Assembly: GCF_035573695.1 (NCBI RefSeq) | Contig: NZ_CP121694.1 | Coordinates: forward strand, 1,340,501-1,404,500 | Length of the DNA stretch: 64,000 bases | Origin: Metallumcola ferriviriculae | GTDB lineage: Bacteria > Bacillota > JADQBR01 | Direction of reading: 5' to 3' | Shown: positions 1 to 64,000 of the stretch, one piece after another | Layout of the letters: every line of letters starts with the position of its first letter | Numbering within the stretch: the stretch's first letter is position 1 | Notes under the pieces: model-generated | Databases searched by the model: none | What the model was told of the DNA's origin: nothing | The model's input: only the letters and a program-made list of their open reading frames with translations | Translations under genes and position numbers: made by a program

Positions 1-963
1 GAAGATGATATTAATACGATGCATCGTTACCGGGATGCAATTATGTATGCTCAAGGAGAGCAGCTAAGTAAGACGGTGTTTGGTGCTTATATTCTTTTTC
101 CCTTCCGGGATGGGGAAGATTATGCCGGTGCGAATGACGGAAATCCCCATCAATTCTATTCAAGTATAGACCAAGTGAATATCGGCGGCCTTCCCTTTTT
201 GCCTGGGGAGACATCTTTAATGGAAGAGTTTTTGGATGAGCTTATTTTGGATTCCACGGAATCCGCTTTTGAGCGAGTGGTTAGTCAAAGCGGTGCTGAT
301 AGGTATTATCAAGAAAAGTATCAGCGAAGAACAGTTTTAGTAGGGGCATTAAAGAGGAAAGAACAGCTGAAGGTTAACTTAGACAACAACTTTTATTATA
401 TACCCTATGATAGTGTGAAGAAAACCTGCTTTAACATTAAGTATGTCGCTCTTTACCAATCCGAGGGTCATTTTTCAGGAGAAAGCGGTGTAAGACACTA
501 CGGGGAAGTAGCGGATATGGAAGTTATCAAGCGAAGTGAGATTAAGGAGCTTCCCAGCAGTAATGAACGGCTTTATGTGAAATTTAAAATAAAAGAATGG
601 CAGGAACTGAAGAAGCCAATCAAGCCGGTGGGGTATGGGGTAAGGAGCCATCTATATACCACCCATCATTTACTTAAAATGGCTGCGGAACTTCCTGAAT
701 TGAGTATTGGTTCCGATGAGGAGTTACGGCTTTGGAAGGAATTGCGGCGGATTGATAAGGCGGTTAAATTGAGACCCAGTGGTAGACAGTTAGGTGAAGG
801 AGACAATGTGAAAGGCATCGAATTTAGTAACTTACTGCTGGAGGTAAAGGATGGGCAGTTGTTGGTTACTGATGGGGATGAAGTGGAGGTTATTTCTCTT
901 GGGCTATTGCATTCCCAGCCTCGGAGTGTGGTGAAGCGGATTTTGCGGTTATCCCAGCAATGA
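1..963 (+). CDS. C-terminal part of a DUF2357/PD-(D/E)XK nuclease-family protein (truncated by window edge)
   Basis: The frame is open from base 1 and reads E-D-D-I-N-T before MHRYRDAI, so this is the 3' part of a longer gene and the ATG at 19 is internal. The DD-I-N-x-MHRYRDAI motif followed by FGAYILFPF and IGGLPFLPG is typical of the nuclease-like (DUF524, PD-(D/E)XK superfamily) half of DUF2357 proteins. In that family it follows an N-terminal DUF2357 region and often sits beside an McrB-like GTPase. The C-terminal 150 residues form a separate basic region (YVALYQSEG, VRHYGEVADM). I infer a DNA-cleaving restriction or defence protein. The partner would lie left of the window. Family assignment is by motif recognition only. 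Confidence 0.6.
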   Translation, partial: EDDINTMHRYRDAIMYAQGEQLSKTVFGAYILFPFRDGEDYAGANDGNPHQFYSSIDQVNIGGLPFLPGETSLMEEFLDELILDSTESAFERVVSQSGADRYYQEKYQRRTVLVGALKRKEQLKVNLDNNFYYIPYDSVKKTCFNIKYVALYQSEGHFSGESGVRHYGEVADMEVIKRSEIKELPSSNERLYVKFKIKEWQELKKPIKPVGYGVRSHLYTTHHLLKMAAELPELSIGSDEELRLWKELRRIDKAVKLRPSGRQLGEGDNVKGIEFSNLLLEVKDGQLLVTDGDEVEVISLGLLHSQPRSVVKRILRLSQQ

Positions 964-1188
964 CTTTTATTATGGTAGACGGCAAGGGAGGCCCGTTAAA
1001 CGAAGAATAGCAGGTGGCCATAAATATTCTTTATACATTAGCATATACAATCAGAATGAGTCACAATGTGCCAAGCTTGTCTATAAATGGAAGTTGGGTA
1101 GTTAAGTTCAAGGTTCTTCTACCGGAGTCTGATGAGACCTCAAAAAGAAATTTTGCAAGCATGAGTCATGCAAGTAGAGCACATTAAA

Positions 1189-1217
1189 AAAACCGAGGAA
1201 TAATCACCTCGGTTTTT
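1189..1217. terminator. Bidirectional hairpin terminator
   Basis: A 10-bp perfect stem, AAAACCGAGG paired with CCTCGGTTTT around an 8-base loop, is flanked by A and T runs so it could terminate on either strand. It lies between the nuclease gene and the insertion sequence. The 964-1188 stretch before it holds no recognisable gene. Confidence 0.65.
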
Positions 1218-1226
1218 AGTAAACAA

Positions 1227-2810
1227 CACTAGCGTTGCATAAAAACTTTTAACAAATAGCAAACACGTCATTTCAGGATTCGTAATTTACTACATATTGA
1301 ATATATGTAATAATTTTACAGGAGAGTTCTCCTGCTTGGTGAAAGAGGAGCAACCACCTAAAGGTAGTCCTCATCCACATTTTGACTGACAATATACTGT
1401 TTACAGAATTACCGGGTCATAGTCCAGATCATTCAAGTGATCTGTTTCGCCTGCTATCACCTGCCTTAGTGTTTCTTGATATATTGCTTCATGGTCCGGC
1501 GGTCGTCGTCGGCCTTTAGAAGGTCGCGTAGGCTTTTTGTAAAGCTTTTGCACGAAGCAATTGAAAGGTTCGTAGAGACAGGTTTTTAACAAACGTTTAA
1601 TGGTCAATAACGGGCCCTTATAGCCTGTTTTCAACTCAAGCATTTTCAAAAGACAGTAGGTAATTAGGGCAATGAATAACTGGTTTTTTACGGCCTGCTC
1701 ACTTTTACCGTGAAAGTGTTTTACCTTTAGGTGCTGTTTCAGCCATTTGAAGAAGATTTCGGTCTGCCAGCGGTTTTTGTAGATATCGCCTATTTCCTCT
1801 GCTGTAAGGTCGAAATCATTGGTAATGATAATGACTGGTTTTCCTTCGGTATCTACTGTTTCAATCAGGCGTAGTTTGTGCTTCATTTTATTAGTGTAGG
1901 GGTTTCCAAGAAGAACAATCTGGTGCTTTTTTAAGGGACCGTCAGTGTCTATTGGAAGTTCTTCAACAACTTCTTTGATGGCAATACCTTTTAAACGGGT
2001 AACAAAGCGAGTGCCATTTTCGCAGTAGCTGTCAAACTTCCTGTAGTCAACATAGGCCCGGTCAAAGACATTCAAGGCACCTTCTTCATCAACTACCAAA
2101 GCATCCATCTGGGTTTTATCAGCTGGTTTGGCAGGGGTGATAACTGCCTCCTCCGGCAGCACCCCTTTTTCGAAAAACCTAAGACGCAAGTGAAGTTTCA
2201 CTCCGGCTTTAGTTGTCCTAAAATCTGCCCAGCGATAATCAGTTAGACAGAGGCTGATGGTGGAGGAATCAATTATGTGAATACGTTGAAGAGATTCGTT
2301 TAAAGCATTGACACCAGCCTCTTTTAAAACCTTAAAGGTTAGGTGTTTAAAAAGTGTTTGGAAAACCTCTGTGGGCAAATTGTTTAGCCTTCGTGATATT
2401 TGCGAAAAGCTGATGGATTCAAGAGCAATTGCCTGGCTGGAATCTTGGTTGTTAAGACTGTTACTGATAGCCCGTAAACTTTTCAGTTGTTCAAGTTGAG
2501 CATAGATCATAAAAATGATTAAATGTGTCGTAAAAAGCTTTTTTACGTACTTATCAACCCCTAAATCTTTTATTTGCTTGAAAAACTGCCCATTTAAGAT
2601 GGGTTTGAACAGTTGCAAAAATGTGGATATTCTGGTATCCTTGTCCCACATATGGATCTCCCTTATTTTAGAGATTTGGGCAAGGACTACCCTGTATCTC
2701 TATTATAAGGGATTTTTCTTGTTAAATCAGGGTTTTTCGGTAGTTTTCTGCAGTTTTTCTGCTGTTGTTAAGGGTTGACAAATTTGGTTTTTATTTATGC
2801 AACGCTAGTG
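1227..2810. mobile_element. IS4-family insertion sequence, about 1.58 kb
   Basis: Both ends carry the inverted repeat CACTAGCGTTGCATAAA, reading inward from 1227 and, on the other strand, inward from 2810 (identical for the first 17 bases). The element holds one transposase on the minus strand. No direct target duplication is visible: the left flank ends in AGTAAACAA and the right flank starts ATATGCAGTA. It sits between the nuclease gene and the IclR gene. Confidence 0.85.
1401..2651 (-). CDS. IS4-family DDE transposase
   Basis: This 416-residue protein catalyses cut-and-paste movement of the surrounding element. The N-terminal 100 residues resemble the DUF4372-type domain found before IS4 catalytic domains. 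The first catalytic Asp lies in HIIDSSTISL and the second in NVFDRAYVDY. The Glu lies in the IS4 signature YKNRWQTEIFFKWLK, which fits Y-x2-R-x3-E-x6-K. The C-terminus is basic (PSKGRRRPPDH). Length and motifs are complete, so it is probably active. It is transcribed away from the IclR gene. Confidence 0.9.
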   Translation of the reverse strand: MWDKDTRISTFLQLFKPILNGQFFKQIKDLGVDKYVKKLFTTHLIIFMIYAQLEQLKSLRAISNSLNNQDSSQAIALESISFSQISRRLNNLPTEVFQTLFKHLTFKVLKEAGVNALNESLQRIHIIDSSTISLCLTDYRWADFRTTKAGVKLHLRLRFFEKGVLPEEAVITPAKPADKTQMDALVVDEEGALNVFDRAYVDYRKFDSYCENGTRFVTRLKGIAIKEVVEELPIDTDGPLKKHQIVLLGNPYTNKMKHKLRLIETVDTEGKPVIIITNDFDLTAEEIGDIYKNRWQTEIFFKWLKQHLKVKHFHGKSEQAVKNQLFIALITYCLLKMLELKTGYKGPLLTIKRLLKTCLYEPFNCFVQKLYKKPTRPSKGRRRPPDHEAIYQETLRQVIAGETDHLNDLDYDPVIL

Positions 2811-3032
2811 ATATGCAGTAAACGAATAATTTTGCGCGTATCCTCACAGTACCTTAGTTTACACCCGCCAAAAGAGGCCGGGCAGTGATTGGGTGAGTGT
2901 GCTCTGTTTACATATGGGAACATAGCAGGGGTGAAGAATTATAGCTTTTTAAAGAAAGGGCTTTATTTTTTGCGAACAATATGCAACAATGTACTTGTAT
3001 ACTGTTTGACTATGTCGACCGGGAGGGGTTCC

Positions 3033-3797
3033 ATGAATAATGGGAAAAATACAATCAAATCTATAGATAAAGCATTAGATGTGCTGGAAATATTGGCAGA
3101 TGAAAAAAGACCAATAGGTGTTACTGAATTGAGTAAATTGCTTGTCGTAAACAAAAGCACCCTGCACGGAACCCTTAATACATTATTAAACAGGGGGTAC
3201 GTAGAACAAGATTCAGAAAGCGGCAAATATTTACTAGGAATCTCTATACTGGGGATAGCCAATGCAGCTTTACAAAATCTGGATTTGCGTAATAAAGCCA
3301 AACCTGTCTTGAAAAAGCTTTCCGATAGGCATAATGAAACGGTTCATATGGTCGTATTGCGTCAGGGAGAAGTTGTATATATTGAAAAACAAGAAAGTGT
3401 TCAGTCAATACGTATTCATACAGAAATAGGAACAAGGCTTCCTGCCCATTGTACGGGAGTGGGGAAGGTGCTGCTGGCCTGGATGGAACCGGAAGAAAGA
3501 AAAAAGATTTTTCGAAGTTATGGGTTCCCTAAATTTACATTAAATACTATTACGGATGAGGAAACTATGGAGCGTCATTTAGCAGAGGTGCGCTCCAAAG
3601 GTCATGCCATTGATAATGAAGAAATTGAGGAAGGTTTAAGATGTGTTGCTGCGCCCATTCGGGATTATTCAGGTAAAGTGATTGCCGGTATTAGTATTGC
3701 GGGTCCTTCTCTGCGCATGCCTTTAACCAAGCTGGAAGAAATGTCGGACTCAGTTACGGAAGCGGCGTTGGAAATATCACAATCTCTTGGGTTCTAA
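3033..3797 (+). CDS. IclR-family transcriptional regulator
   Basis: This 254-residue regulator has an N-terminal winged helix (KSIDKALDVLEILADEKRP, then VTELSKLLVVNKSTLHGTL). Its effector-binding domain carries ETVHMVVLRQGEVVYIEK, LPAHCTGVGKVLLAW and the GLRCVAAPIRDYSGKVIAGISIAGP block. I chose ATG 3033 because GGGAGGGG lies just upstream and the family normally begins a few residues before the helix; an upstream extension in frame has no such support. IclR proteins often control aromatic-acid catabolism. Its position just upstream and codirectional with the larE-led gene set suggests it regulates that set, possibly through the repeats near 3930 and 4841. Confidence 0.88.
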   Translation: MNNGKNTIKSIDKALDVLEILADEKRPIGVTELSKLLVVNKSTLHGTLNTLLNRGYVEQDSESGKYLLGISILGIANAALQNLDLRNKAKPVLKKLSDRHNETVHMVVLRQGEVVYIEKQESVQSIRIHTEIGTRLPAHCTGVGKVLLAWMEPEERKKIFRSYGFPKFTLNTITDEETMERHLAEVRSKGHAIDNEEIEEGLRCVAAPIRDYSGKVIAGISIAGPSLRMPLTKLEEMSDSVTEAALEISQSLGF

Positions 3798-3830
3798 ATT
3801 GGATTAGTAGCTTAATAAACTTGTTAGTTG

Positions 3831-3865
3831 TTAGCGAAAGAGTAATTACTCTTTCGCTAATTTTT
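3831..3865 (+). terminator. Rho-independent terminator after the IclR gene
   Basis: A 30-base perfect palindrome (TTAGCGAAAGAGTAA and its complement) is followed by TTTTT. It separates the regulator transcript from the larE operon. Confidence 0.85.
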
Positions 3866-3929
3866 GTTTAATAGAACAAAAAAATTTTTAATTGAAGAAG
3901 GAATTTATGAAAACAAATCGAATATATAT

Positions 3930-3960
3930 AAACTAAACAGCATTTGATAATGCCGAACAA
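3930..3960 (+). promoter_or_regulatory. Putative operator copy A upstream of larE
   Basis: AAACTAAAC, then 4 bases, then TTTG, then ATGCCGAA, ending 41 bases before larE. The same 31-base pattern recurs at 4840-4870 upstream of the M24 gene, with about 23 matching positions and no gaps. A shared binding site for the adjacent IclR protein is an inference. Confidence 0.45.
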
Positions 3961-4000
3961 ATTGGCCTAAATAATTCCATTGCAGTAAAGGAGCGTCCTC

Positions 4001-4810
4001 ATGTCAGCCAAAATGGATCAAAAACAGTCTCACTTAACACAAATTATTAAAAATATGGAAAGTGTTTTGGTAGCATTTTCCGGCGGGGTGGACAGTACCT
4101 TATTACTAAAAGTTGCTGTAATTGCTTTAGGAAAGGATAATGTCTGGGCAGTTACTGCCCGCTCATCTACCTATCCTGTTGAAGAACAGGAAGCCTCTCG
4201 GCAAATCGCAGACAGTATTGGTGCGAGGCAGCTGTTTGTTGATTCTGAAGAGTTGGATATTGACGGTTTTAGCAGCAATCCGGTTAATCGCTGTTACTAT
4301 TGCAAAAAGGAATTATTTACTAAGTTAATCACGGTTGCTCACAAGCACGGCATGCAGCATGTTCTTGACGGGGCAAATTTTGATGACCTGGGTGACCATA
4401 GACCAGGCATGCTTGCCGCTGAAGAGTTGGGCGTGCGCAGCCCGCTGAAAGAGGCGGAATTGACAAAAATGGAAATTAGAGAGTTGTCTCAAAGGCTGGA
4501 ACTGCCTACATGGAACAAACCGGCATTTGCCTGTCTAAGTTCGCGCTTTCCCTACGGAACGGAGATTACCAAAGAAAAACTGCAGCAGGTGGGTCAGGCC
4601 GAATCTTATTTGCGGAAGCTTAATTTGGGACAGTTTAGGGTGAGACATCATGGTGAAACAGCAAGAATTGAGATAGATAAAAGTGCATTTAGCACAGTGA
4701 TGGCACGAACCGGGGAGATTGTTGACAAACTAAAACAGTGCGGTTTTACCTATGTTACCCTCGACCTTGAGGGGTATCGCACCGGGAGTATGAACGAGAC
4801 AATCAAGTAA
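4001..4810 (+). CDS. larE: LarE, ATP-dependent sulfur transferase for nickel-pincer cofactor
   Basis: LarE installs the sulfur atoms that turn the pyridinium biscarboxylate mononucleotide made by LarB into the dithiolated pincer precursor. This 269-residue protein has the PP-loop SGGVDSTLLLK near residues 27-37, the NRCYYCKKELF block and GANFDDLGDHRPGM. It also carries PAFACLSSRFPYG, where the single Cys matches the position of the sacrificial-sulfur Cys described for the Lactiplantibacillus enzyme. The start has AAAGGAG nearby. It is the first gene of the set that ends with larB and larC, so cofactor assembly brackets the operon. Confidence 0.9.
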   Translation: MSAKMDQKQSHLTQIIKNMESVLVAFSGGVDSTLLLKVAVIALGKDNVWAVTARSSTYPVEEQEASRQIADSIGARQLFVDSEELDIDGFSSNPVNRCYYCKKELFTKLITVAHKHGMQHVLDGANFDDLGDHRPGMLAAEELGVRSPLKEAELTKMEIRELSQRLELPTWNKPAFACLSSRFPYGTEITKEKLQQVGQAESYLRKLNLGQFRVRHHGETARIEIDKSAFSTVMARTGEIVDKLKQCGFTYVTLDLEGYRTGSMNETIK

Positions 4811-4839
4811 TGGCAGTTTCCATTGAAAAAAGAGCAATC

Positions 4840-4870
4840 CAAACTAAACCCAGTTTGTCCATGCCGAATA
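4840..4870 (+). promoter_or_regulatory. Putative operator copy B upstream of the M24 gene
   Basis: AAACTAAAC, 4 bases, TTTG, then ATGCCGAA repeats the pattern seen before larE. Within it CAAACT-AAACCC-AGTTTG is a perfect 6-bp inverted repeat, as expected for a dimeric regulator. The larE-M24 gap (4811-4937) has no terminator, so this may mark a second, internal promoter. Confidence 0.45.
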
Positions 4871-4937
4871 AAAAGACAAAAAGCTTTCCCAAAATAATAG
4901 AATATAGATGAAATTCAAAAAAAAGGAGGTGAAATCA

Positions 4938-6047
4938 ATGACAAAAACATCCCGGAATCAGATAAAAAAATTTCAACAGGCAATTGAAGAACAAGGTATT
5001 GATTTGGCATTGTTTACCGACCGCGAAAACATCATCTATTTTACCGGTTTAACTGAGTTAGCATGTGTAGCAGTAATTATTCCCGCCAAATCCGAACCAA
5101 TAGCGGTTACTCTTTGGTTGGATGCCCCTTACTTGAAGGAAAAAGGTGCTATCGAGAATGTCCAGGGGTACAGATTTCCTTCCAGCAATTTGGGTGAAAA
5201 AGTGGTCCAAGTCATTCAAGGACTAAAGATCAAGAAACCGACCATCGGTTTTGGTAAGTATTTTGTGGAGTTTAGTGTATTTGACGCCTTACGAACCGGA
5301 CTGACGGATGCTCAGCTAGTTAGTGTCAGCGAAACCGTTTACAAGTTACGTGCTATCAAGGATGAGAAAGAAATTGCTTCAATTCAGCAGGCAGGCGATA
5401 TTTTGGCGACAGGAATGGAGGCGGCGGTTGCTAGTGTCAAAGAAGGAGTCAAAGAGGTGGAGATACTGGCCGAAGCTGAGTATGTTATGCGCAAAGCCGG
5501 CTCGGAAGGTTCTAATTTTCGGATGCAGGTGTTGACCGGTGAAAGACAGCTCCTCACTCACCCCTATGCGCAAAACAAAACGATTGAGGGCAACCAGACC
5601 GTTGTTATTCACCTGGGCGCTACCTACAAAGGCTACTGCGCCAAAATGTGCCGCACCGTAGCGTTGGGAGACGTACCTTCGGAAACATACCATATTTACC
5701 AAACGCTGCAGAAAGCCCAGCAAGCGGCCATTGAATCTTTAAAACCGCCTGTAGCTGTCAAAGACGTCTATGACGCTGCTTACCAGGTAATTGAAGCCGG
5801 TGGTTACGGGCAGTATTTTATCGACGATATTGGTCACGGGATAGGTATTCGCCAGTCAGAGTTTTATCCTATTATAGGAAGAACCCGAAATCATATTATC
5901 CAAGCTGGTATGGTGGTGGATTTAATGTTGGCTACCATCTACCATAAAGAGTTCGGTGGCCCACGGGTTACCGATGTGGTCTCGGTAACGGCGGACGGAC
6001 CGCGGCTTATGACAGACTTTAGACGAGATATGATTACTGTTGGTTAG
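4938..6047 (+). CDS. Creatinase-like M24-fold hydrolase, metal ligands substituted
   Basis: A 369-residue pita-bread protein with an N-terminal creatinase-type domain (about 1-130), RAIKDEKEIASIQQAG, and a C-terminal M24 domain. In metallo-aminopeptidases the first Asp ligand lies before LGA and the second in GYxSDxTR. Here they are H225 (VVIHLGATY) and K236 (GYCAKMCRT). The GHGIGI His (H300) is kept, while the last Glu region reads KEFGGPRVTDVV. This pattern is closer to creatinase-type metal-free C-N hydrolases than to Xaa-Pro peptidases. ATG 4938 follows AAAGGAGGTG at good spacing. It belongs to the larE-led operon; the substrate is unknown. Confidence 0.75.
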   Translation: MTKTSRNQIKKFQQAIEEQGIDLALFTDRENIIYFTGLTELACVAVIIPAKSEPIAVTLWLDAPYLKEKGAIENVQGYRFPSSNLGEKVVQVIQGLKIKKPTIGFGKYFVEFSVFDALRTGLTDAQLVSVSETVYKLRAIKDEKEIASIQQAGDILATGMEAAVASVKEGVKEVEILAEAEYVMRKAGSEGSNFRMQVLTGERQLLTHPYAQNKTIEGNQTVVIHLGATYKGYCAKMCRTVALGDVPSETYHIYQTLQKAQQAAIESLKPPVAVKDVYDAAYQVIEAGGYGQYFIDDIGHGIGIRQSEFYPIIGRTRNHIIQAGMVVDLMLATIYHKEFGGPRVTDVVSVTADGPRLMTDFRRDMITVG

Positions 6048-6074
6048 CAAAAAAATGTATGGGAGGGTAACATA

Positions 6075-6686
6075 ATGAGAGTTGTAACAATGCTTGCTCA
6101 GGTGGATGAGCAGAAGTGTAACGGCTGTTCCACATGTAAAAAGATTTGTCCAACCCTGGCAATCGAGATTGTAAACAAAAAATCCGTCGTTGATGGGGAT
6201 AAGTGCCGGGGTTGCGGCAACTGCAACCAGCGCTGCCCTGAAGGTGCAGTTATCATGGTGAAAAGAGAAGAACCTTTCACAGTATACGTGGATCCGCAAA
6301 CGGTCAGCAGGGAAAAGATTGAAGAAATATGCCAAAAAGCAAGAATCAACCCTGAACAAATTATCTGCTACTGTACCACCACAAGAGCGGAAGAAGTTGC
6401 AGCAGCTATTATCAAAGGCGCTGACTCTCCGGAGCAGATATCCTTACAAACCGGCATCCGTACAGGCTGCAAGGTTGAATGTATTCAGCCCATACTTCGT
6501 TTGTTGGAAGCAGCGGGTGTTACTCCTAAGCGGCCCGACGGTTATCAATGGTACGGCCGTACGCCTACGGTTTGGGAGATATCTGATGCAGTAAAAGAAA
6601 AGTATTCCCAAAGAGGGTTTTACTTTGACGAAGATATTAAATTGCTGGATGAAGTGGCCAAAATTGAAAGGAAGGGGGCTAAATAA
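6075..6686 (+). CDS. 2x[4Fe-4S] ferredoxin fused to a BFD-like [2Fe-2S] domain
   Basis: The 203-residue protein opens with two ferredoxin motifs: CNGCSTCKKICP (residues about 15-26) and CRGCGNCNQRCP. A second part contains IICYCTTTRAEEVAAAI and TGIRTGCKVECIQPIL. Its C-x-C plus G-x2-T-G-C-x3-C spacing is that of bacterioferredoxin-associated ferredoxin (BFD) [2Fe-2S] domains. A C-terminal tail of about 60 residues (WYGRTPTVWEISDAV) is not recognised. It ends 2 bases before the LarA-like gene, which suggests translational coupling and a role as electron carrier or redox partner for that protein. SD GGGAGGG supports the start. Confidence 0.75.
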   Translation: MRVVTMLAQVDEQKCNGCSTCKKICPTLAIEIVNKKSVVDGDKCRGCGNCNQRCPEGAVIMVKREEPFTVYVDPQTVSREKIEEICQKARINPEQIICYCTTTRAEEVAAAIIKGADSPEQISLQTGIRTGCKVECIQPILRLLEAAGVTPKRPDGYQWYGRTPTVWEISDAVKEKYSQRGFYFDEDIKLLDEVAKIERKGAK

Positions 6687-6688
6687 TT

Positions 6689-8122
6689 ATGAAAAAGCCG
6701 ATTACTCCGATGAAACCAAGAGTTTCCCAATACGGAGTCGACCCCAAATACGTAACCAAACGAATGGCGGAATATCCGGAGATGACATCTTTAATGCTTA
6801 AGGATCTATTCCCCGATACTCCTGATGTTATCTATCCCAGTGACAAAGGGACTGCTTCGGTTCGGGAAGCTGCAGAAAAAGCATTGGAAAACGTTGATAT
6901 GAGCATGATAAAGCCTGGTGATTCTGTAAATGTTTGTGCTTCTCACCACGGATTTACCCTGCAAGGCGGTGAGCCATACGCTGAACTGCTGAGAACGGTA
7001 AGAGACGTGATAGCGGAAAGAACCGGCACTGATAATATTCGCTTAAGAGCCGGAGTGGGTTTAAGATTTAGGGAAACGGAAGAATACATTAAGGCCTTCG
7101 AGTTGGATAAACATTACAAAGGTAAAGCCAAAGGCGTAGCACCTGTGGACAGAGGCATTCCCATAGAGACCGAAATAGGTACCCTCTACGGCATCAAAGC
7201 AATTTATGATGCTGACTGGCTGGTGCATGTGCACAACAGTGACGTGCGTGAGGTTCACTTTCACCGTCAGGTGGATAGAGCCGTAAAACCATTTGGTATG
7301 TCCTATGCCAGAATAGAAACTCGCTCCACCTACCACCAGAACTTAGGTCCGAGAGGCGCCAACTTTACCGCCCGGTCCATATTCGCTTCAGACTTTGTTC
7401 AGAGTAAGTTTGCTTTTACCGCTTTTCTGGAGATGTCACCGGTTGGAGTGGTCAGTGTGGATGCGGACAACGATCTCTACGCATTGAATGACAGGGTTAC
7501 CGTAGGCGGTTGTAAGTATTACGGTAAGATTATGACCCTAATGGGTGAGATTGATGAATGTATCGCGGGGCTTGATTTTCCCTGTCCGGTACCTTACGTG
7601 TTTGCTGCCGGAGTTATCTATGCCAACTTTACCGGCGCCAATGTAGACCTGTTTGATTTGGATAGTCCGTTACCGCCGTATACCTGGTACACGGAAGCGT
7701 TCTACGGAAAAGACGGAAAGCCCTTGGCTAAAGAGGTGCCTCCGATAAATCCGGCTATCAAAATGGTTGTGCACAACTATGCCTGGGGTGGTTACCCAAG
7801 CGCATTCTTTTCCGAGCATGCACCATCAATTGTGGTGGGCCGTGAACAGGCCGACCTGATGAATATGGACCCACAAAATATTGATTATATGAAACACGCG
7901 GTAATTGCCGACGGGTTGGATACGGCCATGAAGTATGCCTACCAGGTAAGCGGTACCGATAAGGTGATTGTTTTTGACGGCGCTGCAGGCGGTGTCAATG
8001 TCAGTGAAAGTCTGGCGAAACTGCTTAAGGAAAAAGCACCGTCAGTGAGCCAAAAAGTGGATAACGTACTGCTGCCCAAATGGCTGAAGCAAAGGGGTAT
8101 AGACCCAGCATCAGTGAAGTAA
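6689..8122 (+). CDS. Divergent LarA-fold (nickel-pincer) protein
   Basis: At 477 residues it is longer than lactate racemase LarA (about 425). Known LarA chemistry uses His108 and His174, with Lys184 tethering the pincer cofactor and His200 binding nickel. Here EVHFHRQVDRAVKPFG gives H190 and K200 (10 apart), and H216 in STYHQNL lies 16 after K200. Both spacings are exactly those of LarA H174/K184/H200. The C-terminal block DTAMKYAYQVSGTDKVIVFD matches the LarA end. LarA's SDHTRP motif reads ASHHGFT (84-90), and the His108 site (ATGFHRPST) aligns with GVGLRFRET, placing R126 there. I infer a cofactor-binding homologue with a changed substrate or reaction. Reading it as a plain lactate racemase is unlikely. 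Confidence 0.7.
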   Translation: MKKPITPMKPRVSQYGVDPKYVTKRMAEYPEMTSLMLKDLFPDTPDVIYPSDKGTASVREAAEKALENVDMSMIKPGDSVNVCASHHGFTLQGGEPYAELLRTVRDVIAERTGTDNIRLRAGVGLRFRETEEYIKAFELDKHYKGKAKGVAPVDRGIPIETEIGTLYGIKAIYDADWLVHVHNSDVREVHFHRQVDRAVKPFGMSYARIETRSTYHQNLGPRGANFTARSIFASDFVQSKFAFTAFLEMSPVGVVSVDADNDLYALNDRVTVGGCKYYGKIMTLMGEIDECIAGLDFPCPVPYVFAAGVIYANFTGANVDLFDLDSPLPPYTWYTEAFYGKDGKPLAKEVPPINPAIKMVVHNYAWGGYPSAFFSEHAPSIVVGREQADLMNMDPQNIDYMKHAVIADGLDTAMKYAYQVSGTDKVIVFDGAAGGVNVSESLAKLLKEKAPSVSQKVDNVLLPKWLKQRGIDPASVK

Positions 8123-8184
8123 TAACAATCTGAAGTGACGAGCCTCTCACCACAACTAGCCAAACCCAAAAGGAGGTTATTTTA

Positions 8185-9441
8185 ATGGAACCTACCGTAC
8201 AACACAGAGAAACCGGTAATGAACGTTTTGAAAAAGGGCCAGGTATAAGGGAAGGCCTGAAAGATTTCTCAAAACATCTGAATGCCAAGACTATTACGGC
8301 GGGTACGGTGGCAGCCGTGTTTGGTTGTACCGGTCCGGCGCTGCTGGTGATTAACGCCGCGACCAATGGAGGGCTTTCTCAGGTCCAAGCAATATCATGG
8401 CTGTTCTCTATATACTTTTTTGGCGGATTGATTAGTATTTTCTTAGCCCTTCGCTATAAGCAGCCAATAAACGGTGCCTATTCAATACCGGCAGCAGTGA
8501 TGATGATTAGTGCAATGAATTATTTTTCGGTTTATGAAGCAGCAGGTGCATATTTTATTGCCGGATTAATAGTATTAGTGTTAGGATTTTCCGGATTAAT
8601 TGCTAAAGTAATGCGATGGCTTCCGCTGCCGGTAGTTATGGCCATGATTGCAGGAGCAATGATTCGCTTTGGTACGGGTATCATCACCTCAACTGAAGCA
8701 ATGCCCATCATGGGTGCAGCGGCATTAGCCGGCTTTCTCATCCTGCCCAGACTGACTAAGAAGATACCGCCGGTGCTGGGAGCGCTCTTGTTAGGTATCA
8801 TTGCCGCAGCTTTCAGCGGCGGGTTGGATTGGAGCAACGCCAATTATGCTTTTGTTGCACCACAGCTTTTGGTTCCCCAGTTTAGTTTGGATGCACTTCT
8901 TTCCATCGCCATTCCCTTAGCAATACTGGTAATAGGTGCGGAAAACGCCCAAGCTGCAGGTGTCTTGATGGCTCAAGATTACAAGCCGCCAATTAATGCC
9001 ATGACCATCGTCAGTGGACTTGGCGGGATGGTAACAGCTTTCTTTGGCGGTCATAACGCCAACATTGCCGGGCCGATGACCGCAATCTGCTCTTCCGAGG
9101 AAGCCGGCGACAACAAGGAAGGCCGTTATGTTGCCAGCGTAATAAACGGTGTCCTTTTTGGTGGCTTTGGTCTGCTGGCAAGCCTGGCATTAGCATTTGT
9201 GTCCGGATTGCCCAAGTCTTTGATTGGTATCGTGGCAGGGCTAGCAATGATAGGCGTTCTCTTGAGCGCATTCCAGGAAGCGTTTGCACCTAAGAAATTT
9301 AAGACAGGCGCTTTCTTTGCCTTGATTATAGCCATGAGTGGGATTACCATTTTTAAGGTTAGTGCACCGTTTTGGGCTCTTGTTGGTGGAGTGGTAGTAT
9401 CATATTTGACGGAACCACAAGATTTTCAAAGGACAGAATAA
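8185..9441 (+). CDS. BenE-family (benzoate/H+ symporter-like) permease
   Basis: The 418-residue protein has about 11-12 hydrophobic segments and a soluble N-terminus of roughly 45 residues. The blocks VFGCTGPALLVINAA, QPINGAYSIPAAVMM and FGGHNANIAGPMTAIC resemble the BenE family, whose members import benzoate or related acids with protons. SD AAAGGAGG precedes ATG 8185. Its place inside the operon suggests it imports the carboxylic acid substrate of the pathway. Substrate identity cannot be read from sequence. Confidence 0.75.
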   Translation: MEPTVQHRETGNERFEKGPGIREGLKDFSKHLNAKTITAGTVAAVFGCTGPALLVINAATNGGLSQVQAISWLFSIYFFGGLISIFLALRYKQPINGAYSIPAAVMMISAMNYFSVYEAAGAYFIAGLIVLVLGFSGLIAKVMRWLPLPVVMAMIAGAMIRFGTGIITSTEAMPIMGAAALAGFLILPRLTKKIPPVLGALLLGIIAAAFSGGLDWSNANYAFVAPQLLVPQFSLDALLSIAIPLAILVIGAENAQAAGVLMAQDYKPPINAMTIVSGLGGMVTAFFGGHNANIAGPMTAICSSEEAGDNKEGRYVASVINGVLFGGFGLLASLALAFVSGLPKSLIGIVAGLAMIGVLLSAFQEAFAPKKFKTGAFFALIIAMSGITIFKVSAPFWALVGGVVVSYLTEPQDFQRTE

Positions 9442-9464
9442 ACAATAAAAGAATAATGAAATGC

Positions 9465-9490
9465 AAGGTGAGAGGCTCTGCACCTTTTTT
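9465..9490 (+). terminator. Weak hairpin-T tract between permease and NadC-like gene (possible attenuator)
   Basis: AAGGTG pairs with CACCTT around a 10-base loop and is followed by a T run. The short stem suggests partial termination. Its 5' arm and loop (GGTGAGAGGCTC, 9467-9478) are the exact complement of 8140-8151 on the other side of the permease gene. Confidence 0.4.
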
Positions 9491-9536
9491 CTAAAAGTAC
9501 ACTTTTTGAACATCCTAATTAAAGGGGGTATCAGGG

Positions 9537-10352
9537 TTGCACTACGGAACAATTGACGTAAGAGAGATACTATTTCATTCAATTCACAATAAACACATTA
9601 CCGCCCGGATCACGGTGGAACGAGAAGGCGTAATTGCCGGCAGTAAATATGCTCGTGAAAAGCTGGCCGAGCTGGGAGTTAAGGTAGAATATCTGGCAGA
9701 AGACGGAGCAAAGGTGTTACCGGATGATGTGGTGGCAGCCATTTCCGGTACCCCAAAACAAATCACAAGTGCTGAAGATGCAGTGATAGGCAATCTTACC
9801 AAGACCTCCGGTATAGCTACTGCCTCCACACAAGCCGTAAAGCTTGCTGACGGCAAAATACGTATAGTATCCGGGGCCTGGAAGAAGATGCCTCTGTTAA
9901 TCAAGCATATGGTTAGGGAAGCAGTGGCCATAGGTGGTGCTGCATTTCGCATTGCCGATACTCCCTTTGTCTATTTAGACAAAAACTATGTTCGCATTTT
10001 CAACAAGAGTATCCCGGCTGTTTTAAAAGCCGCCAAAATAATGCCTGACCGCTTAGCAGTTATTCAATTAAGAGGGGAAACAGGTTCTATTGGTGAAGAA
10101 GTAGCAGAAGCGGCTGCCGGCGGAGCAGATATACTGATGATTGATACCGGTAAACATGCGGACGCCGTGGAAGCCATAAAAGTGCTCAATCAATTGGGCA
10201 TCCGTCAGGATAAACAGGTAGCATTTGCCGGAGGAGTGCAAATCGAGGATATACCGGATTATGCCCGGTTAGGGATAGACATTCTCGATATAGGCAGCCG
10301 AATTATAGACGCTCCGCTATTAGATATGAAGATGGATGTAATCAATACCTGA
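9537..10352 (+). CDS. NadC/ModD-like phosphoribosyltransferase-fold protein, altered active site
   Basis: A 271-residue protein with quinolinate phosphoribosyltransferase architecture: an N-terminal sandwich domain, NLTKTSGIATASTQAV, then a barrel ending FAGGVQIEDIPDYARLGIDI. Key NadC motifs are changed. TRKTTPG reads SGAWKKMPL, GGGxNHR reads GGAAFRIAD, and IKDNH reads LDKNY. True quinolinate conversion is therefore doubtful. Start is TTG 9537 with AAAGGGGG upstream. The nickel-pincer cofactor is made from nicotinic acid adenine dinucleotide, so a pyridine-nucleotide enzyme in a lar operon may feed or remodel cofactor precursor, or act on a pyridine-like substrate. Both ideas are inference. 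Confidence 0.65.
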   Translation: MHYGTIDVREILFHSIHNKHITARITVEREGVIAGSKYAREKLAELGVKVEYLAEDGAKVLPDDVVAAISGTPKQITSAEDAVIGNLTKTSGIATASTQAVKLADGKIRIVSGAWKKMPLLIKHMVREAVAIGGAAFRIADTPFVYLDKNYVRIFNKSIPAVLKAAKIMPDRLAVIQLRGETGSIGEEVAEAAAGGADILMIDTGKHADAVEAIKVLNQLGIRQDKQVAFAGGVQIEDIPDYARLGIDILDIGSRIIDAPLLDMKMDVINT

Positions 10353-10363
10353 GGAGTGGTGTT

Positions 10364-11260
10364 ATGGAATTAAACCTGCTGGAAAAAACCGAACTTTGGA
10401 TTGAAAACTTAAAATTAAACAATGCAAACCTCAACGAAATTGCCCAGGTTGTCTCCCAAACACTGATGCTGCCCCGGGAAAAGGTTTTGGTTGTAGATGT
10501 GCGGGAAACCCACATTACTCTGGATATTTTGCAGCGATACATCCATGCGGAGCAGTTTTTTGGAAAGAAGCGTCAGTTGTTGGCGGCATTATCTCAGGTA
10601 TCCGGAGTAGAAATTTTTCCGGAAACAGATATTCATTCTGATGGTATCCTGGGTTCCATTGCCCTTAATGACGAAGAAGCTGTCCGGGCCATTGATAATA
10701 CCCAGCGGATGCGTGATGAAATAATGATAAATCTTCAAAAACGGGTAAAGGTATTTCCCACTGGTTTTGAGGTAAAGAGAGGTATGATTGAAGATACAAA
10801 TACCCCTTTGATCAGCAGTACCATGGAAGCGGCAGGCTATAAGGTCAATACAGGGGATAGTTTGGACGATGATGAGACACTGATATCAGGCATGCTGCGC
10901 AAGGCTGTCTATGAAGGGTACGGCATAATTATTACCACCGGCGGCATTGGTGCCGAGGATAAGGACAAAACTGTGGAGGCGGTACTGAAGATAGACCCCG
11001 ACGCCGCCACTCCATATATTGTTAAATTTGAAAAAGGCAAGGGCCGGCATAAAAAAGAGGGTGTACGGATTGCCGTTGGTCAATCAGGCAATGCTTTAAT
11101 TGTATCGCTGCCTGGCCCAAATGATGAAGTAAAACTGTGTTTGGAAGTTCTGCTGCCGGAGTTGGAAAAAGACGTATCCAAAGAACGGCTGGCTTCCAAG
11201 CTGGCAGACGTACTGCGTCATAAGTTAGGCCATAAGTTTAAACACGAGATGCATCATTAA
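10364..11260 (+). CDS. CinA/MoaB-like (MoCF domain) protein
   Basis: A 298-residue protein. The first 125 residues are unrecognised apart from VVDVRETHITLDILQ. The second half is a MoCF-biosynthesis domain: TGFEVKRGMIEDTNTP, GYKVNTGDSLDDDET, IITTGGIGAEDKDKTVEAV and VSLPGPNDEVKLCLE. CinA-type MoCF domains hydrolyse ADP-ribose-like dinucleotides, while MoaB/MogA types adenylate molybdopterin. Beside a NadC-like gene and lar genes, nucleotide processing for the pincer cofactor is a reasonable inference, but no molybdenum genes are nearby to exclude or support that route. It follows the NadC-like gene by 11 bases. Confidence 0.65.
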   Translation: MELNLLEKTELWIENLKLNNANLNEIAQVVSQTLMLPREKVLVVDVRETHITLDILQRYIHAEQFFGKKRQLLAALSQVSGVEIFPETDIHSDGILGSIALNDEEAVRAIDNTQRMRDEIMINLQKRVKVFPTGFEVKRGMIEDTNTPLISSTMEAAGYKVNTGDSLDDDETLISGMLRKAVYEGYGIIITTGGIGAEDKDKTVEAVLKIDPDAATPYIVKFEKGKGRHKKEGVRIAVGQSGNALIVSLPGPNDEVKLCLEVLLPELEKDVSKERLASKLADVLRHKLGHKFKHEMHH

Positions 11261-11291
11261 ACATCAAGATACAAAGGTAAGGAGGGAGATT

Positions 11292-12077
11292 ATGAACAAG
11301 ACACAAATCAAGGAAGCCGCCGAAATATTATACCGGGCAGGCCAAGAGCTGGACCCCGTGGCGGCGCTAACGGAAAAATACCCGCAAATCACATTAGACG
11401 ATGCCTACCAGATCCAAATAACCAATATTGACAAGAAAGTTTCCGAGGGCGCGAAAGTAGTAGGTAAAAAGATTGGACTTACCAGCAGAGCAATGCAGGA
11501 AATGCTGGGCGTGCCCGAGCCCGATTACGGACACTTGTTGGATAATATGGTGCTGGAAGAAGAGCTGCCCGTAAAATTGTCGAACTTGCTGCAGCCTAAG
11601 GTTGAGGCGGAAATTGCCTTTATTTTAAAAGAGGAACTAAAAGGCCCGGGAGTGACCCTGTCGAAAGTTCTGCAGGCTACAGAGGGTGTCATGCCGGCTT
11701 TTGAAATTATAGACAGCCGGGTAAAGGATTGGAAGATAAAGATTCAGGATACCGTAGCGGATAATGCTTCCAGCGCCGCTGTCATTCTTGGAAGTAGAAT
11801 GATCCCCGTCCAGGAAATCGACCTGAAGCATGCGGGTCTGGTGCTGGAGAAAAACGGGCGCATACTGGATACTGCGGCAGGTGCGGCAGTGCTGGGACAT
11901 CCCGCTATGGCAGTAGCATGGTTGGCAAACAAACTTGCTCAGTACGATATATCTTTGAAGCCGGGGGAAATTATCCTGTCCGGTTCACTGACCAAAGCTT
12001 ACGAAGTTACCGGCAGTGACATCTTTACCGCAACTTTTGGCGGCTTAGGTTTGGTGAAAGCGGTATTTGCGAACTAA
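11292..12077 (+). CDS. 2-hydroxypenta-2,4-dienoate hydratase / 4-oxalocrotonate decarboxylase family
   Basis: This 261-residue enzyme hydrates 2-hydroxypenta-2,4-dienoate to 4-hydroxy-2-oxovalerate, or decarboxylates 4-oxalocrotonate first; the two families are close. Family blocks are VGKKIGLTSRAMQEMLGVPEPDYGHL (in pieces), QPKVEAEIAFIL with its metal-binding acidic residues, FEIIDSRVKDWKI, TVADNASSAAVILG and PGEIILSGSLTKA. SD AAGGAGGGA precedes the ATG. It is the first of three consecutive lower meta-cleavage genes and defines the substrate class the operon must generate. Confidence 0.88.
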   Translation: MNKTQIKEAAEILYRAGQELDPVAALTEKYPQITLDDAYQIQITNIDKKVSEGAKVVGKKIGLTSRAMQEMLGVPEPDYGHLLDNMVLEEELPVKLSNLLQPKVEAEIAFILKEELKGPGVTLSKVLQATEGVMPAFEIIDSRVKDWKIKIQDTVADNASSAAVILGSRMIPVQEIDLKHAGLVLEKNGRILDTAAGAAVLGHPAMAVAWLANKLAQYDISLKPGEIILSGSLTKAYEVTGSDIFTATFGGLGLVKAVFAN

Positions 12078-12089
12078 TTTTAGGGGAAA

Positions 12090-12992
12090 ATGGGAGTGAT
12101 AACATTGGTCAAAGTAAAAGCAGCTATCATCGGGCCAGGAAATATTGGAATGGACCTGATGTTTAAACTAATTGACAGCGACTACATCGAACTGGATACG
12201 GTAGTAGGCATCGTTCCGGAATCCAATGGACTTAAATTAGCTAGAGAAAAAGGCTATAACGCTACTCATGAGGGTATAGAGGCAATTCTAGGCAATAAGG
12301 ATATCAAGATGGTTTTTGATGCTACAGGTGCCAGGCCGCATATGAAGCATGCCCCACTGTTGGAAAAGGACGATAAGATTGCCGTAGATCTGACACCGGC
12401 AGCAATAGGGCCCTATGTGGTACCGGCCGTAAATGTCGGCAAGCAAATCAATGAAAAGAACGTAAACATGGTTACCTGCGGCGGTCAGGCTACAGTACCC
12501 ATTGTCGCCGCTATTAATGAAGTAGCCGACGTTAAATATGCGGAAATCGTAGCCACCATTTCCAGCAGAAGCGCCGGGCCGGGAACAAGACAGAATATAG
12601 ACGAGTTCACCCAGACCACAGCCAAAGCCTTAGAGGACGTTGGCGGAGCGGAACAAGGTAAGGCTATCATCGTTTTAAATCCGGCAGAGCCGCCCATTAT
12701 AATGCGGGATACCGTATATGTCAGGGTAGCTAATCCTGATGAAAAGGTAATTATGGAAGCAGTGGAGAAAATGGTGGCTAAGGTTCAGCAGTATGTGCCC
12801 GGCTACCGACTGAAAGTGCCGCCTATCTTTGAAGGCGATAAAGTAACGGTAATGTTGGAAGTTGTAGGCGCCGGTCATTATTTACCCAAGTATGCCGGCA
12901 ACCTGGATATCATGACATCCGCGGCAAAAGCCGTTGGCGATAAAATTGCGCAAAAGCTGCTGGAAAAGCCCGAAGCAAGGGAGGTAATTTAG
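12090..12992 (+). CDS. Acylating acetaldehyde dehydrogenase (DmpF/MhpF type)
   Basis: Converts acetaldehyde, CoA and NAD+ to acetyl-CoA while bound to the aldolase encoded next. The Rossmann loop is [13 protein letters not shown], the catalytic Cys lies in [12 protein letters not shown], and [18 protein letters not shown] is near the C-terminus. Full family length. Two starts are possible: ATG 12090 (SD AGGGG) or TTG 12105 (SD GGGAG), the latter giving the usual short N-terminus before KVKAAIIG. It abuts the aldolase gene directly, typical for the channelled complex. Confidence 0.92.
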
Positions 12993-14006
12993 ATGTCAAA
13001 GCATATTAGAATAGTAGATACCACATTGCGAGACGGCATGCATGCCGTTAGCCACCGGTTTACCCCCGATGATATGGCTGAAATAGCGGCAGGACTTGAT
13101 GCTGCCGGTATTGACACCATAGAAATAGGACATGGTGATGGATTGGCCGGTTCCTCATTTCAATACGGCTTTGCTGCGGCAACTGATGAGGATTACCTCA
13201 AGGCGGTATCCGGTGTATTAAAAAACGCCAAACTAGACGTACTACTCCTGCCCGGGATAGGCACTATGGAGGAACTGGAACTGGCGGCCAAGTACAATGC
13301 CAAGGTAGCCAGAGTAGCTACTCATGTAACTGAGGCTGACATTGGCGAACAGCATCTTAAATTAGCCAAAGAATTAGGTATGGAAGCAGTAGGCTTCTTG
13401 ATGATGTCCCACATGGTTGGCGTAGACAAGGTAGTAGAGCAGGCGAAATTGTTTGAAAGCTACGGTGCGGACAAAATTTATGTTACGGATTCGGCCGGGG
13501 CCATGACCCCTAAAGACGTTACAGCACGTATTAAGGCTGTAAAGGAGGCCGTTTCCGTTCCAATTGGGCACCATGCCCATAATAATTTGAGTCTTGCTGT
13601 AGCTAATACTCTGGCGGCTGTAGAAGCCGGTGCAGATATGGTGGATGGAACCTGTAAGGGTCTTGGCGCCGGAGCTGGTAATACACAAACAGAAGTTTTA
13701 GTGGCGGTTTTGGACAAATTAGGGTATGATACGGGTATAGATCTTTATAAAATAATGGATGTGGCTGATGATATTGTTGTACCGAAAATGAAAAGAGCTC
13801 AAGTAATAGATAAAAATTCTTTAAGCATTGGCTATGCCGGTGTATACGGCAGTTTCCTGCTGCATTCACTGCGCGCAGCGGAAAAATTCCAGGTTGATGC
13901 CAGGGATATCCTAGTGGAATTAGGAAAACGGAAAACTGTAGGCGGGCAGGAAGACATGATTGTTGATGTGGCCTACGAGCTGAGTCAGAAACAAGCAGCA
14001 AATTAG
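12993..14006 (+). CDS. 4-hydroxy-2-oxovalerate aldolase (DmpG/MhpE type)
   Basis: A 337-residue TIM-barrel class II aldolase splitting 4-hydroxy-2-oxovalerate into pyruvate and acetaldehyde, which is passed to the preceding dehydrogenase. RIVDTTLRDGMHAVSHRF holds the metal Asp and catalytic region; the metal His pair lies in IGHHAHNNLSLAV. The C-terminal communication domain (VGGQEDMIVDVAYEL) is complete. SD AGGGAGG lies in the end of the previous gene. A strong terminator follows, so it is the last gene of this transcript. Confidence 0.93.
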   Translation: MSKHIRIVDTTLRDGMHAVSHRFTPDDMAEIAAGLDAAGIDTIEIGHGDGLAGSSFQYGFAAATDEDYLKAVSGVLKNAKLDVLLLPGIGTMEELELAAKYNAKVARVATHVTEADIGEQHLKLAKELGMEAVGFLMMSHMVGVDKVVEQAKLFESYGADKIYVTDSAGAMTPKDVTARIKAVKEAVSVPIGHHAHNNLSLAVANTLAAVEAGADMVDGTCKGLGAGAGNTQTEVLVAVLDKLGYDTGIDLYKIMDVADDIVVPKMKRAQVIDKNSLSIGYAGVYGSFLLHSLRAAEKFQVDARDILVELGKRKTVGGQEDMIVDVAYELSQKQAAN

Positions 14007-14012
14007 GATGAT

Positions 14013-14041
14013 AAAGGATACCTGCAACAGGTATCCTTTTT
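14013..14041 (+). terminator. Rho-independent terminator after the aldolase gene
   Basis: A 12-bp perfect stem (AAAGGATACCTG with its complement, 3-base loop) is followed by T residues. larB-larC therefore either depend on readthrough or have their own promoter in 14042-14105; none is obvious there. Confidence 0.85.
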
Positions 14042-14105
14042 GCGTTACATCGGAATAGTAAGGTGTAAGTTGATATTACTCAATAAACTAAAAGGGTGAG
14101 ACTCA

Positions 14106-14864
14106 GTGCATGAGAAAAAACTTAAGCAGTTATTATCAGATATAAAACATGGCAATGTTGATGTAGATGAGGCTTATGCAGCTCTCAAAAGCCTCCCCTT
14201 CGAGGACCTGGGCTTTGCAAAAATCGATAATCACCGTCAAATACGTAACGGCTTTCCCGAGGTTATCTACTGTGCCGGCAAAACTACTGAGCACATTGCG
14301 GCTATTATGCAGAAATTGGAGGCAGTCAGCGACAGCAACATTCTGGCAACACGAGCCAGTCAGGAGGCTTATGAAGCAGTAGCCGAGGTTATCCCTGACG
14401 CCCAATACCAGAAAATTCCTCGTTTGATTACCGTCCTCAGAGGAGAACAGGAGAGCAGGGGAAACATCTTGGTAGTCAGTGCCGGTACCTCCGACCAGCC
14501 GGTTGCGGAAGAGGCCGCTATTACAGCAGAAGTAATGGGTAATCATGTAGAGCGGCTTTATGATACCGGAGTTGCTGGGATTCACCGGCTGCTAAGCCAG
14601 CAGGAAAAACTACAGCAGGCAAGAGCGGTGATTGTTGTAGCCGGTATGGAAGGAGCGTTGGCCAGTGTAGTCGGCGGCCTAGTGGACAAGCCGGTTATTG
14701 CCGTGCCGACCAGTGTTGGTTACGGTGCCAGCTTCCATGGGTTGGCCGCACTGCTAAGCATGTTGAACAGCTGTGCTTCCGGTGTTACTGTAGTGAATAT
14801 AGATAATGGTTTCGGTGCAGGCTATGCGGCCGCCTTAATAAACAAAATGGGGGAGGCGGATTGA
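14106..14864 (+). CDS. larB: LarB, NaAD carboxylase/hydrolase for nickel-pincer cofactor
   Basis: LarB carboxylates C5 of nicotinic acid adenine dinucleotide and releases AMP, giving the pyridinium biscarboxylate mononucleotide used by LarE. The protein has a small N-terminal domain followed by a PurE-like domain: ILVVSAGTSDQPVAEEAA, VVAGMEGALASVVGGL and VPTSVGYGASFHGLAAL. The Cys in MLNSCASGVTVVNIDNGFG matches the LarB Cys that forms the covalent adduct. Start is GTG with GGGTGAG upstream. It overlaps larC by 4 bases (translational coupling). Confidence 0.93.
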   Translation: MHEKKLKQLLSDIKHGNVDVDEAYAALKSLPFEDLGFAKIDNHRQIRNGFPEVIYCAGKTTEHIAAIMQKLEAVSDSNILATRASQEAYEAVAEVIPDAQYQKIPRLITVLRGEQESRGNILVVSAGTSDQPVAEEAAITAEVMGNHVERLYDTGVAGIHRLLSQQEKLQQARAVIVVAGMEGALASVVGGLVDKPVIAVPTSVGYGASFHGLAALLSMLNSCASGVTVVNIDNGFGAGYAAALINKMGEAD

Positions 14865-16084
14865 TGAAAACAGCTCATTTTCAATGTTTGGCAGGAATAA
14901 GCGGCGATATGATACTAGGTGCTCTGGTTGATGCAGGGTTGGAGTTTGATCGTTTAAAAGAGGAAATAAGTAAACTGAATATCGCCGACTATGCATTAGA
15001 ACAGCATCAGGTAGTAAAAAACGGTATATCCGGCACCAAGGTAGATGTCATTATAAACGAAACAAATGCCCACAGACACCTCCGAGATATAGAAAAGATT
15101 ATTACCGGCAGCGGCCTTTCTCCGTCAGTCAAAGAAAAATGCATTGTAATTTTTCACAAAATAGCGGCGGCGGAAGCAAAAGTTCACAACACTACCGTGG
15201 AGAAAATACATTTTCATGAAGTAGGTTCTTTGGATGCAGTTATAGATGTAGCGGGCTCTGTTGCCGGCCTGGAATTATTAGGAGTGGAAAAAGTCACAGC
15301 TTCAAAGGTGCATGTGGGCACGGGCTTTACAAAATGTGCCCACGGGCAAATTCCCCTGCCGGCTCCGGCCACATTGGAACTGCTCCAAGGAGTTCCCGTC
15401 TACTGCCAAGGAATTGAAAAAGAATTGGTTACTCCCACGGGAGCAGCCATTATTACCGCCCTTGCGGACGCTTTCGGAGAAATGCCTGCTATGTCCGTTA
15501 CTAATATTGGTTATGGTGCAGGTACCAGGGACTTGCAGATACCCAATCTTCTGAGACTTTCCTTAGGTGACAGTACACCCGAAGAAAGCGGCGGCTTTCC
15601 GGATGTACGCTTTAACGGCAGTGGAAGTGTTCGGCAGAGGGAGGAAGTGATGGTTGAGGTAAATATCGATGATTATAATCCTGAATTCTATGATTACCTC
15701 TTTAACCGGCTTTTTGCGCAGGGAGCACACGACGTGTTTTTGCAGCCCATTCAAATGAAAAAAAATCGGCCCGCCGTTAAATTGAATGTACTCACTCACC
15801 AAGATAAGATGGAAAGCATACTGGAAACCATTTTTCGGGAAACCAGCACCATAGGGGTTAGAGCATATCCCGTTACCAAGTACATGCTGCCTTACGAAAT
15901 TAAGACTTTGGCCACAAAGTACGGTGATATCAAGGTGAAGGTGGCTTCCTTGAACAATAAAACTACTTCCATAAATCCCGAATACGAAGACTGCCGCGCC
16001 AAGGCTGAATTATTCCAAGAACCTGTTAAAGTTGTTTATGAGTATGTCAAATCTGCGGCACAGCACGCATTTGCGAAAAAGTAA
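14861..16084 (+). CDS. larC: LarC, nickel insertase for the pincer cofactor
   Basis: LarC is the CTP-dependent cyclometallase that inserts nickel into the dithiolated precursor. This 407-residue protein starts with CLAGISGDMILGALVDAG, continues with IHFHEVGSLDAVIDVAG and VTPTGAAIITALAD, and ends with the LarC2 region carrying MVEVNIDDYNPEFYDYLF and INPEYEDCRAKAEL. In some lactobacilli LarC needs a programmed frameshift between LarC1 and LarC2; here both parts are in one continuous frame. The stop codon lies inside the downstream terminator stem. Confidence 0.93.
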   Translation: MMKTAHFQCLAGISGDMILGALVDAGLEFDRLKEEISKLNIADYALEQHQVVKNGISGTKVDVIINETNAHRHLRDIEKIITGSGLSPSVKEKCIVIFHKIAAAEAKVHNTTVEKIHFHEVGSLDAVIDVAGSVAGLELLGVEKVTASKVHVGTGFTKCAHGQIPLPAPATLELLQGVPVYCQGIEKELVTPTGAAIITALADAFGEMPAMSVTNIGYGAGTRDLQIPNLLRLSLGDSTPEESGGFPDVRFNGSGSVRQREEVMVEVNIDDYNPEFYDYLFNRLFAQGAHDVFLQPIQMKKNRPAVKLNVLTHQDKMESILETIFRETSTIGVRAYPVTKYMLPYEIKTLATKYGDIKVKVASLNNKTTSINPEYEDCRAKAELFQEPVKVVYEYVKSAAQHAFAKK

Positions 16085-16130
16085 GGCCCAGTCAAGGATG
16101 CCTTTTTGCCCTTGATAGGGCCTTACTTTT
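16077..16130 (+). terminator. Long terminator hairpin after larC
   Basis: AAAAGTAAGGCCC pairs with GGGCCTTACTTTT, and TCAAGG/CCTTGA extends the stem inside, giving a long cruciform that includes the larC stop codon. It ends the nickel-pincer operon. Confidence 0.8.
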
Positions 16131-16233
16131 GGTTGATAAGTTGTATAATTAAGTCGTATCTTCTACAAATAAAAGTGCTTCGGGCCTAGGTAGAATCAAG
16201 GTTTTGAAGCATTTTCAAATTTCATTTGTATGG

Positions 16234-16510
16234 CTATTTCATTTGTACATTCAGACAGTTTAAGATTAGTTGTTGTTCTTCATCACATTGGGTGATAACT
16301 TTTGTCGCAATTCCCTCGATTTCTACCGTTTCTTTGCGAATGCTTTTTAGCCGTTCTATGATGTGTTCAAAGGTATACTTTTTGTTTTGTCCTACTTGGT
16401 CAGTTTCGAAAAGTGGTGTAAGCCGTTGTTTTGCATTCCACATCAAATAGTAAGCTAACATACATAAGAATATATGACATTTTATTCTGTCATCTGTTTT
16501 GTGATAGTGT
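16234..16510 (-). pseudogene. C-terminal remnant of an IS1634-like transposase
   Basis: The minus-strand frame reads TDDRIKCHIFLCMLAYYLMW, then NAKQRLTPLF and EIEGIATKVI before its stop. The K-x-HIFLCMLAYY block is typical of the last 100 residues of IS1634/IS1549-type transposases. The catalytic domain is missing upstream, so it is a dead fragment. It marks the start of a roughly 1.6-kb stretch of transposon debris between larC and the SGNH hydrolase gene. Confidence 0.65.
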
Positions 16511-16582
16511 CCGCAGCCTAGTTAAATGACGAAAATATATAAATTATCGCCAGTTTTCATGACGGATAAAAAGGAAAAAGAG

Positions 16583-16765
16583 AGCCGACAGCGTAATTGA
16601 CTTAAAGGAGTCGTCAAGTTACCTGTCGGCTTTAGACTTAAAAGATTTTCATCGCCGTAGTGATCAAATGACAGTCGCCGAGGCTGTGGAGAGTGTGGAC
16701 AACACGGTTTTCGTTGTCCAAGGAGCCCTGTGCGTCAACCTGAAGCGTAGCGAAAGGTTGTCCAC
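16583..16765. other. Structured non-coding segment with three stem-loops
   Basis: AGCCGACAG at 16583 pairs with CTGTCGGCT at 16623, with an inner pairing. GGACAAC at 16697 pairs with GTTGTCC at 16713. CAACCT at 16736 pairs with AGGTTG at 16755. In addition GTGGACAAC (16695) exactly complements GTTGTCCAC (16757), so two alternative folds are possible. No coding frame was recognised in 16511-16881. It could be the end of a transposon, an RNA, or both. Confidence 0.4.
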
Positions 16766-16881
16766 ATGGCGGCACTATCCATAGCCTTCTCGATTAGACT
16801 AATCTACTTTAAAGAAAGGAAAGAGCCATTGCCCCCTCGTTAGCTCGCCAGCTACAGGCAAATGACTCTCCCATATAACAC

Positions 16882-17403
16882 ATGATAATTTTACTTGAAA
16901 CTGCCCTATCCATCAAGCAATATTTAAGAAATTGGCAAAAGCATGATGTAGATATTAAGTGCCCTTTATGCAATAAATTGACTCGAAGGCATACCACATA
17001 CGAACGGCAAGTAATCTCGAAGTATGAAACACATACCATATTTATACTTAGCCGACGCTGCAAACCCTGCAACATCACCATATCTCTACTACCAAGTTTT
17101 CTAAAACCTTGGCAAAGGTTTGCTAATCACTTCAGAGAGATTGCCGGTCGGTGGCATTTAACCGGCAGATCACTTAATAGAATAACAGCCAGTCTTTCAG
17201 AAAGCGGCATTAGCCGCCGGACACTGCAGCGGTGGAAACAGAAATTCCATAAGCAGCTTAAAGAAAAGCTCATTCAACAACGCCGAAACATCATAGATGA
17301 CAGTGCCGTAGCCGACAGCATTTTAGTACATTACCGTAAAAACCTCACTGCAGGAGACGAACTTAAGGGGAAGACGCGGGGACGTTTCTGTTGTCTTACT
17401 TGA
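16882..17403 (+). CDS. Zinc-ribbon/HTH transposon-associated protein (DUF6431-like), probably truncated
   Basis: The 173-residue product has a zinc ribbon (CPLCNK near residue 28 and RRCKPCN near 60) and a helix-turn-helix-like basic region with SGISRRTLQRWKQKF. Proteins of this type are usually encoded beside an integrase-like transposase. Here the partner is absent, and the last ten residues (KTRGRFCCLT) are read from the inverted repeat of the element at 17369, so the native 3' end is lost. No good ribosome site is visible. Probably a remnant. Confidence 0.45.
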   Translation: MIILLETALSIKQYLRNWQKHDVDIKCPLCNKLTRRHTTYERQVISKYETHTIFILSRRCKPCNITISLLPSFLKPWQRFANHFREIAGRWHLTGRSLNRITASLSESGISRRTLQRWKQKFHKQLKEKLIQQRRNIIDDSAVADSILVHYRKNLTAGDELKGKTRGRFCCLT

Positions 17404-17602
17404 TAACCTTTGTTATGAATAAGGTGATGGAAATGGGAAGGGAAGCAAGCACAGTTCAACTGGGATACATCATATTATGTTAAATCAGGGATATGTACCA
17501 TAATACAGGAACTAGTAACGGCAATTAGGAAGAGTAATAGGAGGAAAGTCAATTATAGAGAAAGCAATTAGACAAGACAGATGAAACGTCGCCGCGTCTT
17601 CC
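17369..17602. repeat. REP/MITE-like element, 234 bp, with 29-bp terminal inverted repeats
   Basis: The left end begins GGAAGACGCGGGGACGTTTC (17369-17397). The complement of the right end (17574-17602) begins GGAAGACGCGGCGACGTTTC, and 25 of 29 positions match. Such GACGCGGGGACG ends resemble sequences tied to REP-associated tyrosine transposases in Clostridia. The interior has no complete gene. It interrupts the zinc-ribbon gene. Confidence 0.6.
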
Positions 17603-17649
17603 AAGAGGTGAAGTTGTGAATACTTCTCGAAAAGTATTACTTAAGCTAG

Positions 17650-17811
17650 TTAAAGAAATTCGAAAGCCAAAGCCCTGATGTCAATCCCAAAGGAAAGCTG
17701 GAGCTTTATAGACAACTTGCAGAAGCAGAAGAACAAATAAAAAGTGGGGAACCTTTGTTAGATGGTGAAGAGGTATTCAAGAGGTTACCTGGGTTGGGCT
17801 CATCTTACTAA
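17650..17811 (+). pseudogene. C-terminal fragment of a small antitoxin-like protein
   Basis: An open stretch after a stop reads LKKFESQSPDVN, GKLELYRQLAEAEEQ and SGEPLLDGEEVFKRL. This acidic, Leu-rich tail with a terminal EEVFKRL helix is like those of small antitoxins. No start codon is available in frame, while the frame just upstream (NTSRKVLLKLVKEIRK) may be its N-terminus after a frameshift. No toxin gene adjoins. Low certainty. Confidence 0.3.
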
Positions 17812-17900
17812 AAATAAGCGGAAACCAGTTTTGATTTTATTATAAGAAAGTTTAATATGTTTCGCTAAATAGAAACTGTTAGTTGGAAGAGGTAGAAAAT

Positions 17901-18476
17901 ATGCGCAACGTAATTTGTCTTGGTGATAGTCTCACTTATGGTTTTCCCTTTGGCCCAAAAGCTTCATGGGTAGAACTGGCCGCAAAGACGACAGGCCTTG
18001 CTCTGGTGAATAGGGGTATAAACGGCGAAACCACTGGCGACATGCTGTCTAGATTTGTGAAGGATGTGGTTCAAAAAAACCCAAGCGTTGTTGTCATTCT
18101 TGGAGGGACAAACGATGCATGGTCCGGTGTGCCCGTTTCTGAAACAAGGCAAAATATGGACGCTATGACCGAGTATGCGCTAACAGCTAACATTAGACCT
18201 GTGATTGCCTTGCCTCCGCCGATATACCGGCAACTAAGCGGCAGGGGGCTTGAAATAGTGGTCCACCGGTTAGAAAATTACCGTGAAACTTTTCGGAACT
18301 TAGTTCGAGAGCAGAAGCTTGTTATGATAGATTTCTATACCCCATTAATGGATGCTGATACAGGTTGGGGGAAAGAAGAATATTTCTATGACGATGCTCA
18401 CCCCAGTCTTGCGGGATACCGTAAGATGGGAGAAACAGCTACGACATTTTTTAAGAAGCAATTACATCATCAATGA
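17901..18476 (+). CDS. SGNH/GDSL-family hydrolase (esterase-like), cytoplasmic
   Basis: A 191-residue protein with the four SGNH blocks: CLGDSLTYGF with the nucleophile Ser near residue 9, the Gly of NRGINGETTG, GGTNDAW with the Asn, and YDDAHPSLAGY with the catalytic Asp/His. No signal peptide, so it acts in the cytoplasm, like TesA-type or arylesterase relatives. I chose ATG 17901, preceded by GAAGAGGT, over an in-frame TTG 18 bases earlier. It stands alone; the substrate is unknown. Confidence 0.85.
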   Translation: MRNVICLGDSLTYGFPFGPKASWVELAAKTTGLALVNRGINGETTGDMLSRFVKDVVQKNPSVVVILGGTNDAWSGVPVSETRQNMDAMTEYALTANIRPVIALPPPIYRQLSGRGLEIVVHRLENYRETFRNLVREQKLVMIDFYTPLMDADTGWGKEEYFYDDAHPSLAGYRKMGETATTFFKKQLHHQ

Positions 18477-18575
18477 TCAAAAAGTCATTTTCTTTGGTGC
18501 CCTGACGGGTGCCTAAGGGTTGAAAAAAATTAGTGTCCAACTCACTTCCTATTTCAATTACCTATAAAAGACTGG

Positions 18576-18597
18576 AAGCACAGGGTGGTGCTTTTTT
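18576..18597 (+). terminator. Short terminator before nudC
   Basis: AAGCAC pairs with GTGCTT around a 6-base loop and is followed by TTTT. It lies between the SGNH hydrolase gene and nudC. Confidence 0.55.
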
Positions 18598-18638
18598 AAA
18601 ATGTTGGAGACTGGAGACTTAAGAAAAGAGGATGCTTA

Positions 18639-19454
18639 GTGTTTTTTGAAACAGAGTTAAATTACCACGATGAAGAGTGTGCGCCGCAATGTTGGGTGTT
18701 GTTTAACGGGGATAAAATTCTTACTTTAGAGAATAAGGGACAAGTTGTTTTATCAGATGTTGAGTTAAATAAGTTGAAACTAAAGCCTGTTCGGCAGCAG
18801 TATCTTGGTCGATTGAATGATCGGTCTTATTATGTCGGTGAACTTGCACCGGATGCAGCCGCACCGGAAGGTGTATTTTTTTGCGGCTTAAGGCGCTTAT
18901 TGGGACAGGTCCCAGACGATTTATTTTCACTAGCGGGTAAAGCGTATCACCTTTTGCATTGGGATCGTACCCACCAATACTGCGGCGGATGTGGAGCACG
19001 TACAGAAAATAAAATAGATGAAGTGGCTAAAATTTGCCCAACTTGTGGATTAATTAATTATCCTAGGATTTCTCCAGCTATTATCGTTGCTATTATCAAG
19101 GATAACCACCTACTGCTGGCCCAGGGGAGACAGTTTCGGGGTAAGTTTTATAGTGTTTTGGCCGGCTTTGTAGAGCCCGGAGAAACATTTGAAGAGTGTG
19201 TACAAAGGGAAGTAAGAGAGGAAGTAAACATAAAGGTTAAAAACATAAAATATTTTGGCAGCCAGCCCTGGCCATTCCCTGATTCCTTAATGGTAGGATT
19301 CACCGCAGAGTACCATAGCGGGGATATAAACATTGATAAAAGAGAAATCGTGGATGCTGGGTGGTTTACCGCAGAGCAGTTGCCGTTGATACCTACCGGC
19401 GGCAGTATAGCCCGGCGTTTGATAGATTGGTTTGTAAATGAATGTAGGGAATAG
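18639..19454 (+). CDS. nudC: NAD+ diphosphatase / mRNA decapping Nudix hydrolase NudC
   Basis: Hydrolyses NAD(H) to NMN(H) and AMP and in the known family removes NAD caps from RNA. The 271-residue protein has an N-terminal domain, a zinc ribbon (CGGCGART and CPTCGLINYP) and a Nudix domain. The Nudix box runs GFVEPGETFEECVQREVREE (about residues 176-195), and the NudC-specific QPWPFPDSLMVGF follows it. Start is GTG 18639 with GAGG upstream. A single-gene unit. Confidence 0.93.
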   Translation: MFFETELNYHDEECAPQCWVLFNGDKILTLENKGQVVLSDVELNKLKLKPVRQQYLGRLNDRSYYVGELAPDAAAPEGVFFCGLRRLLGQVPDDLFSLAGKAYHLLHWDRTHQYCGGCGARTENKIDEVAKICPTCGLINYPRISPAIIVAIIKDNHLLLAQGRQFRGKFYSVLAGFVEPGETFEECVQREVREEVNIKVKNIKYFGSQPWPFPDSLMVGFTAEYHSGDINIDKREIVDAGWFTAEQLPLIPTGGSIARRLIDWFVNECRE

Positions 19455-19542
19455 TTGTTATTGAATTTACACATGAGCATGAGTCAGGGGTTGCTCTTCC
19501 TACCTAGGTATAATTTCCCGGGAATTCAGGTTTAGATGCTTC

Positions 19543-21312
19543 CTATAACAGTTGATAGCCTAACAAACCAACAGTCACCAATAGCGCCCCCCAAAACATT
19601 ACCTGATAGATGTTTGTTGTCCGATTAGAGACGATTGTATCCTCCTGCACTTTTTCATGTGCCTTTTCGTACTGTTCTTGGCACACTGTAGCCAGTACAT
19701 CTTTTGGGTTTATCGTACCGTTTTCTCCCTTAATTACATATGGGTGGTTTGGGTATTTTTTTATTTCGTGCCGGTATAGTATTACCTCAGCGCCGCTTAC
19801 CCCTAATGTATCTGCATTACCCAAAATCAAATCGCCTAACATTCGCACCCTTTGTTTCGCATCGACAATATGCGAAAATGTCCCTTTTAAAGCATCTACT
19901 ATTGACCGAGACGCCTTCTCCCTGATTGTATGCTCGTGTATTAAGTTTCGGTAATGAATATTTGACAGTACAGCAGGCACGGATGCTTCCGCACTGTGGT
20001 AAGGGTCTAACTCTGCGTCATACCTATCCGCCAAGTTACCCGCTTCATAAGCCTGCAGCATTAGTTGGTCGGCATGATACACGTTGCTGCTGATGTTCTC
20101 CTCAATAGTAGTAATCAATTCAGAATCACGGTTATAGACTCTGCTGCCGTATTTATCGATGATTTCAATGATTTTACCGTACATAAATTTATCCCTTAAA
20201 CACCTAACCAGGGAACTACCCCCTATAGCCCCAACAATAGCACCAACACCGCCGCCAATCACCGTGCCAATACCAGGATTAATGATAGTACCAATATATG
20301 CACCTGCTTTAGCACCAACAAAGCCGGTACCTCCGGCTACTGGAATTCTAATAGCGTCCGCAGTAATTTTCGTTCTGCATTCTTCACCAGTGGCAGCGCC
20401 GCGTGTGTAATCTTTAATATTAGCTACCGCCTTATAACCAAAGAACGCAAGCGCCACCAAAGGGATATCCTCCGCTATGTCCAGTCCTTCCTCTACATGA
20501 TTAAACAAGGCTGATGCTTCTTCAACATGCGCGGCATGAGACCAATCCCCCGGCACCACATTTACACCATGACTATTTAGTACATCCAGCTTACCGTTTT
20601 CTTTTAATGCGGCAAACAATTCTTTGTTAACTATATAGTTATCAACATCAGGGTTTGTACGAACATCCGCCATAAAGTTATCCATATTATCCACGGTATA
20701 CGACTTAACTTGTATTTGTTCAAAGACCTCTCTTTTAGAATCAACTACCTTGACCATGGTCTCACCGTTAGCACCGGGTACCACTTCCACCGGTGCAGGA
20801 CTACCGTCAGCATATTCAAAACGAAGATCCGTACCCTTATGAGTTTTGCTGACAAACTGAACAGCCTGAATGCCATGCTCCTTTAACTCCGGAAGTTGGT
20901 TAAGGTAATCAACCGCAGCCATTTCACCCAGTTCCCCAGTAATACCACTCACCAATCCTTGAACACTGGCTTCGCCTTTTTCTATTTTTTCAGCGAAGTC
21001 ACTGATAAAATCAATTAAAGATGTATCTTCGGGAAACTTGTTAGGAAAACGTTCAGACAGCACATTGAGCACTTGCTCATGGTCTTCACTTACCGAGTAA
21101 AGCTCATATAACGATATAGCCGTAGCCCCGGACCCGATTACCATACCTTCTTTATAGGGAATAAGTTTATCATCTTTTAACACGTACACCGGTTCTTCAC
21201 AAATCTTCTTTTCTAAAGAATAGATTTTAGCCCGCTTACGGCGTGCGTTTAGTTCCTTGTAACCTGAAAAGCCTAACAAGCCAAGCAATATAATACCGCT
21301 GATAATTGTCAT
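19543..21312 (-). CDS. Membrane-anchored protein with nuclease-like motifs and glycine zipper
   Basis: I do not recognise this 589-residue protein as a named family. It begins with a membrane segment (IISGIILLGLLGFSGY) and ends with another (VMFWGALLVTVGLLGYQLL). Residues 125-205 show TGELGEMAAVDYL, THKGTDLRFEY (D162) and FEQIQVKSYT (Q201-V-K203), an E...D...(Q)xK order reminiscent of PD-(D/E)XK nucleases. Residues 327-365 are a glycine-zipper segment with repeated G-x3-G (GTIINPGIGTVIGGGVG). Hence it may be a membrane-associated nuclease or pore-forming defence or toxin protein. This is inference from motif order only. It is monocistronic and strongly expressed-looking (SD GGAGG). Confidence 0.45.
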   Translation of the reverse strand: MTIISGIILLGLLGFSGYKELNARRKRAKIYSLEKKICEEPVYVLKDDKLIPYKEGMVIGSGATAISLYELYSVSEDHEQVLNVLSERFPNKFPEDTSLIDFISDFAEKIEKGEASVQGLVSGITGELGEMAAVDYLNQLPELKEHGIQAVQFVSKTHKGTDLRFEYADGSPAPVEVVPGANGETMVKVVDSKREVFEQIQVKSYTVDNMDNFMADVRTNPDVDNYIVNKELFAALKENGKLDVLNSHGVNVVPGDWSHAAHVEEASALFNHVEEGLDIAEDIPLVALAFFGYKAVANIKDYTRGAATGEECRTKITADAIRIPVAGGTGFVGAKAGAYIGTIINPGIGTVIGGGVGAIVGAIGGSSLVRCLRDKFMYGKIIEIIDKYGSRVYNRDSELITTIEENISSNVYHADQLMLQAYEAGNLADRYDAELDPYHSAEASVPAVLSNIHYRNLIHEHTIREKASRSIVDALKGTFSHIVDAKQRVRMLGDLILGNADTLGVSGAEVILYRHEIKKYPNHPYVIKGENGTINPKDVLATVCQEQYEKAHEKVQEDTIVSNRTTNIYQVMFWGALLVTVGLLGYQLL

Positions 21313-21739
21313 ACTGATTCACTCCTCCGGGAGTAGGAAAAAGAAAAGAGCCTTTGGCTCTAATAATTATTCTTCTTATGTTTTGGAAAATCCTACTGGT
21401 CGTGGCGGGAGATAAATCTTTTCATCCATTCCCAAGTGTGTTTCCCTCTTTTTCTTGTAAGTGACAGGGGGACGGGGTTATCGTCACAAATAATCTTTGG
21501 ATTATCTCCCTGCTAAAAATAAACTTATCGTTTTAAAAATAGAGAGTTTAAAAAAACTCGAGTTTACACTCTGATTTGCAGGATTATTAACCAAGTTGTC
21601 AGAATATTAACTGTAATATTTTGACATTGAGAGCGATTGAAGTGAATATATTTTTAACTGAAAGGTGGTGTGATAAAAAGTAATTAAGTTTTTTTTACTA
21701 AATTTAATAAAGGGGAACCTAAAGGAGGTACTAATTAAA

Positions 21740-22281
21740 ATGAAAATGACTAAGAGAATATCAACATTGCTGATAGTGTTAATGTTATCGGTAATAATGG
21801 TGCCCGTTGCGGTATCCGCAAACGCCTTTATCACAGATACCCAGGTTAATTATGTTGCTTTGGGGGATTCCTTGGGCGGCAGGGACCACGCCTACTTACG
21901 GATTAGGTCCGGGGTACCCGGTGTTTATGGCAAACGCAATCGCTGCACAAGGGGAAAAATTAGGGTTTGGGCTAGATGATCAAAATTATGCTGTACCGGG
22001 ATACACTACCGGTGATGTACTGACTGATATCCGACAAAATGGAAGGGTGTTTGCAGGTACGTCTTTTAACACCATCGGTGTGACAGAGGCCATTGCTAAC
22101 GCTGACTTGATAACTTTAGATGCCGGGGCAAACGACTTCCTGGCTTTATTTAATCTAGTTGACTATAGTGTGGACACAGCACAAATTCCGGTGCGTTTGG
22201 CAGAAATAGGGTCAAACACTGCAACAATTTTAGCAACGATTGAAGCCATTAATCCCACAGCCAAAGTCTATCTAATGGGTT
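21740..22281 (+). pseudogene. 5' half of a secreted GDSL/SGNH hydrolase gene, frameshifted and split by transposon
   Basis: The frame starts with a signal peptide (MTKRISTLLIVLMLSVIMV, then PVAVSANA) and the GDS block VNYVALGDSL. One extra G in GGG at 21874-21876 shifts the frame. The family-like sequence then continues in the next frame as AAGTTPTYGLGPGYPVF, YAVPGYTTGDVL and LDAGANDFLALF up to AKVYLMG at the transposon boundary. The rest of the gene is at 29797. Joining the two at the GGGTT target gives VYLMGYYNAFPYLPE. The protein was exported and likely acted on lipids or acylated sugars. SD AAAGGAGG is intact. The 21313-21739 stretch upstream holds no gene. Confidence 0.8.
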
Positions 22282-23908
22282 ACAAAAGTTATGCACTTGA
22301 TGGAAATAACTAGAAAATCATAATCCCAAAAAAACTTTTAAAAAACCGCAATAATCGATAAAAAAGGCTTGACTTTTTCAAAAAGGCCCCATAATCGTTA
22401 TGGATGGTATTTTTTACCATTACTCTGGACGATATGGGTGATACTAATGAAGAAACTGTGTAAACCGACTTTCGAGAAAAAGGATCACGGTCAAGGTGCC
22501 GGAATTCCGGTACTAAAAACAATCTGGGATTTGTTTGATTTGTCTTTGCTATTTTCTCAATCCGGAATATGTAAACACTCTGGAGCACCAGCTTGGATTT
22601 TGGCCTTTGCTTACATCTGTGGCTTGGTCAATCATGCAAGTTCTGCAAATCAAAATGCTATGTATTCAAGTGAAGCACCATTTTTACGACAACTACTTTC
22701 TGGAAAGATAATCTCCCAAAGTGCCTTTAGCCGGTTTCTTTCTAAGCCTTTTCAGCGGCTCCGGTTCTCTCTAGGCAGGCTTTCGAGGTTACAGGAAAAC
22801 ACGGATAGCCGGCTGACCGACGGGGATATCATTGCCTTAGATGATACCAAAGTTGAGCATCCTTACGGTAAAAAAATTCCTTTTCTCTGTTGGCTCTTTG
22901 ACAGTTCGGATAAGCGTCATGTCTGGTGCATTAATCTTGTATCAACACTGGCGGTCTTAAAAAATGGCCTTGAATATCCTATGTTATGGCGTTTCTGGGT
23001 TAAAACCGACCAGGAGAATGAAAAACAAACCAAGCTCGATCTTGCTAAACAGATGCTTAAAGAGGTGCGTCAACTAAACAATGCCAGGCTATGGGTTGCC
23101 ATGGATCGCTAACTTTTGTGCAAGAAGTTCCTGAACTGGCTTATGGAAAACAATTTTGACTGGGTTACCAAAGCCAAACGTAACACGGTATTATTTAGGA
23201 AAATCTATGATCCTGTGCTAGGAAAGAACCATTACGTCAAACTTAATGCTAAACAATTACTGCGAGAAGTTTATTCCCGGATTCGGATCCTTGGCAAAGG
23301 CTCCGTCTTAAGTATTCCGAACATTTACATCAAAGTACCTTATGAGACCTTGACCAAAAAGGGAAAACCTATTACTAGGCAACGTTTCTTACCCATAGCT
23401 GCCATTGCAGCCACTTATGAGGAACAAGTAGCTGAGGGCAGTGTGATTCTTCCGGAGGAAGAATGCCCTGCAACCTTCAAGGGTGTGTATCTTTTGATAA
23501 GCAACCGAGTAGACGCACCTGAAGAAGCAGCCAGAACCTATACAAAAAGGTGGAAAATTGAAGTTTTTTATCGCACAGTCAAACAGAATCTTGGATTAAC
23601 TTCGTGTTACGCTCAGTCAGAACCAGCCCATTTCGCACATGTGGAGCTCTTGTTCACAGCGCAAACCCTTCTTTGTTACGCCACTTGGTGTAATAAAGAA
23701 GGCGCCGAACAAGCCCCATCCCTCTGCGAAGTGGTCAGGTACTTTTTCAACGCCGGTTGTCGGATCCGCTGTATCAAGCAGCTGATCCAAGTCTATTTTG
23801 ACACAGCAACCGAGCGTTTTGCAAGTCTTATTGATAGATTTTGGCCAAAAGATTTGGAACTTAGGTTATGGAATTGGGATTATTATCCTGGAACTGCATA
23901 ACTACTGT
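22282..23908 (+). mobile_element. Left IS copy of the composite transposon (IS4 superfamily)
   Basis: Ends are imperfect inverted repeats: ACAAAAGTTATGCACTT at the left and, on the other strand, ACAGTAGTTATGCAGTT at the right. The only difference from copy 2 that I noticed is T at 22570 against C at 28458, giving Cys against Arg in the transposase. Confidence 0.88.
22447..23901 (+). pseudogene. IS4-superfamily transposase with an internal TAA stop (copy 1)
   Basis: The frame from ATG 22447 runs through DGDIIALDDTKVEHPYGKK (first catalytic Asp) to VAMDR, meets TAA at 23110-23112, and continues in the same frame with LLCKKFLNWLMENNFDWV to the end. The second Asp region is the MDR just before the stop. 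The Glu lies in YTKRWKIEVFYRTVK, the IS4 Y-x2-R-x3-E-x6-K signature. A stop in the middle should inactivate it unless read through or assembled from two polypeptides. The identical stop in copy 2 shows that it predates duplication of the element. Confidence 0.8.
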
Positions 23909-24210
23909 ATACAACATTAAATCCTTTATTGGACAATCAGGTTTCTGAATCCACTTGCTACGTTTGTTTTCTATTATTTTGTATAACATTTCTGCACCTC
24001 AATCTACAATTCTTATATGTATAAAAACTCCATCTCAAGTAGCATCCTTTGTTAAAATTTCGACTTAATACACCAATTTTCCTTTTTATTACTTGCCATG
24101 GTTTAAATTCTCTTGGTACTATCAAGGCCGCAATTTTGCATTTCTTCTAAATTATTACCGTATCTATAGAACCGCAAACAACTCTTTTTTTCTATAAGCA
24201 AGACTACTGA

Positions 24211-24238
24211 AAAACACCGCAATCACCTGCGGCGTTTC
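24211..24238 (-). terminator. Terminator of the CBASS operon
   Basis: Read on the minus strand, AAACGCCGCA and TGCGGTGTTT form a 10-bp stem with one G-U pair and a 6-base loop, followed by T residues. The rest of 23909-24312 shows no gene. Confidence 0.7.
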
Positions 24239-24312
24239 TTGTTGTAAAACCAATACTTTAGCTACATTTAACGTTGCATACATTATTTGGCTAGGGCATT
24301 GCAAACCTTAAT

Positions 24313-24990
24313 TTAAACTTCCAAATTATAACCTTCGTTTATGAAAAAATCTAGGTAGTTTTTATGAATAGTAGCAAATCGCCATAGAACAATATCCACT
24401 ACAGATATTTTCTCACCAATCATCCTAGCAATCTCACTACACAGTTCGATCGGTGATTGGAATCCAGTTGCCTCGGCTAATCTGCATAAGTGTCTATCAG
24501 GCTTTGCAACGGGAAGTCCAAGATTCTTTGCTAAATGGTACGAAGTCGCTGGCCCCATAAAAGGAAATTCCTTTATATAGCTGATTTCAGCTTCCAATAG
24601 TCTTCTCTTTACCTTATCAAAACCTTCACAATACACCATAGAAGCTAATTGAATAATAGCTTCTATCTTTCTGCTGCTGTTAAAGGCCCTTAATGATTTT
24701 TTCATGCAATAACTCTGATTAAAATATATAGTTTTGGCACTATCCCAATTATAAAAAGCATTGGAAATTTCTCTAAACTTTCCTCTAATTACTGTTTCGC
24801 GCATGCCACTGGATAAGATTACCCAGGCAGCTTCCCGAATAAAGTCGCTTTCAGTGATGTCCTCAAACACAAGCTCTTCTTGCCAGTCAATCTCGGAATA
24901 AAAACCTCGTTCAATAACTTCTCTTTTTGCCTCCATATAATTATAAGCAATACTTGTGGTTACACTACTTCTATTGCTAATTTTCTTCAC
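24313..24990 (-). CDS. HhH-GPD (OGG-like) DNA glycosylase-fold protein of type IV CBASS
   Basis: A 225-residue protein. The helix-hairpin-helix FPFMGPATSYHLAKNLG (142-158) is followed by AKPDRHLCRLAEATG, in which D165 matches the catalytic Asp of endonuclease III/OGG enzymes (VDTH). The Lys that follows the hairpin in bifunctional glycosylases (GxGxKTA) is replaced here (GPATSYH). Lyase activity is therefore unlikely; base excision or only base binding remains possible. An OGG-type gene with QueC and TGT genes defines type IV CBASS (called Cap11 there). Start is GTG 24990, overlapping the end of the SLATT gene by 14 bases. Last gene of the operon. Confidence 0.78.
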   Translation of the reverse strand: MKKISNRSSVTTSIAYNYMEAKREVIERGFYSEIDWQEELVFEDITESDFIREAAWVILSSGMRETVIRGKFREISNAFYNWDSAKTIYFNQSYCMKKSLRAFNSSRKIEAIIQLASMVYCEGFDKVKRRLLEAEISYIKEFPFMGPATSYHLAKNLGLPVAKPDRHLCRLAEATGFQSPIELCSEIARMIGEKISVVDIVLWRFATIHKNYLDFFINEGYNLEV

Positions 24991-25618
24991 CCCTTTTTCC
25001 CATAGACCGAAGCACTTTTAAATTAACTTTCAGCCACAACATCATACGTATTAGGAACGCAGAACTTCCTGGGTACTCGCTCATGGCTTCACTTAACATT
25101 TTCTTTCTTTGATGATAAGCCTTTAATTTTAAAAATTGCCTCTCAGGAATACTAATCGGCAAATCATTCAATTTATTATTGTAAGCATCTGTTTGTTTTT
25201 GAACTTGCTCTAAAGAGAGCACTGGTTCAAGTTTAAGTAATCTGCAATTTAATTTCATATTTGATAATATACCAGCAGCTTCATTGTGTTTTAATGCTTT
25301 ATCCTTCCACCCCATAACCAACGTAGTAAGCGAAAGAAGTAATAGTATGATAGAGCTAATGCCGATAATAATATTAGTAACTTGTTTACCTATTTGCATT
25401 AAATTGAAGACATCTGCCAAGACTGCAGAATTCAGTACCACTGCTACTACAAATTGTAACACATCAAATATTTGCGCATAGAAATCGTACCTATCCCTCA
25501 AAAACGAATGAGCCGTCAACATCATGTCTATTACACCAAACTGACGCTCAATATCTCGCTTATAATTGTTTTCCAAGTATATCACACCATTTTTCAACGG
25601 ATTTGGCCCCGTCAGCAT
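24977..25618 (-). CDS. SLATT-domain two-TM protein, probable CBASS effector
   Basis: A 213-residue protein with two adjacent membrane helices (FDVLQFVVAVVLNSAVLADV and TNIIIGISSIILLLLSLTTL) followed by an amphipathic helical region (KALKHNEAAGILSNMK onward). That layout, with a short N-terminal RDIERQFGVID helix, is typical of SLATT proteins, which are predicted pores activated by nucleotide signals made by neighbouring CD-NTases. It should kill or arrest the infected cell by membrane damage. The start is uncertain: ATG 25618 overlaps the CD-NTase gene by 59 bases, and GTG or TTG codons downstream are alternatives. Confidence 0.78.
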   Translation of the reverse strand: MLTGPNPLKNGVIYLENNYKRDIERQFGVIDMMLTAHSFLRDRYDFYAQIFDVLQFVVAVVLNSAVLADVFNLMQIGKQVTNIIIGISSIILLLLSLTTLVMGWKDKALKHNEAAGILSNMKLNCRLLKLEPVLSLEQVQKQTDAYNNKLNDLPISIPERQFLKLKAYHQRKKMLSEAMSEYPGSSAFLIRMMLWLKVNLKVLRSMGKRGEEN

Positions 25619-26492
25619 TTTTCATTCTACGCCCTATTCTAGCAATGGTATCAGCAATTATCAATCGCTGTAGGCTTTTCTCTTGGCCAAGGTAATCATC
25701 TACATGAATAGATTGGCCAGTACTATCCGTAATTGGCCTAGTAACATATTTAGGTGCTTCGTTAAAAAAATGTTTAAGCATCTTTTTGGGAGTTTTTTCT
25801 CCTTGGTAATCTTTAAATATTTCCACTGAGAGCGCTTCAGCATGGTACCCCGACAATCTTCTATTATCAGGCAAATTAGATATAATAGATTTAACGAGCT
25901 TTACAACAGGCACAACCTTACCATTATTATGACTATTAACTTCAGACATCTTATTAGCAAAGGCTTTTGGCCTTATATATGACCATTGTTCCGCGTCTGG
26001 ACTAGGGATTTTAAATCCGTCTCTATATTTTGCAGCAGGCAAGATTTGAATTTCTGCATCATGAAATTTAATTGTAACTGCCAGTTTGCCAGAACTAATG
26101 TCGGTTCTGGGTAACCTTTCCTTCAAACGATCTACAAAATATTGCTTTACATCCGTAGGAGTTAAATCTTCCAATTCTGTATTATTTAAAAGAACTAAGG
26201 TATCTATATCACTAATCCCATCCACATAAGTATGTTTTTGAACAGAACCTCCATAAAGTAAGTCCACAGTATCTTCGATAAATTGCTCTAATGCGGACTT
26301 AATAGTACTCAAGTGAGCACTTATTGACTCTCTGTTTCGGTCATTATAATCTGCAAGCAAGTTACCAATTATTTCATTTACTCTAGTTTCAAATGCTTGG
26401 TCTTGAGCAGTTTCTTCTTCATCTCTAAGCCTTTTTATTAGCTCTTCTGGTGTTGAACTCCCTCCAAAAAAACCTCCACCTGATCCACCCAT
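25560..26492 (-). CDS. CD-NTase (SMODS-type cyclic oligonucleotide synthase) of type IV CBASS
   Basis: The 310-residue enzyme should sense phage infection and make a cyclic nucleotide signal. The nucleotidyltransferase signature is LLYGGSVQKHTYVDGISDID, with GS at 82-83 and the metal Asp pair at D95 and D97. The third acidic site is in IKFHDAEIQILPAA (D145/E147). A helical C-terminal domain follows. I chose ATG 26492, which overlaps the TGT stop as TGATG and has GGGGGA upstream. This gives a glycine-rich N-terminus (MGGSGGGFFGGSS) ahead of the fold. That tail is notable because type IV CBASS QueC-like proteins have recently been reported to attach a deazaguanine to a CD-NTase N-terminus (from memory). 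Confidence 0.88.
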   Translation of the reverse strand: MGGSGGGFFGGSSTPEELIKRLRDEEETAQDQAFETRVNEIIGNLLADYNDRNRESISAHLSTIKSALEQFIEDTVDLLYGGSVQKHTYVDGISDIDTLVLLNNTELEDLTPTDVKQYFVDRLKERLPRTDISSGKLAVTIKFHDAEIQILPAAKYRDGFKIPSPDAEQWSYIRPKAFANKMSEVNSHNNGKVVPVVKLVKSIISNLPDNRRLSGYHAEALSVEIFKDYQGEKTPKKMLKHFFNEAPKYVTRPITDSTGQSIHVDDYLGQEKSLQRLIIADTIARIGRRMKNADGAKSVEKWCDILGKQL

Positions 26493-27496
26493 CAATAACG
26501 TCCCCCTAACTGAGCACAAAGTGAGTCATATGCTTCTTTAAAGAACTCCGCATTATATTTAAATGAAGAGAAATCACCTTTAGCCTGAAAACTTTTCATC
26601 TGGAGCTGAAGATTTTGAAGATAATAAACATTATCTACGATTGCTTTTGCCTGGACCTTACTATCCCTAGCATTTATGCCAATCTGAGTTGCCCCAAAAT
26701 TTTGATTATATATTGCATTTCCATTTAAATATGAATATCTCAACCAAGTAAGCCCATCAAAAATTTCTGCCCCTGAAAGAAAATAAAGGCAAGAAGTTAT
26801 GGGGTCAAGGCTTCCAAAAACGTGTATAGGAGCAGATACGTCTATTTTATCAAGTTCATTTCTAATAAGAGCGATATTCTCCATACGCTTTAATAATGAG
26901 TTCCCTAATTCTTTTTCGGTTACCCCTATGACATGAAATTCGGATATGTCGTTTATGTGTTTAAGAACACTTTCCATCTGAATGTATTGTTGGCCGTTAG
27001 TCTCAGGCTTTAAAATAAAATCGTGAATCCTATTCGGGTAACGTGAGAAAAAAAGTTTAGCTGCTTCGATCTGTTCTTTTACAGGTCTTCTTAACGCCCC
27101 GTGATCAAAGTTTACAATGACTGTATCAATATGGTCGGGAAATCCTGACAAAACTTCATGAAGTTCTTCCTCCGTCCATTGCTTAACTTCGTGGTTGTGG
27201 CGCCATACTGCAGAAAAATCATGGCTGTCACCAGTTTCATAACCACCACTGTCAACAAACACTAGTTCAGTTGGATATTCCTCAACAATTAAGTAGCCGT
27301 GAAATAAGTCATATGCACTAACCAACATAGACTCAGTTAAGATCTCTGTAGCCGTCTTCAGCGGCTCATTTACTTCCGATAATCCGTCCCGATTAACCTT
27401 AAACCCCTTACTAGAAAACGAGGGAACCAGCAACGGCGTTGTTATAGTCATTCCAGAAGGCAATTTTAATTCTGTACTTCTAGCTAGATCCTGCAT
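26492..27496 (-). CDS. TGT-like (tRNA-guanine transglycosylase fold) protein of type IV CBASS
   Basis: A 334-residue barrel protein. ELVFVDSGGYETG holds D82, matching the base-binding Asp of TGT, and AEIFDGLTWLRYSYLNG holds D247, matching the nucleophile region (FDCVLPTR). The C-terminal zinc site of bacterial TGT (C-x-C-x2-C...H) is missing, so normal tRNA exchange is unlikely. This resembles other partner-bound TGT relatives such as DpdA. ATG 27496 has GGAGGT upstream and overlaps the QueC-like gene by 17 bases. In type IV CBASS this protein (Cap10) works with the QueC-like protein. Confidence 0.82.
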   Translation of the reverse strand: MQDLARSTELKLPSGMTITTPLLVPSFSSKGFKVNRDGLSEVNEPLKTATEILTESMLVSAYDLFHGYLIVEEYPTELVFVDSGGYETGDSHDFSAVWRHNHEVKQWTEEELHEVLSGFPDHIDTVIVNFDHGALRRPVKEQIEAAKLFFSRYPNRIHDFILKPETNGQQYIQMESVLKHINDISEFHVIGVTEKELGNSLLKRMENIALIRNELDKIDVSAPIHVFGSLDPITSCLYFLSGAEIFDGLTWLRYSYLNGNAIYNQNFGATQIGINARDSKVQAKAIVDNVYYLQNLQLQMKSFQAKGDFSSFKYNAEFFKEAYDSLCAQLGGRY

Positions 27497-28040
27497 AAAG
27501 AACCTCCAAATCCTTACATGATTTGCATCTACCACAAGGTTGTATTAAACCTAATTCACAACTATAGGTCAGGTTTAATGGAACCTGATGGGAAATACAA
27601 TAGTCCCAAATCTCTTTTTTATTCCAATTGAGAAAAGGAACACCAATTGAAATACGACCATTCGTATATAAGTCAAATGAGGCCTGCATAATTCTAATAA
27701 ATTCCTCAGAACAATCAGCATATCTAGTGCCTAAGTGAACTCCAATACTTATTATCCCTTTTCGTTCCTGAAACTCCATTAAGGCAGTATGCAACAATAG
27801 TGCATTCCTTCCAACTATAAAACCATCTGATGTTATATTAAACCCTGAGAAACTTACTTTTTTTGAAGGCACATCATAATGCTCACAGACCTTACTTACT
27901 GCCTTCTCCTCTTCTTTTATAGCGTGTTGGCCGAAATCCACAAAAAGAGCCAAAACGAAAAATTTTTGCTCTAAATAGAAATTCATTACTGCAGTCGAAT
28001 CTATTCCACCACTAGCTAGCACCATGACATGGTTTTTCAA
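27480..28040 (-). CDS. QueC-like (7-cyano-7-deazaguanine synthase family) protein of type IV CBASS
   Basis: A 186-residue protein, shorter than housekeeping QueC (about 220-230). The ATP PP-loop is LASGGIDSTAV (8-18). FIVGRNALLLHTA and GTRYADCSEEFIRIM follow family blocks. The zinc ligands are C161, C169, C172 and C175 (CELGLIQPCGRCKSC). No queDEF genes are near, so it is not part of ordinary queuosine synthesis. In type IV CBASS it is the nucleobase-activating enzyme (Cap9). First gene of the operon. The start is TTG 28040 with GTGGGG upstream; ATG 28025 is an alternative. Confidence 0.85.
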   Translation of the reverse strand: MKNHVMVLASGGIDSTAVMNFYLEQKFFVLALFVDFGQHAIKEEEKAVSKVCEHYDVPSKKVSFSGFNITSDGFIVGRNALLLHTALMEFQERKGIISIGVHLGTRYADCSEEFIRIMQASFDLYTNGRISIGVPFLNWNKKEIWDYCISHQVPLNLTYSCELGLIQPCGRCKSCKDLEVLYAGSS

Positions 28041-28169
28041 AACCCCACCCGCTTTTTCCAGTTAATGCACTTATTTCCAATACGATGATTATTTCAACAC
28101 CTTGAACAAAAAACCTCCTAAATTTTGAATATTTCACTTTTTGCAGATAAAACAGAAGTTTAATAAATT
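28041..28169 (-). promoter_or_regulatory. Leader of the CBASS operon with a strong ribosome site before a 6-codon frame
   Basis: On the minus strand AGGAGG (28119-28114) precedes TTG 28109, which opens a six-codon frame (FKVLK after the start) ending in TAA at 28089, about 50 bases before the QueC-like start. It may be a leader peptide or a relic. No convincing -35/-10 pair was seen; transcription may start near the IS end. Confidence 0.25.
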
Positions 28170-29796
28170 ACAAAAGTTATGCACTTGATGGAAATAACTA
28201 GAAAATCATAATCCCAAAAAAACTTTTAAAAAACCGCAATAATCGATAAAAAAGGCTTGACTTTTTCAAAAAGGCCCCATAATCGTTATGGATGGTATTT
28301 TTTACCATTACTCTGGACGATATGGGTGATACTAATGAAGAAACTGTGTAAACCGACTTTCGAGAAAAAGGATCACGGTCAAGGTGCCGGAATTCCGGTA
28401 CTAAAAACAATCTGGGATTTGTTTGATTTGTCTTTGCTATTTTCTCAATCCGGAATACGTAAACACTCTGGAGCACCAGCTTGGATTTTGGCCTTTGCTT
28501 ACATCTGTGGCTTGGTCAATCATGCAAGTTCTGCAAATCAAAATGCTATGTATTCAAGTGAAGCACCATTTTTACGACAACTACTTTCTGGAAAGATAAT
28601 CTCCCAAAGTGCCTTTAGCCGGTTTCTTTCTAAGCCTTTTCAGCGGCTCCGGTTCTCTCTAGGCAGGCTTTCGAGGTTACAGGAAAACACGGATAGCCGG
28701 CTGACCGACGGGGATATCATTGCCTTAGATGATACCAAAGTTGAGCATCCTTACGGTAAAAAAATTCCTTTTCTCTGTTGGCTCTTTGACAGTTCGGATA
28801 AGCGTCATGTCTGGTGCATTAATCTTGTATCAACACTGGCGGTCTTAAAAAATGGCCTTGAATATCCTATGTTATGGCGTTTCTGGGTTAAAACCGACCA
28901 GGAGAATGAAAAACAAACCAAGCTCGATCTTGCTAAACAGATGCTTAAAGAGGTGCGTCAACTAAACAATGCCAGGCTATGGGTTGCCATGGATCGCTAA
29001 CTTTTGTGCAAGAAGTTCCTGAACTGGCTTATGGAAAACAATTTTGACTGGGTTACCAAAGCCAAACGTAACACGGTATTATTTAGGAAAATCTATGATC
29101 CTGTGCTAGGAAAGAACCATTACGTCAAACTTAATGCTAAACAATTACTGCGAGAAGTTTATTCCCGGATTCGGATCCTTGGCAAAGGCTCCGTCTTAAG
29201 TATTCCGAACATTTACATCAAAGTACCTTATGAGACCTTGACCAAAAAGGGAAAACCTATTACTAGGCAACGTTTCTTACCCATAGCTGCCATTGCAGCC
29301 ACTTATGAGGAACAAGTAGCTGAGGGCAGTGTGATTCTTCCGGAGGAAGAATGCCCTGCAACCTTCAAGGGTGTGTATCTTTTGATAAGCAACCGAGTAG
29401 ACGCACCTGAAGAAGCAGCCAGAACCTATACAAAAAGGTGGAAAATTGAAGTTTTTTATCGCACAGTCAAACAGAATCTTGGATTAACTTCGTGTTACGC
29501 TCAGTCAGAACCAGCCCATTTCGCACATGTGGAGCTCTTGTTCACAGCGCAAACCCTTCTTTGTTACGCCACTTGGTGTAATAAAGAAGGCGCCGAACAA
29601 GCCCCATCCCTCTGCGAAGTGGTCAGGTACTTTTTCAACGCCGGTTGTCGGATCCGCTGTATCAAGCAGCTGATCCAAGTCTATTTTGACACAGCAACCG
29701 AGCGTTTTGCAAGTCTTATTGATAGATTTTGGCCAAAAGATTTGGAACTTAGGTTATGGAATTGGGATTATTATCCTGGAACTGCATAACTACTGT
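28170..29796 (+). mobile_element. Right IS copy of the composite transposon (IS4 superfamily)
   Basis: Same length (1,627 bp), ends and orientation as copy 1. It differs by C at 28458. It is followed directly by GGGTT, the target duplication, and the rest of the hydrolase gene. Confidence 0.88.
28335..29789 (+). pseudogene. IS4-superfamily transposase with an internal TAA stop (copy 2)
   Basis: As copy 1, with TAA at 28998-29000 between VAMDR and LLCKKFLNWL. The YTKRWKIEVFYRTVK signature is intact. Arg replaces Cys in SGIRKHSGAP near the N-terminus. Both copies are equally interrupted, so mobility now would need readthrough or an intact enzyme supplied from elsewhere in the genome. Confidence 0.8.
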
Positions 29797-30199
29797 GGGT
29801 TATTATAATGCATTTCCATACTTACCTGAAAACGTACAGCAAAATTTAATTCCACTTACCGACGTGCTTAATCAGACATTGGCTCAGGCAATAGAATTGT
29901 CTCAGACCGATGCCGTTTTTGTGCCAACATTTGATGCTATGGCTGCCATCGGCGAGGAATATGAATTATTTTTTCCGGAAGCCAATATACATCCAAGTGA
30001 GGCGGGTTACCAGGCAATAGCCGGAGAATTTTTGAAAGTACTTAATCCTTTGGAGTTAATGGCTGTAAGCGTCATTAAGGACCTTGACGCATATGCAGTA
30101 AAAGATTACGGTAAGGTTCAGGGAACTATGATGTCAATAATAGGCGAAAAGGCAACAGGAGCAGAAGTTAACCAAATTATTAAACCATATTTTAAGTAA
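29797..30199 (+). pseudogene. 3' half of the split GDSL/SGNH hydrolase gene
   Basis: Continues the gene broken at 22281. After the target duplication it reads YYNAFPYLPENVQQNL, FVPTFDAMAAIGEEYE and the histidine block NIHPSEAGYQAIAGEF. The usual D-x2-H Asp is an Asn here. The tail of about 60 residues (YGKVQGTMMSIIGEKATG) follows the SGNH domain. No start is available, so this half is not expected to make protein. Confidence 0.8.
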
Positions 30200-30301
30200 T
30201 TATTAACTGGAACAAAAGAAATAGGCAGTTTTCTAAAATATCATCTTGGAAAGCTGCTTCTCTTTATGTGAATTCCATGTATTTTTCTAGGGAGGGTTCG
30301 A

Positions 30302-30882
30302 ATGAAAAGTAAAATTGCACAACTGATTAGAATGAAACGGTCGCCGGTGGCTGTGTTGTGGTCGGATGAAAAACCGGACAACACGCTGTAGTCTAAGGAA
30401 GATAAATGGGGCTGTGTTATTTCCATGATGGATGCGGTGAGTAAAGGAAAGACCGCCGTTTTCGATGAGAAAACCACTGGTTGTCGAGGCGGTGCAGTAG
30501 GACTGGGATTTGGCCGCTACGAGCCGGGATTTATTGAGCATTTTTTATCTAAAGGAAAGGGTCACCAGGAAGGGGAGCATTATAAACAAACGCCTCAGCT
30601 TGCCAAACAGTTTATTGACGGGATGCCTGAGATTAATGTGCCTACCCGATACGTGGTGCTGAAACCTTTGGAAGAAGTTCAAGCAAACGAAACTCCCAAG
30701 GCCAATCAGAAAATCCCAAAGCACTAATCGGTCTCACAGATCCTTCCGCTCGGCTACATATTGACAGCGACATCATGTCATTTTCAGTGCCGTATCAGCG
30801 TTTCCTGGAATTGGAAGGTAACGCAGAAGAAAGCTTTCTGACCAAGGAAACGTGGATTAAGATTCGTAACCAAAGATTATAA
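30302..30882 (+). pseudogene. DUF169-family gene, inactivated
   Basis: ATG 30302 with GGGAGGG upstream opens MKSKIAQLIRMKRSPVAVLW. An amber TAG replaces codon 30 (30389), likely from a Gln codon. The same frame goes on with KWGCVISMMDAVSKGKTAVF and GFGRYEPGFIEHFL to about 30690. Then roughly 60 family residues are missing and the sequence resumes in another frame with [17 protein letters not shown] and [17 protein letters not shown] to the stop at 30882. DUF169 proteins are uncharacterised and common in anaerobes. Two independent lesions make this a real pseudogene. Confidence 0.8.
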
Positions 30883-30915
30883 GTTTGATTAACGATTTAA
30901 GGGAAACACAAACTT

Positions 30916-30949
30916 AGCTGCTAATCTAAATGAGATTAGCAGCTTTTGT
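30916..30949. terminator. Bidirectional terminator between DUF169 and OsmC genes
   Basis: A 12-bp perfect stem (AGCTGCTAATCT with its complement, 5-base loop) is followed by TTTTG on the plus strand. It lies just beyond the stop of the convergent OsmC gene. Confidence 0.75.
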
Positions 30950-30950
30950 A

Positions 30951-31415
30951 CTACACTTCTTTTATCTCCCAAGTATGCTTAAATTCAATGCAACCTTTCA
31001 AGGTTTGGGCTACAGGGCATCCGGTTTCAAACACAGCTAAAGCTTTCTCTGCAACTTCCTTTGTTCCCTGAGGTATTTCTAAATGGTACCGGCAATGAAT
31101 GCGGGTAATTTTTAGCACGCCGTCTACAGCCTCTATTACTCCTTCTGCTTCGGTCCACAACTTATCCGGGAAAGTAGGAATTTTGCGCGCTGCCAGCGCG
31201 CCGGATAAAGTGCCGGTTAGTCAGCCAGCGGCAGCGGAGATAATATGATCCAGGGTGGAAGGATACTCTTTTTTAGGTTCTGCCTTGTAAAAATCTTTCA
31301 CGCCACCATGAATGCCGTAATAGAACGGGTCTTTAAAGTCACCAATATAAGCTCGTCTATTTGGTCGTTCGTCCTGATAAATACTGATCTTGGCTATATG
31401 TATCGGTTCCGACAT
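30951..31415 (-). CDS. OsmC/Ohr-family peroxidase-like protein with in-frame UGA, probable selenocysteine
   Basis: One continuous OsmC-family protein of 154 residues is read if UGA at 31223-31221 (codon 65) is decoded. Before it lies TLDHIISAAAG, after it LTGTLSGALAARKIP. In OsmC proteins the peroxidatic Cys sits exactly there (AAGC-L-T). The resolving Cys is kept in FETGCPVAQTLKG. A GC-rich hairpin starts 19 bases after the UGA. Known selenoprotein families include OsmC-like proteins. It should reduce organic hydroperoxides. ATG 31415 follows AAGGAGG by 7-8 bases. The alternative is a simple nonsense mutation of a Cys codon; the conserved position and hairpin argue against that. Confidence 0.72.
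31185..31201 (-). promoter_or_regulatory. SECIS-like hairpin downstream of the OsmC UGA
   Basis: On the minus strand GCGCGCT-GGC-AGCGCGC forms a perfect 7-bp stem with a GGC loop. The loop begins 26 bases after the UGA, inside the window normal for bacterial SECIS elements, and its first base is G as the known consensus requires. Confidence 0.6.
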
Positions 31416-31596
31416 CAATACGCCTCCTTCACTAACTTGTTTTCATAGTATTTCTCAAAAACTGATTTTATCCCTGTTTTTACACGGGAATTTTTGATAA
31501 CGAATCAAAGTGGGTAAAGAAGGATGTTAACGCTAATATAAAGAAAAGTTATATTATACTATTAAAAGAATGAAGGGGTAAGCAACTTACATCTAA

Positions 31597-33102
<1,506 letters not shown>

Positions 33103-33174
33103 TAAATAATTTTTGCCTTCCAGGTGAAACTATAAAAAGAAATTCGATTAACTCGCGCAAAAGGAGGCAAAAAA

Positions 33175-33369
33175 ATGGCAAAGGATGAGCGCAAGCGGAT
33201 GATTGTCCAGGGAATAGCGCCCGAGGAATTGAAGCCGGGCGTAGATGAACCGGTGTATACATTAAATGACGGTAAAGCAGGGCCGTTGAGTTTTGACCAG
33301 AATGTCAGCCAACTTTCCCCGGAAAAAAAGGAAGCGTTTCAAAAGAAGCAGCCGGGGCAAAAGCGATGA
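33175..33369 (+). CDS. Small hydrophilic protein of unknown function
   Basis: A 64-residue, Lys/Glu/Pro-rich protein (ERKRMIVQGIAPEELKPG, VYTLNDGKAGPLSF, SPEKKEAFQKKQPG). It has no membrane segment or cysteine. A strong AAAGGAGG ribosome site supports translation. It lies between glpK and a hemerythrin gene, 14 bases before the latter, so they may be cotranscribed. Not recognised. Confidence 0.6.
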   Translation: MAKDERKRMIVQGIAPEELKPGVDEPVYTLNDGKAGPLSFDQNVSQLSPEKKEAFQKKQPGQKR

Positions 33370-33383
33370 AGGGGGCTGATTAG

Positions 33384-33905
33384 ATGAACATTACCGATCA
33401 GTTAAAAGGCGAACATGAAATAATTCTTAGATTTCTCGGCATCTTAAAGGAAGCCTGCAACCGGGTTCAGCGGGGAGCATTTGACGACATCACCTTTTTT
33501 GAACGGTGTATTACCTTTTTGCGGGAGTATGCTGACTCGTATCATTATGATAAGGAGGAACGGGTGCTTTTCCCCGCGATGGAACAGGCGGGGATTGCCT
33601 ATCAGCAACATAGGCATATTGAACACAAGTATGTTTATCAGTTAATGGCTGACTTAGACAGGGCGGTTACCGCAAATAACTTGTCCGCCATCCCCGCGCC
33701 GGCGTTGGAATACACTAACCTTTTGGAGGAACATATCATTACGGAAAATAAGGCGTTATACCCTGAAGTGGAGCGTGTGTTGGACGATCACCAAAAGGAA
33801 GAAATCCAAAAAGAGTTTGACAGGATTGAGGGAGTAATAACGAATGAAAAGGACCATAATTACATTATAGCAGAAGTTGACCAACTGGAAAATTACTTGC
33901 CGTAG
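33384..33905 (+). CDS. Hemerythrin-like (HHE) domain protein
   Basis: A 173-residue helical protein with the HHE pattern for a di-iron centre: LKGEHEIILRFL, YADSYHYDKEERVLFPAM, HRHIEHKYVYQLM and LEEHIITENKALYPEV. Such proteins bind oxygen, nitric oxide or iron and help anaerobes with stress repair. No sensor or kinase domain is fused. It follows the small hydrophilic protein gene closely. Confidence 0.85.
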   Translation: MNITDQLKGEHEIILRFLGILKEACNRVQRGAFDDITFFERCITFLREYADSYHYDKEERVLFPAMEQAGIAYQQHRHIEHKYVYQLMADLDRAVTANNLSAIPAPALEYTNLLEEHIITENKALYPEVERVLDDHQKEEIQKEFDRIEGVITNEKDHNYIIAEVDQLENYLP

Positions 33906-34055
33906 TCTAGGTTTAGTGCGTTGGCTTTTATAATTCTTACTGTTTACTGTCAATAAAGATGGGTAAGGATAGAAATATTTATCTTAAATGGTTGACTTAA
34001 TTTGGGGTTTTGCTTTTCGGGTGTTACGATTTAGAGAAATACGGCAGGTGAGACA

Positions 34056-36497
34056 ATGACTAATCATGGAGATTTAGACTCTAAGTTAAAAACGGCCTTA
34101 GCTCAGTGTGAAAGACTTCAGCACGAGAACGGTCATTTGAAAAAGTTGCTGGGTGATAAAAGAGAAGAAGCGGGTAGGGCGGTATCCGGCTCAAAAGTTA
34201 CTAAACAGTCAAGTAATGCGGATAAGAACAGGCTGTTTCGCAGCTATTTTCGCGGCCGTGATGATGTTTTCTCACTTCGTTGGGAAAATGATAACGGTAA
34301 GTCTGGCTATGCACCTGTCTGTATAAACGAGTGGAAACCTATTTGCGCAAAACCCGGTGGCAAATGTTCTTCATGTTTATTTCGTAAATTTAAACCATTG
34401 AGCGATAAAGAAATACAAAAGCATTTAGCGGGGAAACAGACCATCGGAATCTACCCTCTTCTACCGAATGATACATGCTGGTTTTTAGTAGCAGATTTTG
34501 ATAAAGCTACTTGGCAGGAAGATGCCGGTGCATTTTTAGAAACTTGTGATCAGATGGCAATACCTACAGGATTGGAGCGATCCCGTTCGGGCACTGGCGC
34601 TCATGTTTGGATTTTTTTTGAGAATCCGGTTAAGGCGTCTTTGGCCAGAAAGTTAGGCTCTATCGTTGTGGACCACACTATGGAAAAAAGATATGAAGTT
34701 GGTTTAGATTCTTATGACCGTCTGTTTCCTAGTCAGGATACCATGCCTGGCGGTGGATTGGGTAATTTAATTGCTTTACCATTCCAGTTTAAATCTGCTC
34801 TAAAAGGAAACAGCTTATTTATTGACCGGAACTTTGAGGTTTACCCGGATCAGTGGAGTTATATTTCATCAATTAGAAAGATGAAACCGCAAGAAGTTGA
34901 AGCTGGGGTGGCCGATGCTCAAAGGAAGGGAATTGTCGGGCCGGGTAATGATTCTGATAAGTTAGACAATGATGATGTCGACCATATTTTATTACGGGAA
35001 CAACCTCAACGAAAGAGATGTTCGAAACCTCAGTCGGAACAATTGCCGGAAAGGGTTAAAATTATTTCTGGTAATTTACTTTATGTGAAGAAAAGCGGCT
35101 TGCCCTCCTCGATTTTAAACAAGTTAAATTGGTTAGCAGCTTTTCATAACCCAGAGTTTTATAAAGCTCAAAAGATGAGGCTTTCTACATTTGGAAAACC
35201 GAGAATTATTTCCTGTAGTGACGGGTTTCCCAATTATATTGGCTTACCCCGCGGCTGCTTAGATGAGACTTTGAACCTTTTCAAAGTCCACAACATTATC
35301 ACTGAATTATTTGACCGCCGATTTCAAGGTGAGTGTATTAAGGTAGAGTTCAAAGGGGAATTAAGGCCGCTCCAGGAGCAGGCGGCGAAAACGCTTTTAT
35401 CCCATGATAACGGTGTGTTATGCGCGGCAACGGGATTTGGTAAAACAGTCGTAGGCTCTTACATGATAGCAAATAGGAAGATAAACACCCTTGTTTTGGT
35501 GCATCGGCGGCAATTAATGGAGCAATGGCGTGAACAACTTGCTGCATTTTTAGATGTACCGGTTGAGTCAATTGGAAAAATCGGCGGGGGTACTACCAAA
35601 CCTACGGGATTTATAGATATTGGTATGTTTCAAAGCCTCAATAAAAAAGGCAAAATCAATAGTTTGGTATCCAATTACGGGCAGGTTATTGTGGACGAAT
35701 GCCACCATATTCCTGCTTTCAGTTTTGAACAGGTGATGAAGAAAGTAAAAGCTAAATACGTGATGGGATTGACTGCGACTCCTATACGTAAAGACGGACA
35801 TCACCCTATTATTTTTATGCAGTGCGGTCCGGTCCGGTTTCGGGTGAAGGATAAGGATTTACTGTTAGACAGGCCTTTTGAGCACATTGTCGTTCCCCGG
35901 CTGACAAATTTTAAGATACCTGGATATATCCACGACCCCAAGTTTCATGATATCGCTCAACAAATTATCATTGATAATGATAGAAATGATATGATCATTA
36001 ACGACCTCATACACGAGGTGGAGGCAGGACATTCACCGTTACTCTTGACTGAGCGTGTGGCACATTTGGAGCATTTTGTAGCAAAATTAAAGGGGTTTGT
36101 AAAGAACATCATTGTGCTGCATGGAAGAATGAGCACTAAAGAAAAACAAGAGGCTGAAAAGCAGCTGAAAACCATAAGAGATGATGAGGAGCGTGTGATA
36201 ATTGCCACTGGACGATATATTGGTGAAGGGTTTGATGATGCACGGTTAGATACTTTGTTTTTAACGATGCCTATTCGGTGGAAAGGAACTATTCAACAAT
36301 ATGCTGGCCGTGTGCACCGGAAGCACTATAATAAAAAAGTGGTAAAAATCTACGATTATATTGATACTTCTGTTCCGTTACTGGACAAGATGTATAAAAG
36401 CAGGCTTAAGGGCTACAAATATCTGGGATATTCAATCCAGTCGCAGACGATTGAGGGGAATGGGCAATTGTCTCTTGACGACTATCTTGGACCGTAA
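34056..36497 (+). CDS. TOTE-type archaeo-eukaryotic primase fused to a superfamily 2 helicase
   Basis: An 813-residue protein. A coiled N-terminus (1-50) is followed by a Cys cluster (CAKPGGKCSSCLF). The primase-like domain carries WFLVADFDK (two metal Asp) and SGTGAHVWIFFE, the usual primase His motif, then LPFQFKSALKG. The helicase has Walker A AATGFGKTVVGSYM, DExH box VDECHH, GLTATPIRKDG and QYAGRVHRKH. This fusion is the core of TOTE conflict systems, thought to act against or within mobile elements. Here it stands alone without the usual nuclease partners. All active-site motifs look intact. Confidence 0.78.
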   Translation: MTNHGDLDSKLKTALAQCERLQHENGHLKKLLGDKREEAGRAVSGSKVTKQSSNADKNRLFRSYFRGRDDVFSLRWENDNGKSGYAPVCINEWKPICAKPGGKCSSCLFRKFKPLSDKEIQKHLAGKQTIGIYPLLPNDTCWFLVADFDKATWQEDAGAFLETCDQMAIPTGLERSRSGTGAHVWIFFENPVKASLARKLGSIVVDHTMEKRYEVGLDSYDRLFPSQDTMPGGGLGNLIALPFQFKSALKGNSLFIDRNFEVYPDQWSYISSIRKMKPQEVEAGVADAQRKGIVGPGNDSDKLDNDDVDHILLREQPQRKRCSKPQSEQLPERVKIISGNLLYVKKSGLPSSILNKLNWLAAFHNPEFYKAQKMRLSTFGKPRIISCSDGFPNYIGLPRGCLDETLNLFKVHNIITELFDRRFQGECIKVEFKGELRPLQEQAAKTLLSHDNGVLCAATGFGKTVVGSYMIANRKINTLVLVHRRQLMEQWREQLAAFLDVPVESIGKIGGGTTKPTGFIDIGMFQSLNKKGKINSLVSNYGQVIVDECHHIPAFSFEQVMKKVKAKYVMGLTATPIRKDGHHPIIFMQCGPVRFRVKDKDLLLDRPFEHIVVPRLTNFKIPGYIHDPKFHDIAQQIIIDNDRNDMIINDLIHEVEAGHSPLLLTERVAHLEHFVAKLKGFVKNIIVLHGRMSTKEKQEAEKQLKTIRDDEERVIIATGRYIGEGFDDARLDTLFLTMPIRWKGTIQQYAGRVHRKHYNKKVVKIYDYIDTSVPLLDKMYKSRLKGYKYLGYSIQSQTIEGNGQLSLDDYLGP

Positions 36498-36630
36498 GGT
36501 GGGGAAGACTATTTCAAATGATTGCTAAATTGGGAACTTGCTACTAGAGGTGAAAGTTACGATACGATAAACAACAAAGTCTAGGAAGTGCGTAATTCCG
36601 GAACTTAATTAACCGAAAGGAAGTGCAGTG

Positions 36631-37030
36631 ATGCAAGAAGAAATTCATAAAGATGGATATAGTGAGGAGTTTAGCGAGGATTCTTTCTTTGATAAGATAA
36701 AGAAATTTGGTAAGAAGGCTGGCATTAAGCATTAATGTTATTTATGCGGCATTACTGCTTTATTATGTCTTAAAAAAACCTAATATACCATTAAAAACAA
36801 AAGGGATAATCTTAGGTGCCTTAGGCTATTTTATAGTTCCGACCGACGCTATACCTGACTTAATTCCAGTTGTAGGTTACTCTGATGACTTAGGAGCTTT
36901 AGTTCTTGCCCTTGCGCAAGTTAGTATGCATGTGGATGATGATGTTAAAAGTAAGGCCAGACGAAAACTAACTGATTGGTTTGGGGATTTTGACGGTAGC
37001 GAATTAAAAGACATTGATGATAAATTCTAA
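36631..37030 (+). pseudogene. DUF1232-family gene broken by a 7-bp tandem duplication
   Basis: ATG 36631 opens QEEIHKDGYSEEFSEDSF and FDKIKKFGKKAG. The sequence GCATTAA occurs twice in tandem at 36722-36728 and 36729-36735, causing a stop. Removing one copy restores GINVIYAALLLYYVLKKP, then LGALGYFIVPTDAIPDL and VVGYSDDLGALVLAL, the DUF1232 membrane domain. The family is small membrane proteins of unknown role. It lies between the primase-helicase and the DUF169 remnant. Confidence 0.8.
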
Positions 37031-37155
37031 CATAGATGGTGATATTTTATCCTTCGGGGTTCCATACCAACGGTTTTTGGCGTTGGAAAGTAATGCTGAA
37101 GGAAATTTTCTTACCAAAGAAACCTGGCAAAAGATTTGTGAAGCTAGGCTCTAGT
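37031..37155 (+). pseudogene. C-terminal remnant of a second DUF169 gene
   Basis: Directly after the DUF1232 stop, an open frame reads [19 protein letters not shown] and [16 protein letters not shown] before TAG. This matches the end of the DUF169 pseudogene at 30882 ([18 protein letters not shown]). The rest of the gene is gone, replaced by the DUF1232 gene. Confidence 0.7.
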
Positions 37156-37190
37156 TTGGAGCTAATTAGAGTGATTTAAAATAACTTACA

Positions 37191-37230
37191 GCCCTTAAGC
37201 GGGTGTTCTTTACCTGCTTAAGGGCTTCTC
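37191..37230 (+). terminator. Terminator after the DUF169 remnant
   Basis: AGCCCTTAAGC pairs perfectly with GCTTAAGGGCT across a 15-base loop, followed by TCTCTTCTT. Confidence 0.7.
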
Positions 37231-37282
37231 TTCTTGAGACCGGGTTCACTGCGAGGTTAAATGTTTTTAGTTAATAAAAGTA

Positions 37283-37330
37283 TTGACATAGAAGAAATGG
37301 TAATATATTATCTATTAAGGTAACATATTA
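37283..37330 (+). promoter_or_regulatory. Sigma-A-type promoter with overlapping repeats for the MarR operon
   Basis: TTGACA (37283-37288), 17 bases, TATTAT (37306-37311). GGTAATATATTA (37299-37310) and GGTAACATATTA (37319-37330) are direct repeats 20 bases apart, the first overlapping the -10. A binding site for the MarR protein encoded in the operon is likely. Confidence 0.7.
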
Positions 37331-37369
37331 CGTAAAATTTATTATCAAGAAATTTGGAGGGAAAAGCAG

Positions 37370-37690
37370 ATGAATAAGGTTTTTATGTTTGTGGTCATAA
37401 TTCATGGTCTGATACACTTGATGGGTTTTGCGAAAGCTTTTAACCTAGCGGAAATCAGCGAATTGACCCAGGATATATCTAAGCCTCAAGGTGTGCTTTG
37501 GTTAGCTGCAGCAGTTTTATTTTTAATAACGGCAGTTATCTTCATACTAAAGAATGAAACTTGGTGGATGCCCGCAATTGCCGCTATAATTATCTCCCAG
37601 GTGCTTATTGTCAGCTCATGGCAAGATGCGAAATTCGGCACTTTGGCAAATGTTATTATGCTTATAGTTATTAAAGTTTTGGTTTGGTAA
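37370..37690 (+). CDS. Small membrane protein, first gene of MarR operon
   Basis: A 106-residue protein with about three to four hydrophobic helices (VFMFVVIIHGLIHLMGFAK, VLWLAAAVLFLITAVIFIL, WWMPAIAAIIISQVLIVSS). IHGLIHLMGFAKAF resembles the start of several small membrane proteins of unknown function. SD GGAGGG. It is followed 15 bases later by the MarR gene and lies behind the repeat-bearing promoter, so it is probably induced with it. Confidence 0.75.
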   Translation: MNKVFMFVVIIHGLIHLMGFAKAFNLAEISELTQDISKPQGVLWLAAAVLFLITAVIFILKNETWWMPAIAAIIISQVLIVSSWQDAKFGTLANVIMLIVIKVLVW

Positions 37691-37705
37691 GGGAGGAAGG
37701 CTATT

Positions 37706-38170
37706 ATGGACAAGGCTGACTTGGTCAGTAAACAAAAGTATATATTCGGCAGTCTATTTGTACTATCCAACAAGTTACAGGTGGTAATGGACCGCCAACT
37801 GAGCCAATACGATATGACTGCAAAACAATGGTTTTTAACAGCGGTGATTGAAGAGTTTTTTTCAACACCGCCCACCCTTACTGAATTAGCGGAAGCAATG
37901 GGAAGTACTCATCAAAATGTGAAGCAGATTGCGCTAAAGCTGCAAAAAAAAGATTTTGTGGAGATAATAAAGGACGACAAGGATCGCAGAGTGACCCGGG
38001 TAAGGTTGACGAAAGAAAATGATGCTTTTTGGAAAAATAGAAGTGAAGAGACAAGCAATTTTTTTCAAGAATTTTTTCAGGATCTTGGTGAAGAGGAAAC
38101 CGGCATTATGCTAAGCTGTTTAGACAAGTTATATGAGGGGCTTTTAACAATAGAAACAAAGCTCGACTAG
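37706..38170 (+). CDS. MarR-family transcriptional regulator
   Basis: A 154-residue winged-helix repressor-type protein. The recognition region is PTLTELAEAMGSTHQNVKQI, followed by LQKKDFVEIIKDDKDRRVTR, the typical MarR wing. SD GGGAGG. It probably controls its own operon through the GGTAAYATATTA repeats at 37299 and 37319. Ligand unknown; the downstream nitroreductase suggests response to an electrophile or aromatic compound. Confidence 0.85.
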   Translation: MDKADLVSKQKYIFGSLFVLSNKLQVVMDRQLSQYDMTAKQWFLTAVIEEFFSTPPTLTELAEAMGSTHQNVKQIALKLQKKDFVEIIKDDKDRRVTRVRLTKENDAFWKNRSEETSNFFQEFFQDLGEEETGIMLSCLDKLYEGLLTIETKLD

Positions 38171-38201
38171 TATTCTTGCTTAAGAAAAGGAGATTTAAGT
38201 A

Positions 38202-38999
38202 ATGATTAGCTTAAAACCCGAATGGTATCAGGCTATAAAAGTGCGCAGGTCCCGCAGGGAATTTATCACTAAGCCTATTGCTGACGATGTTATCAATGCC
38301 TTAACAGAATTCAGTAATGAACTTAATCGGTCTCTAGCCGGTGTAAGAACAGTATTGGTAACAGAAAAAGCAGAAGAAATATTTAAAGGGGCAATCGGTT
38401 CTTATGGAAAAATAAAAGGAGCCACAGCTTATGTCGCTTTCATTGGTGGTAAGAATGATGAAAATGTTCAAGAGAAGCTAGGTTACATGGGGGAATGTTT
38501 TATTCTTGAAGCCACATCAATTGGCCTATCCACCTGTTGGGTTGGGGGGTTTTTTAAACCGGAGGTTGTTGCTAGGCAAATAAATGTTTCAGATGATGAG
38601 GAAGTATTGTCAGTATCGCCTTTAGGGTATACAAAAGAAAAGCTTAGTTTAGAGGAAAATATCATGTCAGGGTTGGCATCGTCTCCTAAGAGAAAAAATC
38701 TTACTCAATTATGCCGGGGACTGACACAGGAAGAGTGGCCCGACTGGGTGAAAGCGGCTTTAGAGGCAGCGAGATTAGCTCCATCAGCGGTCAACCGCCA
38801 GCCGTGGAGATTTGAGGTCGATAAAGAATCTATAAAAGTGTCAGTTAATAATCAAAGATATTCTCATAACATATCTAAACGTCTAGACTGTGGTATAAGT
38901 ATGCTGCACTTGGAACTTGGCGCACTGAGTAAAGGTGTCAAAGGAACCTGGGAGTATTTGACTGCGCCGGATGTTGCCGTATTTACAAAAGAGCAGTAG
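38202..38999 (+). CDS. Nitroreductase-family (TM1586-like) flavoprotein
   Basis: A 265-residue protein made of two nitroreductase halves: KVRRSRREFITKPIADDVI with GECFILEATSIGLSTCWVGG, then AALEAARLAPSAVNRQPWRF with DCGISMLHLELGA. It should bind FMN and reduce quinones or nitro compounds with NAD(P)H, but the true substrate is unknown. SD AAAGGAG. It closes the MarR operon. The 39000-39200 stretch downstream shows no gene. Confidence 0.8.
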   Translation: MISLKPEWYQAIKVRRSRREFITKPIADDVINALTEFSNELNRSLAGVRTVLVTEKAEEIFKGAIGSYGKIKGATAYVAFIGGKNDENVQEKLGYMGECFILEATSIGLSTCWVGGFFKPEVVARQINVSDDEEVLSVSPLGYTKEKLSLEENIMSGLASSPKRKNLTQLCRGLTQEEWPDWVKAALEAARLAPSAVNRQPWRFEVDKESIKVSVNNQRYSHNISKRLDCGISMLHLELGALSKGVKGTWEYLTAPDVAVFTKEQ

Positions 39000-39201
39000 G
39001 GCCAGACCCTGACCTGATGAATAACCGGCAAGAAATTACTGAAGACAATATTTTTGTTCCCAGCATTGCCATACCCTCCTGTTAGGCAAGAGACTATAGA
39101 ATTTAAAGGGGATCATAACAATTCCCCGTTAATCACCAGCTTGACCATGTGGTCGTCGATAATGCGGCGGCCATTTTGGACTCCATAAGACTATGAAATA
39201 C

Positions 39202-39244
39202 TGCATTCGTGAAAAAATGCAACGTCCTTTTTGCATAAATGCAA
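39202..39244 (+). promoter_or_regulatory. Paired upstream activator sites for sigma-54 regulator
   Basis: TTGCATAAATGCAA (39231-39244) is a perfect palindrome, and TGCATT with AATGCA (39202-39207, 39216-39221) is a second inverted repeat of the same core. They lie about 95-140 bases upstream of the -24/-12 promoter, the usual place for enhancer sites of activators such as that encoded at 48229. Confidence 0.6.
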
Positions 39245-39337
39245 GGAAGATATCTTTAACGCCTTTAGTCTGGTCCAAAGTGTTTTGAATTTTGTTGGCT
39301 ATCAAGGGTTTACGTAATTTGTTTCAGCGAATTCCAG

Positions 39338-39354
39338 CTGGCATGGCTATTGCA
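39338..39354 (+). promoter_or_regulatory. Sigma-54 (-24/-12) promoter of the alicyclic acid operon
   Basis: CTGGCATGGCTATTGCA carries GG (39340) and GC (39352) with exactly 10 bases between, matching the TGGCA-N-TTGC consensus. It lies about 55 bases before the first dehydrogenase gene. Confidence 0.75.
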
Positions 39355-39407
39355 TCTATTTAGAGGTGTACGTGTTGCTAGTTAAACAAAAAAGGGGGCA
39401 AAAATTT

Positions 39408-40160
39408 GTGCATGTAAGTGGTAAAACAATAATTGTTACAGGGGCAGGTCGGGGTATCGGCAGGGGAATTGCCTTGAAGTTAGCTCGAGAAGGTGCGAAT
39501 GTGGTTATTGCGGAAATGAACGAATCTGATGGACAGTCGGTGGCTAAAGAAATAGCAGATGAGTCAGGCAGGGCGCTATTTTTAAAAGTGGATATTACCG
39601 ATAGAGTGCAGGTTGATCTGATGGTGGACAAGGTGGTCTCTGAATTTGATGTCATAGATGGTCTGGTAAATAATGCAGGCTGGGATAAAATCGAAAACTT
39701 CATTGACAGTGAAGAAGCTACTTGGGAAAAAGTGCTTGCGATCAATTTATTAGGGCCAATTCGTTGCTGCCAAGCAGTTCTAAAACATATGATACCAAGA
39801 AAGCATGGTAAGATTGTCAATATAGGGTCCGATGCCGGAAGAGTTGGCTCTAGTGGAGAAGCGGTATATTCAGCTGCCAAGGGTGGAGTAATATCTTTCA
39901 CAAAAACCCTTGCAAGAGAAATAGCTAGGTATCAAATTAATGTAAATTGTATTTGTCCCGGGCCGTCGGATACCCCACTGTTTGCTGAAATTATCGGTGA
40001 TAACCCAAAGATCGGTGAGGCATTAGTGAAGTCTATTCCGCTCAGGCGGTTGGGTAAGCCAGAGGACATTGCCAACGCTATTATGTTTTTAATTTCTAAT
40101 GAGGCTCAATTTGTCACTGGTCAAACTCTTAGTGTCAGTGGCGGTTTAACAATGGTTTAG
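39408..40160 (+). CDS. SDR dehydrogenase, probably 2-hydroxycyclohexanecarboxyl-CoA dehydrogenase (BadH-like)
   Basis: A 250-residue short-chain dehydrogenase: NAD-binding VTGAGRGIGRGIAL, LVNNAGWDKIENF, catalytic Ser in NIGSDAGRVGSSGEAVYSAAK with YSAAK, and ICPGPSDTPLF. Context with BadI and an acyl-CoA ligase points to oxidation of a 2-hydroxycyclohexane-1-carboxyl-CoA to the 2-keto form; FabG-type roles cannot be excluded. I chose GTG 39408, which follows AAAGGGGG, over a longer upstream start. First gene behind the sigma-54 promoter. Confidence 0.8.
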   Translation: MHVSGKTIIVTGAGRGIGRGIALKLAREGANVVIAEMNESDGQSVAKEIADESGRALFLKVDITDRVQVDLMVDKVVSEFDVIDGLVNNAGWDKIENFIDSEEATWEKVLAINLLGPIRCCQAVLKHMIPRKHGKIVNIGSDAGRVGSSGEAVYSAAKGGVISFTKTLAREIARYQINVNCICPGPSDTPLFAEIIGDNPKIGEALVKSIPLRRLGKPEDIANAIMFLISNEAQFVTGQTLSVSGGLTMV

Positions 40161-40290
40161 TTATCAGATGATGGTGGAATATCGATGGTGCAAGGGTAAG
40201 GGAGGTGTACAAAGGCTTGAAATTAGAAACAATTGTCTAAAGGTTCAAAATATTTAATAAAGAATATAACATAAAGGGGGAATTAATAAG

Positions 40291-41562
40291 ATGGTTAAGC
40301 GATATGGTATCTTACTGTTAATTATGCTTACCTTGGTTTTTGTAGTGGCCGGTTGTGGTTCCAAGGAGGGGGCAGGAGACAAGCAGGGTACTGATAATAC
40401 GCAGGATCAAGCTGATAAGACAGATGGTACAAAGGAAGTTGAAACTGAAACCTTGGTACTTGGGCTGGCAACTACTTTATCAGGTACCGCTGCTGATTGG
40501 GGTAATGGACAAGTGTGGGCAGCCGAAGAAGCTGCTAACCAGGTCAATGAGCATGGTGGAATTGAATTAGACGGTAAAAAATATCTATTTGATGTTGTCG
40601 CGTATGACAACAAATACACTGCCGCTGAAGGAAGTAAAGTGGCTCAAACCTTGGTCAGGAAAGACAAAGTTAATTACATCGTAGGTACTGTAGGCAGCGC
40701 TCCAACATTGGCTGTACAATCTATTACAGAACCGGCGAAGATTTTAATGCTTTCTACGGCTTGGTCGTCAGAAGCAAAAGGCACTGGTAAACCATATACC
40801 TTTACTTCACTTAATACGCCGCTGGAAGTATGTGAGCCAATGTACGGTTGGATTGCCAAGCAGTATCCGGATGCAAAATCTGTGGCCATGTTAAATGCCA
40901 ACGATGCAACGGGCAAGGATACGGCCAAAGTGGCTAAGGATGTTTGGACTAACCTAGGGATTGAAGTTCTGGTGGATGAGTATTACAGTCGGGGTACCAC
41001 GGAATTTTCTGCCATTGTTACAAAAATCATTGCGGCAAACCCCGATATTATTGACCTTGGGGCTACTCCTCCCGGAGATGCAGGATTGATATTTAAAGGG
41101 CTTAAAGAACAGGGATGGGATGGGGTTAAGCTGGTTACTGCTGGAACTTCTGTAGCAAACTTGGTAGACGCTGCCCCGGAAGCAGTTGAAGGTGTTTACT
41201 TGGGATTGAGTCCTGATTTCACTAGTGATAAAGCTTCACCGGTTCAGCGAGAATTGGAGAAAAAATATAACCAGGAAACTGGTGGCCATTTGAATGCTAT
41301 CAGCGTTTCTAGCTATGATGCTGTCCAGGCACTGGTAGAAGCTATTAAACAGGCGAACAGTATAAAAAGTGAAGACTTACTAAAGGTTTTACCGAATATT
41401 ACATTCGAATCTTCATACGGTCCCAGTGGATTTGGTGGGGCTGAACAATATGAAATACCTCAACAAATGCTGCTGCCCATAACAATTACCGAAATCCAAA
41501 ATGGCGTGGGTGTGGAAGTATCTCGAGTGCTTCCCAAGGAGCTCGAAGAAAAGTTGAAATAG
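40291..41562 (+). CDS. LivK-type ABC transporter substrate-binding lipoprotein
   Basis: A 423-residue exported protein: signal and lipobox LIMLTLVFVVAGCGSK with Cys near 22, an acidic linker, then a type I periplasmic binding fold (LGLATTLSGTAADWGNGQVW, VNYIVGTVGSAPTLAVQ, LGATPPGDAGLIFKGL). Homologues bind branched-chain amino acids or aromatic and dicarboxylic acids. Inside the alicyclic cluster it probably captures a cyclic carboxylate. SD AAAGGGGG. Confidence 0.88.
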   Translation: MVKRYGILLLIMLTLVFVVAGCGSKEGAGDKQGTDNTQDQADKTDGTKEVETETLVLGLATTLSGTAADWGNGQVWAAEEAANQVNEHGGIELDGKKYLFDVVAYDNKYTAAEGSKVAQTLVRKDKVNYIVGTVGSAPTLAVQSITEPAKILMLSTAWSSEAKGTGKPYTFTSLNTPLEVCEPMYGWIAKQYPDAKSVAMLNANDATGKDTAKVAKDVWTNLGIEVLVDEYYSRGTTEFSAIVTKIIAANPDIIDLGATPPGDAGLIFKGLKEQGWDGVKLVTAGTSVANLVDAAPEAVEGVYLGLSPDFTSDKASPVQRELEKKYNQETGGHLNAISVSSYDAVQALVEAIKQANSIKSEDLLKVLPNITFESSYGPSGFGGAEQYEIPQQMLLPITITEIQNGVGVEVSRVLPKELEEKLK

Positions 41563-41574
41563 GTGTCATGTATG

Positions 41575-41605
41575 GGGTTTCCGGGAGCTTGCCTTCCGGG
41601 AACCC
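41575..41605 (+). other. Intercistronic hairpin between livK and livH
   Basis: GGGTTTCCGG pairs with CCGGGAACCC (one imperfect pair) and has no T run. It is a likely mRNA-stabilising or attenuating element that keeps the binding protein more abundant than the permeases. Confidence 0.5.
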
Positions 41606-41630
41606 GAATAAATAAGGAAGGGGAGGGCTG

Positions 41631-42512
41631 ATGGAACAAAACGTGATTTTTCAGCTGCTGGTTAATGCATTACAGCTGGGTGGGGTATATGTCATGTTTA
41701 CCTTAGGGTTAACGCTAATATTTGGCATCATGAGCGTAGTGAATTTTGCCCATGGGGAAATATTTACCTTGGCCGCGTATCTCACCATTGTTTTTTACGA
41801 AGGTATTAGCAGCGTAGGATTAAACAGTTATACGGCGTATGTATTAGTATTAGTTTTGGTGGCATTAACGATAGCACTAGTTTCCTGGGTGATGGAACGA
41901 GTGATATTTCGGCCCTTTAGTGGTGATTTGGTTTCAGGACTTATCGTGTCCCTTGGTTTATCTCTCGCCTTACAAGCGATATTTTTGTTGACTTTTGGCG
42001 CTGAACCGTTAAGCATGGCTAGCGTTTTCAATGGAATTGTGACGCTTTTTGGTGGTATTATTTCCAGGGAAAAATTGGTAATAGTATTGTTTTCTTTAAT
42101 TATTACTTTTGTTGTATATGCTTTGGTGCAGAGAACAAGGTTAGGGATGGCTATGAGAGCCATAACCCAAAACAAAGAAGCAGCTCAGCTTCAAGGAGTT
42201 AATTATAACAAGATATCCATAGCTGGTTTTGTCTTAGGGGGAGTATTAGCGGCTATAGCCGGAGTTCTCGTAGTGCCGGCAGCATTAGCTACACCACATA
42301 TTGGGGCCGGGTACCTGATGAAGGCTTTCATTATAATTATCATCGGGGGGATGGGGAGCATCCCGGGAACTATTATAGCTGGTTTTTTGTTAGGGTTCAT
42401 TGAGAGTATTACTTCATTCTACTTTTCTTTGCAAGCAAGTTCGATGCTGCTTTTTGCCTTGGTTATTGTAATACTAATAGTAAGACCAAAAGGACTGTTG
42501 GGCTATGAATAA
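41631..42512 (+). CDS. LivH-type ABC transporter permease
   Basis: A 293-residue membrane protein with about eight helices: LQLGGVYVMFTLGLTLIFG with the following IMSVVNFAHGEIF, the AITQNKEAAQLQGVNYNKI cytoplasmic loop that contacts the ATPases, and IIIGGMGSIPGTIIAGFLLG. SD GGGGAGGG. It overlaps the next gene by 8 bases. Confidence 0.92.
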   Translation: MEQNVIFQLLVNALQLGGVYVMFTLGLTLIFGIMSVVNFAHGEIFTLAAYLTIVFYEGISSVGLNSYTAYVLVLVLVALTIALVSWVMERVIFRPFSGDLVSGLIVSLGLSLALQAIFLLTFGAEPLSMASVFNGIVTLFGGIISREKLVIVLFSLIITFVVYALVQRTRLGMAMRAITQNKEAAQLQGVNYNKISIAGFVLGGVLAAIAGVLVVPAALATPHIGAGYLMKAFIIIIIGGMGSIPGTIIAGFLLGFIESITSFYFSLQASSMLLFALVIVILIVRPKGLLGYE

Positions 42513-43452
42513 AACTTATAAGTTTAGCAAAAGTATTGTTGGTATAACCGGCGGGTTGATTTTGTTGTCGGTGGTCATTACAGACCCGTATTATCTTCAA
42601 ATCATTACTTGGTTAGCGATTAATTTTGTCTTGGCTGCCAGCTTGCGATTTATGATGCTTACTGGTGAAATAAGTCTTGTGCATGCTGGTTTTATGGGTA
42701 TTGGAGCCTATACTTCTGGTGCATTGTCACTGGCAGGTTATTCTTTAGGGCTTACCATCCCTGCTGGACTGATTTTGAGTGGGATTGTAGCAGCATTATT
42801 TGGGTTGATCAGCTTGAGATTGAGGGGAGCATATTTTTTGCTGGTCACGTTTGCTTTCAGTGAAATACTTAGGCTGTTCTTCACTAATTACTTTAGCGAA
42901 ATACTAGGCGGTGCCACGGGTCTTGTAGTTCCGGGTTTGGGCAGTATGGCCACCCTCTATATTGTAATAGTAAGTGCGGTTGTATTATGGGTCCTGCACT
43001 ACATTGAACAGTCCAGGCTAGGCAGCGTTCTTAAGTGTCTCCATCAAAACATGGATTTAACTGAATCCATTGGCTACAATCAGTTTTATTACAAACTTGC
43101 GGCTTTTTGTATCAGCAGTTCTTTGGCAGGGTTAATCGGTGCTTTGTTTGCTCACTACAATTTGGTAATTGCGCCCCAAGACTTTACTTTCGTCTTATCC
43201 ATATACGTGGTGGCTTATGTGATTATTGGTGGAAAGGGTAAATTGGAAGGGGCCTTGCTTGGTGCTGCTTTGCTGACTTTATTATCAGAATTCATCAGAC
43301 AGTTCGGAGCTTTGGAGTCTTTGGCATACGGTTTAATTCTGGTACTTACCATGCTTATTTCTCCCGATGGTTTGCTGGAAGGTATTGGCAGGATCCCGGC
43401 TATGTTTAAAAGAAAAGCAAATATTGATATAGGGGGGAAGGTAGATGCTTGA
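42505..43452 (+). CDS. LivM-type ABC transporter permease
   Basis: A 315-residue membrane protein. GEISLVHAGFMGIGAYTSG and LRLRGAYFLLVTFAFSEILR are LivM signatures, and LKCLHQNMDLTESIGYNQF is the coupling loop. The last segment carries IIGGKGKLEGALLGAAL. It pairs with the preceding LivH permease and overlaps the following ATPase gene by 8 bases. Confidence 0.92.
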   Translation: MNKTYKFSKSIVGITGGLILLSVVITDPYYLQIITWLAINFVLAASLRFMMLTGEISLVHAGFMGIGAYTSGALSLAGYSLGLTIPAGLILSGIVAALFGLISLRLRGAYFLLVTFAFSEILRLFFTNYFSEILGGATGLVVPGLGSMATLYIVIVSAVVLWVLHYIEQSRLGSVLKCLHQNMDLTESIGYNQFYYKLAAFCISSSLAGLIGALFAHYNLVIAPQDFTFVLSIYVVAYVIIGGKGKLEGALLGAALLTLLSEFIRQFGALESLAYGLILVLTMLISPDGLLEGIGRIPAMFKRKANIDIGGKVDA

Positions 43453-44134
43453 GGTTAAGGGTCTTTCCAAGTCCTTCGGGGGGTTAGCTGCTGTAGCAAA
43501 TGTATCTTTCCATATTGGAAAGGGGGAAATTGTCGGCTTAATTGGCCCTAACGGAGCCGGTAAAACGACTGTTTTTAATTTAATTAGCGGTATTCACAGA
43601 CCTTTAAAAGGAAAGATTTTGTTTCAAGGTAATGATATCACTTCTGCTAATTCGGCTTCAACATCACGAATGGGTATTGCGCGTACTTTTCAATCGCCAT
43701 TACTTTTTGGAGAATTAAGTGTCAGAGATAATATTCAGGTGGCTTTAAGAGATGGAAGAACGGTGGAAGAAATTTTAAGGTTTTTTGGTCTGGAGTGGGT
43801 TGAAAACGAAGTGCCCAACAATCTTCCTCATGGTTATCAAAGATTGTTGGGTATTGCCATAGCCATTGCGACTAAACCGAGTATGCTGATGCTGGATGAA
43901 CCTCTGACTGGAATGAATCCTAGTGAAGCCGAAAAGGCGTGCCAAATAATAAAAGCTATTAACACTGAGGATTACTATTTTGCTGGTTGAACATAACATG
44001 AATGCTGTCATGAGTATCTGTCAAAGATTAGTGGTACTTAACTACGGGCAGAAACTCGCTGAGGGTAACCCAACGGAGGTACAAAAAAATGAGCATGTTA
44101 TCAAAGCCTACCTCGGCAGCGAGGTTGAGCATTA
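43445..44134 (+). pseudogene. LivG-type ABC ATPase gene with a frameshift near its end
   Basis: The first 175 residues are normal: Walker A GLIGPNGAGKTTVFN, LPHGYQRLLGIAIAIATKP as signature region, and LMLDEPLTGMNPSEA as Walker B. After KAINTE (43961-43969) the frame changes, giving an early TGA. The other frame continues [20 protein letters not shown], with the H-loop His, to TAG at 44134. One inserted or two deleted bases near 43970 explain it. Without the H-loop the ATPase should fail, so either the transporter is dead, another LivG substitutes, or this is an assembly error. Confidence 0.85.
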
Positions 44135-44844
44135 GTAACTTAAGTGTGAATTATGGAAAGGCACGGGCACTGGCCAATATAAATTTATCTGTGGAACAGC
44201 AGGAAATTATTACTATCATTGGTTTAAATGGTGCTGGTAAAACCACATTAATGCGTAGCATTACCGGATTAAAGAAAATTTCAGAAGGCGAGATCATTTT
44301 TAACAACAAGAACTTGGCGGGCTGCTCAGTTGACCAGAGAGTTAAGTATGGTATAGCCATGGTGCCTGAGGGAAGATCGCTCTTCCCTAAAATGACGGTA
44401 CGTGAGAACCTTGTAATGGGTGCTTATACCAGGCGGGATAAGGAAGAGATTACGAATAGTTTGGATAAAGTGATGAATTTATTTCCCGATTTAAAGAAAA
44501 AGGTCAGTGACAGAGCTGAAAGTTTGAGCGGAGGCCAGCAACAAATGGTAGCAATAGGTAGAGCATTAATGTCTGACCCGAGGCTTCTACTGTTAGATGA
44601 GCCTTCTATAGGCCTTGCCCCTATTATTGTTCAACATATAGCAGAGATGATTAAAGAAATAAATCGACAGCATGGAGTCAGTATTTTATTAGTTGAACAA
44701 AATGCCAGAGTTGCAATGAGCTTGGCAGACAGGGTATATGTACTAGAAACCGGGGAAATTGTTTTGGAGGGTCCCGCTGATAAGCTGCGAGAAAATACGA
44801 GGGTTCAGGAAGCGTATTTGGGAATGAAAGTTAAAGCAGGCTAA
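44089..44844 (+). CDS. LivF-type ABC transporter ATPase
   Basis: A 251-residue ATPase: Walker [19 protein letters not shown], LivF-typical [20 protein letters not shown], signature [17 protein letters not shown], Walker [14 protein letters not shown] and H-loop [21 protein letters not shown]. It starts inside the last 46 bases of livG (in its shifted frame). Confidence 0.93.
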
Positions 44845-44876
44845 TTTGGTTAAACAAATTAAGGAGGGTTATTAAT

Positions 44877-45695
44877 ATGGAATTCCAAGATATTATATAC
44901 GAAAAATATGATGGTCGGGCAAAGATTATAATTAACAGAGTTCAGAAACTTAATGCATTCAGTAACTTGACTCTTCAAGAAATGATAAAGGCACTGACCG
45001 ATGCTTGGGTAGACAAAAACGTGGGCGTAATAATTATAACAGGAGCCGGCGACCGGGCGTTTTCTGTTGGTGGTGACCAGTCTATCAGGGCTAAGGGGGG
45101 CTATGAATCTGAAGAAACCGATTCTTTGGATTTTCCTCTTGACAATTTACCGCTTCCTAATAATCACGCCTTAGTACTTCAGTTGATCAGAACTATACCG
45201 AAGCCAGTTATAGCATCGGTCAACGGTTATGCAATTGGTGGAGGTCATGTGCTGCATGTGGTATGCGATATGTCTATAGCGGCTAGCACGGCAAAGTTTG
45301 GTCAGGCTGGGCCAAGGGTTGGTAGCTTTGATGCAGGATATGGTTCTGCATATCTGGCAAGAGTAGTTGGGGAAAAGAAAGCACGAGAAATATGGTACCT
45401 ATGTGAACAATATTCAGCAGAAGATGCGCTTCAGATGGGGTTAGTTAATCGTGTTGTCCCACCTGATAAACTGAATGAGGTGGTAGAAGAAATATGTGCG
45501 TCTCTATTAGAAAAAAGCCCAACGGCCCTTGCTGCACTTAAGGCATCTTTTAATGCCGAAACGGAATCAATTTGGGGTATTCATAATATGGCAGGCATTG
45601 CATTGAATTTATACTATGATACAGAAGAAGCACTGGAAGGCAAGAATGCCTTTATGGAAAAACGTAAGCCTGATTTTGCTAAGTACAGAAAGTAA
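44877..45695 (+). CDS. badI: 2-ketocyclohexanecarboxyl-CoA hydrolase (BadI family)
   Basis: A crotonase-fold ring-opening enzyme that converts 2-ketocyclohexane-1-carboxyl-CoA to pimeloyl-CoA. The 272-residue sequence follows BadI closely: [69 protein letters not shown] and [15 protein letters not shown], ending in [11 protein letters not shown]. MenB (naphthoate synthase) is the nearest alternative, but no menaquinone genes are present and a BadH-like dehydrogenase gene shares the cluster. SD AAGGAGGG. Confidence 0.87.
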
Positions 45696-45737
45696 TTAAT
45701 AGAAGACAGGCGAAAATATCGGGAGGAGGGATATATC

Positions 45738-47261
45738 TTGTATCTGACTAGTCTTTTGGAAGTAGCTTGGAGGGAATATCCTGAAAAAGTCGCAGTTTAC
45801 GGCGAAAACATGCAGCTCACATATGCGGAACTTTATAACCAGTCGGACAGAATGGCTAATGCTTTACAGAAGTTAGGGGTAACTCGCGGGGATAGAGTGG
45901 GTATTTATCTATCCAGTCGACCGGAATTTTATATTTGTTATTGGTCTATAATTCGATTGGGCGCCGTCGCGGTATTGCTTAATCCCATGTATAAGGAGAG
46001 GGAAATCGAGCATGTTTTAACCGATACAGGTGCTAAAGTTTGTTTTACTGAGGAGTCAATTGTTCGGCGATTACAGGTGGTCTCGAAAGAAATTCCTGAA
46101 AAACTCAGTATCATCTGTCTAGGTAATTCCGCTGATACTCTAAGTTTTGATAGTCTGTTAAAGGACAATGATACCAGAGGAATAATCTCGGAAGCAAGAC
46201 TTAATGACGTGGTGAGTATTATTTATACATCAGGCACTACGGGTAAACCCAAAGGAGCAACACATACGCACAAAAGTATTTGGAGCAATGTTTCCGCATT
46301 CTCTATAAATAACAAATTTACTTCAGGAGATGTATTATTATGCTGTTTACCGATATTTAATAATTTTGGCTTGAATGTAGTTTCTATGGCCACGTTTTAT
46401 ATTGGCGGAAATATGGTTTTGTTTGATAGGTTCGATGCCAAAAAAATACTCTCGGCAATGGGCCGTTATAAAGTTACCTATATGGCAGGAACGCCAACTA
46501 TGTATGTTTATTTGTTACAAGAATATGATGTTGGTGACTATCACGTTAACACGCTGCGGGTGTGTAATAGCGGTGGGGCTAATCTTCCTGACGAAGTGAT
46601 TAAAAAGTGGGAAAAAAGATTCAAAAGTCCCCTGATAAACGGTTATGGCCAGACTGAGGCAAGTGGTTTCTCAACCCTTACTCCAGTGGTAGGTGTGCGA
46701 AAGAACGGGGCAGTAGGACTGCCAATCAGTAATATTCGGGTGAAGATCGTAAATGAGGCAGGCGAGGAGCTATCACGAGGGAAAGTGGGAGAAATCGCTC
46801 TTAAAGGAGATCCCATTTCGGAGGTTGGCTATTGGAATAATGAAGAGGCAAATAAACAAGCCTGGCAAGACGGATGGTTCCTCAGTAACGACTTGGGTTA
46901 TATAGATGAAGACGGGTATCTTTTTATCGTGGACCGTAAGAATGATTTAATTATTACAGGCGGCTCCAACATATACCCGGCCGAATTAGAGGAAGTTTTA
47001 TATCAGCATCCTAAAGTTTCCCTGGCAGCAGTTGTCGGCGTTCCCGATGAAGTTAAAGGGGAATTAGCAAAAGCATTCATAGTTTTAAAAGAGGGCGCTG
47101 ATTGTACTGAAAGTGAATTAATTAATTACTGTCGGGACAAATTAGCTGTCTATAAAGCCCCCCGATTGGTGGAATTCGTTAATGATATGCCCCGGGGAGT
47201 CACTGGTAAAATCCTTAAACGAGTACTAAAGGAGCAAGTAGCAGCCAGCAAGGATAATTAA
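45738..47261 (+). CDS. Acyl-CoA synthetase (AMP-forming), probable cyclic-acid CoA ligase
   Basis: A 507-residue ANL-family ligase: A3 loop YTSGTTGKPKGATHTH, A5 GYGQTEASGFSTLTP, A8 region FIVDRKNDLIITGGSNIYP and the C-terminal Lys in GVTGKILKRVLKE. It should activate the imported acid to its CoA thioester in the AliA position of cyclohexanecarboxylate degradation. The start is TTG 45738, with GGAGGAGGG upstream. Fatty-acid specificity cannot be excluded from sequence. Confidence 0.87.
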   Translation: MYLTSLLEVAWREYPEKVAVYGENMQLTYAELYNQSDRMANALQKLGVTRGDRVGIYLSSRPEFYICYWSIIRLGAVAVLLNPMYKEREIEHVLTDTGAKVCFTEESIVRRLQVVSKEIPEKLSIICLGNSADTLSFDSLLKDNDTRGIISEARLNDVVSIIYTSGTTGKPKGATHTHKSIWSNVSAFSINNKFTSGDVLLCCLPIFNNFGLNVVSMATFYIGGNMVLFDRFDAKKILSAMGRYKVTYMAGTPTMYVYLLQEYDVGDYHVNTLRVCNSGGANLPDEVIKKWEKRFKSPLINGYGQTEASGFSTLTPVVGVRKNGAVGLPISNIRVKIVNEAGEELSRGKVGEIALKGDPISEVGYWNNEEANKQAWQDGWFLSNDLGYIDEDGYLFIVDRKNDLIITGGSNIYPAELEEVLYQHPKVSLAAVVGVPDEVKGELAKAFIVLKEGADCTESELINYCRDKLAVYKAPRLVEFVNDMPRGVTGKILKRVLKEQVAASKDN

Positions 47262-47316
47262 ATGCATAGATTATAAAACATATGACAATGATGTCAATTT
47301 GAGGAGGGGCCAGGCA

Positions 47317-48072
47317 ATGTTGTTTAAGGGAAAAACAGCAGTTGTTACTGGGGCGTGTCAGGGAATTGGCGCTGCAATTGCCAAGGAACTTGCCCGCCAA
47401 GGGGCTCAAGTTGTGGTAAACGATATTCTTCAAAGTGCGGCAACTGATGTAGTCGAAAATATCAGAATGGCGGGGGGGAAGGCGCTTCCTATAATGGCAG
47501 ATGTTACGAATTATGCTGCAGTGGATGCTATGATGGCTGAAACGGTACATTGCTTCGGAGCAGTAGACATTCTTGTAAATAACGCAGGAGCTGTTAGAGA
47601 TAACCTCGTTTTAGATATGCCGGAAAGTGATTGGGATTCCATAGCAGATTTGTGCTTAAAAGGTTCTTGGTTTTGTTCCAAAAGTGCTTTGGGTTATATG
47701 AAGAAGAACCAGTACGGACGTATTATGAATATTTTTTCTGGGGCTTGGTTGGGTAATATCGGGCATTCCAACTATTCAGCTGTTAAGGCTGGTTTGGCTG
47801 GGTTAACGCGAGCTCTTGCCATGGAGTTTGTAAGGCATAACATTACCATAAATGCAGTCGCTCCGGGTTTGATAGATATGCCATTGTATACAAACCAACG
47901 TGAAGATGTCCAAGGGCAGTTGACGACTAACGCCCAACCTACTCCCTATATAGGTCAAGCGGAAGATGTTGCTAAGATCGTTGCATTTTTAGGTTCTGAT
48001 AACAGTAGGTATATTACGGGGCAGGTTATTCATGTGGATGGTGGGAAAAGTCTATGTTGCCACAGTGAGTAA
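47317..48072 (+). CDS. SDR dehydrogenase, second BadH/FabG-like enzyme
   Basis: A 251-residue SDR: TAVVTGACQGIGAAIAKEL, VDILVNNAGAVRDNLVL, IFSGAWLGNIGHSNYSAVKAG (in the catalytic Ser-Tyr-Lys order) and the C-terminal ITGQVIHVDGG. I chose ATG 47317 because GAGGAGGGG lies 9 bases before it. It may oxidise a hydroxyacyl-CoA of different ring position or stereochemistry from the first SDR. Last catabolic gene before the activator. Confidence 0.82.
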   Translation: MLFKGKTAVVTGACQGIGAAIAKELARQGAQVVVNDILQSAATDVVENIRMAGGKALPIMADVTNYAAVDAMMAETVHCFGAVDILVNNAGAVRDNLVLDMPESDWDSIADLCLKGSWFCSKSALGYMKKNQYGRIMNIFSGAWLGNIGHSNYSAVKAGLAGLTRALAMEFVRHNITINAVAPGLIDMPLYTNQREDVQGQLTTNAQPTPYIGQAEDVAKIVAFLGSDNSRYITGQVIHVDGGKSLCCHSE

Positions 48073-48228
48073 GGTATTACAGGTTAAACGGTCTCGCCTC
48101 TTAAGGATGAATTCTTACCACTAAGCATCCAAAATTAACGGCGTACCATATTATTACTGTCAAGCTACGGTCTCAAAAAGTATAATGGAATTACATCTCA
48201 ATCGGCAATACTGAAAGGGGGTTATATT

Positions 48229-49266
48229 ATGATTAGTCAGGAAAGACAGCATCCAAACCCTAACAACCTTCTTTCGCTTGAAGTGCGAAAGATGGGCATT
48301 GTTGCCAAATCGCAAGCGATGATGGAAGTTTTGCGGATGGCATTTCAGATCGCGACCGTGGACTGTACTGTACTGATTTTAGGGGAATCGGGGGTGGGTA
48401 AAGAGGCTATAGCGAAATTAATTCATGAGAATAGTAGTAATTCTGATGGACCTTTTGTGAAAGTCAATTGTGGTGCCATTCCCGAAAATCTACTGGAATC
48501 GGAGTTGTTTGGCTATGAATATGGGGCTTTTACCGGCGCAAAACGAGAGGGCAAGCTAGGTAAATTTGAAATGGCGCATAATGGTACGATATTACTGGAT
48601 GAAATTGGGGATTTGCCTTTACATCTGCAGGTAAAATTACTTCGAGTTATCCAAGAGCGCGAGATAATTCGAATTGGTGCAAACCAATCAAGAAAAGTGA
48701 ACATTCGGATACTTGCTGCGACTAACAAAGACTTGCGCGAAATGACTATGCAGGGTAAATTTAGAGAGGATCTTTATTATCGTCTTAATGTTGTGCCATT
48801 ACACATTCCTCCGTTGAGGGAACGCCGTGAAGATATTATGCCTTTGATTGTACATTTTAAGAAAAAATATGAAAAGAAATATCAGATGGCGCGTACATGT
48901 TCTCCTGAAGTTGTCCGAGTCTATTTGTCTTACGATTGGCCAGGCAATGTAAGGGAATTAGAAAATGTAATCGAGCGGATCTACGTTATGGGTGAGCCGG
49001 GGAAAGAACTAACGCCGGAAAGATTAATAAAGTACTTCTTTAATGTGACATGGCAAGCTAATTATAAGAATAGCGTGACGGTGCATAAATTGGTTCCCCT
49101 CAAAGAGGCTGCCGAGGAAATGGAAATGCAGTTAATTTCTATGGCATTTAAACAATTTGGAACGATTTCTAAGGTCGCAGAAGTTTTAAACGTTGATCCA
49201 TCCACCATAAGCAGAAAGGTTAAAAGGTTAGGTAAAGATGAAGTTTTTTATCAGGGACAACGGTAA
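48229..49266 (+). CDS. Sigma-54-dependent transcriptional activator lacking a sensor domain
   Basis: A 345-residue protein: a short N-terminus of about 20 residues, then the AAA+ domain with Walker A GESGVGKEAIAKL (52-64), the sigma-54 contact loop GAFTGA (99-104), Walker B TILLDEIGDLP and YDWPGNVRELENVIERIY. The C-terminal HTH is FGTISKVAEVLNVDPSTISR, TyrR-like. With no PAS, GAF or receiver domain it may be constitutively active or controlled by an unseen partner. It probably acts on the -24/-12 promoter at 39338 through the palindromes at 39202-39244. SD AAAGGGGG. Confidence 0.9.
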   Translation: MISQERQHPNPNNLLSLEVRKMGIVAKSQAMMEVLRMAFQIATVDCTVLILGESGVGKEAIAKLIHENSSNSDGPFVKVNCGAIPENLLESELFGYEYGAFTGAKREGKLGKFEMAHNGTILLDEIGDLPLHLQVKLLRVIQEREIIRIGANQSRKVNIRILAATNKDLREMTMQGKFREDLYYRLNVVPLHIPPLRERREDIMPLIVHFKKKYEKKYQMARTCSPEVVRVYLSYDWPGNVRELENVIERIYVMGEPGKELTPERLIKYFFNVTWQANYKNSVTVHKLVPLKEAAEEMEMQLISMAFKQFGTISKVAEVLNVDPSTISRKVKRLGKDEVFYQGQR

Positions 49267-49304
49267 ATATGACTTTTATAAGAAGTGTTAAGGAAATAAT
49301 CGTT

Positions 49305-49333
49305 AAAGGTGTCTGAAATCAGGCATCTTTTTT
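49305..49333 (+). terminator. Terminator after the sigma-54 activator gene
   Basis: AAAGGTGTCTGA pairs with TCAGGCATCTTT (12 bp, two G-U pairs, 2-base loop) followed by TTT. It separates this cluster from the CO dehydrogenase operon. Confidence 0.8.
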
Positions 49334-49422
49334 ATTTGTCCAGCGCTTACTGACATAAATCAAGGGACTTGTCTCATATAATTAGGTAAAGAAAGATAAG
49401 GAGGAGGGGGGGAGAGGAAATT

Positions 49423-49914
49423 ATGAAGCAGATATTGATTACCCCTAAGCTTTGTTTGGGTTGCCGCAGTTGTGAACTTGCCTGTGCGGTGGAGCACTCA
49501 CTGTCTAAGGAGCTTTTCGCGGCAGTAATAAAGAAAGAACAGCCTACAGCAAGAATTTTTGTAGAAACCGATGGCGTGATAAATTTACCTTTACAGTGCC
49601 GCCACTGCCAGGATCCGGCCTGTGTCAACGCCTGCATGAGCGGCGCTCTGCAGCGGAAGCCAACGACAGGAATGGTAGTCGCAGATCAGAATAAGTGCGT
49701 GGGCTGTTGGATGTGTGTTATGGCCTGTCCTTTTGGTGCCATTGCCCAGGACCCGGAGTATAAGGTCATCAATAAGTGTGACCGCTGCCCTGACTTGGAT
49801 CAGCCGGCCTGTACCGTCGCTTGTCCCACCGGTGCCGTCAAGTTTGTGGAGGTCAGTCGGTTCAGTCAAGAAAGAAGAAAACAGTACCTGACTTCTTTTG
49901 CTGAGGAAGAATAG
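49423..49914 (+). CDS. cooF: CooF-like iron-sulfur electron transfer protein
   Basis: A 163-residue protein with four ferredoxin-type Cys clusters: CLGCRSCELACAVEHS, CRHCQDPACVNACMSG, CVGCWMCVMACPFGA and CDRCPDLDQPACTVACPTGA. This is the CooF/HycB layout. It passes electrons from the CO dehydrogenase encoded next to a partner, here probably the FAD oxidoreductase. SD GGAGGAGGGG. First gene of the operon. Confidence 0.9.
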   Translation: MKQILITPKLCLGCRSCELACAVEHSLSKELFAAVIKKEQPTARIFVETDGVINLPLQCRHCQDPACVNACMSGALQRKPTTGMVVADQNKCVGCWMCVMACPFGAIAQDPEYKVINKCDRCPDLDQPACTVACPTGAVKFVEVSRFSQERRKQYLTSFAEEE

Positions 49915-49945
49915 CGTTTGGTATTAATTTTGAGGAGGTATCAAA

Positions 49946-51844
49946 ATGTGGGAAACCGATAAAACAATTGATAAAGCTGCCCAACAGATGTTGAAAATAA
50001 CGGCGGCTGACGGGGTGGCCACAGTCTGGGACCGTTATGAAGCCCAACAGCCCCAATGCGGTTTTGGCAGTTTGGGAATTTGCTGCCGTAACTGCCTGCA
50101 GGGTCCCTGCCGCATCAATCCTTTTGGCGAGCCTAAAAGAGGGGTGTGCGGTGCCGATGCCGATACTATCGTGGCGAGAAATCTGCTGCGCAGTTTAGCA
50201 GGGGGTACAGCTGCCCATGTAGACCATGCCTATGAGGCAGTGGAAGCGCTGGAGAAGATTGCAACAGGGGATATTGACTATGTGATAAAGGATGAAAATA
50301 AGCTTATTGCCACTGCTCGGCAGGTAGGAATAGAAACCGACGGTAAGGACAGTAAGGGTGTGGCCAAAGAGGTGGCACAAAAAGCTCTGGAAACTCTTAG
50401 CGGACACGAAGGCGAAATGGGCTGGCTTAGTGCCTGGGCCCCTAAGGAAAGGGTAGATGTCTGGCGGCAGCTGGGGGTAATCCCCCGAGGTGCGGACAGG
50501 GAAATCCGGGAAGCCATGCACCAAACCAGTATGGGGGTGGATGCCGACCCCACTAATTTACTGTTGGCCGGTGTCAAACAGGGACTGGTGGATGGCTACG
50601 CCGGTTTGAAGCTTGCCACTGATATACAGGATATTATTTTCGGTATGCCCCAGCCGGTTAAGAGTGAGGCTAACCTCGGAGTACTTAATGCGGAATACGT
50701 CAACGTGGTAGTGCACGGCCATGTACCCCTGCTTTCGGAGAAGGTATTAGAATGGTGCCGTAAGCTTGAGGATGAGGCGAAAGCCGCCGGGGCCAGAGGC
50801 ATTAATGTAGCCGGTATCTGCTGTACCGGAAATGAAGTGCTGATGCGTCAGGGAGTACCCCCGGCAACCAACTTCCTGGGGCAGGAACTGGCCCTGGCTA
50901 CCGGAGCGGTAGACTTGATGGTTGTAGATGTACAGTGCATTTTGCCTTCGGTTACTAACGTGGCTCAGTGCTACCACGGCGATATAGTTACCACTATGCC
51001 CATTGCTAAGGTGCCTGGAGCCGACCATATCCCATTTAGCTTAGAAGAAGCAGATCAGCAGGCGGAAAAGATAGTTCGCCAGTCAATAGAGTCTTATAAA
51101 AAGCGGGGTAGTACCCCTGTCCATATCCCTGACGAAAGGGCGCTTATTTTTGCGGGCTTTAGTGTCGAAGCTATTATCGGTGCGCTAAGTAAGGTCAATG
51201 CCGAGGACCCATTAAAGCCGCTGGTGGATAACATTAAGGCGGGTAACATCCTGGGGGCCGTGGCTACGGTGGGCTGCAACAATGTGAAAGTGAAGCAGGA
51301 TATGATGCATGTGGAGCTGGTGAAGGAGTTAATTGCTAATAACGTCCTGGTTATAGCCACCGGCTGCTCAGCTCACGCCTTAGGTAAAGCGGGGCTCCTG
51401 CATCCCGATGCCACCAATAACCTGGCAGGGAATGGACTTAAAGCGGTGCTTACCGCAGTAGGTGAGGCTGCCGGCTTAGGCGGTCCGCTGCCGCCGGTAC
51501 TGCACATGGGAAGCTGTGTTGATAACTCCCGTATCGGTGATTTGCTGACAGCGCTGGCCGGGTACATGGGAGTAAATATTAAAGACCTGCCCGTAGCAGC
51601 GTCCGCTCCCGAGCCTCAGCACGAAAAGGCTTTGAGCATCGGCACCTGGGCCGTAGCCCTGGGGGTATTTACCCACTTGGGCCTGCCGCCCCACATTTTA
51701 GGGAGCAAAGCGGTGACCGGTACCTTGACTGATAAGGTGGAAGACCTGCTTGGCGGTAAGTTCTACGTGGAAAGCGACCCGGCCAAGGCAGCAGCGGGCA
51801 TTATCCGGCACATTAAGGATAAGCGCCATGCTCTGGGACTGTAA
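49946..51844 (+). CDS. cooS: Carbon monoxide dehydrogenase catalytic subunit (Ni-Fe, CooS)
   Basis: Oxidises CO to CO2 with electrons delivered to CooF. At 632 residues it has normal CooS length. Cluster B/D ligands lie in CGFGSLGICCRNCLQGPC. C-cluster and nearby ligands lie in VAGICCTGNEVLMRQG, VVDVQCILPSV, AVATVGCNNVKV, ATGCSAHALGKAG and LHMGSCVDNSRIG. It lacks the acetyl-CoA synthase context; the cooF-cooS-FAD oxidoreductase set suggests NAD(P) reduction or oxidative-stress defence. No cooC nickel-insertion gene is present here. SD GAGGAGG. Confidence 0.96.
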   Translation: MWETDKTIDKAAQQMLKITAADGVATVWDRYEAQQPQCGFGSLGICCRNCLQGPCRINPFGEPKRGVCGADADTIVARNLLRSLAGGTAAHVDHAYEAVEALEKIATGDIDYVIKDENKLIATARQVGIETDGKDSKGVAKEVAQKALETLSGHEGEMGWLSAWAPKERVDVWRQLGVIPRGADREIREAMHQTSMGVDADPTNLLLAGVKQGLVDGYAGLKLATDIQDIIFGMPQPVKSEANLGVLNAEYVNVVVHGHVPLLSEKVLEWCRKLEDEAKAAGARGINVAGICCTGNEVLMRQGVPPATNFLGQELALATGAVDLMVVDVQCILPSVTNVAQCYHGDIVTTMPIAKVPGADHIPFSLEEADQQAEKIVRQSIESYKKRGSTPVHIPDERALIFAGFSVEAIIGALSKVNAEDPLKPLVDNIKAGNILGAVATVGCNNVKVKQDMMHVELVKELIANNVLVIATGCSAHALGKAGLLHPDATNNLAGNGLKAVLTAVGEAAGLGGPLPPVLHMGSCVDNSRIGDLLTALAGYMGVNIKDLPVAASAPEPQHEKALSIGTWAVALGVFTHLGLPPHILGSKAVTGTLTDKVEDLLGGKFYVESDPAKAAAGIIRHIKDKRHALGL

Positions 51845-51856
51845 CGGAGGGAGACT

Positions 51857-53101
51857 ATGGCTTACGTAATCATTGGCAATAGTGCAGCGGGGATTGCGGC
51901 GGCAGAGGGCATCCGCCAACAGGATAAAAGCAAATCGATTGCCATCATCAGCGATGAACCTCATGCGGCGTATTCCCGCTGTCTCACCTCATATTACCTG
52001 GGAGGTGAGGTGACCGAGGCGGGTATGCAGCTGCGGCAGGATGGTTTTTATACCAATATGGGCATCGACCTGCGGGCAGGGCAGAAAGTCACCTGTATTG
52101 ACCCCGATAGTAAGAAAGTGGTTATGGAAGGCGGCATGAAAATTGCTTATGATAAACTGCTCATAGCCGCGGGAGCGTCACCCAAGGTCCCCGACTTACC
52201 CGGGCTTAGCAGCAGCGGGATCTTTACCTTGAGGACTTTGGCCGATGCCAAGAGAATAGCCCAAGCGGCTGATAAGGGTAATAAGGCAGTGATTCTAGGC
52301 GGCGGTTTGGTCAGCTTAAAGACTGCAGCAGCATTGCGCCATCGGGGTACTGATGTGACGGTGCTGGTCAGTTCTAACCGAGTGATGTCCCGCACTTTGG
52401 GTGAGACTGCTGCCAAGATGGTGGAGGAGCAGCTTGGCGATTTGGGTGTCACGGTAATAACAAGAAGCAGCGTTAAAGCTGTAGAAGCCGACGCTAGCGG
52501 CAATGTTTCCGGGGTAAAGCTTGAAAACGGTGAACTATTCCCCGCGGATTTTGTTGTGGTAGGGAAAGGCGTCCGACCAAATACGGGTATTTTAGAACAA
52601 GCCGGTTTGGTGACGGCAGCGGGACAACCGGTTAGTGTCAACCGGTATCAGGAGACTAGACTAGAGGGTGTTTACGCCGCCGGGGATGTGGCTCTTACCT
52701 ACGATATCTTAGAAGAAAGGTATGTCTACAATGCGATTTGGCCTAACGCGGTGGAACAGGGTAAAATTGCCGGTGCCAATATGGCGGGAGCAGCAAAAGT
52801 TTATGGCGGTTCTATCAGCATGAACGCAGCGGTATTCGGCGGCATGTCCATCATTGCTGCCGGAATTGGCCAACCCCAACAAAGCGGGTTCCGCGTGTTT
52901 GAAGAGAGAAACAGCAAACAGAGGAGTTACCAACAGCTAGTTGTGGCAGAAAACCGTCTAGCAGGGTATACACTGATAGGTGATACGGCCAGGGCCGGCC
53001 TCTACACCGCCCTGATAAAATCACGTCAGGTTTTTAAGAGTGTAGACAAATTGGTTCACTGCTGCAACCGCAGCTATGTTACTCTCTCCTCTTACGGGTA
53101 A
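51857..53101 (+). CDS. FAD/NAD(P)-dependent oxidoreductase of the CO dehydrogenase operon
   Basis: A 414-residue pyridine nucleotide-disulfide-type flavoprotein: FAD loop YVIIGNSAAGIAAAEGI, YSRCLTSYYLGGE, LLIAAGASPKVPDLPG, NAD loop KAVILGGGLVSLKTAAAL and VYAAGDVALTYDI. It resembles NADH oxidase or ferredoxin-NAD reductases placed after cooF-cooS in other anaerobes and should transfer CO-derived electrons to NAD(P)+ or remove oxygen. It follows cooS by 12 bases, and GGAGGGAG supports the ATG. Confidence 0.87.
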   Translation: MAYVIIGNSAAGIAAAEGIRQQDKSKSIAIISDEPHAAYSRCLTSYYLGGEVTEAGMQLRQDGFYTNMGIDLRAGQKVTCIDPDSKKVVMEGGMKIAYDKLLIAAGASPKVPDLPGLSSSGIFTLRTLADAKRIAQAADKGNKAVILGGGLVSLKTAAALRHRGTDVTVLVSSNRVMSRTLGETAAKMVEEQLGDLGVTVITRSSVKAVEADASGNVSGVKLENGELFPADFVVVGKGVRPNTGILEQAGLVTAAGQPVSVNRYQETRLEGVYAAGDVALTYDILEERYVYNAIWPNAVEQGKIAGANMAGAAKVYGGSISMNAAVFGGMSIIAAGIGQPQQSGFRVFEERNSKQRSYQQLVVAENRLAGYTLIGDTARAGLYTALIKSRQVFKSVDKLVHCCNRSYVTLSSYG

Positions 53102-53106
53102 ATAGT

Positions 53107-53147
53107 AAAAGCAGCCTTCCCGCTTGTATACAAGGAAAGCTGCTTTT
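53107..53147. terminator. Bidirectional terminator between convergent operons
   Basis: AAAAGCAGC-TTCC pairs with GGAA-GCTGCTTTT, one unpaired base on each side, flanked by A and T runs. It serves the CO dehydrogenase operon and the convergent nitroreductase gene. Confidence 0.8.
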
Positions 53148-53175
53148 AATTTTATTCTGCAAACACTGATTGTTC

Positions 53176-54000
53176 CTAACGCCAGGTTACCACCGGTTCG
53201 CTGCGCAGCGGAATGCGCTGATAACGATATTTCGGATAACCAATTAATAAAGCGCCAAAGCATTGATGCCCTTTAGGCAGAGCTAAGGCATCTTTCATCG
53301 GCGGGTAGAATATTGAGGCTGAGGTGAAATAGCCGGCCCAACAGGCACCGATTCCCATGGAATATGCGGCCTGCTCCAAATGAGTCAACGCGACGACACA
53401 GTCGGAACTAGCAGAAGGATACGCCTTATGCGCATGGGCTATTACCATGTGCGGCGCCTTACGGCAGATTCTATCCTGGCCGTTTTCCCATAGAGTTACC
53501 AAGGCGTCAAAGCGTGCAGCTTTTGCCTGCTCGGGTTGTTCTTTAATCATATAACGCATCCAATCAATTGTAATCTGGGCTAAACGCTGTACTTCTTTTG
53601 AATCCTCTATCACTAACCACTGCACAGGCCGTTTATTACTGCCTGAGGGGGCATAATTAGCGGTGCTAATCAGCTCTGAGAAGACCTTCCGGGGAACGGG
53701 CTTATCCTTATAACTACGAATGGAACGCCGGGCAGCGAAAAAATGGCTCAACTGCTCAGGACTTGGCAATAAGTCAGATTGTACCGGAAGGCAGTCCTCA
53801 GGTTTGAGATTTTTCAATGACAATGCGCCTTTGGGGCAAACCGCCACGCAATGCCCACAGTCGATACATAAGTCTTCCGCTCCCCGTACTGGAACAGGGT
53901 AGCCCTTATCCTTCTGCATTTTAATAATTTTTGCCGGGCATTCCGCAGCGCAAATGCCGTCACCTTTACACTTAGCTACATCAACAGTAAAAAGACTCAC
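53176..54000 (-). CDS. Ferredoxin-nitroreductase fusion protein
   Basis: A 274-residue protein. The N-terminus has two [4Fe-4S] motifs (CKGDGICAAECPAKI and CIDCGHCVAVCPKGAL). The rest is an FMN-binding nitroreductase domain (FFAARRSIRSYKDKPVPRK, TANYAPSGSNKRPVQWLV, MGIGACWAGYFTSASI). Such fusions can use ferredoxin-level electrons for reduction of quinones, nitro compounds or flavin. It is divergent from the GntR gene, and a TTGTC palindrome-like site lies 56 bases upstream of its start. Confidence 0.88.
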   Translation of the reverse strand: MSLFTVDVAKCKGDGICAAECPAKIIKMQKDKGYPVPVRGAEDLCIDCGHCVAVCPKGALSLKNLKPEDCLPVQSDLLPSPEQLSHFFAARRSIRSYKDKPVPRKVFSELISTANYAPSGSNKRPVQWLVIEDSKEVQRLAQITIDWMRYMIKEQPEQAKAARFDALVTLWENGQDRICRKAPHMVIAHAHKAYPSASSDCVVALTHLEQAAYSMGIGACWAGYFTSASIFYPPMKDALALPKGHQCFGALLIGYPKYRYQRIPLRSEPVVTWR

Positions 54001-54055
54001 TTTCTATCATCCTCCTGAAATTACGATTTGAGCAGTCATTATCCATAAGCTCTAT

Positions 54056-54066
54056 TTGTCTGATAA
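54056..54066. promoter_or_regulatory. Possible GntR operator upstream of the nitroreductase gene
   Basis: TTGTCTGATAA differs only in the centre and one arm base from the perfect palindrome TTGTCAGACAA found before the GntR gene. Confidence 0.35.
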
Positions 54067-54112
54067 TTCAACAAAAATCTAATGAAACCTGCTTTTTGGT
54101 CTAAGAGGGTAA

Positions 54113-54150
54113 TAAATAAGGGCTAAACCAATCGGTTTAGCCCTTATTTA
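54113..54150. terminator. Perfect 17-bp hairpin between divergent genes
   Basis: TAAATAAGGGCTAAACC pairs completely with its downstream complement around a 4-base loop, with T-rich and A-rich sides. It lies between the divergent nitroreductase and GntR genes, where no transcript from either is expected to end. It could end a short RNA or insulate the two promoters. Confidence 0.6.
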
Positions 54151-54197
54151 GAGAGAAAAATGAGAAAAATTATGGAAACTTAGAAGGATAACTTTAG

Positions 54198-54245
54198 TTG
54201 TGTGAAGAATAAGTAGCATTTATAATCTGTAAGCTTGTCAGACAA
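54198..54245 (+). promoter_or_regulatory. Promoter and palindromic operator of the GntR-Liv-Lut gene set
   Basis: TTGTGT (54198-54203), 17 bases, TATAAT (54221-54226). The palindrome TTGTCAGACAA (54235-54245) overlaps the probable transcription start, the usual place for FadR-type GntR autorepression. Confidence 0.65.
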
Positions 54246-54291
54246 ACTGACATAACTATATTCTCATTTGTTATCTAAGGAGCTGCTGACT

Positions 54292-54978
54292 ATGGAAAAG
54301 GTGAATGTTAAGAGAACTAACCTGCCGGACTTAATTATCAAACATTTTGAGGAGATGCTTGTTTCTGGTCGTTTGAAACCTGGGGACAAGCTACCCACAG
54401 AGCATGAATTAATGGAACTGTTTTCCGTAGGAAGAACCACTATTAGGGAAGTATTGAAATCGCTTTCGGTACTAGGTGTGATTAAACGGACCAGCCAAGG
54501 TACTTTTGTTGAAGATACATCTAAAATGTTTCTCAGCCCCGTAGGTAGAGAGATTATGATGCAGCAAAATAATTTTGAGAAGATTTATGAGGCAAGGGGC
54601 ATGTTGGAAGCAGGGTTAGCAGGATTAGCTGCGGAACGTGCAAGTGACCAGGAGCTAGTGGAATTAGAAACAGTACTAATGGGCATGAAATCCCAGATTG
54701 AGGGCGATAATCAAGCATTTATTCAATCGGATATTGCGTTTCACCAACAGTTGGCCAAATTAGCGGCTAACGAGGTACTTTATAATATTTTTATTAGTGT
54801 CCGGGAAATGGTCATTGAAGCCCAAACGAAGGTAGTGGGTATACCGGGGATAAAGGAAGAGGCGTTTAAACAGCACCTGGCGATTTATGAGGCTGTTAAA
54901 AAGCGGGACAGGCCAAAAGCCGAAACGGTTATGCTTGCACACGTCAATAACATCAAACAGTATGTCAGCGAAGCTTAA
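54292..54978 (+). CDS. FadR-subfamily GntR regulator (LldR/LutR-like)
   Basis: A 228-residue repressor-type protein: winged helix GRLKPGDKLPTEHELMELF and VGRTTIREVLKSLSVLGVI, then an FCD ligand domain (MLEAGLAGLAAERASDQEL, DIAFHQQLAKLAANEVLY, with His residues for a metal). ATG 54292 follows AAGGAG; an in-frame start 24 bases earlier lacks such support. Homologues with FCD domains control lactate oxidation genes; the lut genes lie downstream. The palindrome TTGTCAGACAA is its probable site. Confidence 0.87.
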   Translation: MEKVNVKRTNLPDLIIKHFEEMLVSGRLKPGDKLPTEHELMELFSVGRTTIREVLKSLSVLGVIKRTSQGTFVEDTSKMFLSPVGREIMMQQNNFEKIYEARGMLEAGLAGLAAERASDQELVELETVLMGMKSQIEGDNQAFIQSDIAFHQQLAKLAANEVLYNIFISVREMVIEAQTKVVGIPGIKEEAFKQHLAIYEAVKKRDRPKAETVMLAHVNNIKQYVSEA

Positions 54979-55106
54979 TTCTTTCATCATTATATTTCAG
55001 AAAATTTAAAACTTTGATTAGATTTGCGCTTTGTAAGGAGGTGAGAGCTCACAAGAAGCCAGGCTTTGCAGATAGAGGAATTAAAACAAAAAAGGGAGGT
55101 TATAAA

Positions 55107-56288
55107 ATGTTATTTGGAAAACAAAAGAAATTTTTACTACTTATTGTTTTGGCGCTTTTTGTTTTGGCTGCAGCCGGCTGCGGTGGCGGTGGTCAGGCTG
55201 AACAACAAGAGAAACCCGGTGATGCCAAGGAAGTATCTAAAGACCCGATTAAGGTTGGTGTAGTAGCAGTTATGAGTGGTGACGGTGCCGGCTACGGTGC
55301 TGCGATCAAGGCTGGGTTTGAAATTAAACGGGATGAAATTAATGAAGCCGGCGGTATTAACGGGCGGCCGATTGAACTGGTTCTTGAAGACAGCGGCGGT
55401 GACAAGAACGAAGCTATTAACGCAGTGCAGAAGTTAATTAATAAAGACCAAGTATTGGCAATTCTTGGGCCTACCTATAGCGGTGAAATGTTTGCTGCTG
55501 GTCCTATAGCTGACCAGGCTGGCGTAGTTATCATGGGTACCTCCAACACAGCCGCAGGTATAGGCGAAATCGGCCCTTATGTTTTCCGTAACTCAGTACC
55601 GGAGTCAGTAGTTATTCCCACTACTGTTGCTAAAGCCAAGGAGAAGCACGGTTTTACCAAGGTTGCTTTGATGTACTCTCAAAACAATGACTTTACGGTC
55701 AGCGGTGCGCAGACCTTTGAACAAGCGTTGAAGGATCAGGGTGTAGAAATAGTGGAAACTCAAACCTTTAATGACGGCGATACCAATTTCCAAGCACAAT
55801 TAACCAAAGTAGCTGCGGCTAAACCGGATGCATTGGCTGTATCCGCACTTTACAAAGAAGCTTCATTGCTGCTTGTACAAGCCAAACAGCAGGGTTTGGA
55901 TGTTCCGGTGATGGGTGGCAACGGTTTCAATTCACCACAGCTGATGGAGATTGCTGGTGATGCTGCTGAGGGCGTAATGGTGGGCAGTCCATGGTTTACA
56001 GGTAAGGACGATCCGAAAGTTCAGTCTTTTGTACAAAAGTACAATGACCTTCATGACCAGAATCCGGACCAATTTGCTGCTCAAGCATACGATGCCTTGG
56101 GAATTATCGCAGAGGCCATGACAACGGAAGGTGCCGCTGACGATAGAGATAAATTTAGAGATGCCATGGCAGCGATTAAGGACTATGAGGGAGTTACCGG
56201 TGTTTTCTCCTTTGACGAGAATGGTAACCCGGTGATGAAAGCAACTGTACTGGAAGTCGTGGACGGAAAGTATACGGAGGTTAAGTAG
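55107..56288 (+). CDS. LivK-type substrate-binding lipoprotein (second system)
   Basis: A 393-residue lipoprotein. The signal and lipobox are FLLLIVLALFVLAAAGCGGG. The type I binding fold carries VGVVAVMSGDGAGYGAAIKA, INEAGGINGRPIELVLEDSG and LAILGPTYSGEMFAAG. ATG 55107 has AAAGGGAGG upstream. Leu/Ile/Val-type proteins have this layout, but the lut genes in the same direction suggest lactate or another hydroxy acid may be the ligand. This is inference. Confidence 0.9.
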   Translation: MLFGKQKKFLLLIVLALFVLAAAGCGGGGQAEQQEKPGDAKEVSKDPIKVGVVAVMSGDGAGYGAAIKAGFEIKRDEINEAGGINGRPIELVLEDSGGDKNEAINAVQKLINKDQVLAILGPTYSGEMFAAGPIADQAGVVIMGTSNTAAGIGEIGPYVFRNSVPESVVIPTTVAKAKEKHGFTKVALMYSQNNDFTVSGAQTFEQALKDQGVEIVETQTFNDGDTNFQAQLTKVAAAKPDALAVSALYKEASLLLVQAKQQGLDVPVMGGNGFNSPQLMEIAGDAAEGVMVGSPWFTGKDDPKVQSFVQKYNDLHDQNPDQFAAQAYDALGIIAEAMTTEGAADDRDKFRDAMAAIKDYEGVTGVFSFDENGNPVMKATVLEVVDGKYTEVK

Positions 56289-56324
56289 TAATCTGGCGGG
56301 CCCATGAAAGATGAGGTGACTTAA

Positions 56325-57203
56325 ATGTTTTGGCAGCAGGTAGTAAACGGATTGACAGCAGGAACCACATATGCCCTGGTGGCATTAGGGTATACTCTGG
56401 TTTTTGGAGTACTAGAAATAATCAACATGGCACACGCTGAGATATTTATGATGGGTGCTTTTGTAGGGTTGCTGATAGTAACGACTACAGGTGCACCCCT
56501 GTGGGTTGCCATCTTAGGGGCCATGCTGGGGGCGGGCATTTTGGGCTGGATGCTGGAGTATCTGGCCCTCCGGCCTCTTAGAACTAAAGGGGCGCCCCAT
56601 TTAGCCCCCCTAATTAGTACCATTGGGGTTTCTATTTTTTTGACCAACTTGGCTCTGATGGTTTTTGGCCCTCAGTCTACACGGTTTCCCCAAAGTGTGG
56701 AACCGGTATTTTACAACTTCTTGGGGATACGTATTTCCCTCCTCCAAATCATTATATTGGGTATTTCTTTTGCTTTAATGTTGGTGTTAAAAGTAATGTT
56801 AGCCAAAACAAAGCTTGGAAAATCACTACGATGCGTAGCGGAAAATCCCGAAGCGGCCGGCTTAATGGGCGTAAACGTTAGTTCCATGATGGTGCTGACG
56901 GTGGTGATTGCATCAGCCATGGGTGGTGCAGCCGGAGTGTTGGTAGCTTTGCAGTTTAATGCCATCTCTCCAACCATGGGGGTGGCTTATGGGCTTAAGG
57001 GATTGGCTATCATCATTGTCGGTGGCATGGGTAACATCAGCGGCGCTATGGCGGGTGGATTGATGCTCGGTGCAGCCGAAGTATTCAGTATTGCTTACAT
57101 TGGCTCATCTTATCGAGATGCCGTTGCCTTTATTATGCTAATTACTGTACTGTTAATCAAACCGTCCGGTATTTTTGGCGAGCTAGAAGGGAGGAAGGGA
57201 TAA
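56325..57203 (+). CDS. LivH-type ABC transporter permease (second system)
   Basis: A 292-residue membrane protein with LTAGTTYALVALGYTLVFGV, EIINMAHAEIFMMGAFVG, the coupling loop CVAENPEAAGLMGVNVSSM and IIIVGGMGNISGAMAGG. About eight helices. It follows the binding protein gene by 36 bases and precedes livM by 4. Confidence 0.93.
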   Translation: MFWQQVVNGLTAGTTYALVALGYTLVFGVLEIINMAHAEIFMMGAFVGLLIVTTTGAPLWVAILGAMLGAGILGWMLEYLALRPLRTKGAPHLAPLISTIGVSIFLTNLALMVFGPQSTRFPQSVEPVFYNFLGIRISLLQIIILGISFALMLVLKVMLAKTKLGKSLRCVAENPEAAGLMGVNVSSMMVLTVVIASAMGGAAGVLVALQFNAISPTMGVAYGLKGLAIIIVGGMGNISGAMAGGLMLGAAEVFSIAYIGSSYRDAVAFIMLITVLLIKPSGIFGELEGRKG

Positions 57204-57207
57204 CGTA

Positions 57208-58161
57208 ATGGACTTTTTAAACGCCTATTACTTACAAATAATCACCTTCGTAGCCATTAATGCCATTCTTGCCCTGAGTATTTACATTCCTTTTTCTGCC
57301 GGCCAATTATCCCTGGGCAATGCAGGATTCATGAGCATCGGTGCGTATACCGCGGCGATACTAAGCCTCAATTACGACACAAATATTTTCATAAGTATTA
57401 TTGCAGGCGCCTTAGTGGCCGCTCTTGTAGGAATGGTGCTAGGCTTTCCCGCGCTACGGCTGACAGGACTTTTCTTGGCCATTGCTACATTGGGCTTTGG
57501 CGAGGTGGTTAGGGTGGTCTTTTTAAACTTAAAGATCACTAACGGAGCACTCGGGCTGCCGGGCATTCCTAACCTGAATAATTTATTTGGGGGATACCTT
57601 AAAGCTGCGGGTATTGACAGTTTGTGGGGCTTACGGTTTACTCAAGTTTCTGCCATACTCACCCTTGTTTTTTCCTTTGCCGTATTGGCCGTTTGTTTTG
57701 TGTTTATTCTTCGCCAGGAAAAATCACGTATTGGAAGAGCGATGGCCGCCATCAAAGCAGACGAGGTGGCCGCAGAAGTAATGGGTATCAGCACAACTTA
57801 CGTAAAGATGCTGGCCTTTGCCCAAGGTGCCTTTTTAGCGGGGTTGGCCGGGGCATTGTCTGCTCATATCACAAACTTTATCTCGCCTGGTGACTTTGGT
57901 TATCACCATGCCATTGATATGCTGCTGTTTGTGGTTTTAGGGGGCAGTGAGGTGGTATGGGGCGGTCTGCTGGGTGCCTTCATTATTACCACCATACCGG
58001 AAGTGCTGCGCTTTGTTGAGGATTACCGGTGGATACTGTTCGGCATGCTGTTAGTTCTGATGATGGCTTTTAGACCCCAGGGTATTATAGATGCCAACCT
58101 GTTTAAGCGTTCTAAAGAGGCGAAAGATACGCTGAAACAGAACGGGGAGGTGAGCAGCTAA
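57208..58161 (+). CDS. LivM-type ABC transporter permease (second system)
   Basis: A 317-residue membrane protein: FSAGQLSLGNAGFMSIGAYT, LRLTGLFLAIATLGFGEVVR, the coupling loop IKADEVAAEVMGISTTYVKM and VLGGSEVVWGGLLGAFI. The C-terminal tail is hydrophilic. The stop overlaps the start of the next gene by one base (TAATG). Confidence 0.93.
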   Translation: MDFLNAYYLQIITFVAINAILALSIYIPFSAGQLSLGNAGFMSIGAYTAAILSLNYDTNIFISIIAGALVAALVGMVLGFPALRLTGLFLAIATLGFGEVVRVVFLNLKITNGALGLPGIPNLNNLFGGYLKAAGIDSLWGLRFTQVSAILTLVFSFAVLAVCFVFILRQEKSRIGRAMAAIKADEVAAEVMGISTTYVKMLAFAQGAFLAGLAGALSAHITNFISPGDFGYHHAIDMLLFVVLGGSEVVWGGLLGAFIITTIPEVLRFVEDYRWILFGMLLVLMMAFRPQGIIDANLFKRSKEAKDTLKQNGEVSS

Positions 58162-58931
58162 TGCTACTGACATTAAAAGCGGTATCAAAGAACTTTGGTG
58201 GTTTGGCGGCAGTCCAATCGCTGGACCTAGAATTGAACCAGGGAGAGATATTAGGACTCATTGGCCCTAACGGGGCGGGGAAGACTACTGTTTTTAACCT
58301 CATTTCCGGGCTTATGCCCGTATCAGGCGGTAACATTCTCTTAGACGATGTTTCTTTGTCGACTAAAAAATCTTCAGAAATAACTCGTTTGGGAATTGCC
58401 AGGACATTCCAGAACATCAGGCTGTTCGGGCATCTCACTTCGCAGCAAAATGCAATGGTCAGTCAGTTCTGTCGTACTAAGAGTGGTATTTGGAGTGCTT
58501 TCCTGGGACTAAAGGGTTTTAGGGAAGAGGAAAAGGAGATAAAGCGGCGGGCAGACCAACTGCTGGAGTTTGTGGGTCTTGGAGATTTGGGAGACACTCA
58601 TGCAAGCAGCTTGCCCTACGGCAGTCAGCGGCGGCTGGAAATTGCTAGAGCGCTGGCTACTCAGCCAAAGGTGCTGCTGCTGGATGAACCAGCGGCGGGC
58701 ATGAATGAAGTGGAAACCAAGGCGCTGCTAAAGCTAATTTTCTCTATTAAGGATACAGGTGTCAGCATAATTATTATTGAACACGACATGAACCTGGTGA
58801 TGAACCTCTGCGACCGGGTGGCTGTTCTAAACTTTGGCGGTAAAATTGCAGACGGCATTCCCGCGGAAGTGCAGAAAAGTCCTGAGGTTATTCAGGCGTA
58901 CCTGGGTAAGGAGGATGATGATATTGCTTGA
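58161..58931 (+). CDS. LivG-type ABC transporter ATPase (second system)
   Basis: A 256-residue ATPase, intact here unlike its homologue at 43445: Walker A GLIGPNGAGKTTVFNLISG, GIARTFQNIRLFGHLT, signature LPYGSQRRLEIARALATQP, Walker B LLLDEPAAGMNEVE and H-loop IIIIEHDMNLVMNLCDR. If both transporters are expressed, this protein could in principle replace the broken one. Confidence 0.94.
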   Translation: MLLTLKAVSKNFGGLAAVQSLDLELNQGEILGLIGPNGAGKTTVFNLISGLMPVSGGNILLDDVSLSTKKSSEITRLGIARTFQNIRLFGHLTSQQNAMVSQFCRTKSGIWSAFLGLKGFREEEKEIKRRADQLLEFVGLGDLGDTHASSLPYGSQRRLEIARALATQPKVLLLDEPAAGMNEVETKALLKLIFSIKDTGVSIIIIEHDMNLVMNLCDRVAVLNFGGKIADGIPAEVQKSPEVIQAYLGKEDDDIA

Positions 58932-59634
58932 AATCAGTGCCATTGAAGCCTATTACGGTAATATAAGGATTTTAAAAGGGGTAGATTTGCAGGTTCCGGA
59001 AGGATCTATAGTGACCTTAATCGGTGCCAACGGTGCCGGCAAGACCACTACCCTGCGTACCATTACGGGAGCACTGGTTCCCAGGAGCGGTAGGATAACC
59101 TTTAAAGGGGAGGATATCATCGGTTGGCCGCTTCATAAGGTGGCCCGAATCGGTATCAGCATGATTCCTGAAGGGCGGGCCATATTTAAGAAACTGACGG
59201 TGGAAGAGAACCTGGAGATGGGTGCACTTAACCGCAAAGATAATGAAGTCAAACAGGATAAGGAAAGGGTTATGGATAGATTCCCTATTTTACGGGAGCG
59301 CTTAACGCAGCAGGCAGGCAACCTTTCCGGAGGCGAACAACAAATGTTGGCTATCGCTAGGGCGTTGATGGCTCGGCCTAAACTGCTGCTTCTGGATGAG
59401 CCCTCAATGGGTTTGGCCCCGCAAATTGTCGCGGACGTGTTTCGGGTAATTAAAGAGATTAACGATCAGGGAACCACCGTCCTGTTAGTGGAGCAAAATG
59501 CCAGACAGGCTCTAAAGGTTGCACATTACGGCTACGTAATGGAAACGGGAAGGATAGTACTGTCAGGTACTGCTGCGGCACTGGCACAGGACCCTAAAGT
59601 TATCGAAGCGTATTTGGGAAGCAGGGCAGTGTAA
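58918..59634 (+). CDS. LivF-type ABC transporter ATPase (second system)
   Basis: A 238-residue ATPase: Walker A TLIGANGAGKTTTLRTITG, GISMIPEGRAIFKKLTVEEN, signature [32 protein letters not shown] and [12 protein letters not shown]. Two adjacent ATG codons (58915, 58918) follow AAGGAGG. I use the second for spacing. It overlaps the end of livG by 14 bases. Longer upstream extensions would read through livG and are not supported. Confidence 0.93.
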   Translation: MILLEISAIEAYYGNIRILKGVDLQVPEGSIVTLIGANGAGKTTTLRTITGALVPRSGRITFKGEDIIGWPLHKVARIGISMIPEGRAIFKKLTVEENLEMGALNRKDNEVKQDKERVMDRFPILRERLTQQAGNLSGGEQQMLAIARALMARPKLLLLDEPSMGLAPQIVADVFRVIKEINDQGTTVLLVEQNARQALKVAHYGYVMETGRIVLSGTAAALAQDPKVIEAYLGSRAV

Positions 59635-59657
59635 GCTTAAAGGGAGCGGGTGGTAGG

Positions 59658-61808
59658 ATGAAGGCAACAAAGGTGTTTGGAGAGAAGATTACCAGCGCTA
59701 TTCAGGATGATGAAAGCAAGCGGGGCAGGGATCGGGCATTAAATATTATTCGCCCTAATATGCTAAAAATGGTGCAGAAATATCCGGATAAGCATAACCA
59801 GCTAAGAGCGGTCAAGCGGGAATCATTAAATAACATGTCGGACTTAGTGGACCAGGCGACGGCCAAATTAGAGGAAAACGGCTGTAAAGTCTTTATTGCC
59901 AAGGACGCTGCCGGCGCTCAAAAATATATCTGCAACATAGTAAATCAGGGCCCGGTAGTCAAATCCAAATCCAATGTAGCTAAAGAGATCGGTCTAGTGG
60001 AAGCCCTGGAGGAGAAAGGGCTTAATATAGTAGAAACTGACCTGGGAGATTGGATCAACCAACTGGCCAAAAGCAAAGCCAGTCATACCCTGGCGCCGGC
60101 TATTCATATTCCGGCAGAAAAAGTTAGGCAGATGTTTTCCAAAATTGAAGGCAGGGAATTAAGCGGTGATATTGACGAGTTGGTAGGTGTGGCTAGGAAT
60201 CACCTACGTGCCACTATGGAAACTGCACGGTTTGGTATTACCGGTGCAAATGCCATAACGGCGGATACGGGATCTGTCATTCTGACGGAAAACGAGGGCA
60301 ACATTAGGGCGGTAACTACACTGCCCAAGGTTCATATAGTGGTTGCCGGTATCAATAAGATAGTGCCCACTTTTGAGGACGGGGTGCTGGTGGTGCAGTC
60401 AGCCTCTATTTACGGGGTAGGACAGGATATTGGGACGTACATCTCCGTGATATCTGGTCCGGCAAAGAGCAAAAAGAGTGCTTTCGGACCGGAGGAAGTA
60501 CATGTGGTACTAATTGACAATGGACGTTCTGCGGCGAAGGAAGCTGGGTTTGAAGAAGCTTTTTACTGCATTAATTGTGGCAGCTGCCAGAACTTTTGCC
60601 CGGTTTATGATACCATTGGCAATGCTTTTGGTAAAAAATATATTGGTGGCAGTGGGGTGGTGCAGACTGCGTTTACACGCAGCCTGGCTGAGGCGGAGGA
60701 GAGTGGGCTGTCCGCGTGCCTCAGCTGCGGCACATGCATTCAGGTATGTCCAAATAGTATCGACACTCCCGGTATGATCAGCCGTTTGCGAAGCACGGTA
60801 TTGGCAGAAAAAGGTATGGGAACGGTAAAAGGATACGCCTTGAATAAGGTACTAAGAAACCAACGGCGCTTAGAAGGTGCTGCTGGGAAGGCAGCCAAGG
60901 TAAAGGGCATACTGTTGGTCCCTGATGAGCAAAAGCGGGGATGTCGAGCCCGCATTGGGCCGGCTGGCTTCAAAAACAGGGTGCTGCCTATGCCAACCGC
61001 CCAAAGTTTTCTGCGTACTGCGCCTAGCACCGTAAAAGTGAGCAACCCGAAAATGAAAGTGGCATTGTACTCCGGCTGCCTAGTCAATGTTGCCTATACA
61101 GATGTGGGTCATACCGCTTTGAAAGTACTTAAGAACAACCAGGTGGAAGTGGTCGTGCCTAAGGACCAGGAATGCTGCGGTCTGCCCATGATGGTCAATG
61201 GTGACATGGATACAGCCAGGGAACTTGCCAAGAAAAATATCGACCTACTGCTTGAAGCTGATGCAGACAAGGTGGTTAATGTTTGTGCCACATGTCAAAG
61301 TATGCTTCATGATTACCCTCTACTTTTTGCCGGGCTGGATGAAGAGTATCATCAACGGGCAGTAAAGTTAGCAGATAAAGTAGTGGATATAGTTAGTTTG
61401 CTGGTGGATGAATTGGGAATAAACAATAAAGGTTTGAAATTTGCGGGGGATCCAATTACTGTTACTTATCATAACCCGTGCCATCTAAAAGATTTAAGAA
61501 CTAATTATGGTAAACATGACAATCCGCGTCTGCTGTTAAGCGAGATGGCAGGTATAACTTTCTCTGAGTGTGAGGGGGCGGACAAATGCTGCGGCTTTGG
61601 GGGTACGGTCAGTTTCGACCACTATAATTTGACCGGATGCATCGGCAGAACTAAGGCCGAGGAAATTGCCGCCTCTGCGGTGGATGTAGTGTGCACTTCA
61701 TGTCCCGGGTGCATGGCCTCTTTAACTGACGGGTTAACTCAACTGGGAAGCGATATTAAGGTCAAACACATGGTAGAACTGATTGCGGAAAGTGATTGGA
61801 ACAAATAG
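59658..61808 (+). CDS. Fused LutB-LutA lactate oxidation iron-sulfur protein
   Basis: A 716-residue protein joining what are usually two Lut subunits. Residues about 50-290 form the LUD domain (TGANAITADTGSVILTENEG, VISGPAKSKKSAFGPEEVHV). Two [4Fe-4S] motifs follow: CINCGSCQNFCPVYD near 304 and CLSCGTCIQVCPNS near 354. The C-terminal 240 residues carry LutA/GlpC-type CCG motifs: LYSGCLVNVAYTDVG, DQECCGLPMMVNGD, YHNPCHLKDLRTNYG and ADKCCGFGG. With LutC it should oxidise L-lactate to pyruvate using an electron carrier. The membrane subunit and permease LutP are absent. SD AGGGAGCGG. Confidence 0.87.
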   Translation: MKATKVFGEKITSAIQDDESKRGRDRALNIIRPNMLKMVQKYPDKHNQLRAVKRESLNNMSDLVDQATAKLEENGCKVFIAKDAAGAQKYICNIVNQGPVVKSKSNVAKEIGLVEALEEKGLNIVETDLGDWINQLAKSKASHTLAPAIHIPAEKVRQMFSKIEGRELSGDIDELVGVARNHLRATMETARFGITGANAITADTGSVILTENEGNIRAVTTLPKVHIVVAGINKIVPTFEDGVLVVQSASIYGVGQDIGTYISVISGPAKSKKSAFGPEEVHVVLIDNGRSAAKEAGFEEAFYCINCGSCQNFCPVYDTIGNAFGKKYIGGSGVVQTAFTRSLAEAEESGLSACLSCGTCIQVCPNSIDTPGMISRLRSTVLAEKGMGTVKGYALNKVLRNQRRLEGAAGKAAKVKGILLVPDEQKRGCRARIGPAGFKNRVLPMPTAQSFLRTAPSTVKVSNPKMKVALYSGCLVNVAYTDVGHTALKVLKNNQVEVVVPKDQECCGLPMMVNGDMDTARELAKKNIDLLLEADADKVVNVCATCQSMLHDYPLLFAGLDEEYHQRAVKLADKVVDIVSLLVDELGINNKGLKFAGDPITVTYHNPCHLKDLRTNYGKHDNPRLLLSEMAGITFSECEGADKCCGFGGTVSFDHYNLTGCIGRTKAEEIAASAVDVVCTSCPGCMASLTDGLTQLGSDIKVKHMVELIAESDWNK

Positions 61809-62423
61809 ATGGGGGGGATGGCAATGGAAGACGTGAAGGTGGCTCACGAGCCGGCTGAGGAAACTCTGCCAGACAGGGTACGCGTAGCTTTGGAAGAGAA
61901 AGGTTGTCAGGTGACATCCGCCGAATCATGGGCAGATGTCACAAAGTATATCGGTAAATTAGCAGGTACAAGCGGTAGTGTCGCCTTAGCGGCCTTTCCT
62001 TTAGCTGAGGAAGCAACCTTAGGGGACAGGTTAAATGCTGAGGGTCTATCTGTTTTATCTACTGTTGCATGCACAAGAGAGGAAATCCTTTCTGCTAGTG
62101 TAGGCATTACCGCGGCGGATGCTGTGGTGGCGGAAACAGGCACAATTTTTTTAGTGGAAAACGAAGGTGATTCCCGCTTTGTTTCAAATATGCCGCCTAT
62201 TCATATTGCCTTGGTAGTAAAGGAGGCAATGGCAAGTACTGTGACTGAAGGTTTGAAAAAAGTGAGGCGCGCATCCCAAGAAAAGTATGGGGTGCCTTTA
62301 GCCAACTATGTTACTGCTATATCCGGGCCCAGCCGGACGGCAGACATTGAGTTTAAGATGGCCTTTGGGATGCACGGTCCCAAGGAGGTCCATGTGATTC
62401 TGCTTGAGGGAGATATATACTGA
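61809..62423 (+). CDS. lutC: LutC-like LUD-domain protein
   Basis: A 204-residue single LUD-domain protein: SVGITAADAVVAETGTIFLV, NMPPIHIALVVKEAMAS and YVTAISGPSRTADIEFKMAFG followed by GPKEVHVILLEG. It pairs with the fused LutBA encoded directly upstream (no gap). The start may be ATG 61809 or, with better spacing after the G run, ATG 61824. Exact function of LutC is not settled in the family. Confidence 0.88.
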   Translation: MGGMAMEDVKVAHEPAEETLPDRVRVALEEKGCQVTSAESWADVTKYIGKLAGTSGSVALAAFPLAEEATLGDRLNAEGLSVLSTVACTREEILSASVGITAADAVVAETGTIFLVENEGDSRFVSNMPPIHIALVVKEAMASTVTEGLKKVRRASQEKYGVPLANYVTAISGPSRTADIEFKMAFGMHGPKEVHVILLEGDIY

Positions 62424-62510
62424 TATTCGTTTGAATTTCTCAATAGGCGAACATCCCTCAGCCATTTGCCCGTCAAGTGCTCGAAAGGTCGCAGTATATT
62501 AGGCAATTAT

Positions 62511-62552
62511 AAAAGCAGCTGTCTTGTTTAGTCACAAGAACGCTGCTTTTTA
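62511..62552 (+). terminator. Terminator after lutC
   Basis: AAAAGCAGC and TCTTGT pair with ACAAGA and GCTGCTTTT, with a small internal loop, followed by a T-rich run. It closes the GntR-Liv-Lut gene set. The remaining 62553-62776 holds no gene. Confidence 0.75.
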
Positions 62553-62776
62553 TTTTAGGTGCACTTATATATAATTAACTGCGGACTTGCTTTGGTCATG
62601 CAATTATTCACAAACTATTAATATTATAAATAGAGGAAAGCAGAAAGATAATGGCCAATTAATTTAAGTGAAACAAATAATACTTTTAATTTGGATCAGA
62701 AAAGCGTATAAATACAGCTTGGCTTAATAAAATGAAGTGATGTAGTAGGGCACTACTTTGAATGGGGGTGGCATTA

Positions 62777-64000
62777 ATGGAAAACGAAATTAAAGTCCTG
62801 CAGGAACAAGTAACTGAACTTAGTAGAACGGTGGAGGATTTACAGAGCCGTCTGGAACTTATAGAAGATAGAAAAAAGGCTAATCTAGCTTTGGGCACGA
62901 AACCAGAGCCTCGACCGCTAGCCGAAAAGACCATTGGTACCCTTAAGGAAAAGAGAAAAGAACTTCAAACCAAGGCTAAACGACCCCGAGTAAATCTGGA
63001 ACTGCGCTTAGGCCAGATGCTAAACCGCTTAGGTGTGGTGGCGCTGATTGTTGGTTTGGCGATCTTCTTAAAGTATTCTTTTGACAACCAGTGGATTGGT
63101 CCAACTGGACGAATTATTCTCGGCATGCTGCTGGGGGTAGGATTATGGGCGGGCGGTGAATATACTAAGAAGAAGTATCCCCGTTATGCTCAAGGTTTGC
63201 TGGGCGGCGGCAGTTTAGCCATGTTTTTTTCAATCTACGCCGGCTATAGCTTCTATGACCTCTTTTCCCAGGTAGCCACATTTATTGTGCTAGTGGTAAT
63301 TATGGCGCTGACAGTGGTGATGGCCGTCCGACATGATGCTATGGTCATTGGTGTGCTGGGTATAATCGGTGGTTATCTAACGCCATTCATGGTGGGAAGC
63401 AATGACCCGAACCCGTGGGTACTATTTACATACCTGACCATTCTCACTGCAGGGGTTCTTGGCGTGTCCTCCTCCCGCAAGTGGATATTATTTAACTACC
63501 TGAGTTTTTTCTTTAACCAGGCAATCATCCTGTTTTGGATGTTCGCTGAGTTTGATTTAGGGTATCTGACGCCGACAATGCTATTTCTTGTTGTTACATT
63601 CGTTCTTTACGTAGGTATTACCACTGCCTATAATATCAGGCAGCGAAAGCTTTCAACTACCGCAGAGACTATTTTGATGGGGCTCAATGCCTTCCTGTTT
63701 TTTGCCTGGAGCGCAACGGCCTTAGAGGGTACAATTATCGATGGTTACATGGGCTTTTACGCCATATTTTTAGCCTGCTGCTATATCTATCTTGGCAGGA
63801 CCGTTTATACGGTTTACAAGGATGATAAGAAGCAGCTCTTTGTCCTCTTTGGTACGGCACTTGTCTTAATTACCATTGCCATGCCGCTGCAGCTTAAAGA
63901 GCACTACTTATCTATTGCCTGGCTGACAGAGGCCTTAAGCGTGATTTTTATTAGTTTTAAACTTAGCAGCAAGAAACTACGTTTTGGTGGTCTTATCATC
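62777..64000 (+). CDS. DUF2339-family membrane protein (runs off the window end)
   Basis: The frame is open from ATG 62777 to the last base (408 codons, incomplete). A coiled-coil start (VLQEQVTELSRTVEDLQSRL) and a basic linker (about 50-80) are followed by many membrane helices (VVALIVGLAIFLKYSF, GPTGRIILGMLLGVGLWAGG, GIIGGYLTPFMVGSNDPNP). This order matches large DUF2339 membrane proteins, whose role is unknown. The start has GGGGGTGG upstream. Confidence 0.85.
   Translation, partial: MENEIKVLQEQVTELSRTVEDLQSRLELIEDRKKANLALGTKPEPRPLAEKTIGTLKEKRKELQTKAKRPRVNLELRLGQMLNRLGVVALIVGLAIFLKYSFDNQWIGPTGRIILGMLLGVGLWAGGEYTKKKYPRYAQGLLGGGSLAMFFSIYAGYSFYDLFSQVATFIVLVVIMALTVVMAVRHDAMVIGVLGIIGGYLTPFMVGSNDPNPWVLFTYLTILTAGVLGVSSSRKWILFNYLSFFFNQAIILFWMFAEFDLGYLTPTMLFLVVTFVLYVGITTAYNIRQRKLSTTAETILMGLNAFLFFAWSATALEGTIIDGYMGFYAIFLACCYIYLGRTVYTVYKDDKKQLFVLFGTALVLITIAMPLQLKEHYLSIAWLTEALSVIFISFKLSSKKLRFGGLII

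What the first reader, a model, noticed from the sequence alone, without database searches (positions are those of the whole stretch)
30951..31415. OsmC peroxidase with UGA at the peroxidatic Cys and a SECIS-like hairpin
Codon 65 UGA stands exactly where OsmC proteins have the catalytic Cys, the frame continues for 89 residues with the second Cys conserved, and a perfect 7-bp hairpin with G-first loop lies 26 bases after the UGA. A standard gene caller would split it in two.
Basis: partly seen in the sequence, partly recalled or inferred. Interest (0 to 1): 0.8.

Follow-up and report, generated by a model that had tools for sequence, protein, structure and literature searches.

The report
Selenocysteine-containing OsmC-family redox protein
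This gene encodes a small antioxidant-type protein of the OsmC family whose active-site cysteine is replaced by selenocysteine, read from an internal UGA 'stop' codon; the whole branch of relatives found here does the same, and OsmC-like selenoproteins were already reported from marine DNA.

Summary
On the minus strand, 31415-30951 is one 154-residue OsmC-family gene with a strong Shine-Dalgarno site and an in-frame UGA as codon 65, where OsmC/Ohr proteins carry the peroxidatic Cys. The second Cys (C133, GCPV) is conserved. The genome has selA, selB, selD and tRNA-Sec(UCA), and its selD itself needs UGA read as Sec. A search whose seeds did not include codon 65 found 53 relatives in Bacillales, Halanaerobiales and SAR324, and every one has TGA there. 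No Cys version of this subfamily turned up in about 850 genomes searched. The hairpin after the UGA is under selection as nucleic acid: its conserved Ala, Leu and Ala codons are GCG, CTG and GCG in 57 of 57 sequences (codon entropy 0.23 bits, against 1.86 elsewhere in the gene). The loop opens with G, 26 nt after the UGA, as in the published bacterial SECIS model. The structure model is high-confidence, with OsmC/Ohr proteins as its nearest solved structures. OsmC-like selenoproteins have been known since the 2005 Sargasso Sea survey (listed motif UxxT). This clade (motif U-L-[TV]-G-T) appears strictly Sec-dependent and has no NCBIfam model of its own. Peroxidase function is inferred, not shown.

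The parts
30951..31415 (-). Sec-OsmC gene, 154 residues with UGA read as Sec (U65), stop TAG
   Evidence: Pfam OsmC PF02566 E 2.8e-14
31221..31223 (-). In-frame UGA, codon 65, predicted selenocysteine at the peroxidatic position
   Evidence: TGA in 57 of 57 aligned sequences
31185..31201 (-). bSECIS hairpin, 7-bp stem, loop GGC (31194-31192), loop begins 26 nt after the UGA
31017..31019 (-). Cys133 codon of GCPVAQ, aligned with the second Cys of OsmC proteins (proposed resolving residue)
   Evidence: invariant in alignment A1; aligned with GCPVSR of 1ukk
31423..31429 (-). Shine-Dalgarno AAGGAGG, 7 nt before the ATG
   Evidence: sequence
30916..30944 (.). 12-bp inverted repeat just after the gene, likely terminator; the + strand copy has the better T tail

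Best explanation
A functional selenoprotein gene. SelB with Sec-tRNA(Sec) binds the hairpin just downstream of codon 65 and inserts selenocysteine at the UGA, giving a full-length OsmC-family protein. By analogy with OsmC/Ohr, Sec65 (in place of the peroxidatic Cys) reduces a hydroperoxide, becomes a selenenic acid, is resolved by Cys133 as a selenenyl-sulfide, and is recycled by a cellular dithiol. Shown by computation: gene, UGA position, machinery, hairpin conservation, fold. Inferred: actual Sec insertion, peroxidase chemistry, substrate and reductant. The confidence below is for the selenoprotein reading; the peroxidase role alone I put at about 0.65-0.7.
For: selA (615 bits), selB (388 bits), selD (390 bits) and tRNA-Sec (75 bits, anticodon tca) in the same single-contig chromosome. 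selD itself reads ...CAAGUAAK with one TGA, so the genome must decode UGA as Sec to have SelD. 53 relatives (49-72% identity) found with seeds that did not touch codon 65, all TGA. 47 full-length matches in a 397-genome Bacillales sample, each with exactly one TGA and none Cys; 6 of 6 full-length matches in SAR324. Hairpin codons frozen, entropy 0.23 vs 1.86 bits. All 16 tested genome handles (15 distinct genomes) have selB. Model pLDDT 94, nearest folds OsmC/Ohr. Sec and Cys OsmC separate on one branch, 92/96 support.
Against: No protein or 75Se data. Hairpin conservation in Bacillota is nearly invariant, so covariation is weak. The Glu ten residues before the Cys in E. coli OsmC (my recollection of that sequence) is Leu55 here; an invariant Asp lies at -9, so peroxidase chemistry may differ. 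Own-phylum distribution is patchy (5 of 398 genomes).
Confidence: 0.95

Rival explanations
1. A pseudogene or sequencing error: an ordinary Cys OsmC with a TGC/TGT changed to TGA.
For: A single-base change would make it; broken remnants of this family do exist elsewhere (G672 stops two codons after the UGA, G755 keeps only the C-terminal half, G394 is frameshifted).
Against: 57 of 57 aligned sequences, from many separate assemblies, have TGA at this codon and conserve the protein after it; the downstream half keeps invariant residues.
Confidence: 0.01
2. UGA is read as Trp or another standard residue, or by plain readthrough, not as Sec.
For: The frame is open beyond the UGA.
Against: UGA ends 7 of 48 ORFs of at least 200 aa in the window, so it is a normal stop codon; full Sec machinery; UGA sits at the redox Cys position; hairpin selected at synonymous sites.
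Confidence: 0.02
3. It is a selenoprotein, but not a hydroperoxidase: Sec65 serves another redox or sulfur/selenium-transfer reaction, as may be true of YhfA-type OsmC proteins. (This competes only with the peroxidase step of the best explanation.)
For: Residues before the Sec (PSTLDHIISAAAGU) resemble the YhfA-like protein of this genome (PSPMEVVLVALGGC) more than the NPE motif of E. coli OsmC; no conserved neighbour genes indicate a substrate.
Against: The GCPV second Cys is that of true OsmC, and the best NCBIfam match is TIGR03562 OsmC peroxiredoxin, though below its cut-off.
Confidence: 0.3

Closest known systems
OsmC-like selenoprotein of the Sargasso Sea and GOS surveys (COG1765/PF02566; PMC1088965, PMC2398784, reviews PMC9312934 and PMC13188914)
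   Same: OsmC domain with Sec in place of the redox Cys, downstream bSECIS
   Different: Listed motif is UxxT; here Sec is followed by L-[TV]-G-T (UxxG, T at +4). Published members were few (3 and 5) with Cys homologues counted; here only Sec forms were found.
OsmC peroxiredoxin (1ukk, 1qwi/1nye; TIGR03562)
   Same: Fold, redox residue position, second Cys GCPV
   Different: Sec instead of Cys; about 20-24% identity; scores 34.8 bits against a cut-off of 85.8
Ohr organic hydroperoxide resistance proteins (2bjo, 6ebd)
   Same: Fold and two-Cys layout
   Different: Sec; 11-15% identity in structural alignment

Membership tests
Bacterial selenoprotein | In-frame UGA aligned with Cys of homologues | tested here: met
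   U65 aligned with the Cys of 1ukk; TGA in 57 of 57 close relatives
Bacterial selenoprotein | selA, selB, selC, selD in the genome | tested here: met
Bacterial selenoprotein | bSECIS: loop 3-9 nt, upper stem 4-16 bp, G in the first two loop positions, loop 16-37 nt after the UGA (PMC13188914) | tested here: met
   loop GGC, 7 bp, 26 nt
Bacterial selenoprotein | Selenium present in the protein | not testable with these tools
   needs 75Se labelling or mass spectrometry
OsmC/Ohr superfamily (PF02566) | Profile match above the curated cut-off | tested here: met
   53.8 bits, cut-off 27.5
OsmC/Ohr superfamily (PF02566) | OsmC fold and two redox positions | tested here: met
OsmC peroxiredoxin proper (TIGR03562) | Score above the curated cut-off | tested here: not met
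   34.8 vs 85.8 bits
OsmC/Ohr hydroperoxidase | Peroxidase activity | not testable with these tools
   enzyme assay needed
Published OsmC-like selenoprotein, UxxT | UxxT motif | tested here: not met
   U-L-T-G-T here and U-L-[TVSA]-G-T in relatives

The most novel reading that the evidence does not exclude
A distinct OsmC clade that is obligately Sec-dependent (no Cys forms), carries an almost frozen bSECIS, and has spread patchily among Bacillales, Halanaerobiales, other Bacillota and SAR324; it is absent from current family models, so genes are likely to be split in two by standard annotation.
Probability: 0.6. Interest if true: 0.5.

Novelty: new member of a known kind. Interest (0 to 1): 0.42.

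Why it matters
Most selenoprotein families have Cys counterparts; a clade in which no Cys form was found suggests that selenium is essential to its reaction. It also expands the selenoproteome of cultured, salt- and alkali-tolerant Bacillus relatives, in which OsmC-type selenoproteins can be tested directly, and it marks a gene that a standard ORF caller splits.

Tried and rejected
Single-sequence folding as proof of the SECIS: z -0.92, rejected as proof; codon comparison used instead. Rfam gathering scan of the window: no hits, so it did not help. Gene neighbourhood: no conserved neighbour (at most 6 of 53 loci share one, none with the window). Plasmid records: no match. Papers on Bacillaceae or OsmC-family selenoproteins: searches gave nothing beyond the known catalogues. 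Two other SAR324 OsmC genes with TGA belong to other subfamilies (L114, L115) and were not used. Co-occurrence with selA in the own phylum is only weak support, since 257 of 398 genomes have selA.

Full report
Observation. The reading is correct in every detail that matters. Minus strand 31415-30951 encodes 154 residues with one TGA, codon 65, at 31223-31221. Read normally the gene falls into pieces of 65 and 69 aa. It has a strong Shine-Dalgarno site (AAGGAGG) and a 12-bp inverted repeat after the stop. The hairpin is a perfect 7-bp stem with loop GGC; the loop starts 26 nt after the UGA.

Chance. A stem this good, in the permitted distance range and with G at loop position 1-2, follows 17 of 2055 TGA triplets of the window and arises in 0.22% of synonymous recodings. 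The fold of 63 nt is not exceptional. From this sequence alone the case is good but not closed.

Machinery. The single-contig genome of 3.72 Mb has selA and selB side by side (C1:335985-339255), tRNA-Sec with anticodon tca (C1:344391-344483) and selD (C1:414315-415238), all above curated cut-offs. SelD itself has one in-frame TGA in the motif CAAGUAAK, so UGA must already be decoded as Sec in this organism. UGA is also a normal stop here: 7 of 48 ORFs of at least 200 aa in the window end with it.

Relatives. A scan of 84,980 species genomes used peptide seeds that do not include residue 65 and returned 53 loci of 49-72% identity, mostly Bacillales, with a Halanaerobiales (Candidatus Frackibacter; lineage) and a SAR324 member; all have TGA at codon 65. 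With further phylum members the count is 57 of 57 including the window; one of these, L080, appears to be the same gene as L075. A sample of 397 genomes from the order of a Bacillus relative gave 47 full-length matches of at least 210 bits, each with exactly one TGA, then fragments of this family (149-107 bits, and a truncated remnant at 54), then ordinary OsmC proteins at about 50 bits or less without stops (position of the TGA was not checked for each of the 47). In the own phylum 5 of 398 genomes have it, all with TGA, and the two same-family genomes examined do not: a patchy pattern that suggests horizontal transfer (inference). SAR324 gave six full-length members, all TGA. Sixteen of 16 carrier handles (15 distinct genomes, G040 and G400 being the same) have selB. 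In a small tree the Sec proteins lie on one side of one branch (92/96).

Hairpin selection. At conserved residues with four or more codons, codon entropy averages 1.86 bits at 43 positions outside the hairpin (minimum 0.86) and 0.23 bits at the five hairpin positions. A73, L74 and A76 are GCG, CTG and GCG in 57 of 57; G72 is GGC/GGT and R77 is CGT/CGC only. The wobble changes at G72 and R77 keep pairing through G-U. Two SAR324 members (L109, L112) have different codons (GGT GCT TTA/TTG) yet still fold a stable hairpin in the same place, in a slightly shifted register; the L112 loop (UGA) has G at position 2, the L109 loop (UAA) lacks it. This suggests that the RNA hairpin, not only the protein, is kept.

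Protein. Pfam OsmC E 2.8e-14; PDB sequence match 1ukk, with U65 on its redox Cys and C133 on GCPV; AlphaFold2 pLDDT 94.1; the leading structural matches are OsmC/Ohr family proteins, best E 1.1e-9. Invariant residues include D56, G64, U65, L66, G68, T69, C133, P134 and Q137. The genome has two further, Cys-type OsmC-like proteins.

Mechanism. Proposed: SelB-dependent Sec insertion at codon 65, then Sec-based hydroperoxide reduction with C133 as resolving residue. The first step is strongly supported by comparison. The chemistry is inferred from the family, and the sequence just before the Sec resembles YhfA-type proteins, whose substrates are uncertain (from general knowledge), so I give the peroxidase role about 0.65-0.7.

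Known or new. OsmC-like selenoproteins were reported in the Sargasso Sea (3 sequences, UxxT, PMC1088965) and GOS data (5, PMC2398784) and stand in the 2022 and 2026 catalogues (PMC9312934, PMC13188914). The present clade has U-L-[TV]-G-T, not UxxT, and matches no NCBIfam selenoprotein model. I could not obtain the published sequences, so I file it as a new member of a known kind.

Noticed in passing
28257-29789 (+): Transposase (DDE_Tnp_1) with an in-frame TAA at 28998-29000; it appears to have cut into a GDSL/SGNH hydrolase whose C-terminal part remains at 29756-30199.
   Followed up: partly
34056-36497 (+): Large protein with an AEP-TOTE primase domain plus helicase: a TOTE conflict-system component.
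   Followed up: no
26492-28040 (-): QueC-like protein followed by an overlapping 347-aa protein without any Pfam match, possibly a 7-deazaguanine-related pair.
   Followed up: no
L115 225-881 (-) and L114 275-679 (-): Two other kinds of OsmC with TGA at the redox Cys in SAR324: a longer protein with an OsmC C-terminus (LGSUTSITL) and a short OsmC-like protein (ALGLUIIRTL).
   Followed up: partly
L118, L117, L080: Decayed copies of the Sec-OsmC gene in Bacillales: stop two codons after the UGA, C-terminal half only, and a frameshift.
   Followed up: partly
G040 contigs C2 and C4 (L082, L078); G428: Genomes with two Sec-OsmC copies.
   Followed up: no
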